From: Actinomycetes bacterium
GTDB taxonomy: Bacteria; Actinomycetota; Acidimicrobiia; Acidimicrobiales; Aldehydirespiratoraceae
Length of the DNA: 36,377 nt
Assembly: GCA_024276355.1 (NCBI GenBank)
Contig: JAJRXJ010000341.1
Location: 1 to 36,377, forward strand
Direction of reading: 5' to 3'
The notes beneath the pieces are model-generated. The model was not told where the DNA came from, ran no database searches, and saw nothing but the letters and a program-made list of their open reading frames with translations. This document shows positions 1-36,377 of the stretch, piece by piece; within the stretch, counting starts at the first letter, position 1; every line of letters begins with the position of its first letter. Made by a program: the position numbers and the translations under genes.

Positions 1-155
1 GCCAGCGTGGTCTTACCGGTACCCGGGGGGCCGGTCAGTATGACGTGCTTGCCGGAATCTATGGCGGCCACGAGTTGGTCGACCACGTGCGCCGGAAGAA
101 TCAGGCCCGCATCGTCTACCGCACGCTGCAAATCGGTGGTGGTGAACGACGGCAC
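1..155 (-). CDS. AAA+ ATPase, 5' end only (McrB/MoxR-like)
   Basis: Only the first 51 codons or so are present; the gene runs off the left edge of the window. Reading leftward from a GTG at 155, the protein has an N-terminal helical stretch and then a Walker A P-loop, GPPGTGKTTLA, near residues 41-51. A P-loop this close to the N-terminus, preceded by a phrase like GKHVILT, is typical of AAA_5-type ATPases related to McrB and MoxR. The substrate and partners cannot be told from this fragment. The start lies in the same frame as the upstream Cys-rich gene, separated only by that gene's TAG stop and one TGT codon, so the two are almost certainly co-transcribed. The ribosome binding site is weak. 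Confidence is high for the ATPase class and low for any specific role. Confidence 0.8.
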   Translation of the reverse strand, partial: MPSFTTTDLQRAVDDAGLILPAHVVDQLVAAIDSGKHVILTGPPGTGKTTL

Positions 156-158
156 ACA

Positions 159-899
159 CTAATCGTCGGCCGATTTCCCTCTCACCTGAGGATGAGGAAG
201 AAATGAACCGGCCGGCCGCGCCGTGAGATAGTCAACGAGAAGACGGTACGGCTCTTCTCCCACGATCTCCACGAGCTCGTCACGATGGGATCTCCACACG
301 GGCCTGTCGGCCGCAAACGCCATCGGGTCATCGGTGCACCACCAAGCGAACTCGGCTCCGCCTTCGCCCCAGTCGTGGCGCTTCCACTCTCTGACTATGT
401 AGGTGGTTTGGCCGTTGTCGTCGGTGTAGTCGTCGAATCGGATCGGCACCTGCCAGCAGACGTCGGGCTTCCAGTCGATGGGCCGTTCGCCGCGGGCCTC
501 GGCAGCCTGATGGAGGGCACATCCGGCACCGCCGGGGTGACCGGGCCGGTTGAGAAAGATGCACGCATCGTCGACGGTCTGGGTCATCCACTCGCCGTCC
601 TCCGTTCGGTGGATCGGTCCACCCATTTCCGCGGCCCTGTCGATGAGCTCCCACTCGTCGGACGACAGGAGCGATGCCTTATCCTCGGTTGCGTGTCTGT
701 CGGCCTCATCCACGAAGTGGGCACCGTAGGTGCAGCATCCGTGCTCGTATTCCGGCGCCAGCTCCGTGAACACACCAGGGCACCCACGGCCGTAGATGCA
801 CATGTAGTTGCTGGTCATGAAGGTGACATCGAACTGCCAGGTGTCGCCGTCGGAGTCGGTGAACGTGACCCATTCATGGAGATCGTCTAGGTCGGGCAT
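159..899 (-). CDS. Cys-rich conserved hypothetical protein, possible metal binding
   Basis: This is a 246-residue soluble protein with no signal peptide or membrane segment. It has eight cysteines, several in tight clusters: a CxxxxxC pair near residues 33-39, an adjacent Cys-Cys near 54-55, and single cysteines near 112, 126, 147 and 187, in phrases such as GCCTYG, GCALHQ and VCWQVP. Such spacing recalls YkgJ/DUF3109-type proteins thought to bind zinc or an iron-sulfur cluster, but that is a resemblance seen by eye and not a family assignment. It is rich in acidic residues and tryptophan. It starts at an ATG at 899, divergent from the small gene at 942, and is followed at once by the AAA+ ATPase. 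The function is unknown. Confidence 0.75.
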   Translation of the reverse strand: MPDLDDLHEWVTFTDSDGDTWQFDVTFMTSNYMCIYGRGCPGVFTELAPEYEHGCCTYGAHFVDEADRHATEDKASLLSSDEWELIDRAAEMGGPIHRTEDGEWMTQTVDDACIFLNRPGHPGGAGCALHQAAEARGERPIDWKPDVCWQVPIRFDDYTDDNGQTTYIVREWKRHDWGEGGAEFAWWCTDDPMAFAADRPVWRSHRDELVEIVGEEPYRLLVDYLTARPAGSFLPHPQVRGKSADD

Positions 900-941
900 C
901 GAAGCGACGGTAGCGGCGCCGAGCTGGTATATCGTGCCCCC

Positions 942-1145
942 GTGTCCGGAGAATTCGATCAGATAAGAAATCGGCTCGAGATCATCGCCGAGGAGCTGGC
1001 CGACTTGGCCATTCAGCGGCTAATCGATTCGATCGACGCCGGCGGCACCGAACTCCCGGTCGACGAGAAACGGCTCACCCGGGCCCGCCGGGCGGTCGAG
1101 AAAGCCATTCATCTTCTCGAAGAACCCGACCATACATTCGACTGA
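942..1145 (+). CDS. small hypothetical protein, 67 residues, helical
   Basis: I do not recognise this protein. It starts with GTG and encodes 67 residues that look almost entirely helical and amphipathic: an acidic first half, a central SIDAGG turn and a basic helix with ARRAVEKAIHLLEE. No membrane segment is visible. A TATATC hexamer at 928-933 sits eight bases before the GTG and could be a -10 element, which would make the transcript leaderless. It is convergent with the LOG-family gene, and both stop codons fall in the arms of a short inverted repeat. It is supported as a real gene by codon usage matching its neighbours and by filling the gap between two clear genes. Confidence 0.6.
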   Translation: MSGEFDQIRNRLEIIAEELADLAIQRLIDSIDAGGTELPVDEKRLTRARRAVEKAIHLLEEPDHTFD

Positions 1146-1178
1146 GCGACCGTCCGGAGACCGACCGGCGCCCTCAGT
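1141..1178. terminator. possible bidirectional terminator hairpin
   Basis: The arms ACTGAG and CTCAGT enclose an inner CCGG/CCGG pairing, and they contain the stop codons of the two convergent genes. There is no T-run, so this is only a candidate transcription terminator. Confidence 0.3.
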
Positions 1179-2214
1179 TGTTCGGAGACGGTCTGTATTG
1201 ATTGAGTGCGTCTATCAGCCGCCGCAGTCTGGCCAGGGCATGGCGGTCGAAGCGGAAGGCAATGCGGTCGCGATCCACTTCGTCGTTGTCTCTGATTTCC
1301 GCATCGGTGGCGTTGATCCGCTCGATGCTTCCCGACTTGACGATGTCGGAGAAATCTCGATTGAGCGAAGCCAGCTCGTCGTCGCCGACAGGTCGTTTGA
1401 GCCTCAGAACCAGCCTTGGGCCGACGAACCTCATGGAATGGTAGGTGTCGTAGAAACTGCAGATTTCCGCCACTGCCTCATCAACCGAATCGGTGAGCTT
1501 CACCAGGCAGAGGTCGTCTGAGGAGATGAGGCCACCTTCGCGCAGTTCCGACTCGATGAAGCGTCGCCACTTCTTCCAGTAGGTTCCCCCCGGGGGATCA
1601 AGGAGGACGACCGGGGCAGGTGGGGTCTTGCCGGTCTGTATGAGGGTCAGTAGTTCGAAGGTCTCGTCCATGGTTCCGAAGCCGCCGGGCAGCAACACGT
1701 AGCCGTGTGACTCCTTCATGAAGATCACTTTGCGGGTGAAGAAGTACCGGAAATTGATCAGCTTGGGATCACCGGCGATGACCGGATTCGCGTCGGCCTC
1801 GAACGGGAGCATGATGTTGACCCCGAAGCTGCGGTCACGGCCGGCTCCCTCGTGGCCGGCCTGCATGATCCCGGGCCCGGCACCGGTGATGACCATCCAT
1901 CCGGCCGCGGCGATCGCCTGTGCGAAATCGTGGGCCATGAGATAGGCCGGGTCGCCGGGTTCGATGCGGGCGCTGCCGAAGATCGTGCACTTCATCACAT
2001 CGCTGTAGGGAGCGAACACCTGGAACGAATAGCGGAGCTCCTTCACCGCCGCGGCGACGAGCTTCAAGTCGCCTCGGTCCACATCCTCGAGGCCCATGCG
2101 GATGGCGGTGACAACCATCTCGAACACGAGCTCACGGTCGGCTGGATCCACCGCTTCCACAAGATCGAGGATTTCGTTGTCGAGCTGCTCATCGCCGGTG
2201 CGATAGTGGTACAT
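1174..2214 (-). CDS. LOG-family (TIGR00730) Rossmann nucleotide-binding protein
   Basis: This 346-residue protein belongs to the family once called lysine decarboxylase-like; characterised members are cytokinin riboside 5'-monophosphate phosphoribohydrolases that release a base from a nucleoside monophosphate. The diagnostic PGGFGTMDE motif lies at residues 176-184, the nucleotide-binding TGAGPGIMQA region near 110-119 and the partner RK pair at 161-162. It is the long form, with about 70 extra N-terminal residues and a C-terminal extension of unknown function. The frame stays open upstream to 2424 inside fbiC, but an ATG at 2214, preceded by AGGGG about eleven bases away, fits best; a GTG at 2226 is the alternative. 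It lies 73 bases after fbiC on the same strand, so it is probably the last gene of that operon. The physiological substrate is not evident. Confidence 0.85.
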   Translation of the reverse strand: MYHYRTGDEQLDNEILDLVEAVDPADRELVFEMVVTAIRMGLEDVDRGDLKLVAAAVKELRYSFQVFAPYSDVMKCTIFGSARIEPGDPAYLMAHDFAQAIAAAGWMVITGAGPGIMQAGHEGAGRDRSFGVNIMLPFEADANPVIAGDPKLINFRYFFTRKVIFMKESHGYVLLPGGFGTMDETFELLTLIQTGKTPPAPVVLLDPPGGTYWKKWRRFIESELREGGLISSDDLCLVKLTDSVDEAVAEICSFYDTYHSMRFVGPRLVLRLKRPVGDDELASLNRDFSDIVKSGSIERINATDAEIRDNDEVDRDRIAFRFDRHALARLRRLIDALNQYRPSPNN

Positions 2215-2287
2215 GGGTTGACTCACCCCTGCAGACTGCCACGCGCCGGGGTGCTCCGGCACGCACGTGGGCTGATCCGCTCGTGGA

Positions 2288-4687
2288 TCAGGCGCCGGCG
2301 ACGGGGATCGACGGGCGGGACCTGCGGGTACGGAGCGGAAGCTGCGAAGCGTCGGGACGACCATAAAGAGTGGTTCGTTGCACAAGCCGGCGGCCGAGAG
2401 GCTCGACCAGGGCCCGGAAATCATCGGGCGTCACATCCGTGCCGTGCTCCGAACCGGCGGCTCGCGAAATGTTTTCGTCCATCAGGGTCCCACCGAGATC
2501 GTTGACACCAGCCTGGAGCAGCTGCCGAACACCCCCGAGACCGAGCTTGACCCACGATCCCTGGATGTTGTCGATGCGCCCTCGGTAGACGATTCGTGCA
2601 ACCGCGTGCATCAGCAGCACCTCGCGCCATGTGGGCCCGCGTCGGGCCCGACGCTGGAGATAGATCGGTGACGCCATGTGGACGAATGGCAGCCCGACGA
2701 ATTCGGTGAAACCCCCGGTCTCCTCCTGCAAGGCACGGGTGAGGAGCATGTGCTCCGCCCAGTGCTCGGGCCGTTCGACCGAGCCGAACATGATGGTGAC
2801 ATTCGACTTCAACCCGACCGAATGGGCCACGCGGTGGGCCTCGAGCCACTCGTGGGTGTTGATCTTGTCCGGGCACAGGATCTCGCGTACGTCGTCCACG
2901 AGGATCTCCGCTGCTGTGCCGGGCAACGACCTCTGACCGGCTTCCATCAGGCGCCTCAGATAGTCGGCGAGCGGTTCGTGGTTTCGCTTGGCTCCCTCGG
3001 TGACCTCGAGCGCGGTGAATCCGTGGATGTGCATGTCGGGTACGGCGTCGTTGACGGCGCGGGCCACGTCTATGTAGTAGTCGCCGTCGAAATCCGGATG
3101 AATCCCGCCCTGGAGGCAGACCTCGGTGGCACCGGCCTCGGCTGCCTCAACGGACCGTTCCGCGATCTGATCGAGTGTGAGCAGGTACGGGGTACCCCGG
3201 AGGTTGAGCGACAGTGGGCCTTTCGAGAACCCGCAGAAACGACATTTGAAGGTGCAGACGTTGGTGTAGTTGATGTTGCGGTTGGCCACCCAGGTGACTA
3301 CCGATCCAACGATTTGAGCGCGGAGTTCATCGGCGACACGGGCAACGGCGGCGACCTCCGGCCCTCGAGCCCGGAACAGGCTCACGATTTGGTCGAACCC
3401 CACGTCGTGGCCCATGCGCACCCCGTCGACGACCTCCCCGACGGCGCCGCCGGCCTCGCCGTCGGCACTGAGTAGATCGGCAGGTTCGGCCCCGGTGCCG
3501 GTGTACCACTGAGAGGAGATGTGGCCGATGAGGTCGAACTCGGCGCCGTCGTCGACCTTGGCCCTCTCCATGGTCCGCTCCGGCCAGACCGAACCGGGGT
3601 CGTCTCGGGCGAAACCGTCGGAGTCGGCTCTGTCCATGACCGCGAAGTGCAGATCCGGATGGATCCACTCTTGGGGTTCACGAACGAAACGCGGATGGAC
3701 CGTGAGACGGGATGCGAGCGTGTGGCCGTGGCGCTCCGTGGTCTCCCGGAGCCGATCCAGTTGAGGCCAGGGCCGTTCGGGATTGACGTGGTCGGCGGTC
3801 ACCGGGGACACGCCGCCCCAGTCGCTCACCCCGACCTCGAGCAGGTCGCCGAAATCGGTGGAGAGATTCGGTGGCGCCTGGACGTGAACATCGTGAGGGA
3901 GAATCACCCTGGCCAGGGCGATCGCGTCGAGGTGCTCACGGCTGGGGCAGGCGGCGTGTGAGTGCATTGCCGTGCCCGGTTTCGGCAGGAAGTTCTGCAC
4001 GATCACCTCCTGGATGTGACCGTGCCGACGATGTGTCGCGGCGATCGCCTCCAAGGCCCGAATGCGATCGCTGCGGTCCTCACCAATGCCGACGAGGATG
4101 CCTGTTGTGTAGGGGACCTGCAGCTCTCCGGCCCATTCGAGTGTGTCGAGTCGGCGTTCGGGAACCTTGTCGGGAGATCCACGGTGGCAATCGAGATCGG
4201 GACGCAGGCTCTCGAGCATCATTCCCTGGCTTGGGGACATTCGCCGGAGGCGCTCGATCTCATGGCGAAACATCGCCCCGGTGTTGGCGTGGGGGAGGAG
4301 ACCGGTCTCGGACAGGACGAGTTCTCCCATGGCGATGACGTAGTCGACGGTTGATTCGAACCCACGCTCGGACAGCCAACGAGCAGCGGACGGGTAGCGA
4401 AGCTCCGGCCGCTCACCAAGTGTGAACAGCGCTTCGTGGCATCCGGCATCGGCGCCCTGGCGCGCGATGGCGAGAACCTCGTCTGCGGAAAGGAAGGGCG
4501 AGTCGAGTCGGGCGGGCGGCTGCGCAAACGTGCAGTAGCCGCACTTGTCCCGACACAGCATGGTGAGCGGTATGAAGACCTTCGGCGACCACGTGACAAC
4601 GCTGCCGAAGGCCCTGTCGCGAATCGCTCGGGCCTCGGCGGAGAGTTCGGCGAAGGACAGTGATTCGATCTCAGATCGTGTGGGCAT
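2288..4687 (-). CDS. fbiC: FO synthase (fused CofG/CofH)
   Basis: This 799-residue bifunctional radical-SAM enzyme makes FO (7,8-didemethyl-8-hydroxy-5-deazariboflavin), the chromophore of coenzyme F420, from tyrosine and a ribityl-pyrimidine. The N-terminal CofG half carries a CxxxCxxC iron-sulfur motif at C45, C49 and C52 (within CRDKCGYC). The C-terminal CofH half carries a second one at C478, C482 and C485 (within CTFKCRFC). The fused form is typical of actinobacteria; many archaea and cyanobacteria have two separate proteins. The start ATG has a strong GGAGG site a few bases upstream. It overlaps the end of the upstream HxlR regulator gene by 17 bases, so translation of the two is probably coupled. 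It implies that this organism uses F420-dependent redox enzymes. I am very sure of the assignment. Confidence 0.97.
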   Translation of the reverse strand: MPTRSEIESLSFAELSAEARAIRDRAFGSVVTWSPKVFIPLTMLCRDKCGYCTFAQPPARLDSPFLSADEVLAIARQGADAGCHEALFTLGERPELRYPSAARWLSERGFESTVDYVIAMGELVLSETGLLPHANTGAMFRHEIERLRRMSPSQGMMLESLRPDLDCHRGSPDKVPERRLDTLEWAGELQVPYTTGILVGIGEDRSDRIRALEAIAATHRRHGHIQEVIVQNFLPKPGTAMHSHAACPSREHLDAIALARVILPHDVHVQAPPNLSTDFGDLLEVGVSDWGGVSPVTADHVNPERPWPQLDRLRETTERHGHTLASRLTVHPRFVREPQEWIHPDLHFAVMDRADSDGFARDDPGSVWPERTMERAKVDDGAEFDLIGHISSQWYTGTGAEPADLLSADGEAGGAVGEVVDGVRMGHDVGFDQIVSLFRARGPEVAAVARVADELRAQIVGSVVTWVANRNINYTNVCTFKCRFCGFSKGPLSLNLRGTPYLLTLDQIAERSVEAAEAGATEVCLQGGIHPDFDGDYYIDVARAVNDAVPDMHIHGFTALEVTEGAKRNHEPLADYLRRLMEAGQRSLPGTAAEILVDDVREILCPDKINTHEWLEAHRVAHSVGLKSNVTIMFGSVERPEHWAEHMLLTRALQEETGGFTEFVGLPFVHMASPIYLQRRARRGPTWREVLLMHAVARIVYRGRIDNIQGSWVKLGLGGVRQLLQAGVNDLGGTLMDENISRAAGSEHGTDVTPDDFRALVEPLGRRLVQRTTLYGRPDASQLPLRTRRSRPSIPVAGA

Positions 4688-5147
4688 GACCCTCCGTGTT
4701 GTTGGTGCGTCCCGGTCCCGGTTCGGAACGTATGTGTGTTGGATCGACCGGTGTGTTGCAGGTCGTGCACCACGACTGGAGCTCCAGGCGCGTGTGACAC
4801 GAGTCGTGGACCAGCTCTGTGGGAGGCCCTGATGTCGAGTAATGGTCGTCGCCCCACCGCATCAGTGCCACCAGCGCAGGCGAGAGGTCCCGACCCTTCG
4901 AGGTGAGGTGGTATTCGTGTCGCAGAGGCCTGAGCTGGTAGGGAACCCTTTTCACCACACCCTCGGACACCAATGAGTTGAGTCGCTCGGTGAGAAGGTT
5001 TCGGGCGATCCCCAGATCGGATTGGATCCGGGAGAAGCGCCTGACCCCTCGGAACAGATCGCGCAGGATCAGCAGTGTCCATTTGTCGCCGATCACGCGA
5101 AGGGTGCGCTCGATCGAACAGACGGTGTCGGAATCGGCTCTGGGCAA
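4671..5147 (-). CDS. HxlR-family winged-helix regulator
   Basis: This 158-residue DNA-binding protein has an HxlR-type winged helix over residues 10-105, including the family phrases IGDKWTLLILRDLF and LTERLNSLVSEGVV. Cys10, in CSIERTLRVIG, is at the position that senses thiol or redox stress in characterised HxlR members such as YodB and HypR. A C-terminal tail adds C117, H118, C127 and C130 and may form a small metal site. Translation appears to begin at TTG, since no in-frame ATG or GTG lies nearby upstream; no good ribosome binding site precedes it. Its 3' end overlaps the fbiC start by 17 bases. This suggests that it regulates FO synthesis, itself, or the divergent acyl-CoA dehydrogenase gene. 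The effector is unknown. Confidence 0.88.
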   Translation of the reverse strand: MPRADSDTVCSIERTLRVIGDKWTLLILRDLFRGVRRFSRIQSDLGIARNLLTERLNSLVSEGVVKRVPYQLRPLRHEYHLTSKGRDLSPALVALMRWGDDHYSTSGPPTELVHDSCHTRLELQSWCTTCNTPVDPTHIRSEPGPGRTNNTEGHAHTI

Positions 5148-5171
5148 GCCGGAACCATAGGTCGGGTCGGT

Positions 5172-5183
5172 TTACATATGCAA
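5172..5183. promoter_or_regulatory. imperfect palindrome, candidate HxlR operator
   Basis: TTACATATGCAA forms an imperfect palindrome centred on CATATG in an AT-rich patch of an otherwise GC-rich divergent region. It lies 25 bases upstream of the HxlR gene start. Winged-helix regulators of this family often bind such sites near their own promoters. This is inference from position and symmetry only. Confidence 0.25.
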
Positions 5184-5281
5184 CTCACCCCATCCCTGAT
5201 ACCGGATCGCGCGATGTTCGGCTGGATCGGCTAGCAAGTGTCGCCCAACCATTTCGGTGAACCGGATGAACGGAGATGACG

Positions 5282-6517
5282 ATGCACAGATGGTCCGACG
5301 AACACGAGATGCTCCGAACGGCGATGAAGGACTTCGTCGAGCGTGAGGTGGTGCCTCTGAAGGACGAGCTGGAACACGGTGACCTTCCGCCGTACGGGGT
5401 TCTCCGAAAGCTCTATCGGACCTTCGGTATGGACGAACTTGCCCGCACGAGTTTCCGGCGCCGTATCGAAGCGGAGCGCGCCGCCGAGGCTTCCTCCGGC
5501 GGACCTGGCGCGTCAGACCACGAGTCGCCGTCGCCCGCACGGCCCGACGCCGGCTTCACACTCATACCCATCATCGAGCTTTGCCATCACTGTCCCGGAC
5601 TGGTCACCGCGATGGGTGTTTCGGTGGGACTCACGGCGTCGGCGATCTCATCGCGCGGCACCATCGCCCAGAAAGAACGCTGGGTCGAGGATCTGCTGAC
5701 ACTCGACAAGATCGGGGCGTGGGCGATCACCGAACCGGGATCGGGCTCCGACGCCTTCGGTTCGATGCGATCCACCGCCCGGCGCGACGGAGAGCAGTAC
5801 ATACTCAACGGGTCGAAGACGTTCATCACCAACGGCCCATACGCCGACACCATCGTGTTCATCTGCAAACTCGATGAGGGCAACGACCCCGCCGACCGCA
5901 AGGTGTTGAGTTTCGTTCTCGACTCGGGCATGGACGGCTTGGAGCAGTCGAAGCCCCTGAGGAAGATGGGGATGCACTCGTCGCCCACCGGCGAGCTGTT
6001 CCTCACGGATGTACGCGTGGGTGCCGACCGGTTGATCGGGGAGACCGAAGATCCAGAAGGCGGGGGTCGCAGCGGTGCCAAGTCGACCTTCCAACAGGAG
6101 CGAAGCGGTGTGGCCGCGATGGCGCTGGGAATTATCGAACGCTGCCTGGAACTATCGGTGGCATACGCGCGGGAGCGAGTGCAATTCGGTAGGCGTATCG
6201 GCGATTTCCAGCTCATCCAGCAGAAGCTCGCCCACATGGAACTGGCACGCATGAACATCCAGAATCTTGTCTTCAGGGTCATCGAGATGGCCGCGGCCGG
6301 CGAATCGATGTCTCTGGCCGAGGCGTCGGCCATGAAGCTCTACTCGGCCCGAGCAGCCACCGAGGTTGCCCTTGATGCCGTGCAGGTTCACGGTGGAAAC
6401 GGGTACATGGCCGAGTTTCAGGTGGAGCAGCTGGCCCGCGACGCGAAGGTTCTCCAGATCTATGCCGGCACCGACGAGATCCAGACCATCGCGATAGCGC
6501 GCGACCTCCTCAACTGA
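5282..6517 (+). CDS. acyl-CoA dehydrogenase
   Basis: This FAD flavoenzyme oxidises an acyl-CoA to its 2,3-enoyl form and passes electrons to an electron-transfer flavoprotein. With the chosen start it has 411 residues. The FAD/substrate loop AITEPGSGSD is at 148-157, and the C-terminal VHGGNGYM and IYAGTDEIQ signatures are present. The position that supplies the catalytic Glu in medium-chain enzymes is Ala395 (in YAGT). The Glu of FQQERSG (about residue 273) aligns by eye with the base of isovaleryl-CoA dehydrogenase, so it resembles that subgroup. An unusual Ser/Pro/Ala-rich insert occupies about residues 60-90. ATG codons occur at 5276 and 5282; GGAG at 5272-5275 is spaced properly only for the second. 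It is divergent from the HxlR gene. The acyl substrate is not known. Confidence 0.93.
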   Translation: MHRWSDEHEMLRTAMKDFVEREVVPLKDELEHGDLPPYGVLRKLYRTFGMDELARTSFRRRIEAERAAEASSGGPGASDHESPSPARPDAGFTLIPIIELCHHCPGLVTAMGVSVGLTASAISSRGTIAQKERWVEDLLTLDKIGAWAITEPGSGSDAFGSMRSTARRDGEQYILNGSKTFITNGPYADTIVFICKLDEGNDPADRKVLSFVLDSGMDGLEQSKPLRKMGMHSSPTGELFLTDVRVGADRLIGETEDPEGGGRSGAKSTFQQERSGVAAMALGIIERCLELSVAYARERVQFGRRIGDFQLIQQKLAHMELARMNIQNLVFRVIEMAAAGESMSLAEASAMKLYSARAATEVALDAVQVHGGNGYMAEFQVEQLARDAKVLQIYAGTDEIQTIAIARDLLN

Positions 6518-6565
6518 CGCCTGGCCAACAGTTCCTTTCCCATATCCGGGTGGCTGCCGACACGC

Positions 6566-8026
6566 ATGCCAATGCCTTGCCGCGCGAAGTGCCTTTGGGA
6601 AAGTGGTGTCGTCGCCATGTTCGTGGCGGTGGCCGTTCTCGCGATCACGCTCGACTCGACCTCTTGGCATCACCCCACGTTGCTGGCGGCGATGGTGGTG
6701 CCATCGGCCGCCCTGTGTGCGACAACTGCCGGTTGGTTGCTCTGGGTGGCCCACCGCAACGATCAACCCGAGCTCGGCCTCACAGCCGGCTTCTTCATGG
6801 TCGTCTCGATCCTGTCGTTGGCCCACGGGATACTTCTTCCGGGTGCCTTGTTCGGCCCCAACACCGCCAGCAGCGCCACCGCATTCTGGACGGTACCGAT
6901 CGGAGCATTGGCCATGACTCCGACAATCGGACGACGACACCGTCACACCAGGAGCCTGCGCAACTGGCGTGCCTGGGTCGCAGTCACCACCGCGGCATCA
7001 GTGTTGGTGACCGTTGCCGCACTCATCTGGACGAGCGCGCTGCCAGTGCCCGAGGCCGGATCGGGGTGGGCGGTCATCTCGGCGATCCTCATGTACTCGT
7101 TCGTGGCTGTGCTGTCGATGCGACACCTTGAGTTGGCCATGATCGCCGGCGCCCCCGGCCCCTTGGCCATCGGCGCCGGGTTCGTCCTGGTGGGCGGGAG
7201 CAATCTCGTTCTGATCGGCGGAGGCGACTACGCCCCGCACTTCTGGTTGGCACACCTCCTGGATATCGCCGGTGTGGCGGCAGCAACCATCGTCGGAGCG
7301 ATCGTCTACCGTCGAACCCGCTCCGCCACGCAGGTGATGGGGCCGGTCCTGGCCATTGATCCCATGTCGGCTCTCGAGCTTGGCCTGCATCCCGTGGTTC
7401 ATCGGTTCGTGGCTGATCTGGAGTCCAAGGACCAGATCACCCGAGACCACGTGATTCGCACGGCTGCCCTGGTGGTCGAGGTGGGGGAGAGACTGGACCT
7501 GTCCACCAAGGACCTCGTGGCCGCCGGCATCGGTGGCGTTCTCCACGACATCGGGAAGCTGGAGATACCCAATGAGATCCTGACCAAGCCCGGGCGCCTG
7601 ACCGACGAGGAGTTCGCCACCATTCGCACCCATCCGCTGCTGGGGGAGATGATCCTGTCGGGCCATCCCCATCTGGCATGCGCCATTCCCGCCGTTCGCT
7701 GGCACCACGAACGGATTGACGGCCGCGGCTACCCGGACTCGCTCGTCGCCGAGAAGATCCCGCTGGTGGCACGGATCGTCGCTGCTTGCGACGCCTTCGA
7801 CGCCATGACCGTCACCCGCCATTACCGGGGCGCCATGCCGGTCGCGAGAGCCCACGAGATCCTGAGGGACCTGTCCGGACAGCAATGGGACGCTGATGTC
7901 GTCGCCGCGGTGCTGTCGGTGACCGGCGACTGGGGCACCACCATTCAGCCGTCCGAGATCCGCCACCTGTCGACGGTGGGCAGCCTGGCCATGTGCGATT
8001 GCCTCCCCGAGGGGCTGTCGGCCTGA
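6566..8026 (+). CDS. membrane-anchored HD-GYP domain protein, probable c-di-GMP phosphodiesterase
   Basis: This 486-residue protein has about seven or eight hydrophobic helices in residues 15-250, which look like an integral-membrane sensor module that I cannot name. A cytoplasmic HD-GYP domain follows at about 265-450. The catalytic signatures are intact: HDIGK at 327-331, THP near 355, HHE at 380-382 followed by DGRGYP at 385-390, and a DAFDAMT phrase near 409. Most intact HD-GYP proteins hydrolyse cyclic di-GMP or a related dinucleotide; that is family knowledge and not proven here. The start is uncertain: ATG codons at 6566, 6572 and 6617 all lack a strong ribosome binding site. It lies 48 bases after the acyl-CoA dehydrogenase gene and may share its transcript. 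Confidence 0.88.
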   Translation: MPMPCRAKCLWESGVVAMFVAVAVLAITLDSTSWHHPTLLAAMVVPSAALCATTAGWLLWVAHRNDQPELGLTAGFFMVVSILSLAHGILLPGALFGPNTASSATAFWTVPIGALAMTPTIGRRHRHTRSLRNWRAWVAVTTAASVLVTVAALIWTSALPVPEAGSGWAVISAILMYSFVAVLSMRHLELAMIAGAPGPLAIGAGFVLVGGSNLVLIGGGDYAPHFWLAHLLDIAGVAAATIVGAIVYRRTRSATQVMGPVLAIDPMSALELGLHPVVHRFVADLESKDQITRDHVIRTAALVVEVGERLDLSTKDLVAAGIGGVLHDIGKLEIPNEILTKPGRLTDEEFATIRTHPLLGEMILSGHPHLACAIPAVRWHHERIDGRGYPDSLVAEKIPLVARIVAACDAFDAMTVTRHYRGAMPVARAHEILRDLSGQQWDADVVAAVLSVTGDWGTTIQPSEIRHLSTVGSLAMCDCLPEGLSA

Positions 8027-8039
8027 GCACCCGATCCGG

Positions 8040-8744
8040 TCAGGTGCAGTGGCCGTTGGCGACTCGGACTTCGCCGGCCGAGGCGAGCGCACGTGCTATC
8101 TCGGTGTCGTCGAGAGCGAACGCCTGGTTCGGGTCGAGCCTCGATCTGGCGTAGACAATCCCCACAACGGCCCCGTTCGGCGCGATCACACCGGCACCGG
8201 AGTCGCCCTTCTCGATATGGGCCGACAGCTCCAAAGCATCCCGGTGGACGATCTTCTCCACGTAGATGTCCTCGATGCGCACGGCCACAAACCTGGTGAT
8301 GCTTGCGTCGACACCCGAGGCAACCTGCCCGGGACGCGCCGCGGCGATGATCGCCCTTTCCCCGGGCCGGGCCCGACCGATCGGCAGGCCCGGCGCGATT
8401 CGGTCCGTAATCTGCAGAACGGCAAGATCCGATGATGGATCGAACCAGGTGATGGTGGCGGTCTGGTTCCTTCCACGACCATCGATGACCTCCACATCTC
8501 GGGCCCCTGCCAGGGTGTGGGCGACGGTGACGACCGAGGTTCCATCGGAGCCGATGACCACTCCCGTTCCCCGCGCCGGCACCAGGCTGCACCCGCTTGC
8601 CTCCACGGTCACGACCGCGGCCATCACCGAGCGTGTGGCGATGTCATCGGCCGCACACGAGACCGTCAGCAGAGCCAACACGCACACGATTGCCGCCCGG
8701 ATCAATCGCCGTCTCACGAGATCACCAGCACGGATGCAGGACAC
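8040..8744 (-). CDS. MarP-like trypsin-fold serine protease, predicted lipoprotein
   Basis: This 234-residue protein has an N-terminal export signal ending in a lipobox-like TVSC with Cys30, followed by a chymotrypsin-fold protease domain. The triad is visible as His76 (VAHTL), Asp106 (SSDLAVL) and Ser182 (GDSGAG). C52 near the start of the domain and C233 at the extreme end match the disulfide position known in the mycobacterial protease MarP, whose protease domain it resembles throughout. MarP is anchored by a multi-helix membrane domain, which is absent here. The usual GDSGG is GDSGA. It begins with GTG three bases after the LacI-family gene stop, so the two are probably coupled; a GTG at 8717 is an alternative start. 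It probably acts on the outer face of the membrane. The substrate is unknown. Confidence 0.85.
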   Translation of the reverse strand: MSCIRAGDLVRRRLIRAAIVCVLALLTVSCAADDIATRSVMAAVVTVEASGCSLVPARGTGVVIGSDGTSVVTVAHTLAGARDVEVIDGRGRNQTATITWFDPSSDLAVLQITDRIAPGLPIGRARPGERAIIAAARPGQVASGVDASITRFVAVRIEDIYVEKIVHRDALELSAHIEKGDSGAGVIAPNGAVVGIVYARSRLDPNQAFALDDTEIARALASAGEVRVANGHCT

Positions 8745-8747
8745 ACT

Positions 8748-9758
8748 TCAGCGGCCGGACGGCGAGGGAGAGCCGGTCGTGGACCGCAACACCAGCGTCG
8801 GTTCGACCCGCAGATGGGGTTCGTGGGCCCGCACGCCCTCAACGGCGGCAACTGCCAGCCCGAGGGCTTCACGGCCCATGACCGTGCGCGGCTGATCGAT
8901 GGTGGTAAGCGACAGATGGCGTGAGGCGGCGGCCGAGATGTTGTCGTAGCCGATCAGTGAGACGTCGCCGGGAACGGTCACCCCGTGAGCCGCCAAGGCT
9001 CCGTAGGCACCGATCGCCGACTGGTCATTCGCTGCGAAGATGGCTGTCGGCATACGCCCGGATCGGAGGAGTTGCTCGGCAGCGTCGGCACCACTCGACT
9101 CCGTGAAGTCGCCCCTGACCACCCTCGCCAGACTCCCCACCCCGGCTGCCTTCATGGCCCGGATGTAGCCGGCCCGGCGAGGTGACGCGCCAGCCCCGGC
9201 CCCACCGTCGATGTGGGCGATGTCGCTGTGTCCGAGCCCTATCAGATGGGCGACCGCCAGACGTGCCCCTTCCCCTTCGTTGTTGTTCACCGACATCACC
9301 AGCTTGCTCCGAACGGCCCGTCCGAGCGTGACCACCGGAATGATTCTGGCCACTCTGATGATTCGGTCGACGGCCAACCGGGGACCGATCACGATCATGG
9401 CGTCGACGCGATAGTCGATGAGTGTCTCGATGGCCTCGGCCTCGCCGGTCTTCGACCGGCAACCGTCCCCCAGAATGATGCGATAGCCACACTCGGCTCC
9501 ACCGGCCTGGATGCCGTCGAGCACCTCGGCGAAGAAGGGATTGTGGAAATCGTTGATAACAACACCGATGGTGTGGGTTCTCTGACTGGCCAGATTCCGC
9601 GCCAACACGTTCGGGCGATAGCCGAGACGGGCCGCAGCATCAAGGACCGCCTGCCGTCTGGCGTCGCTGACATTTGGAGCTTTTCTCATTACCAACGACA
9701 CCAACGCTCGCGAAACGCCGGCCTCTCGGGCAACGTCCTCCATCGTGGGGCGCGACAT
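8748..9758 (-). CDS. LacI-family transcriptional regulator, probable repressor of the inositol operon
   Basis: This 336-residue protein has a LacI-type N-terminal helix-turn-helix (TMEDVAREAGVSRALVS at about 5-21, then a hinge near RPNVLARNLA) and a periplasmic-binding-protein-like sugar-sensing domain (HTIGVVINDF onward, ending with SLTTIDQP near 292). It is transcribed divergently from the inositol operon. The shared intergenic region contains a perfect 12-bp palindrome with a GCGC core over the predicted operon start. The simplest reading is that it represses the operon until an inositol-derived ligand binds. This differs from the DeoR-type IolR of Bacillus and the GntR-type IolR of Corynebacterium. 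The ligand and autoregulation are inference. A trypsin-like lipoprotein gene is coupled downstream. Confidence 0.93.
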   Translation of the reverse strand: MSRPTMEDVAREAGVSRALVSLVMRKAPNVSDARRQAVLDAAARLGYRPNVLARNLASQRTHTIGVVINDFHNPFFAEVLDGIQAGGAECGYRIILGDGCRSKTGEAEAIETLIDYRVDAMIVIGPRLAVDRIIRVARIIPVVTLGRAVRSKLVMSVNNNEGEGARLAVAHLIGLGHSDIAHIDGGAGAGASPRRAGYIRAMKAAGVGSLARVVRGDFTESSGADAAEQLLRSGRMPTAIFAANDQSAIGAYGALAAHGVTVPGDVSLIGYDNISAAASRHLSLTTIDQPRTVMGREALGLAVAAVEGVRAHEPHLRVEPTLVLRSTTGSPSPSGR

Positions 9759-9810
9759 CTTCTGGTGACTCCTCCAACTCGTGGGCGAGTGGCCCGCAGG
9801 GTAGTGGTGC

Positions 9811-9839
9811 TTGACAGCACGCTTCGGGACGATGATAGT
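9811..9839 (+). promoter_or_regulatory. promoter of the inositol operon
   Basis: A perfect -35 TTGACA at 9811-9816 is separated by 17 bases from GATAGT at 9834-9839, which matches the -10 consensus at four of six positions. It points at the operon and places the start site at about 9846, inside the adjacent palindrome. This is the best-formed promoter in the window. Confidence 0.75.
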
Positions 9840-9851
9840 TAGAGCGCTCTA
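9840..9851. promoter_or_regulatory. LacI-family operator palindrome
   Basis: TAGAGCGCTCTA is a perfect 12-bp palindrome with the central GCGC core that is typical of LacI/GalR operators. It begins one base after the -10 hexamer and covers the predicted start site, a position suited to repression. The divergent LacI-family gene is the obvious candidate to bind it. Confidence 0.7.
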
Positions 9852-9890
9852 TTCAGTCCATCGAGTCAGCGCCCGTGGAGGTACCGGCAA

Positions 9891-10808
9891 ATGAGTGTGG
9901 CCATGCTCGATCGCTTGGTGGGTGCACCCATCTCCTGGGGAGTGTGCGAGGTTCCGGGGTGGGGCCTCGAGTTGCCGGTCGACAGAGTGCTCACCGAGAT
10001 GGCCGGCCTGGGCATGGTCGCCACCGAACTCGGAAGTGACGGATATCTTCCCACCGATCCCGAGCAACTCCGGGTGGCGATGTCGAGTCGCGGGATGACC
10101 ATGGTGGGTGGATTCGTCCCACTGGTCCTTCACGATCAATCCCAGCGTCGTCAATCCCTGGCCACCGCTGATCACGTCGCCGGTCTGCTCGCCGGGGCCG
10201 GCGCAGAGGTTTTCATCAGCGCCGCCACCACATCCTGGGATTGGCAACCCCGGGGCGAGGTCAGTACCACCGAGTGGCAGCACACTTTCGACATGCTCGG
10301 CACGATCGACGAGATCGTGGCGAGCCACGGTCTGGTGCAGGCTCTCCATCCACATCTCGGCACCATCGTCCAGACCCGCGAGGAGATCGATCGCGTCCTC
10401 GAGGGCAGCGACGTTGCCTTCACCCTCGACACCGGTCACTTCCTGCTCGGGGGATTCGAACCCGAGGAATTCGTACGGCGACACTTCGATCGTGTCGCCC
10501 ACGTCCATCTCAAGGACGTCGTCATGTCGATCGCCGAGCCGGTCATCCGAGGTGACACACCGCTGGTCGACGGTGTGCAGGCTGGGATGTTCTGCAATCT
10601 CGGTATGGGCGATGTGGCCGTCGACGACACTGTCGTCTCGCTCGAGGCCCGGGGTTACTCGGGCTGGTACGTGTTGGAGCAGGACACGGTTCTCACCGGA
10701 GGAATTCCTCCCGCGGGCCAAGGACCAGTCGCCGATGTTGGAGCCTCGATCGAGCACCTACGGCGGTTGGCGACAAAGATTCGTGCACAGGCCCCGGATA
10801 GCTGCTAG
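9891..10808 (+). CDS. iolE: IolE-like inosose dehydratase (TIM-barrel sugar isomerase family)
   Basis: This 305-residue protein belongs to the AP-endonuclease-2/xylose-isomerase-like TIM-barrel family. The opening APISWGVCEVPGWG (12-25) is characteristic of IolE, which dehydrates 2-keto-myo-inositol to a trihydroxycyclohexanedione. Likely metal and substrate residues lie in HPHLGT (153-158), LDTGHF (about 179-184), HVHLKD (204-209) and VLEQD (about 261-265). IolI, an inosose isomerase of the same fold, is an alternative. A GGAGG at 9877-9881 precedes the ATG by nine bases. It is the first gene of the operon, immediately behind the LacI-type operator. Its place ahead of the transporter and its sequence both support a role in inositol breakdown. 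Confidence 0.82.
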   Translation: MSVAMLDRLVGAPISWGVCEVPGWGLELPVDRVLTEMAGLGMVATELGSDGYLPTDPEQLRVAMSSRGMTMVGGFVPLVLHDQSQRRQSLATADHVAGLLAGAGAEVFISAATTSWDWQPRGEVSTTEWQHTFDMLGTIDEIVASHGLVQALHPHLGTIVQTREEIDRVLEGSDVAFTLDTGHFLLGGFEPEEFVRRHFDRVAHVHLKDVVMSIAEPVIRGDTPLVDGVQAGMFCNLGMGDVAVDDTVVSLEARGYSGWYVLEQDTVLTGGIPPAGQGPVADVGASIEHLRRLATKIRAQAPDSC

Positions 10809-10868
10809 TTCTCGCTCCACGCGATCTCTCACAAGAATCTTCTAACAATCCCACAGGAGGGGAACAAT

Positions 10869-11882
10869 ATGAAGAAATTCAAATGGTTGGCCATAGTCAT
10901 GGCCTTCGGTCTGCTGGCATCGGCTTGCGGCGACTCAGGTAGCAGCAACGACAACGCTGCCGACACCTCGACCACCGCCGCTGCCACCACGGCAGCGCCA
11001 GTTGATCAAACGCAGGGGGGCGATCTCACCTTCTACATGATCACCCACTCCGACGACGGCCCGTTCTGGTCGGTTGTCAAGCGTGGCGCCGAGGCAGCGG
11101 CATCCAACCTGGGTGTGAAGCTGGTCTGGCAGGGTTCCAACAACGATCCCGAGAAGCAGGTACAGGACATCGAGGCCGCGGTGTCGGCCGGAGCTTCCGG
11201 TATCGCCGCATCTCTGCCATCGCCCGACGCGCTGGTGCCGCCCCTCCAGGCCGCAGTTGCCGCCGGAATCCCGGTCATCACCCTCAACTCCGGTGTGAAC
11301 GACTACGAGACCATCGGCGCTCTCACCCACGTCGGCCAGACCGAGATCATCGCCGGTGAAGGCGCCGGCAAGCGCTTCAACGACGCCGGTGCCAAGGTGC
11401 TTCTCTGCGGCACCCAGGAACAGAGCAACGTCGGCCTCGAAGAGCGCTGCAAGGGCGCCGAGAACACCTTCAACGGCAAGGTCATAACCCAGTTCATGGG
11501 TGGCGACGCCGATCAGGCATCACAGCAGGCCACCATCAACGCCACGCTGGCCGCCGATCCGTCGATCGACGCCTTCCTCGGAACCGGCCCGGTCATCGCC
11601 ATGTCCGGTCTGCGTGCCGCCCAGGACCTGGGTCGCACCCTGGCCATCGGTGGCTTCGACATCACCCCGGAGATCATCGACGCCATCGAGGCCGGCGACG
11701 TGAGCTTCACGGTGGATCAGCAGCAGTACCTGCAGGGCTACATGCCCGTGCTGTTGCTCTACCTCAACGTCACCAACCAGAACACCCTCGGTGGCGGTCT
11801 GCCTATCCTCACCGGTCCCGGATTCGTGACCCCCGACAACGCCGCGGCCGTCAAGGCCCTCGTCGCTGCCGGCACACGATGA
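10869..11882 (+). CDS. sugar/inositol ABC transporter substrate-binding lipoprotein
   Basis: This 337-residue exported lipoprotein captures the sugar for the ABC importer encoded next. It has a signal peptide with lipobox LASAC (lipid-modified Cys20), a flexible Ser/Thr/Ala-rich linker over about 21-50, then an RbsB-like Peripla_BP_4 domain starting at TFYMITHSDDGPFW. A strong AGGAGGGG at 10855-10862 precedes the ATG, in keeping with the high expression normal for binding proteins. Family members bind ribose, xylose, inositol and related polyols; myo-inositol is inferred from the operon. A strong intergenic hairpin follows the gene. Confidence 0.92.
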   Translation: MKKFKWLAIVMAFGLLASACGDSGSSNDNAADTSTTAAATTAAPVDQTQGGDLTFYMITHSDDGPFWSVVKRGAEAAASNLGVKLVWQGSNNDPEKQVQDIEAAVSAGASGIAASLPSPDALVPPLQAAVAAGIPVITLNSGVNDYETIGALTHVGQTEIIAGEGAGKRFNDAGAKVLLCGTQEQSNVGLEERCKGAENTFNGKVITQFMGGDADQASQQATINATLAADPSIDAFLGTGPVIAMSGLRAAQDLGRTLAIGGFDITPEIIDAIEAGDVSFTVDQQQYLQGYMPVLLLYLNVTNQNTLGGGLPILTGPGFVTPDNAAAVKALVAAGTR

Positions 11883-11907
11883 CAGCACGCTGAGCAGGTA
11901 GCTCTCA

Positions 11908-11953
11908 CCCCGATCGGTCGGTCATGTTTCCAGGCGTGGCCGACCGATCGGGG
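11908..11953 (+). terminator. strong hairpin between the binding-protein and permease genes (attenuator or mRNA stabiliser)
   Basis: The perfect 14-base arms CCCCGATCGGTCGG (11908-11921) and CCGACCGATCGGGG (11940-11953) can pair, and wobble pairs can extend the stem inward. A GGTAG/CTACC pair can add to the base with a bulge. No T-run follows, so partial termination or protection of the upstream mRNA end seems more likely than complete termination. This layout is common after binding-protein genes that must be made in excess of the membrane subunits. Confidence 0.65.
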
Positions 11954-12018
11954 CTACCTTCATCCATCGGCGACCAAGGTGGTCGACGATCACGGGTACC
12001 AAACGACCGGGGGGACAA

Positions 12019-13911
12019 TTGAGCGACGAAAACTCGACGGCTGTCGCTGACGCGACATCGGACGAAAGGCTGGCATATCGGGGCGTGTTCCAACGCCTGT
12101 TGGTCAGACCCGAAATCGGAGCCATCATCGGCGCCATAGCCATCTGGATCTTCTTCTGGGCGGTGTCAGTTCCGTTCGGAACCGCCGGTGGCGCCTCCAA
12201 CATTCTCGATCTCTCGGCCACCCTGGGCATCATGGCCGTGGCCGTGTCGATGCTGATGATCGGCGGTGAGTTCGACCTCTCGTCCGGAGCGGCCACCGGA
12301 GCCCTGGGAATCGCCACCATCCTCTTGGTGAAGGACACCGGAGCCCTCGGAGGTGCCGGTCTCAACATGTCGATCGCCATACCACTGAGCTTGGCGCTGG
12401 CCCTGTTCATCGGCTGGTTCAACGGCACCATGGTTGAGCGCACATCCCTCCCCAGCTTCATTGTCACGCTGGGCACCTTCTTCATCCTCAAGGGCGCCAA
12501 GCTGGGCATCTCCAAGCTCGTGGTCGACCAGATCCAGGTGGGCCGGATCGACGAGGGCGCCGGCTATTCCTTCTGGCGCAAGATCTTCGCCTCCGAGTGG
12601 CAACGCAACGACCACCAGTTCGGTTCGAGGGATTTCTTCTACACCCTCGGGATCGTCGGGGGGTTCGCCCTGCTGGTTCTCGCAGTCCACGAATACAACT
12701 ACGCCCGTCGCAAGGTTCTCAACAATGCCGGCGCGGCGCTCACCGCGGTCGCGTTTGCCGGCGGTATCGCGGGCATCGTCATCCTTCATGCCACCGACAA
12801 CACCGGAGGCAACTACCTCGGCGGGATTGTCATCGCCGTGTCAACCCTGGTCGGCCTGTTCGGGTTCGGATGGTGGAGATTCGAACCCGTTGCCCAACGT
12901 GGCAACCTCCACATCGATCAACAGGTATCGAAATCGTTCGGGCTCGGGCTCGGACTGGTAGCCCTCGGGGCCATCTCGGCTGTCACCCTCGACTCGGCAT
13001 CGAGCAGCGACTTCTTCCTACTCATCACCGAGCAGGGGTTGCGGGCCATGTTGTTCGTGGGGCTCACTTCGGCCGGGATCACATTCATGATCATCGGGGT
13101 CCGTCAGGCCTCGACAACCAACCCTCTCACCAAGTCGACCGGCCTCGCGGTTCTGGCGACCACGATTGCCGCGATCGCCTTTCTCGTGAGATCCGAGTCG
13201 GCCAGCCCCAAGTTCCGCGGCGCCGCTTTCTCCCTGCTGTTGGTGGGCGCACTGCTCGCCCTGTCCTGGGCCGTAACCAGCTCCTGTTTCGAGGAGCGCC
13301 GCTTCGCCCACACCGCGGCTGACAACACTGGCCGGCTGCTGGCTCTCGTCGGCTCGCTCATGGTTCTTGGTGGGGCCGTGGTCCGGTTGCTCTTCACCAC
13401 GGCTGCAGAGATCGAACGCGGCATCAGCCCCGCCAAGTTCAGCGTGAGAATCGTCTGGTTCCTCAGCGTGGCTGGTGTAGCCACTTGGGTGTTGGGTCGT
13501 ACCAAGTTCGGCAGCTGGACATTCGCGGTCGGAGGCAACAAGGACGCCGCCCGCCAGGTGGGCGTACCCGCGGCCCGCACCAAGACCCAACTGTTCATGA
13601 TCGTGTCGTCGGCCGCCTGGCTTGTTGGCCTGCTGCTGGCCTTCCGCCTCAACACCCTGCAGTCGGGCACCGGCGACGGTCTGGAGTTCGAGTACATCAT
13701 CGCCGCCGTGGTCGGCGGCACCATGCTCACCGGGGGCTACGGATCTGCCTTCGGCGGCGCCATCGGTGCAGTCATCATGGCCATCTCGAAGGCCGGCATC
13801 CCGTTCTCAGGCTGGAACTCCGACTGGCGTTTCGTGTTCCTGGGCGGGATCCTGCTGCTGGCGGTGATCGCCAACAACTTCATTCGCGACAAGGCGGAGG
13901 CATCCCGATGA
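12019..13911 (+). CDS. sugar/inositol ABC transporter permease, unusually long
   Basis: This is the membrane subunit of the importer, of the RbsC/XylH (BPD_transp_2) family. At 630 residues it is about twice the size of RbsC (roughly 320) and much longer than XylH (roughly 390). Residues 30-190 match the normal N-terminal half ([38 protein letters not shown]). Residues 490-625 match the normal C-terminal half, with the coupling-helix phrase [13 protein letters not shown] at 505-517. Between them, about 205-475 is extra and holds roughly eight additional hydrophobic helices. Translation begins with TTG four bases after a run of G residues; no ATG is close. The stop overlaps the ATPase start as ATGA. 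The reading frame is open and codon use is normal, so a misassembly is unlikely. Confidence 0.9.
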
Positions 13912-14684
13912 CCGCACCCACCCTGGAAATCGAGAACATCTCCAAATTCTACGGCAACATAAACGCCCTGCAGGACATCACCACCTCGGTCGACGCCGGC
14001 AAGGTCACCTGCGTCCTCGGCGACAACGGCGCCGGCAAGTCGACCTTCATCAAGATCCTCGCCGGAGCCCACAAACAAAGCGAGGGCACGATCCGGATGG
14101 ACGGCGAGGAGGTCAACTTCAACTCGCCTCGGGACGCCTTGGCCAAGGGGATTGCCACCGTCTACCAGGACCTCGCCATGGTGCCGCTCATGTCGGTGTG
14201 GAGAAACTTCTTTCTCGGCGCTGAGCCCACCAAGAGCTTCGGGCCGTTCAAGTGGATCGATGTCGACACCGCCAAACGAGTCGCCAAGGAGGAGATGGCC
14301 AAGATGGGCATCGACATCCGCGACACCGAGCAGCCTGTCGGCACACTCTCCGGAGGGGAGCGTCAGTCGGTCGCGATCGCAAGAGCCGCGTACTTCGGGG
14401 CCAAGGTGTTGATTCTCGACGAGCCGACATCGGCTCTCGGGGTGAAGCAGTCGGGGGTGGTGCTCAAATACATTGTGGCTGCCCGCCAACGCGGTCTCGC
14501 GGTCATCTTCATCACCCACAATCCCCACCACGCCTGGCCGGTCGGCGACCGGTTCATGATCCTCAACCGGGGACGCTCACTCGGGAACTTCGCCAAGGAC
14601 GAGATCACCCGCGATGAACTTGTCACCATGATGGCCGGCGGAGCCGAGCTTGAGGAGCTCACCCACGAGCTGGAGAGCGCATGA
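13908..14684 (+). CDS. sugar/inositol ABC transporter ATPase, single domain
   Basis: This 258-residue nucleotide-binding subunit drives the importer from the cytoplasmic side. It shows Walker [10 protein letters not shown] (38-46), Q-loop Gln88 (YQD), signature LSGGERQ (147-153), Walker B LILDEP (about 168-173) and H-loop His204 (ITHN). RbsA, XylG and MglA carry two fused ATPase domains; this protein has one, like FrcA, so it probably works as a homodimer. Its ATG overlaps the permease stop (ATGA), and the frame open farther upstream to 13485 is only a shadow of the permease gene. Its position identifies it as the partner of the long permease. Confidence 0.93.
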
Positions 14685-14740
14685 ACTTCACCCCCGCCGC
14701 GATCCCGTTCGGGACCCGGGAGCATCACAGGGCCGACTGA
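14681..14740 (+). CDS. possible 19-residue coupling ORF between ATPase and iolC
   Basis: An ATG overlapping the ATPase stop (ATGA) opens a 19-codon frame that ends ten bases before the iolC ATG. It shares no recognisable similarity with known proteins. It may simply carry ribosomes across the gap to iolC, or be chance. There is no separate ribosome binding site. Confidence 0.25.
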
Positions 14741-14750
14741 GTCACCGACC

Positions 14751-15698
14751 ATGGAGCCCTTCCCGCTTTCCGAAATCGAGCTGATCACCATGGGGCGGTC
14801 GAGCATCGATCTCTACCCACAGCAGAGCAATGTCACACTTTCGGAGGTCACGAGCTTCCGGAAGGCGATCGGTGGAAGCCCAACCAACGTGGCTGTTGCA
14901 GCGTCCCGCCTCGGGCACCGCGCCGCGGTGATCAACAAGGTTGGCGACGATGCGTTCGGCTTGGCGATTCGGGACGGGCTCCGCAGCTTCGGGGTGCACG
15001 ATGGCTTCGTGTCCACCCATCCGACTCTTCCCACCCCGGTCGTGTTCTGCGAACTACTTCCGCCCGAGGACCCCACTCTCTGGTTCTACCGTCAGCCCCG
15101 GGGGCCGGAAATGGATCTCGACATCGACGACCTCCCGATGGCCGAAATCAAGTCGGTCCCTATTTTCTGGCTGACCGGATCACGGTTTGCCGAGGAGCCC
15201 AGCCGCTCTGCGGCCACCGCCGCCCTTGAGGCACGCGCGAACGGCCACACGGTGCTCGATCTCGACTATCGGCCGGCCTTCTGGTCGTCCGAGGAAGAGG
15301 CATCCCACCACATAGGCGCCGCCATACCCCACGCAACCGTGGCCGTCGGCAACCGCGACGAGTGCCGCATCGCCGTCGGCACCCCGGATCCGGGTATGGC
15401 GGCGGACCGGCTGCTCGAAGCCGGGGTTGAAATTGCGGTCATAAAGATGGGGGCCGACGGAGTGCTGGTCGCCACTCCCGAGTCACGCGACACCGTCGAG
15501 CCCGTCCGCGTCGAGGTGGTCTGCGGGCTCGGCGCCGGCGATGCCTTCGGCGGCAGCCTGTGTCACGGTCTGCTGAGCGGGTGGGATCCCCGGCGCATCG
15601 TCACCCACGCCAACGCTGCCGGAGCCATCGTCGCCGGACGCCTCATGTGCTCCGAGGCCATGCCGACCCCATCCGAGATCGAGGAGTTCCTGTCGTGA
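14751..15698 (+). CDS. iolC: 5-dehydro-2-deoxygluconokinase
   Basis: This 315-residue PfkB-family kinase phosphorylates 5-dehydro-2-deoxygluconate with ATP, the fourth intermediate step of myo-inositol catabolism. Both PfkB signatures are visible: GGSPTNVAVAASRLG near residues 41-55 and the anion-hole and catalytic region GLGAGDAFGG at 259-268, with Asp264 as the base. The MGRSSIDLYP opening is characteristic of IolC. The start is an ATG at 14751; no strong Shine-Dalgarno sequence precedes it, so coupling through the small upstream frame is possible. Its stop overlaps the next gene's GTG as GTGA. Sequence and context agree. Confidence 0.94.
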   Translation: MEPFPLSEIELITMGRSSIDLYPQQSNVTLSEVTSFRKAIGGSPTNVAVAASRLGHRAAVINKVGDDAFGLAIRDGLRSFGVHDGFVSTHPTLPTPVVFCELLPPEDPTLWFYRQPRGPEMDLDIDDLPMAEIKSVPIFWLTGSRFAEEPSRSAATAALEARANGHTVLDLDYRPAFWSSEEEASHHIGAAIPHATVAVGNRDECRIAVGTPDPGMAADRLLEAGVEIAVIKMGADGVLVATPESRDTVEPVRVEVVCGLGAGDAFGGSLCHGLLSGWDPRRIVTHANAAGAIVAGRLMCSEAMPTPSEIEEFLS

Positions 15699-16585
15699 TA
15701 ACCGACGAGCAATGGTCCACCCTGATCGAGACGAGAGCCACCGATCCTGGCGCCATTGCAAGCGCGTTCGCCGACCGTCGGACCCGGCCACTTCTGGCCT
15801 CCGACGGATCAACGTTCATCATCGCCGCCGATCATCCGGCGCGGCGTGCCCTGGGAGTGGGCGCCGACCCGATGGCCATGGGCGACCGTCGTTCACTTCT
15901 CGACCGCATCGTCACCGCGTTGTCCAACCCCGGAGTCGACGGGGTCATGGCCACTCCCGACGTGCTCGACGACCTCGCCCTGCTCGGGGTGCTCGACGGC
16001 AAGGTGGTCATCGGATCCATGAATCGCGGCGGGCTACAGGGCACAGTGTGGGAACTCGACGACCAGCTCACCGGCCACGACATTCGTTCTGTCCTCGACA
16101 ACCGCCTCGACGGCGCCAAGATGCTGCTGAGGATCGACCCCGACGATCCGCGTTGCCGACACACAATCGAATCGTGCGCACGACACATCACCGGTTTGGC
16201 CGCCGCCGGTCTCATGGCCATGATCGAACCTCTGCCCTACACGAAGATCGACGGCCGCTCGGTGCTCGACAGGTCCGAGGATGAGCTCATCAAGTGCATC
16301 GGCGTGGCGTCGGCCCTTGGCAACACCTCCGCCCATACTTGGCTGAAGGTCCCGGCCACGGCCGATGTCGAACGGGTGATGGCCGCAACCACCCTCCCGA
16401 CGCTGATACTCGGAGGCTCACCCGGACCCGACCCCGAGAAGGCATTCTCGTCATGGCGCCGCGCCATGGCGGTGGCCAACGTGAGAGGACTGGTGGTGGG
16501 GCGCAGCCTGCTCTACCCGCCCGACGGCGACGTCGCGGCGGCGGTCCGCACGGCAGCCGGAATCGTCCACGGAGAACAACCATGA
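15695..16585 (+). CDS. Cgl0158-type (beta/alpha)8-barrel aldolase, probable IolJ substitute
   Basis: This 296-residue protein belongs, by recognition, to the barrel family named after Corynebacterium Cgl0158, which recurs next to iolC in actinobacterial inositol clusters. A class I aldolase mechanism is plausible. AKMLLRIDPDD near 141-151 resembles the Schiff-base lysine region of LacD-type aldolases (Lys142), and Lys218 lies in WLKVPAT. I infer that it cleaves the phosphorylated product of IolC into dihydroxyacetone phosphate and malonic semialdehyde, the role played by the unrelated class II aldolase IolJ in Bacillus. The GTG start overlaps the iolC stop, and its own stop overlaps the iolB ATG, so the three are tightly coupled. 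The reaction is inferred from context. Confidence 0.78.
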   Translation: MITDEQWSTLIETRATDPGAIASAFADRRTRPLLASDGSTFIIAADHPARRALGVGADPMAMGDRRSLLDRIVTALSNPGVDGVMATPDVLDDLALLGVLDGKVVIGSMNRGGLQGTVWELDDQLTGHDIRSVLDNRLDGAKMLLRIDPDDPRCRHTIESCARHITGLAAAGLMAMIEPLPYTKIDGRSVLDRSEDELIKCIGVASALGNTSAHTWLKVPATADVERVMAATTLPTLILGGSPGPDPEKAFSSWRRAMAVANVRGLVVGRSLLYPPDGDVAAAVRTAAGIVHGEQP

Positions 16586-17481
16586 CCGATCTTCACCACC
16601 CATCGGGTTCGCTCGCCGACGGCAACGATCCGGTTCTGCTCACCCCCGAGATGGCCGGCTGGTACCACTCCGGTCTGCGAGTGATCCGCACGGTCGGCGG
16701 CGTGGCCCGGACGCTCTCCACCGGCCCGTTCGAAGTCGCGGTTCTGCCGCTGTCGGGCAGCGCCACCATCAGCTGCGAGGGCCGAACCTTCGACATCGAA
16801 GGCCGCGATTCCGTGTTCGCGAAGGTGACCGACTTTCTCTACGTGCCGACCGGGGCCACGTTCACCATCGAGAGCCCAACCGACGGCGAGTTCGCGTTGT
16901 GCATGGCACAGACCACCCGACGGCTCTCGGCCAAGTACGGCCCGGCCGACGGGGTGGTTGTCGAAGTGAGGGGAGCGGGTCCCGCCACCCGGCAGGTCAC
17001 CAATTTTCTCAGCCCCGACGTTTGGGGTCACGCCGACAAGCTCATGTGCGTCGAACTGCTCACGCCCGATGGCAACTGGTCGTCCTATCCACCCCACAAG
17101 CACGACTCATCGGCCGAGTGCCTGGTCAACAACGAGGAGATCTACTACTTCCGAATTGCCAGGGCCGGAACCACCGAACCGTCACCCGAAGGATTCGGGA
17201 TGCACCGCACCTACACATCCGACGGCGAGATCGATCAGAACGTGGCCGTGCGAGACGGGAGCGTCTTCTTGATCCCCCGGGGATACCACGGCCCGTGCAT
17301 CGCGGCACCCGGCTACACCATGTACTACCTCAACGTCCTCGCCGGTGGAGGGCCCGAACGCTCGATGGCGTTCTGCGACGACCCCACCCACCACTGGGTT
17401 CGCGACACCTGGGCCGACATGGACCCCGACCCGAGGTGTCCGATGACCGACCAGCGGGGCCTCCTGGAGACCCGATCATGA
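16582..17481 (+). CDS. iolB: 5-deoxy-glucuronate isomerase
   Basis: This 299-residue bicupin enzyme converts 5-deoxy-D-glucuronate to 5-dehydro-2-deoxygluconate. The metal-binding cupin motif is clear in PPHKHDSSAE at about 170-179, giving His172, His174 and Glu179, with another conserved histidine in PRGYHGP farther on. The length is typical (about 270-300). The ATG overlaps the preceding stop (ATGA), which fixes the start despite a longer open frame upstream. It works directly after IolD and before IolC in the pathway. Confidence 0.95.
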   Translation: MTDLHHPSGSLADGNDPVLLTPEMAGWYHSGLRVIRTVGGVARTLSTGPFEVAVLPLSGSATISCEGRTFDIEGRDSVFAKVTDFLYVPTGATFTIESPTDGEFALCMAQTTRRLSAKYGPADGVVVEVRGAGPATRQVTNFLSPDVWGHADKLMCVELLTPDGNWSSYPPHKHDSSAECLVNNEEIYYFRIARAGTTEPSPEGFGMHRTYTSDGEIDQNVAVRDGSVFLIPRGYHGPCIAAPGYTMYYLNVLAGGGPERSMAFCDDPTHHWVRDTWADMDPDPRCPMTDQRGLLETRS

Positions 17482-17534
17482 GCCCGGCACCACGCCGCCG
17501 CTCCGACAGGGGGAGGCCCATCTGTGTCTCGTGA
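17478..17534 (+). CDS. possible 18-residue coupling ORF between iolB and the next dehydrogenase
   Basis: An ATG overlapping the iolB stop opens an 18-codon Arg-rich frame whose stop lies just inside the next gene's start region. The AGGGGGAGG ribosome site of the next gene (17509-17517) lies within it. It may be chance or a translational bridge like the one before iolC. Confidence 0.22.
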   Translation: MSPAPRRRSDRGRPICVS

Positions 17535-18696
17535 ACGTATCGGCCTGGGGGTGATCGGTTTCGGATGGATGGGCCAGGCCCACACCCGGTCCTACATTCG
17601 CATCCCCACTCTGTTCCCGGAGCGCACATTCGACCCGGACCTCACGATTATTTCCGACAACGTCACCGACCGGATCGATCAAGCCGTCGAGTCGTTCGGT
17701 TTCCGGTCCGGTACCACCGACTGGGCCGATGTCATCAATCATCCCGAAGTCGATGTGGTCTGCATCTGCGCCCCCAACATGTTGCACGAGCGGGTCGCGG
17801 TGGCCGCAGCGGCCGCAGGCAAGCACGTGTTCTGCGAGAAGCCGGTTGGTGGCACACCCGAGCAGACCGTTCGCATCGAGGCCGCCGCTCGTGCCGCCGG
17901 CGTCATCACCGGAGTGGGCTACAACTACCGGTGGGCACCCTTGGTCCAATATGCGAAGCAACTGATCGATGAAGGCTCCTTGGGTGAGATCACCAACTAT
18001 CGAGGGCGTTTCTTCTCGATGTACGGCGCCGATCCGATGGGGCTGCTGTCCTGGCGCTTCAAACACGACCAGGCCGGATACGGCGTATCGACCGACATTC
18101 TCAGCCACTCGATCGACCTCGCACACATGCTGGTGGGACCAATTACCAAGGTGGTGGGCACCGGCCACACCTACATAACCGAACGACCACTGCCCAAGGC
18201 CGGCGGCACCCACTACGACCGGGGCCGGCCCGGCGATCCCACCGGGCCGGTGGAGAACGAGGACTACTTCGCGGCCATGGTCGAGTTTGCCTCGGGAGCC
18301 CGGGGAGTGTTCGAGACCTCCAGATCGATCATCGGACCAGAGAGCCAGAACGCCTTCGAGGTCTACGGGACGGAGGGGTCGATCATGTGGAATCTCGAGA
18401 CGATGAACGAAATGAAGTTGTACCTCACCTCCGACCGCGCCCGCGGCTACACCACCGTCTACGCCGGCGACCGCTACCCCTACCACGGTCATTTCGTCCC
18501 CGGTGACGCCAACGCCATCGGCTACGAGGACATGAAGGTGATCGAGGACTACGAGTTCCTTTCGTCGGTCGCGGCGGGCCGACAGCATCATCCCGGGTTC
18601 AGCGAGGCCATCGACTACGTGAGTGTGCAGGACGCTCTGATCAGGTCGTGGCGCAGTGAGCGTTGGGAGACGGTCACCCGGCTGGCCGAGGTCTGA
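17524..18696 (+). CDS. Gfo/Idh/MocA-family dehydrogenase (inositol or scyllo-inositol dehydrogenase-like)
   Basis: This 390-residue NAD(P)-dependent oxidoreductase has an N-terminal Rossmann fold with GVIGFGWMGQAH at about 9-20, the family EKP at 105-107 (Lys106 catalytic) and a C-terminal alpha/beta domain containing ILSHSIDLAH, where Asp191 and His195 occupy the catalytic positions. It is longer than the second dehydrogenase of the operon, mainly through an insert near residues 220-240. The start is GTG with AGGGGGAGG seven bases or so upstream. Two such enzymes in one operon suggest that different inositol stereoisomers, or both an alcohol and its keto form, are handled. The exact substrate is undetermined. 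Confidence 0.88.
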   Translation: MSRERIGLGVIGFGWMGQAHTRSYIRIPTLFPERTFDPDLTIISDNVTDRIDQAVESFGFRSGTTDWADVINHPEVDVVCICAPNMLHERVAVAAAAAGKHVFCEKPVGGTPEQTVRIEAAARAAGVITGVGYNYRWAPLVQYAKQLIDEGSLGEITNYRGRFFSMYGADPMGLLSWRFKHDQAGYGVSTDILSHSIDLAHMLVGPITKVVGTGHTYITERPLPKAGGTHYDRGRPGDPTGPVENEDYFAAMVEFASGARGVFETSRSIIGPESQNAFEVYGTEGSIMWNLETMNEMKLYLTSDRARGYTTVYAGDRYPYHGHFVPGDANAIGYEDMKVIEDYEFLSSVAAGRQHHPGFSEAIDYVSVQDALIRSWRSERWETVTRLAEV

Positions 18697-18719
18697 CCCC
18701 ACGCAGTCAGAGGAGACAC

Positions 18720-18743
18720 AAGTGAAGACACAAGTGAAGACAC
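18720..18743 (+). repeat. 12-bp tandem duplication across the iolD start codon
   Basis: The unit AAGTGAAGACAC occurs twice in direct succession (18720-18731 and 18732-18743), so the iolD message has two in-frame GTG codons four codons apart. The AGGAG ribosome site at 18711-18715 is spaced for the first. Confidence 0.9.
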
Positions 18744-20581
18744 ACCGACTCACAACGGCCCAGGCCCTCGTGAAGTACCTCATGGCGCAACGCACGGTGA
18801 TCGACGACCGTGAGGTCGCTCTCTTCCCCGGGGTCTACGCCATATTCGGCCACGGCAACGTGACCAGCCTCGGGCATGCCCTCGAACGGGTGAAGGACGA
18901 GTTCCCCACTTGGCGCGGCCAGAACGAACAGGGCATGGCGCTCGCCGCGACTGCGTTCGCGAAGGCCAAGCGGCGGCGTCAGATCATGGTGGCAACCACG
19001 TCCATCGGCCCCGGAGCCACCAACATGGTGACAGCCGCCGGTGTGGCGATGGCCAACCGCCTGCCCGTGCTCCTCCTGTCGGGAGACACCTTCGCCAGTC
19101 GCATCCCGGATCCGGTTCTCCAACAGGTCGAGCACTTCGGGTCCCCTTCGACCACCGTCAATGATGCGTTCCGATCGGTCACCCGATACTGGGATCGCAT
19201 CGTCCGACCCGAGCAACTCCTGAATTCCCTCCCTCAGGCGCTGGCCATGATGCTCGACCCCGGCGATTGCGGGCCGGCATTCATCGGTCTGCCACAGGAC
19301 GTTCAGGCCGAGGCCTTCGACTTCCCAGCGGTGTTTTTCGAGCCGGTGGTTCACCGACAACGCCGTCCCGGTCCCGACAAGGGGCAACTGCGCGCGGTTG
19401 TCGAGGCCATGTCCACTTCGCTCAGGCCGCTGATCATCGCGGGTGGGGGAGTCCACTACTCGTTCGCCGAGGAGCAACTCCGCAAGTTCGCCGAAACGCA
19501 TGGGGTACCCGTCGTCGAGACGGTTGCCGGCAAGGCGTGCATACCGGCTCGTCATCCCCTCTACGCCGGACCGATCGGCGTAACCGGTTGCGAGGCCGCG
19601 AATAATCTGGCCGCGGAGGCCGACCTCGTTCTGTCGGTGGGATGCAGGCTCGGCGACTTCACCACCGGGTCCTGGACCGTCTTCCGGAATCCGGAGACCG
19701 TGATCGTCGGTCTCAACACCGCACGTTTCGACTCTGTCAAGCACCTCTCGCTGCCCCTCATCTGCGATGCACGCGAGGGATTGTCACAGCTCTCGGCTGC
19801 GTTGCCAGACTGGACCTCATCGAACTCCTGGCGAGAGCGGGCCGCCCTCGAGGCAGCGGGCTTTCACCGCTACATCGACGAGATCGCCAGTCCCACCGGA
19901 TCGGCTTCGCCTCCCACCTACGCCCAGGTGGTTGGGGTGGTTGATCGCAACAAGAAGCCGGGCGATTACGTGGTTTCGGCGGCCGGGGGCTTTCCCGGAG
20001 AGGTCAACAACGGGTGGCGACAGGATGAGATCAACAGCTTCGACTGCGAATACGGATTCTCCTGCATGGGCTATGAGATCAGCGGGGGATGGGGGGCGAA
20101 GATGGCTCTGCCCGACCGGGAGGTGATCGTTTTCGTCGGAGACGGATCAACCATGATGCTCAACAGCGACCTCCACAGCTCGGTGCTGTCGGGCCACAAA
20201 ATGATTGTCATCATCTGCGACAACGGAGGATTCGCCGTGATCAACAGGCTCCAGATCAACCAGGGCGGTGTGCCGTTCAACAACTTGATCATCGACTCCA
20301 GGGTGGTGGAGCCGATCCATGTCGACTTCGCTGGATTGGCCGCGGCTCAGGGATGCATGAGTGAGACCGTGGACACCCTCGACCAACTCGAGGAGGCCCT
20401 CGGTCGAGCCCGAGCTGCCGATCGAACCTACGTGATCTCCCTTCGCACCGACCCCCATGCATGGACCGATGGCGGGGCCTTCTGGGAGGTCGGGGTGCCG
20501 GAGGTGTCGGATCGTTCCGAAGTTCTGGGCGCACACGCCGAGCTACTGGCCGGCAAGGCCGACCAGCGGATCGGGTGGTGA
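18722..20581 (+). CDS. iolD: 3D-(3,5/4)-trihydroxycyclohexane-1,2-dione hydrolase
   Basis: This 619-residue thiamine-diphosphate enzyme opens the trihydroxycyclohexanedione ring to 5-deoxy-glucuronate, the committed step of inositol breakdown. It has the three-domain layout of acetolactate-synthase-like enzymes. Glu69 in GQNEQGMA activates the cofactor, a central FAD/Rossmann-like domain spans about 220-360, and the ThDP/magnesium motif begins GDGS at 473-476 and ends near ICDNGG (498-503). The segment NSFDCEYGFSCMGYEI is typical of IolD. The GTG start has AGGAG six bases upstream; a longer frame into the previous gene is a shadow. The first four codons are tandemly duplicated. It precedes an SDR gene by two bases. 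Confidence 0.95.
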   Translation: MKTQVKTHRLTTAQALVKYLMAQRTVIDDREVALFPGVYAIFGHGNVTSLGHALERVKDEFPTWRGQNEQGMALAATAFAKAKRRRQIMVATTSIGPGATNMVTAAGVAMANRLPVLLLSGDTFASRIPDPVLQQVEHFGSPSTTVNDAFRSVTRYWDRIVRPEQLLNSLPQALAMMLDPGDCGPAFIGLPQDVQAEAFDFPAVFFEPVVHRQRRPGPDKGQLRAVVEAMSTSLRPLIIAGGGVHYSFAEEQLRKFAETHGVPVVETVAGKACIPARHPLYAGPIGVTGCEAANNLAAEADLVLSVGCRLGDFTTGSWTVFRNPETVIVGLNTARFDSVKHLSLPLICDAREGLSQLSAALPDWTSSNSWRERAALEAAGFHRYIDEIASPTGSASPPTYAQVVGVVDRNKKPGDYVVSAAGGFPGEVNNGWRQDEINSFDCEYGFSCMGYEISGGWGAKMALPDREVIVFVGDGSTMMLNSDLHSSVLSGHKMIVIICDNGGFAVINRLQINQGGVPFNNLIIDSRVVEPIHVDFAGLAAAQGCMSETVDTLDQLEEALGRARAADRTYVISLRTDPHAWTDGGAFWEVGVPEVSDRSEVLGAHAELLAGKADQRIGW

Positions 20582-20583
20582 CC

Positions 20584-21438
20584 ATGACTCCCACCACCGC
20601 AGCACGAGTCCCGGCAGCGTCGACGTTCGAAGGAGGGGTGGCCCTCATAACCGGCGGCTCCCAGGGCCTCGGAAATTCCGTTGCCCATGCCCTCGCCGAC
20701 CGGGGGGCACGGGGCTTCGTACTGGTTGGACGCGACCCCGACAAGGGCGAAGCGGCCGCCGCAGCCCTCACCACCGACACGTGCCGAGCAGTCTTCGTGA
20801 AGGCCGATGTTGGAACACCGGAGGGATGCTCGGCGGCTGTGCAGGCCGTGGGCGACGAATTCGGCGCTCCCGACGCGGTCGTCAACTGTGCGGCGGCCAC
20901 CGCCCGCGGCACGGTGTGGGATTCCCCACCCGATCTGTGGGCCGAGATGCTGATGGTCAACGTGAGGGGCCCGGCGCTCATCGCACAGGGCTGCGCCCGA
21001 CTGATGCGCGATGCAGATAGAGGTGGATCAGTCGTGATGATCGGCTCGGTGGCCGGACACGGTGGCGCACCCGAACTACTTTCGTATTCGACATCCAAGT
21101 CGGCGCTGGTCGCACTCACCCGCAATCTCGCCTATCAGCTCATGCGCCATGGGATACGCGTCAACCTTCTCAACCCCGGATGGATGAACACTCCCGCCGA
21201 GGACATCGTGCAACGCAGGTTTCACGGGGCCACCGACGGGTGGCTCGAGAGGGCCTCCGCCGAACTGCCGTTCGGGCGTTTGATCGATACCGACGAGATA
21301 GCCCGCACCATCGCCCACCTGGCCACCGCGGAATCGGGGATGCTCACCGGGGCCTGCATCGACTACGACCAATCGGTGATCGGCGCCGGGAACGCACCGG
21401 TACCGCCGGCGACAGACCGATCCCACAACCACACGTGA
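20584..21438 (+). CDS. SDR-family oxidoreductase in the inositol operon
   Basis: This 284-residue short-chain dehydrogenase/reductase has a glycine-rich NAD(P) site TGGSQGLG at 23-30, the NCAAA strand (about 101-105) and a complete Ser155-Tyr168-Lys172 catalytic set (IGSVAG and YSTSK). The start ATG is two bases after the iolD stop, so coupling is likely. No SDR belongs to the core inositol pathway. In this place it probably oxidises or reduces another cyclitol or keto-inositol before it joins the main route; that is inference. The C-terminus has a short His/Pro/Thr-rich tail. Confidence 0.9.
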   Translation: MTPTTAARVPAASTFEGGVALITGGSQGLGNSVAHALADRGARGFVLVGRDPDKGEAAAAALTTDTCRAVFVKADVGTPEGCSAAVQAVGDEFGAPDAVVNCAAATARGTVWDSPPDLWAEMLMVNVRGPALIAQGCARLMRDADRGGSVVMIGSVAGHGGAPELLSYSTSKSALVALTRNLAYQLMRHGIRVNLLNPGWMNTPAEDIVQRRFHGATDGWLERASAELPFGRLIDTDEIARTIAHLATAESGMLTGACIDYDQSVIGAGNAPVPPATDRSHNHT

Positions 21439-21448
21439 AGGACATCCG

Positions 21449-22462
21449 ATGAATCTTCGAATTGGCGTACTCGGCTGCGGACGCATCGGGGCCATGCACG
21501 CAGAACTCATCTCGAGGCGCGTCGACGACGCCGTTCTCGGCCCGGTGTTCGATGTTGTTCCCTCCTCGGCCGAGGCGCTGGCCCAGCGCCTCGGTACCAC
21601 CATCACCGAATCCGTCGACGACATCCTTGGCGACGCCTCGGTCGACGCGGTTGCCATCTGTACCAGCACCGAAACCCACGTCGATCTGATCATCGGCGCA
21701 GCCCGGGCCGGGAAGGCCATCTTCTGCGAGAAGCCACTTTCCAGGGATCTCGGGGAGATCGACCGCGCTCTTGCCGTCGTCGACGAAGTCGGCGCCTACC
21801 TGCAGGTGGGATTCAATCGCCGCTTCGACCCCAGTCACAGGGCGGTGGCCGAGGGAGTAGCCAATGGTTCCATCGGCGACCCCCATCTCGTTCGGATCAC
21901 GAGTCGCGATCCTGAGCCACCACCCATCTCCTACATCGAGGGGTCCGGCGGAATCTTTCTCGACATGACCATCCATGATTTCGACATGGCCCGGTACGTC
22001 GCCCGGTCCGAGGTGGTGACGGTCTACGCCACCGGAGGTGTGCGCGTCGATCCCGCAATCGGCAATGCGGGCGACATCGACACCGCGGTGGTGGTCCTCA
22101 CCCATCGGGACGGAACGATCACCACCATCGACAACAGCCGCCAGGCCGTCTACGGCTACGACCAACGCGTCGAGGCCTTCGGCTCGGCCGGGATGATCGC
22201 ATCCCACAACGTGCCGGCGAACACCACCATCGCCAGCGACGTCGCCGCCCGGCGAGGCTCGCCACTCCAGTACTTCTTCCTCGAGCGCTACGAACAGAGC
22301 TATCTCGAGGAGTGGAAGGAGTTCATCTCATCGGTCTCAACCGGTTCGGCCAGCCCGGTCGACGGCAGGGACGGTCGCGCCCCCTTGGTGTTGGGTCTCG
22401 CTGCGTGGAAGTCCCATCGGGAGGGACGCCCGGTCGAGGTCGACGAGATCGACCCGACCTGA
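21449..22462 (+). CDS. iolG: inositol 2-dehydrogenase
   Basis: This 337-residue Gfo/Idh/MocA enzyme oxidises myo-inositol to 2-keto-myo-inositol with NAD+, the first step of the pathway. The Rossmann motif GVLGCGRIGAMH is at 6-17 and the EKP motif at 94-96. Lys95, Asp172 and His176 (the latter two in LDMTIHDFDM) match the Lys97, Asp172 and His176 triad described for Bacillus subtilis inositol dehydrogenase. It is closer to that enzyme than the first dehydrogenase in the operon and has the usual length. It is the last gene of the run, ten bases after the SDR, and converges with a minus-strand gene after 21 bases. Confidence 0.92.
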   Translation: MNLRIGVLGCGRIGAMHAELISRRVDDAVLGPVFDVVPSSAEALAQRLGTTITESVDDILGDASVDAVAICTSTETHVDLIIGAARAGKAIFCEKPLSRDLGEIDRALAVVDEVGAYLQVGFNRRFDPSHRAVAEGVANGSIGDPHLVRITSRDPEPPPISYIEGSGGIFLDMTIHDFDMARYVARSEVVTVYATGGVRVDPAIGNAGDIDTAVVVLTHRDGTITTIDNSRQAVYGYDQRVEAFGSAGMIASHNVPANTTIASDVAARRGSPLQYFFLERYEQSYLEEWKEFISSVSTGSASPVDGRDGRAPLVLGLAAWKSHREGRPVEVDEIDPT

Positions 22463-22483
22463 CCGACGATCTCCGAATCGGCT

Positions 22484-22777
22484 CTACGTGTCGTCGTCGT
22501 CGACCAGGCCACTGGCCGTGGCCAACGCCGCGGCCATCATTCCGGCTCGCTGGTACACGAGCTGAAATGAATGCTCGGCTGCAGTCTCGTGAGGGGGGAT
22601 CGGAATGCGGCCCAATGAAACCACGACAGCAGTGATGTCGGGGGAGTAGGTGACATGGTCGATCGGTTCGGGTAGCGATCCCGGATCTCCCCAGAACTTG
22701 GCCGGATCAACCACGCTCTGGCTCTTCTGACGGTTCTTTCCCTTGCGTTTGCTCCGCTTTTTGTCGTTTCCGCTCAT
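22484..22777 (-). CDS. small basic protein coupled to the SNF2 helicase
   Basis: This 97-residue protein has a strongly basic first 20 residues (Lys/Arg-rich) that could contact nucleic acid, then a compact domain with WGDPGSLPEP, an IPPHETAAEHSFQ phrase and an Ala-rich helix, and an acidic DDDDT end. There is no membrane segment. Its ATG overlaps the stop of the SNF2 helicase gene, so it is translated from the same message. I recognise no named family. The coupling suggests an accessory factor of the helicase or simply a shared operon. Confidence 0.72.
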   Translation of the reverse strand: MSGNDKKRSKRKGKNRQKSQSVVDPAKFWGDPGSLPEPIDHVTYSPDITAVVVSLGRIPIPPHETAAEHSFQLVYQRAGMMAAALATASGLVDDDDT

Positions 22778-25700
22778 TCCGACTCCGTCCCGGTCTCGAT
22801 CTGTTCAAGGTCGAGGACCGCCGACTGATCAATCCCGAACACCTGTCGAAGCTGATCGGCATCCAGGTCGCCGATCGAACTCGACTTCGGCAGGGTGACG
22901 TCGGCGATGTGGCGCTTACCGGCCACCACCTCCTCGACCCTTTCATCGACCGTGCCGGGGCAAACCAGGCGGTGACAGATGACAGTGTTGGTCTGGCCGA
23001 TTCGCCATACGCGATCACGTGCTTGATCTTCGACCGCCGGATTCCACCATCGGTCGTAGAGGACCACGTGGTTCGCGGCGGTGAGGTTGAGGCCGGTGCC
23101 GCCTGCCTTCAGCGAGAGCACCATGGCTCCCGGGCCTTCCATGGACTGGAATGACTCCACCATTCGGTCACGCGCCCCGCGTGCCAATCCGCCGTGATAG
23201 CACTCAACAGGTATTCCGTGACGCTCGCTGAGATACTCGGCGAGCTTCACACCCCAAGTGGCAAAGTGAGTGAACACCAGCAGCTTCTCGCCGGCCGCGT
23301 AGACGCTCTCGACGATCTCGTTGAGCCTGGCCAGCTTCCCGGACCGTCCCTCGAGTGGATTGTCGTCGTCTTGATAGTTGACCGGATGATTGCAGATCTG
23401 CTTGAGAGCGGTGATCGCGGCCAGGACAGCCCCCTTGCGCTCGGGAGTGCCGGGCTCCTTGGTCTCGGCATCGACCACGAGCGTGTCGATGACGGCCTGA
23501 TAGAGGCCGATCTGCTCTTCGGTCATCGCGCATTGATCGAGTTCGTCGATGCGATCCGGGAGCTCGGCAGCGATGAGCGGTTCGGCCTTGGTACGGCGAT
23601 ATACGAGGATGCCGTTCAACGCCCGAAGCGCGTCCTCGCCGTCGGACTTGCGCTTGTTGTCCGGAGTGAGCTGGGTGATGAACGCGGCGCGGGGCCCCAA
23701 CAAACCGGGATTCGCCCAGTTCATGATGGCCCAGAGGTCGCCCAGACCGTTCTCGATCGGTGTGCCGGTGAGGGCCACCCGGGTTCGTGCGTCGATTCGT
23801 TGCAACTGTCGCGAGGTCTCTGCGGCAGGGTTCTTGATGGCCTGGGCCTCGTCGAGCACCACCTTCCACCACTTGATACCGATGATTTCCTCGATGTCGC
23901 GCACGGCGGTGCCGTAGGTGGTGATCACGAGGTCCGCCTTTGAGACGGCCCGTTCGAATGACGAGTTCCTGGAGCGGTTCGCCCCGTGGTGGACGAGCAC
24001 CTTCAACCCGGGGACAAATCGGCGGGCCTCTGATGCCCAGTTGCCCACGACCGCCGGTGGGGCGATGACGAGAGACGGCCTGTCGGCCTTGTCGGACAGC
24101 AGGTTGGCCAGAAGGGTCGGGGTCTTGCCGAGCCCCATGTCGAGTGCGAGGCATCCCCCGAGGCCGGCTTCGTCGAGGAAATCGAGCCAGGCAAGGGCGT
24201 CGGCCTGATAGGAGCGGAGCTCACCGTTGAACCCCGGGGGCTGCGTGGGCGGGTTCTCGGGAAGCGACTCGACGCTGGCCAACAGGTCGGCAGCCCAGCC
24301 GTCGCCGGTCAGCGTGATGCCACCCGACAGTGGCGAGCCCTCCAGGCCGAGAGCGTGACGCAGCATGTCGGCGCCCGAGAGACGGGTCTTGTCGGCCCGC
24401 TCGGCCAGCGCGGCCGCGGCCTCGACGAGGTCGGCCTTGTCGATTTCGACCCACTGACCGCGTGACTTGACGAGCGGGCGGGCCTCGGCTGCGAGCCTGG
24501 ATATGTCGGCGGCGGTCAACTCGACGTCGTCGAACACCGCCGACCATCTCACGTTGGCAAGTTGCTGAGCACCGACGACGGTGTCCTGGGCATCTTCAGC
24601 CGTGAGGCGCAATGAGGGTGTGGCCTTCTTGCGAGAGAGCGGAGGCACCCGCACTTCGTAACCCGCCGCTGTGAGAACATCGCCCGTGGTGGTCATCAAC
24701 CGCCAGGCCTCATCCTGGGACAGGAGCACCTCACCGCGGCGCCGACCACCGAGGCGAAGCAACTCCGGGAACAGCCGCTCGAGTCGTGAGAGCTGCCCCC
24801 CGACCTCGGCCGATCTCGACTTCGATCCGGTGGTTACAGCCACCTCCACCGGCTCGAGTCCACCATCGATCCCGGGTGCGTACACCGAAACATGCCATGC
24901 GTCGGAATCGTCGGGGGGATCGAGTTGGATGACCAGACGACAGCCAACAGCACCGGACACGGGAGATGCCCATTGTTGGAGCTTGCGCACCATCTCCCCG
25001 GTTATCGACCGTGGGGCAAAGAAAGGTTGGCCGTCGAGATTGCACAGGAACGCCTCGCCCACGTCGGCCCGGGTGGTGATCTCTGGTGGCGTGGCCGGGA
25101 GAGTGAGCTGACCGGCCGCGGTGGCCACGATCGCGTGGGTCAGGTCGCCGATCACCGCTGCAGTGAACTTCTCGGGATTCTGATCCCGATTGTTGACCAT
25201 CACCGAACCGGGGACGCTGGCCACCAGATCGGCCAACGACTCGGGATCCATCAGCGCCGGCAACCAACGGACACGACACTTCACGAGCCCGTCGTCTTTG
25301 TCCCTGCGACTCCGCTTCGACTGGACAAGCTGCGGAACCACACGTCCCTGAGCCACCAGATCGACGGCGAGAGCTGCGGCCAGGCCCATCCATGTGGCGC
25401 TGGCGCCCACGGAGTCGTCGTCGTGGGTTGTGGCCAGGTCGACAAGCCATCCGAGAGCTGATGCGATCGGTGTCGAGATGGTTTCCGCTCGACCCCTCAC
25501 CGGCAACTTGAGCGTGCCGTGCTCGTCCCATTGGATCGCGCCTCCGCCGAGGGCCTTGACCCTCTCGAGAACCTGCGCTTCCGGCTCGGGGCGAATGTTG
25601 TGGCCGCCCGCCCAGGCGACGATTCGACCATCCGTGCGCGACAACTGCAGCTGGACGATTCCGGGCTCAACCGGGGCATCCACGGCCTTGTCGCGACGCG

Positions 25701-26082
25701 GCGGTTCGGGTGCCAACTCCTCAGGGGCGGGTGGGCCGATCAATGCCGTGAGGGCCTCGTCGATCCGGAAGCACTCGTTGTCGAGGTCGGCCAGGACGAC
25801 GCTGCGCTCCGGGCCTCTCAGGCTTTCCCGGGCGGAATCAAGACGGCGCTCGGCCGCATCGAGAAGGCGCCACAGGGACGCGACCCACTGGTCGTGGTGT
25901 GAATCGAGATATGAGATTTCGTCTTCGGACGCCCGACCATCGATGTGACGCTGCACGACAGCATCAAGTTCATCGGGTGTCGAGGGCACCCATTTCGTTT
26001 GTATGGCTACGGCCATCTCCTCAGCTTCGCGGCGCGTCAGCGCCTGCCGTGCGGATTCGATCTGATCAGTGCTGGCTGGCAC
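22774..26082 (-). CDS. SNF2/SWI2-family DNA-dependent ATPase (helicase-like)
   Basis: This 1102-residue protein has a long N-terminal region (1-600), with a part resembling the SNF2-associated domain (DUF3670), and a full Swi2/Snf2 motor. Motif I, DMGLGKT, lies near residue 650, motif II, DEAQ, near 742, LTGTPIEN near 770, and the C-terminal lobe has [11 protein letters not shown] near 995 followed by [21 protein letters not shown]. Such proteins translocate on double-stranded DNA and remodel bound proteins or polymerases; bacterial relatives include RapA. The exact role is unknown. It lies 48 bases after the transaldolase gene in the same direction and is followed by an overlapping small gene. 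A TAGAGT hexamer at 26113-26118 (minus strand) could give it a separate promoter. Confidence 0.93.
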   Translation of the reverse strand: [1102 protein letters not shown]

Positions 26083-26130
26083 CGATCGCCTCTTGCGCCC
26101 CGAGGCGCGGCCACTCTACCCGGGTGTGGC

Positions 26131-27222
26131 TCAGGCCAAACGTTCTGCCTTCTCACCGAGAGCGTCGATCAACTCGTCGAAGCTCTTTTCGAACGCAGCC
26201 ACGCCTTCGTTTTCGAGCGTGCGGGTGACATCGTCGATGTCGACGCCGACCGCCGCGAGGCCCTCCATCACGCTGCGGGCCTCGTCGAGACCGACATCGA
26301 TGGTGCGGTCCACCGTGCCGTGATCCTCGAACGCCTCGATGGTCTTGTCGGGCAGGGTGTTGACGGTGTCGGGGCCGATCAGGGTGTCTACGTAGAGGGT
26401 GTCGGGGTAGCTCGGGTTCTTGGTGGAGGTCGATGCCCACAACGGACGTTGCACACGGGCCCCGCGAGCGACGAGGGCCTCCCACCGGGCCCCGGCAAAG
26501 GTTCGCTTGTGGGCCTCGTACGCCAACTTCCCACTGGCCACCGCGGCGCGGCCTCGGAGCTCGAGCGCCTCGGGCGTGCCGATGGCATCGAGGCGACGAT
26601 CGATCTCCACGTCGAGTCTGCTGATGAAGAACGACGCCACACTCGATACATCGGACAGGTCTCCCTCGGCTGCTTCGAGCCCGGCGATGTAGGCCTCCAT
26701 CACCTCGGCGTAGCGGTCGAGCGAGAAGATCAGGGTGACGTTGACGCTGCGCCTCTCACTGATCATGGTCCTGATCGGACCCAGGCCTTCGGCCGTTGCC
26801 GGAATCTTGATGTAGACGTTGGGCTCATCGATGCGCTGGTGGAGTTCACGGGCCGCCGTTTCTGTGGCGGCTGTGTCTCTGGCCAGACCCGGATCAACCT
26901 CGACCGACACGTATCCGTCGAGGCCATCCGACTGGTCGTAGACCGGTCGCAGTATCGCCAGCGCGGCCTCGATGTCGGAGGTGACGAGCTTCCAATAGGA
27001 AGCTTCCACATCGAGACCGGCCGCGATTGCCTCGCTGAATTCCTGGTCGTATTCCGCCGACCCCTGTATGGCCTTCTGGAAGATCGAGGGGTTGGAGGTG
27101 AGACCTCTGACACCGCGATCGACCCACCGCTGGAGCTCGCCGCCGGTTATCCATCCCCGGCGGATGTTGTCGAGCCAGGGGCTCTGGCCCTGCTCCTCGA
27201 ACAGCTGCTTGAGTTTCGACAT
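26131..27222 (-). CDS. tal: transaldolase
   Basis: This 363-residue pentose-phosphate enzyme transfers a dihydroxyacetone unit between sugar phosphates. Lys139, in NVYIKIPAT, is the Schiff-base residue. The TSNPSIFQKAI phrase at about 42-52 and NVTLIFS farther on are family signatures. It is the longer Tal form found in actinobacteria. The ATG at 27222 has GGAG seven bases upstream; the frame extends farther back within transketolase but that part is noncoding shadow. It lies 32 bases after transketolase, a standard pairing, so the two are surely co-transcribed. Confidence 0.95.
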   Translation of the reverse strand: MSKLKQLFEEQGQSPWLDNIRRGWITGGELQRWVDRGVRGLTSNPSIFQKAIQGSAEYDQEFSEAIAAGLDVEASYWKLVTSDIEAALAILRPVYDQSDGLDGYVSVEVDPGLARDTAATETAARELHQRIDEPNVYIKIPATAEGLGPIRTMISERRSVNVTLIFSLDRYAEVMEAYIAGLEAAEGDLSDVSSVASFFISRLDVEIDRRLDAIGTPEALELRGRAAVASGKLAYEAHKRTFAGARWEALVARGARVQRPLWASTSTKNPSYPDTLYVDTLIGPDTVNTLPDKTIEAFEDHGTVDRTIDVGLDEARSVMEGLAAVGVDIDDVTRTLENEGVAAFEKSFDELIDALGEKAERLA

Positions 27223-27254
27223 TTTCTGCTCCGTTGAGTGGTTCGTTGCGGGGT

Positions 27255-29213
27255 TCAGTTGCTTGGGGCGAGGAGTTGCATGACGTGGTCGATGATGTGA
27301 TCGGCGTTCATACCGAGTTCGTCCATGACCCTGGCTCCCGGTGCCGAGGCACCGAATCGGTCGATCGAGACGACATCGTCGACCCAACGATGCCAGCCCA
27401 TCGAAACCCCGGCCTCCACGGCGAGGGACGGCAGATCGGGCCGTAGGACAGCGGCTTGTTGCTCCGAGGACTTCTCTTCGAACTGTTCCCAACACGGGAA
27501 CGACACCACGCGGGCGATGATTCCCGAGTCGGCGAGTTTCTTCGCGGCTGCGACACAAAGCGATACCTCGCTGCCGGTTCCGACGAGGGTGACGGAGGCC
27601 CCGTCTGGATCGGAAACTGCGTAGGCGCCGTCGGCGACTCCCGCCGCCGAGGTGCCCTCGAGAACCGGCACGCCTTGGCGGGTCAGTATGAGAGCGGACG
27701 GCCCCGATGCCTCGATCATGAGACGCCATGCCGCCGCGGTCTCGTTGGCATCTGCCGGCCGGATGACCCGCAGATTGGGGATGGCTCGCAGGGCGGCGAG
27801 CTGCTCGACGGGCTGGTGGGTCGGGCCGTCTTCGCCGACGCCCACGGAATCGTGGCTCCACACGAAGATGGTGTGGGCATTGGACAGCGCGGCCACGCGC
27901 ACGGCACCCCGCATGTAGTCGGAGAAGACCAGGAAGGTGCCGATGACCGGAATTGCGCCGCCGTGAAGGGCCATGCCGTTGGCGATCGCACCCATGCCGT
28001 GCTCGCGCACTCCGAAGTAGATCTGGCGTCCGCTGCGGTCGGCGGGGGAGAAGGTGCCGACGTCCTTCATGGTGGTACCGGTGTTGCCGGTGAGGTCGGC
28101 CCCGCCACCGGTGAGGCCGGGTACGACGGGGAGCAACGCCTGCAGCGCCGCGTTGGAGGCCTTGCGGGTGGCGACGGACTCACCGGGGGTCCAGGTCGGC
28201 AGCGTGTCGGCCCACCCCTCGACACCGGTGGCATTCAGGCAGGCGTCGAGCGCCGCCCGATCGCCGCTGAACGACTCCAGCCGCGCCTCCCAGGCCTCGC
28301 GAGCGGCCCGGCCCCTCGTGCCGGCTCGGCGATACATCTCCAGAACCTCGTCGTCGACGTAGAACGTCTGGTCGGCCGGGATACCCATCGCGGTCTTGGT
28401 TGCGGCGATCTCGTCGTCGAATATCGAGTAGCCGTGGGCCGCCGGGGTGTCGTGGGAATCCGGTGAGGGCGTTCCGATGTGGGTACGGACCACCACCAGC
28501 GAGGGCTTGTCGGTGACGGCCATCGCCCGCCTCACCCCCGCTTCGAGGGCATCGAGATCATCGCCGACCTCGCCCAACTCCTCGACGTGCCACCCGTAGG
28601 CGCGGAAGCGCTCAGGGGCATTGTCGGTGAGGGCAATCTCGGTGGGTCCGTCGATGGTGATGTGGTTGTCGTCGTAGCACAACACGATGCGCCCTAGGCC
28701 CAGATGTCCGGCCAGCGAAGCCGCCTCATGGCTGACACCTTCGGAGAGATCGCCATCGCCGCAGGTGGCGAACACGTGATGGTCGAACAGATCGGCGCCG
28801 AAGCGCGATCGGAGCTGTTCCTCGGCAATCGCCATCCCCACGATGTTCCCGATGCCCTGCCCCAGCGGTCCGGTGGTCGCTTCGACCCCCGCGGTGTGTC
28901 CGACTTCCGGGTGCCCGGGTGTGGGGGACCCCCACTGTCGAAACTCGCGCAGGTCGTCGAGGGTGAGCCCGAAGCCCGCCATGTAGAGCAGCGCATATTG
29001 GAGGATCGACGCATGGCCGCCCGACAACAGGAAACGGTCGCGGTCGGGCCAGGTCGGGGCCTCCGCGTCGTAGGTCATGACCCGGGTGAAAAGAACATGG
29101 GCCAATGGTGCCAGAGCCATGGCGGTGCCCTGATGGCCCGATCTGGCGGCGTTGGGGCCGTCCATGGCGATTCCGCGGATCATGTTGACGGCGCGCTGGT
29201 CGATATCGGTCAT
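27255..29213 (-). CDS. tkt: transketolase
   Basis: This 652-residue thiamine-diphosphate enzyme moves two-carbon units between sugar phosphates in the pentose phosphate pathway. The order of domains is complete: ThDP-binding with GDGDLSEG (152-159), a pyrimidine domain with GVREHGMG and FLVFSDYMRGA, and the C-terminal domain. His27 lies in SGHQGTAMALAP, where nearly all transketolases have GHPGT, so a Gln replaces the usual Pro. The ATG is preceded by GGAGG, and a TAGGGT hexamer at 29241-29246 (minus strand) may be its -10 element. It is divergent from a TetR regulator with only 61 bases between them and leads the tkt-tal-SNF2 run. Confidence 0.95.
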   Translation of the reverse strand: MTDIDQRAVNMIRGIAMDGPNAARSGHQGTAMALAPLAHVLFTRVMTYDAEAPTWPDRDRFLLSGGHASILQYALLYMAGFGLTLDDLREFRQWGSPTPGHPEVGHTAGVEATTGPLGQGIGNIVGMAIAEEQLRSRFGADLFDHHVFATCGDGDLSEGVSHEAASLAGHLGLGRIVLCYDDNHITIDGPTEIALTDNAPERFRAYGWHVEELGEVGDDLDALEAGVRRAMAVTDKPSLVVVRTHIGTPSPDSHDTPAAHGYSIFDDEIAATKTAMGIPADQTFYVDDEVLEMYRRAGTRGRAAREAWEARLESFSGDRAALDACLNATGVEGWADTLPTWTPGESVATRKASNAALQALLPVVPGLTGGGADLTGNTGTTMKDVGTFSPADRSGRQIYFGVREHGMGAIANGMALHGGAIPVIGTFLVFSDYMRGAVRVAALSNAHTIFVWSHDSVGVGEDGPTHQPVEQLAALRAIPNLRVIRPADANETAAAWRLMIEASGPSALILTRQGVPVLEGTSAAGVADGAYAVSDPDGASVTLVGTGSEVSLCVAAAKKLADSGIIARVVSFPCWEQFEEKSSEQQAAVLRPDLPSLAVEAGVSMGWHRWVDDVVSIDRFGASAPGARVMDELGMNADHIIDHVMQLLAPSN

Positions 29214-29240
29214 CGGTCCTCCGTGTCGATGTCGAACGTG

Positions 29241-29246
29241 ACCCTA
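29241..29246 (-). promoter_or_regulatory. candidate -10 element for transketolase
   Basis: TAGGGT on the minus strand lies 27 bases before the transketolase ATG. The same hexamer occurs before the microprotein cluster at 32089. No convincing -35 is visible. Confidence 0.35.
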
Positions 29247-29262
29247 TCCCTGCGCACCACAC

Positions 29263-29268
29263 TACGAT
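29263..29268 (+). promoter_or_regulatory. candidate -10 element for the TetR gene, leaderless start
   Basis: TACGAT ends six bases before the GTG start of the TetR gene. With transcription starting about seven bases downstream of a -10 hexamer, the message would be essentially leaderless; no ribosome binding site is present. Confidence 0.4.
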
Positions 29269-29274
29269 GCGACC

Positions 29275-29889
29275 GTGATCGAGACGCCGACCAAAGATGC
29301 CATCATCGTGGCCGCACAGCGTCTCTTCGCGGAGCGCGGCTTCAACGGAACCTCGCTCAACGACATCGCGGCCGTCGTCGGCATACGCAGGCAGAGTCTT
29401 CTCCATCACTTCCCGTCGAAGGAACTGATGTACACCGAGGTGTTCGAGCGAGCCCTTGCCGAGTGGTACGTACGTGTCGAGCAGGCGGTCACCGAAGAGG
29501 ATGCCCACGGTTGGCAGAAGATCGATCACGTCCTCACCGCCGGGTTCGAGTTCTTTCGCGAAAGCCCCGAGTTCGTCCGCATCGTCCGCCGAGAAGCCCT
29601 GGCCGAGGAGGGCTCAGGCCACGTCGATCTCGGTATGGCCCTTCAGCCCTTGTTCGCCAGAGCCGCCGACTACTTCCGCCGTGAGATGGACGCCGGTCAT
29701 TTCCGCCGTCACGATCCCGAGCAGCTCCTCATCACCGGTTACGGCGCGCTGTTGTCGTACTTCAGCGACGCCACATTCATAGCCGGCCTCCTGGGCCACG
29801 ACCCGTTGAGCCCCGAGGCCCTCGAGCGTCGGCTGCAACACGTACGAGGGTTCATTCGTGCCGCGGTCCAGCCCGACAACGTCGACTGA
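29275..29889 (+). CDS. TetR-family transcriptional regulator
   Basis: This 204-residue regulator has the TetR helix-turn-helix at about 8-52 ([24 protein letters not shown], then a recognition helix with [13 protein letters not shown]) and an all-helical ligand domain of unknown specificity. It begins with GTG, probably on a leaderless transcript. It is divergent from transketolase across 61 bases and so may control that operon or itself, although no clear palindrome is visible between them. The next gene downstream encodes a PBP4-like protein. Confidence 0.9.
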
Positions 29890-29926
29890 TATCCGCCCGC
29901 GTCGCAACCATCGGTCTCCGTCGGCC

Positions 29927-29932
29927 TAGTCT
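29927..29932 (+). promoter_or_regulatory. candidate -10 element for the PBP4-like gene, leaderless start
   Basis: TAGTCT lies nine bases before the ATG at 29942, with no ribosome binding site between, which would place transcription start at or near the start codon. Confidence 0.35.
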
Positions 29933-29941
29933 GCGGGGGCC

Positions 29942-31426
29942 ATGCGCCGCTATTTCGTGCCTCTCATCCTGCTTGCATCCCTCGTCGCCGCGTCGGTCCT
30001 CACCATCCGCTCCGACAACGAGTCCGACCCGGGCCACGCCGTGGCCGAAGAGACGCCGACCGCGGCCGTCTCCACCCCGCTGCTGAGCGTCCGACGGATA
30101 CCCGAGTGGCTGCGCACCCCCACCTCGGACACGATGCTCGGACGTGCGGCCCAGACCGTTCTCATCAACCCGGCCATGCCCGCCGCCAGGTGCGTGACAG
30201 TCCACAGAGACGGGATTGAGGTGGCCCGCAACGACAGCGGCGATCTCCTCGCCCCCGGGGCTCTGCAACGACTCATCACCCTGTCCGCCGCCACCACCCA
30301 GATTCCGGGTGACTCGGTATTTCGTACGGTTGCGGTGGTGCTTGCTGATTCCGTCGTGTCCGAGGACGGTCAACTCGACGGCGACATCTGGCTTGTGGGT
30401 GGGGGAGACCCGGTGCTGTCCACGTCCGACTACGTCGGGCAGTTCCCCGGAGCCCGACCCTTCACGAATCTCGCCACCCTCGCCGACACCGTGGCGGGAC
30501 AGCTGGCCGCCGACGGAATCACGTCCGTATCGGGTGGAATCATGGGCGACGAGACCAAGTACGCGCCGGCGGAGCGCGACTACATCGGCGAGGAAACCCC
30601 GTCGGGTCCGGTCTGGACATCCGACGACATCGCCGCCAATGAGGTCGGACCGCTGTCGGCGTTGATGGTCAACGAAGGGTTCACATCCTGGCCCGACACT
30701 CTCGATCCCGCCCAGAACGTGAGGTCACGGGACCCTGCCGTCGACACCGCTCGCCTGTTCGCGGATCTTCTCACCGAGCGGGGCATCGAGATAAAGGGGC
30801 GCGCCGGCAACTCGGTCGCACCCCAGGGCGGGGATCGACGCACATTGGGCGAGATAGAGTCGCCGCCTTTCTCGGACATAATGCGGTTTGCCTTGACTGC
30901 CGACGGCGCGACCACATCGGAGATGATCCTGAAGGAGATCGGCGTTCGCAGCGGCGTCGGAGCCGTACGCGCCAACGCCATCTTGTTCGGCGAGGTGATT
31001 CTTCTCGACCGGGCCGGCCTGCCCGTCTTCGGCACAGCCGTGGCCGACGGTTCCGGGTTGTCCTCGCTCAACAAGACCACCTGCGACATGCTGGTGTCGG
31101 TTCTGGAACACACCTCCGTGGCCGACGACATGATGGCCGCCATCCCCACAGCAGCCGATGGCCCCCTGGCGGACTGTCTCTCCGAGATCGGTGGCGAGGC
31201 CCGAATTCTGGCGGTGTCCGATTCCGACACCGTCGGGGTCGTCGGTGCCATCACCACCTCCAACGGCGACCAGGTGAGCTTCGCGATGCTGGCCAACGAT
31301 CCCGACCTGGGGACCACCCTCGGGCAGTGCAACTCGCTCCAGACATCGATGGTCGAGGCCGCGGCCGGACATCCCTACGGTCCCGCTCTCGACGATCTGG
31401 CCCCGTCACCCCCGACCACGGGCTGA
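29942..31426 (+). CDS. PBP4/DacB-like (S13) protein with degenerate active site
   Basis: This 494-residue exported protein has an N-terminal membrane anchor or signal (about 5-22) and follows the D-alanyl-D-alanine carboxypeptidase fold of family S13: a GDIWLVGGGDPVLS block at about 147-160, an ADGSGLS block at 368-374 and a C-terminal ITTSNGDQVSFAMLAN block. The three catalytic motifs are nevertheless lost. The SxxK phrase (normally PASxxKL) reads PGALQRL at 105-111, giving Ala107 and Arg110. The SxN phrase (normally SDNxxAE) reads DGATTSE at 321-327. The KTG region reads VSDSDTVG near 425-432. Flanking conserved blocks stay in frame, so a frameshift does not explain this. It is probably a noncatalytic cell-wall binding or regulatory protein. 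Confidence 0.82.
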   Translation: MRRYFVPLILLASLVAASVLTIRSDNESDPGHAVAEETPTAAVSTPLLSVRRIPEWLRTPTSDTMLGRAAQTVLINPAMPAARCVTVHRDGIEVARNDSGDLLAPGALQRLITLSAATTQIPGDSVFRTVAVVLADSVVSEDGQLDGDIWLVGGGDPVLSTSDYVGQFPGARPFTNLATLADTVAGQLAADGITSVSGGIMGDETKYAPAERDYIGEETPSGPVWTSDDIAANEVGPLSALMVNEGFTSWPDTLDPAQNVRSRDPAVDTARLFADLLTERGIEIKGRAGNSVAPQGGDRRTLGEIESPPFSDIMRFALTADGATTSEMILKEIGVRSGVGAVRANAILFGEVILLDRAGLPVFGTAVADGSGLSSLNKTTCDMLVSVLEHTSVADDMMAAIPTAADGPLADCLSEIGGEARILAVSDSDTVGVVGAITTSNGDQVSFAMLANDPDLGTTLGQCNSLQTSMVEAAAGHPYGPALDDLAPSPPTTG

Positions 31427-31440
31427 GAGGCCCCACCCGG

Positions 31441-32091
31441 ATGGAACCGACCGTCGACCGGGAGCTTCCGGTGTTTCCGCTGGGATCAGTGGTCTTGCCC
31501 GGGGTCGTCGTTCCACTGAGGATCTTCGAGGATCGCTACTGCACGCTCGCGACCGATCTGTCCGCCCCGGATTCCGATCGCCGCTTCTCGACAGTGATGA
31601 TAGAACGCGGTAGCGAGGTGGGCGGATCCGATGTGAGGGCCGACATCGGCTGCATTCTCGAGACCGTCGCCATCAGACAGCACCCTGACGGCACCTGGGA
31701 TCTGGCAGCCGCGGCCATTTCCAGGATGCAGGTGATCAGATGGCTCCACGACGATCCGTATCCCCGCGCAGTCACGCGTCCGTGGCCCGACGATCCGGGG
31801 CCGGAGATCTCGCGCCACGATCTGTCACGGCTGCTCGAATCCATCAGAGAGCTTTGCGATGGAGCGGCTGCTCTCGGGCAGGCCATCACCCTGCCCGATG
31901 TTGCCCGCAACTCCGTTTCCGGCGCCTTGTGGAAGCTCTGCGCATCCCTGCCCATGGCGGATCTCGACCGGTACCGGGTGCTGAGCGCACCCTCGGTGGA
32001 AATGCGGTTCGACCTTCTCGGCGGTCTGGTTCGACAACAACTCGAATTGCTCGAACTCATCTCACGACAGGGACACAATCCGAACGGATAG
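31441..32091 (+). CDS. stand-alone Lon N-terminal (substrate-binding) domain protein
   Basis: This 216-residue protein consists of a Lon_substr_bdg domain, seen in the family opening LPVFPLGSVVLPGVVVPLRIFEDRY split over residues 9-33, followed by a helical second half with ESIRELCDGAAAL and LLGGLVRQQLELLELI. It lacks the AAA+ and protease domains of Lon. Such single-domain proteins are common in actinobacteria; their function is unknown, though the domain binds proteins in Lon. The ATG lies 14 bases after the PBP4-like gene; the longer upstream frame overlaps that gene and is a shadow. Ribosome site is weak. Confidence 0.85.
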   Translation: MEPTVDRELPVFPLGSVVLPGVVVPLRIFEDRYCTLATDLSAPDSDRRFSTVMIERGSEVGGSDVRADIGCILETVAIRQHPDGTWDLAAAAISRMQVIRWLHDDPYPRAVTRPWPDDPGPEISRHDLSRLLESIRELCDGAAALGQAITLPDVARNSVSGALWKLCASLPMADLDRYRVLSAPSVEMRFDLLGGLVRQQLELLELISRQGHNPNG

Positions 32092-32094
32092 GGT
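32089..32094 (+). promoter_or_regulatory. candidate -10 element before the microprotein genes
   Basis: TAGGGT overlaps the stop codon of the Lon N-domain gene and lies 24 bases before the ATG of the first small membrane protein, which has its own AGGAG. It may start a separate message. No clear -35 is visible. Confidence 0.3.
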
Positions 32095-32117
32095 TGCGAT
32101 CCCGACCCGGAGGAGAA

Positions 32118-32414
32118 ATGGCCGACAGACCCGGACCCGGCGAGATGTTCGACCTCGTCAAGTCCTACGCGAAACAGGAGATCCTCGGCCCGCTCCGCGG
32201 ATCAGGCCGCTGGATCTCATTTGGTCTCATGGGCAGCATTCTCCTGATGCTCGGACTCACCTCGCTGAGCCTGGCACTGCTCCGGGCGCTTCAGGAAGAG
32301 ACCGGCTCCACATTCACCGGCAATCTCTCGTGGCTGCCCGGCACCATCACTCTCGTTGCGGTGTCGGCGGTCCTGGTGTTGCTCGTCTCCAGAATCAGCA
32401 AGAGGAGCCTCTGA
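32118..32414 (+). CDS. small two-helix membrane protein, 98 residues
   Basis: A soluble amphipathic start (DLVKSYAKQEIL) leads into two hydrophobic helices at about 33-55 and 70-92. The layout recalls actinobacterial holin-X-like (phage holin superfamily III) small membrane proteins, but the match is loose. GGAGGAG lies directly upstream with good spacing to the ATG. Its stop overlaps the next gene's ATG (TGATG). It is the first of three coupled small genes ahead of trmI. The function is unknown. Confidence 0.75.
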   Translation: MADRPGPGEMFDLVKSYAKQEILGPLRGSGRWISFGLMGSILLMLGLTSLSLALLRALQEETGSTFTGNLSWLPGTITLVAVSAVLVLLVSRISKRSL

Positions 32415-32626
32415 TGGCCGACAACGACGAACCCATATCGCGCGAAGACCTTCGTTCTTCGTTCCGGGCATTCAAAGACGACATCGATCAGACGGCCGAC
32501 GAGGCCGCGTCCAAGGCCATGCCCGTTTTCGCCATCGGTGGGGTCCTGTTGCTGATCGTCGTGTTTCTGCTCGGTCGCCGGGCCGGCCGCACCAAGTCCA
32601 CAGTTGTAGAGATTCGCAGGATCTGA
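32414..32626 (+). CDS. small single-helix membrane protein, 70 residues
   Basis: An acidic, helical cytoplasmic-looking part (about 1-35, with REDLRSSFRAFKDDIDQTADEA split over it) is followed by one membrane helix at about 36-54 and a basic tail with RRAGRTK. AGGAG at 32403-32407 serves its ATG, which overlaps the upstream stop as TGATG. Its own stop overlaps the next ATG in the same way. I recognise no family. Confidence 0.72.
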   Translation: MADNDEPISREDLRSSFRAFKDDIDQTADEAASKAMPVFAIGGVLLLIVVFLLGRRAGRTKSTVVEIRRI

Positions 32627-32865
32627 TGGCCCGAAAGTCGTTCGGCCGGGCGTACCTGAGTCGAACCATCCGCTTGAACAGCATCCGTCGGGGTCTGCTT
32701 GGTGGGTCGAACTTCTGGCTCACCGTTTTCGCCGCCCGCCTGGTGAGTTCGCGCCTGCGCACCGTCACGAAACGCGGAGAGAAACCGATTCGATTCTCCG
32801 AGGGCCTCAAGGTCGGTGAGACGCTGGAAATCTCGCACATCGATCCCTCGACCGACCGTACATGA
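32626..32865 (+). CDS. small basic protein, 79 residues
   Basis: This Arg-rich protein has a basic N-terminal half (RAYLSRTIRLNSIRRGLLGG), a short hydrophobic patch FWLTVFAARLV at about 30-40 and a C-terminal half with KPIRFSEGLKVGETLEI. The patch is too short for a clear membrane helix. The ATG overlaps the previous stop (TGATG). It ends 62 bases before trmI. No family is recognised, but the unbroken coupling of three small frames with normal codon usage argues that it is real. Confidence 0.65.
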   Translation: MARKSFGRAYLSRTIRLNSIRRGLLGGSNFWLTVFAARLVSSRLRTVTKRGEKPIRFSEGLKVGETLEISHIDPSTDRT

Positions 32866-32927
32866 CCGGTCCGCTGCATCGTCACGATTGAATTGACGCC
32901 CAGCAGCATCTCCAGGAAGCCCGTCGA

Positions 32928-33707
32928 ATGACCAACCGAATCAACCTGGCAGCCGGCGACACCGTGCTGCTCATCGATCGCAAGAAGCGGCGCTACCTGA
33001 TCGATCTCGCCGACGGGGGAGAGTTCCATTCCCATTCCGGTGTCCTCGCCCACGACTCCATGATCGGGCACCCCGAGGGCACCACCTTCAGATCCACCCG
33101 GGGCATGGTGTTCATCGCCGTTCGCCCGACACTCACCGACTACATCCTCAAGATGCCGCGCGGGGCGCAGGTGATCTATCCGAAGGACATCGGCCCGATT
33201 CTGGTGTTGGCCGACATATACCCCGGAGCCCGTGTTCTCGAATCTGGTCTCGGCAGCGGCGCGCTGTCCACCGGGTTGCTCCGGGTGGGCGCGGAGATCA
33301 CCGGCTACGAGATCAGGGAGGACTTCGAAAGCCGGGCCCGCGAGAACGTGTCCCGCTTCCTGGGCACCGGCGCACTCGACCACTATCAGACGGCCGTGCG
33401 CGATGTGTACGAAGGCATCGACGAGACCGATCTCGACCGAGTGATACTTGACCTGCCCGAACCGTGGAGGGTCGTGCCCCTCGCCCGTGACGCACTCCGA
33501 ATCGGCGGGATCTTCCTGGCCTATACCCCGAGCATCATCCAGGCCTCACAGTTGTCGGAAGCACTCGCCGATTCACCATTCGGCATGGTCGAGACGCTTG
33601 AGGTGCTGAACCGCACATGGCATGTCGAGGGCAACGCGGTGCGCCCCGACCATCGCATGGTCGCCCACACCGGTTTCCTCACCCACGCGCGCCTCCTGGT
33701 CGAGTGA
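32928..33707 (+). CDS. trmI: tRNA (adenine-58-N1)-methyltransferase
   Basis: This 259-residue SAM-dependent enzyme methylates A58 in the T-loop of tRNA. It has an N-terminal beta-rich domain and a Rossmann methyltransferase domain with the SAM-binding motif VLESGLGSGALS at about 104-115 and the catalytic-region phrase DLPEPW at about 179-184. The family phrase PKDIGPIL is at about 85-92. In actinobacteria this gene sits near the proteasome ATPase gene, as here. AGGAAG lies about 12 bases before the ATG. Its stop overlaps the start of the following protease gene. Confidence 0.94.
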   Translation: MTNRINLAAGDTVLLIDRKKRRYLIDLADGGEFHSHSGVLAHDSMIGHPEGTTFRSTRGMVFIAVRPTLTDYILKMPRGAQVIYPKDIGPILVLADIYPGARVLESGLGSGALSTGLLRVGAEITGYEIREDFESRARENVSRFLGTGALDHYQTAVRDVYEGIDETDLDRVILDLPEPWRVVPLARDALRIGGIFLAYTPSIIQASQLSEALADSPFGMVETLEVLNRTWHVEGNAVRPDHRMVAHTGFLTHARLLVE

Positions 33708-34459
33708 TGGGCGGGCGTCCAGCGCTGGCGGTGTTGATCCTCATGGTCGTCTTCGCCTCGGGATGCTCGGCCGACGACCCGGTCGCGTCCGCGCCACCCA
33801 GCCGTCCTCCTCTGTCCGATCCGCCCGATCCCGGCCCGCCTCCGGCGTCAGATGGGCTGCCCCCCGAACTGTTGGCCCGATTGGTCGACTCGACCGTATG
33901 GGTGAGCGGACTCGCCTGTGGGCGGGATCGAGAGGGCAGCGGTTTTGCGGTGGCCGACGATCTCGTCGCCACCGCAGCCCATGTCATTCGCGGCCTCGAC
34001 AACGTGAATGTCACCTTCACCGACGGGCGCTCACTGCCGGCCATTCCGGTGCTCTACGACACCGTCGACGACCTCGCCGTACTGCGGGTGGCGGGTGCGT
34101 CCATGGTTCCCATTCCCCTGGGTGATGCCGCCGATGGCACCGTTGGTGCGTTGATCGGGTGGGAGAGCGACCCCAGGCCCGACCCGACTCCCTTCCGTAT
34201 CGATCGCCCGGTCACCGTGCAGATCACCGAGGTCGGGGGAGTCGACACGGTCGATCGGCCGTCGTGGCTGTTGGCGGCGAATGTCGAAGCAGGTGACTCC
34301 GGCGCAGTCCTGGTTGATGGCTCCGGAGTTGCCGTCGGCGTGGCCTTCGCGACCACGAAGCGCCACGCCGGGGTCGCCTATGCGGTGAGGGCCACCACGC
34401 TGTCCGAAAAGCTGAAAGGCGACCTCAGCGCAGTCGCTGAGGTCGCCGGTTGTGGTTGA
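33707..34459 (+). CDS. second MarP-like trypsin-fold serine protease, predicted lipoprotein
   Basis: This 250-residue protein has a signal peptide with lipobox FASGC (Cys20), a Pro/Ser/Asp-rich linker over about 21-50 and a chymotrypsin-fold domain with His92 (TAAHVI), Asp122 (DDLAVL) and Ser198 (GDSGA). Cys71, just before the EGSG strand, and Cys249 at the end match the disulfide pattern of MarP and of the protease at 8040-8744, so the two are probably paralogues. The oxyanion phrase is again GDSGA and not GDSGG. The ATG overlaps the trmI stop (TGATG). A perfect hairpin overlaps the last codons. It should act outside the membrane; the substrate is unknown. Confidence 0.87.
   Translation: MGGRPALAVLILMVVFASGCSADDPVASAPPSRPPLSDPPDPGPPPASDGLPPELLARLVDSTVWVSGLACGRDREGSGFAVADDLVATAAHVIRGLDNVNVTFTDGRSLPAIPVLYDTVDDLAVLRVAGASMVPIPLGDAADGTVGALIGWESDPRPDPTPFRIDRPVTVQITEVGGVDTVDRPSWLLAANVEAGDSGAVLVDGSGVAVGVAFATTKRHAGVAYAVRATTLSEKLKGDLSAVAEVAGCG
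34418..34447 (+). terminator. 13-bp perfect hairpin overlapping the protease 3' end
   Basis: Arms GGCGACCTCAGCG (34418-34430) and CGCTGAGGTCGCC (34435-34447) pair perfectly around a CAGT loop, within the last codons of the protease gene. A moderately T-containing stretch follows. It may act as a terminator before the convergent ferredoxin gene. Confidence 0.55.
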
Positions 34460-34494
34460 GACGGGTGGACCGGCTGATGCCGGGGACCGGTCTC
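34458..34494. terminator. second hairpin between convergent genes
   Basis: GAGAC at 34458 pairs with GTCTC ending at 34494, with an inner GGT/ACC and CCGGC/GCCGG pairing interrupted by mismatches. It fills the 41 bases between the convergent protease and ferredoxin stops, so it may terminate both directions. Confidence 0.45.
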
Positions 34495-34500
34495 AGCCAA

Positions 34501-34734
34501 TCAGACTTCGATGAAGATGCACTCGCCGGGGCATTCCTCGGCGGCTTCGATGCTCGCTTCTTCCTGCCCTTCGGGCACGGGGCCGAGACCCTCGGCTCCA
34601 CCCGGGTCGGACAGCACCTTGTCGCCGTCCTTGACGTAGGCCAAACCATCGTCGAGAAGGGTGAAAATATCTGGAGCGATCTCTTCGCAGAGTCCGTCTC
34701 CGGTACACAAATCCTGATCGATCCAGACCTTCAT
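34501..34734 (-). CDS. small ferredoxin, [3Fe-4S]/[4Fe-4S] type
   Basis: This 77-residue acidic electron carrier has Cys10 and Cys16 in DLCTGDGLCEEIAP and a C-terminal EECPGECIFIEV with two more cysteines, the arrangement of small single-cluster ferredoxins that often serve cytochromes P450 or other oxygenases. The middle (35-60) is Gly/Glu-rich. The frame is open upstream to 34854, but the ATG at 34734, which starts the conserved MKVWIDQ, fits the family. The redox partner is not in the window. It converges with the protease gene and diverges from the proteasome ATPase gene. Confidence 0.92.
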   Translation of the reverse strand: MKVWIDQDLCTGDGLCEEIAPDIFTLLDDGLAYVKDGDKVLSDPGGAEGLGPVPEGQEEASIEAAEECPGECIFIEV

Positions 34735-34852
34735 GGTGTCACTCGACCTCACGTTGTAGTAGTTGATTGACGTTGCAGGCCCGAAGCCGGGCTCCTTACC
34801 TGAGTCGGCAGTGTAGCCACGGTCATTAGCAGGAACGACGACACCGGCGCCC

Positions 34853-34874
34853 ATTCATGACTTCGGTCATGAAT
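34853..34874. other. 9-bp stem with TTCG tetraloop in the divergent region
   Basis: ATTCATGAC and GTCATGAAT pair perfectly around TTCG, closed by C-G, the extra-stable UUCG tetraloop form. It lies upstream of both the ferredoxin and the proteasome ATPase genes, not at a gene end. It could be an RNA element or, as DNA, a palindromic operator. Confidence 0.5.
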
Positions 34875-34971
34875 CAACGCTCAGAGTGATGTACTACCGA
34901 CATGGGCATGTCGACCGACTGGAGTATCGGGCATCGGTCTAGTGTGAGGTCGTTGCCGAAAGGAGACCAGC

Positions 34972-36377
34972 ATGATCGACGATTCGCAGCAGGCCGAGAT
35001 CAATCGTCTGCGCATGCTCGCCGCGGAACTCGAGGACGAAGTTGCCGTTCTCCGCCGACGCCTGCAGGATTCGCCGAAGCGTGTGCGCACCCTGGAGGAG
35101 CGTCTCCTGGAAACTCGCGGCCAGCTGTCCAAAGCCGTCTCCCAGAATGAGAAACTCACCTACACGCTGCGGGAGGCGAGAGACCACATCTCCTCGCTTC
35201 GTGACGAAGTCGACAAGCTCACCCAACCGCCCTCAGGCTACGGAACCGTCCTGGGCACCAACGACGACGGCACCGTGGATGTGCATTCAGCCGGTCGAAA
35301 GCTGAGGGTCACCGTCCAGCCCGACCTGGTCGGCCGACTCAGTCGCGGCCAGGAGGTCGTGCTCAACGACACATCCAACGTGGTCATGGCCCGCGAGCCC
35401 GACCGCACCGGTGAGGTGGTTCATTTCAAGGACCTGCTCGATGACGGCACCCGTGCGATCGTGATCGGCCGTGCCGACGAGGAGCGGATCATCGACCTCG
35501 CCGACCATCTCATCGGCGAGGCCTTCCGGTCGGGCGATCCGATTCTGATCGATCCCCGTTCGGGCATGGCCCTCGAGCGTCTGCCGCGTCACGAGGTCGG
35601 TCATCTGATTCTCGAGGAGGTTCCCGACGTCACCTACGCCGACGTGGGGGGCCTCGACTCACAGATCGAGCAGATCACCGATGCCGTCGAGCTACCGTTC
35701 CTCCACCAGTCGCTGTTTGCCGATTACGACCTGCCGGCACCCAAGGGGATCCTCTTGTACGGGCCTCCCGGCTGCGGCAAGACTCTCATCGCCAAGGCGG
35801 TGGCCAACAGCCTGGCCGCGAAAGTGGCCGAGGTCTCCGGCGATCACGATGCCCGTAGCTATTTCCTCAACATCAAGGGGCCGGAGCTGCTCAACAAGTA
35901 TGTCGGCGAGACCGAACGCCAAATCCGGCTGGTGTTTCAGAGGGCCAGGGAGAAGAGCGAGGAGGGCTGGCCGGTCATCGTGTTCTTCGACGAGATGGAG
36001 TCGTTGTTCCGCACCCGGGGCAGCGGGATCAGCTCCGACATCGAATCCACGATCGTGCCGCAGCTCCTCGCCGAGATCGACGGCGTGGAAACGCTCCGCA
36101 ATGTCATCGTGATCGGCGCCTCGAACCGGGAGGATCTGATCGATCCCGCCATCCTTCGCCCCGGTCGCCTCGATGTGAAGATAAAGATCGAGCGGCCCGA
36201 CGCGGAAGCGGCCGTCCCGATCTTCGCTCGCTATCTCACGGCCGACATCCCGATCGACGACGGCATGATCGAGACCCAGGGGGGCGGCGACATCGACAAG
36301 GCGATCCAGGCGATGATCGAGGACACCGTGCGGGAGATGTACCGCGAGGACGAGGCGAACCGTTTCCTCGAGGTCAC
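34972..36377 (+). CDS. arc: proteasome-associated AAA+ ATPase Mpa/ARC, 3' end missing
   Basis: This ring ATPase unfolds Pup-tagged proteins and feeds them to the 20S proteasome. About 468 residues are present before the window ends. An N-terminal coiled coil (about 5-85) is followed by OB-fold domains (about 88-205) and the AAA+ module with Walker A GPPGCGKT (264-271), Walker B VFFDEME (337-343) and the arginine-finger region ILRPGRLD (394-401). AGGAG at 34961-34965 serves the ATG. The trmI-arc neighbourhood is standard in actinobacteria; dop, pup and the proteasome subunit genes may lie beyond the edge. The call is very secure. Confidence 0.97.

Follow-up and report, generated by a model that had tools for sequence, protein, structure and literature searches.

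A PBP4-type protein of uncultured Acidimicrobiales that lacks its catalytic motifs and is probably retained as a non-enzymatic cell-wall protein

The window analyzed here, a stretch of 36,377 nucleotides, encodes a PBP4-type Peptidase_S13 protein in which, judging from alignments, all three catalytic motifs have been lost. The predicted fold, the locus, an N-terminal membrane anchor and a juxtamembrane LSxRRxP motif are retained under purifying selection. The protein is most likely a non-enzymatic cell-wall helper. We consider it probable that the protein, which is the positional orthologue of the Acidimicrobiales PBP4-type D,D-peptidase, is a genuine pseudoenzyme kept as a non-catalytic adaptor or regulator. 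The dead lineage (copies without the motifs) consists of uncultured Acidimicrobiales, and the loss covers the whole catalytic center. Penicillin-binding proteins (PBPs) are usually studied as enzymes. When a PBP4 orthologue is dead in three motifs across a clade, is under selection and has living sisters at the same locus, it offers a natural experiment on class C PBPs, and the contrast separates their catalytic from their structural roles. Cultured relatives with an intact copy (e.g., Ilumatobacter) make a non-catalytic role testable. No published S13 pseudoenzyme came up in a limited literature search, which reached few subscription papers.

Table 1. Features of the S13 locus, with positions in the window.
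Feature	Position	Strand	Basis
TetR-family regulator, upstream, conserved neighbor	29275..29889	+	PF00440, PF17938, synteny
Dead Peptidase_S13 (PBP4-type) protein, 494 aa	29942..31426	+	ORF (ATG start at 29942, stop codon ending at 31426), PF02113, structure model
N-terminal membrane-anchor helix, residues 5-28, after MRR	29954..30025	+	Model helix, hydrophobic sequence
Juxtamembrane motif TPLLSVRRIPEWLRTP, residues 45-60 (LSxRRxP core)	30074..30121	+	Low entropy in dead proteins
Former SxxK box, now PGALQR (Ser107->Ala, Lys110->Arg)	30254..30271	+	Alignments
Former SxN box, now DGA, residues 321-323	30902..30910	+	Alignments
DGSGLS, kept S13 sequence, residues 369-374	31046..31063	+	Alignment of dead and intact proteins
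Former KTG box, now LAV, residues 423-425, inside strand 419-427	31208..31216	+	Multiple alignment
Stand-alone Lon N-terminal (substrate-binding) domain protein, 216 aa	31441..32091	+	PF02190 (72.7 bits), start codon
98-aa small membrane protein	32118..32414	+	Weak holin-X-like match, PF07332 (17.5 bits, below cut-off); synteny
70-aa membrane microprotein, overlapping the stop of the 98-aa gene	32414..32626	+	Synteny
TrmI-type tRNA (adenine-58) methyltransferase, locus anchor gene	32928..33707	+	PF14801, PF08704, synteny

The protein is a full-length Peptidase_S13 homologue by profile (PF02113, 104.8 bits against a Pfam cut-off of 22.8); with TIGR00666, the NCBIfam equivalog model for active PBP4, it scores 72.8 bits, below the cut-off of 107.8. 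We read its motifs by aligning it to E. coli PBP4 and roughly 60 S13 relatives. PASTQK in these proteins corresponds to PGALQR in the window protein, and KSDN corresponds to ADGA. The KTG strand reads ILAVSDSD. At the motif, the multiple alignment has L423, A424 and V425, and the pairwise one against E. coli PBP4 has S, D and S; K-T-G is absent in both registers. Replacement of SxxK, SxN and KTG had been claimed from the sequence alone, and both kinds of alignment bear it out. Within the DGSGLS sequence, D369, G370, S371 and G372 are invariant in dead proteins and conserved in intact ones (27 versus 27 homologues). The MRR that precedes the anchor helix is also conserved.

Structure prediction (AF2), with an input alignment of the window sequence and fetched relatives, gave a model with pLDDT 90.9 and pTM 0.84, a confidence partly expected because AF2 training included S13 structures. 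The model has the S13 fold including the inserted domains. Its best structural match is Actinomadura R39 (PDB 1w79; Z 38.2, rmsd 2.4, 379 residues), followed by E. coli PBP4/DacB (2ex2; Z about 33.9-34.7) and B. subtilis PBP4a (Z 32.4), and Foldseek agrees. An intact orthologue matches R39 with a Z of 38.4 over 382 residues. Given such similar values for dead and intact proteins, the fold, inserted domains included, is predicted to be unaffected. The comparison with R39 and E. coli PBP4 proposed in the sequence-only reading thus matched both, and upheld its view that the fold survives triple motif loss. With these two proteins, and with MEROPS family S13, the window protein shares the fold over about 370-380 residues, the inserted domains and DGSG; unlike R39 and E. 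coli PBP4, it lacks the three motifs and carries its own N-terminal anchor and LSxRRxP. Intact sister orthologues at the same locus (L078, from G009, and L096; 36-48% identity) resemble it in locus, anchor, juxtamembrane motif and fold, but keep PASxMK, SDN and KTG.

S13 relatives are present in 52 of the 61 genomes searched. Motifs were read in 126 distinct S13 ORFs, taken from these genomes and from a named contig set. The latter consists almost entirely of MAGs assigned to Acidimicrobiales or Actinomycetota, and also includes one with the label Planctomycetota and the isolate Ilumatobacter nonamiensis. An alignment-based contig search yielded 78 loci and a single-protein query yielded none. 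No S13 relatives were found in viral contigs, and a viral or mobile origin of the window gene was rejected on this basis. Among 51 genomes of the window's family, 28 genomes in six genera have a dead copy and 20 in four genera have an intact one, a clean split by genus; the intact copies keep their motifs and occupy the same locus. The other three genomes (G018, G027 and G072, MAGs of dead genera that are 82-92% complete) yielded no copy. A quick tree of 97 S13 rows, built with the motif columns removed and with SH-aLRT support in place of bootstraps, unites the 27 dead proteins of the family in one clade (SH-aLRT 99) that branches from within the intact ones. This topology indicates a single inactivation in the ancestor of the six genera, with the gene kept afterwards.

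The loss is concentrated at the catalytic center. In a comparison of 27 dead with 27 intact proteins, all seven catalytic positions are lost. Another 74 positions show at least 88% conservation in the intact set, and 13 of these are lost in the dead one (Fisher p = 2e-5); several of the 13 adjoin the motifs or fall within a GxxGTL-like stretch (106, 317, 405-409, 422, 427 and 430). Arg occupies position 110 in every one of the 27 dead proteins, and Lys in every one of the 27 intact ones. At position 107 Ser is never found in dead proteins, which have E (16), A (5), P (3), D (2) or Y (1) there. The Ser and Asn of SxN are found in none of the 27 dead and all 27 intact proteins, and the Lys, Thr and Gly of KTG are each found in 0/27 dead proteins. 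Dead members outside the window's genus have a two-residue deletion at the SxN site.

Two more dead copies were found outside this clade. L055 (positions 3161-4642; genome G052, of another family) carries PGHSLL, NDA and LVGGVV at the same locus, and the downstream copy of a tandem S13 pair (L135:6884-9666) carries AGKLQR, DDP and AAIGS next to an intact upstream copy. On the tree they are two further independent losses, although their exact placement is unsure because both are long branches (that of L055 very long). L055 also retains the juxtamembrane RR motif. The dead L135 copy is an independent pseudoenzyme adjoining a living paralogue.

Measurement of dN/dS among relatives, suggested from the sequence alone, points to purifying selection after the catalytic loss. 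Pairwise Nei-Gojobori values, only indicative because dS reaches about 1.8, are 0.08-0.31 for dead pairs, no higher than the 0.13-0.41 for pairs of intact orthologues. By dead genus they are 0.15-0.29 (the window's genus), 0.11-0.22 (g2), 0.13-0.31 (g3) and 0.08-0.10 (g8). Column entropy averages 1.57 bits in dead and 1.69 bits in intact proteins. No dead copy of the window's clade has an in-frame stop, and the marks of a pseudogene (frameshifts, stops, relaxed selection) are absent from the clade. Purifying selection, fold retention and the lack of a second intact S13 in the genome (below) all support the pseudoenzyme interpretation that had been drawn from the motifs.

The gene order is common to dead and intact copies wherever flanks are present: transaldolase and transketolase (on the opposite strand), TetR, S13, the Lon-N protein, a holin-like protein, the 70-aa microprotein, TrmI, a trypsin-like lipoprotein, ferredoxin and Mpa. 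The dead gene is therefore a positional orthologue rather than a spare paralogue. The Lon-N gene begins 14 nt 3' of the S13 stop in the window and is conserved downstream of both dead and intact S13 genes. The sequence-only reading had placed a Lon N-domain protein and microproteins beside the S13 gene; these are a stand-alone Lon-N protein and two small membrane proteins. Across the order, this trio (31441-32626) is kept between S13 and TrmI.

The stretch TPLLSVRRIPEWLRTP lies outside the S13 domain, between it and the anchor helix. In dead proteins its entropy is among the lowest: of 482 windows of sixteen residues, only four rank below it. Of 29 syntenic dead copies, 28 have LSxRRxP, with each of the three independent losses represented; L091 is the one that does not, and it still has RR. 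Among the 54 syntenic intact copies, the motif is found in 43, and RR without P in three more. LSxRRxP is absent from S13 paralogues that are clearly elsewhere (e.g., L035, L036, L057, L061, L063-L066, L101, L103 and L107-L115); the 12 motif-bearing rows binned as non-syntenic are short contigs or matched too few of the window's neighbors. The motif tracks the locus and not the catalytic state, the pattern expected of a non-catalytic docking function, and its conservation favors an adaptor or docking role.

The loss raises the question of which enzyme performs the carboxypeptidase chemistry. The absences reported here rest mainly on genus- and family-mates, since the window's genome is only about 90% complete: the PF02113 profile search found no second S13 in that genome or its genus-mates, and no S11 (DacA-type) match above cut-off was found in it or in the family. 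The first result rejects the intact second DacB for which a search had been proposed, and the second rejects an S11 replacement. G032 is the only dead-S13 genome of the family with another S13, which is intact and unrelated. Five transpeptidase-domain matches were identified in the window's genome, and the four inspected all have SxxK and KTG motifs. M15 (VanY-type) metallopeptidases have at least one match in every family genome screened but one. Among them, a VanY-SLH protein (PF02557 plus SLH; G000:C143:2626-3876, locus L158, in the window's genome; orthologues L159-L177, L179 and L180) is confined within the family to dead-S13 genera. Of the 28 dead-S13 genomes 22 have it, as do all three without a recovered S13, and none of the 20 intact ones does; because the genomes form one clade, this correlation represents one evolutionary event, not 22. 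The VanY-SLH protein keeps SKHHTGYAID, but its own activity is unsure because EPWE replaces the EPWH of aligned M15 enzymes. We regard VanY-SLH as a lead to the replacement enzyme, not as proof. Loss of L,D-transpeptidases was rejected as an explanation, as the presence of YkuD (PF03734) is independent of S13 state: it went undetected in dead genus g2 and in intact genera g4 and g6, and is present in most other dead genera. The pattern in g2, g4 and g6 suggests different cross-linking chemistry within one family.

We propose that the dead S13 protein is anchored on the outside of the cytoplasmic membrane and has a role that needs no catalysis. A partner would dock at the LSxRRxP stretch, and stem peptides or a cell-wall enzyme would bind to the surface of the S13 domain. 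The protein may thus be an adaptor or regulator of peptidoglycan metabolism, or, as the sequence-only reading put it, a sensor or scaffold. The D,D-carboxypeptidase chemistry would have moved to another enzyme, for which the M15 metallopeptidases are the sole candidates detected. A parallel may be seen in the degenerate LytM proteins DipM (PMC10336132) and ActS (PMC8360153), which have a peptidoglycan-hydrolase fold without catalysis and a regulator function based on experiment. These belong to M23/LytM and not S13, so the analogy is to how they work and no homology is claimed; for the S13 protein we infer the regulator function.

Other explanations fit parts of these data. Slow decay of a gene that appears conserved because its loss is recent would account for the three family MAGs without a recovered copy, but the loss is older than the split of six genera, the clade has low dN/dS and no in-frame stops, and the gene keeps its locus wherever flanks are available. 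On the basis of selection, synteny and clade age we reject a decaying gene, the chance of which seems negligible. It is also very improbable that the protein has re-invented its active site and remains an enzyme, using another nucleophile in the same cleft. Retention of the fold and of DGSG would suit such an enzyme, as would the invariance of S307, S371, S374, T324, T325, E327 and D369 in the dead clade. However, the majority are conserved in intact copies too and are thus structural or general, residue 107 is variable, and the SxN site has suffered the deletion described above. No Lys is invariant across the 27 dead proteins, so no substitute Ser/Lys dyad is conserved, and a replacement pair, which would have counted against the reading from sequence, is rejected. 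The dead proteins could keep some unrelated activity.

LSxRRxP is the clearest feature common to all three dead lineages, and this would be understandable if the protein were kept solely for operon stability or as a membrane-anchored carrier of the motif, its S13 domain having no specific function. We think this unlikely, given that the globular domain is equally conserved in dead and intact proteins by column entropy and that the most conserved window in dead proteins lies around GG(G/A)DPV (145-160). The distribution of VanY-SLH raises the unlikely prospect that the dead S13 partners with or regulates this metallo-carboxypeptidase, which would have taken over the chemistry in the clade; against this stand the single origin of the correlation, the six dead genomes without VanY-SLH and the EPWE substitution. 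A non-catalytic adaptor or regulator remains our preferred reading. A broader version, to which we give rather less than even credence, is that the S13 protein at the Acidimicrobiales Lon-N/TrmI/Mpa locus has had an additional, non-catalytic function throughout its history, performed via LSxRRxP and the domain surface and probably linked to its small membrane neighbors. Catalysis would then have been dispensable and, after a different carboxypeptidase had taken on the chemistry, would have disappeared on three or more occasions, so that a dedicated pseudo-PBP adaptor remained.

Other features of these S13 proteins were also observed. Four cysteines (C84, C381, C412 and C463) are invariant in the dead clade and may form disulfides; C412 and C463 occur in only 11 of 27 intact homologues. 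Tandem S13 pairs with both copies intact were identified in L134, L136, L141, L147 and L054, from Ilumatobacteraceae-like genomes and mostly at the same locus. A non-syntenic S13 subfamily (L107-L109, L111, L112, L114 and L115) has KGG for KTG and SEN for SDN, with SxxK intact.
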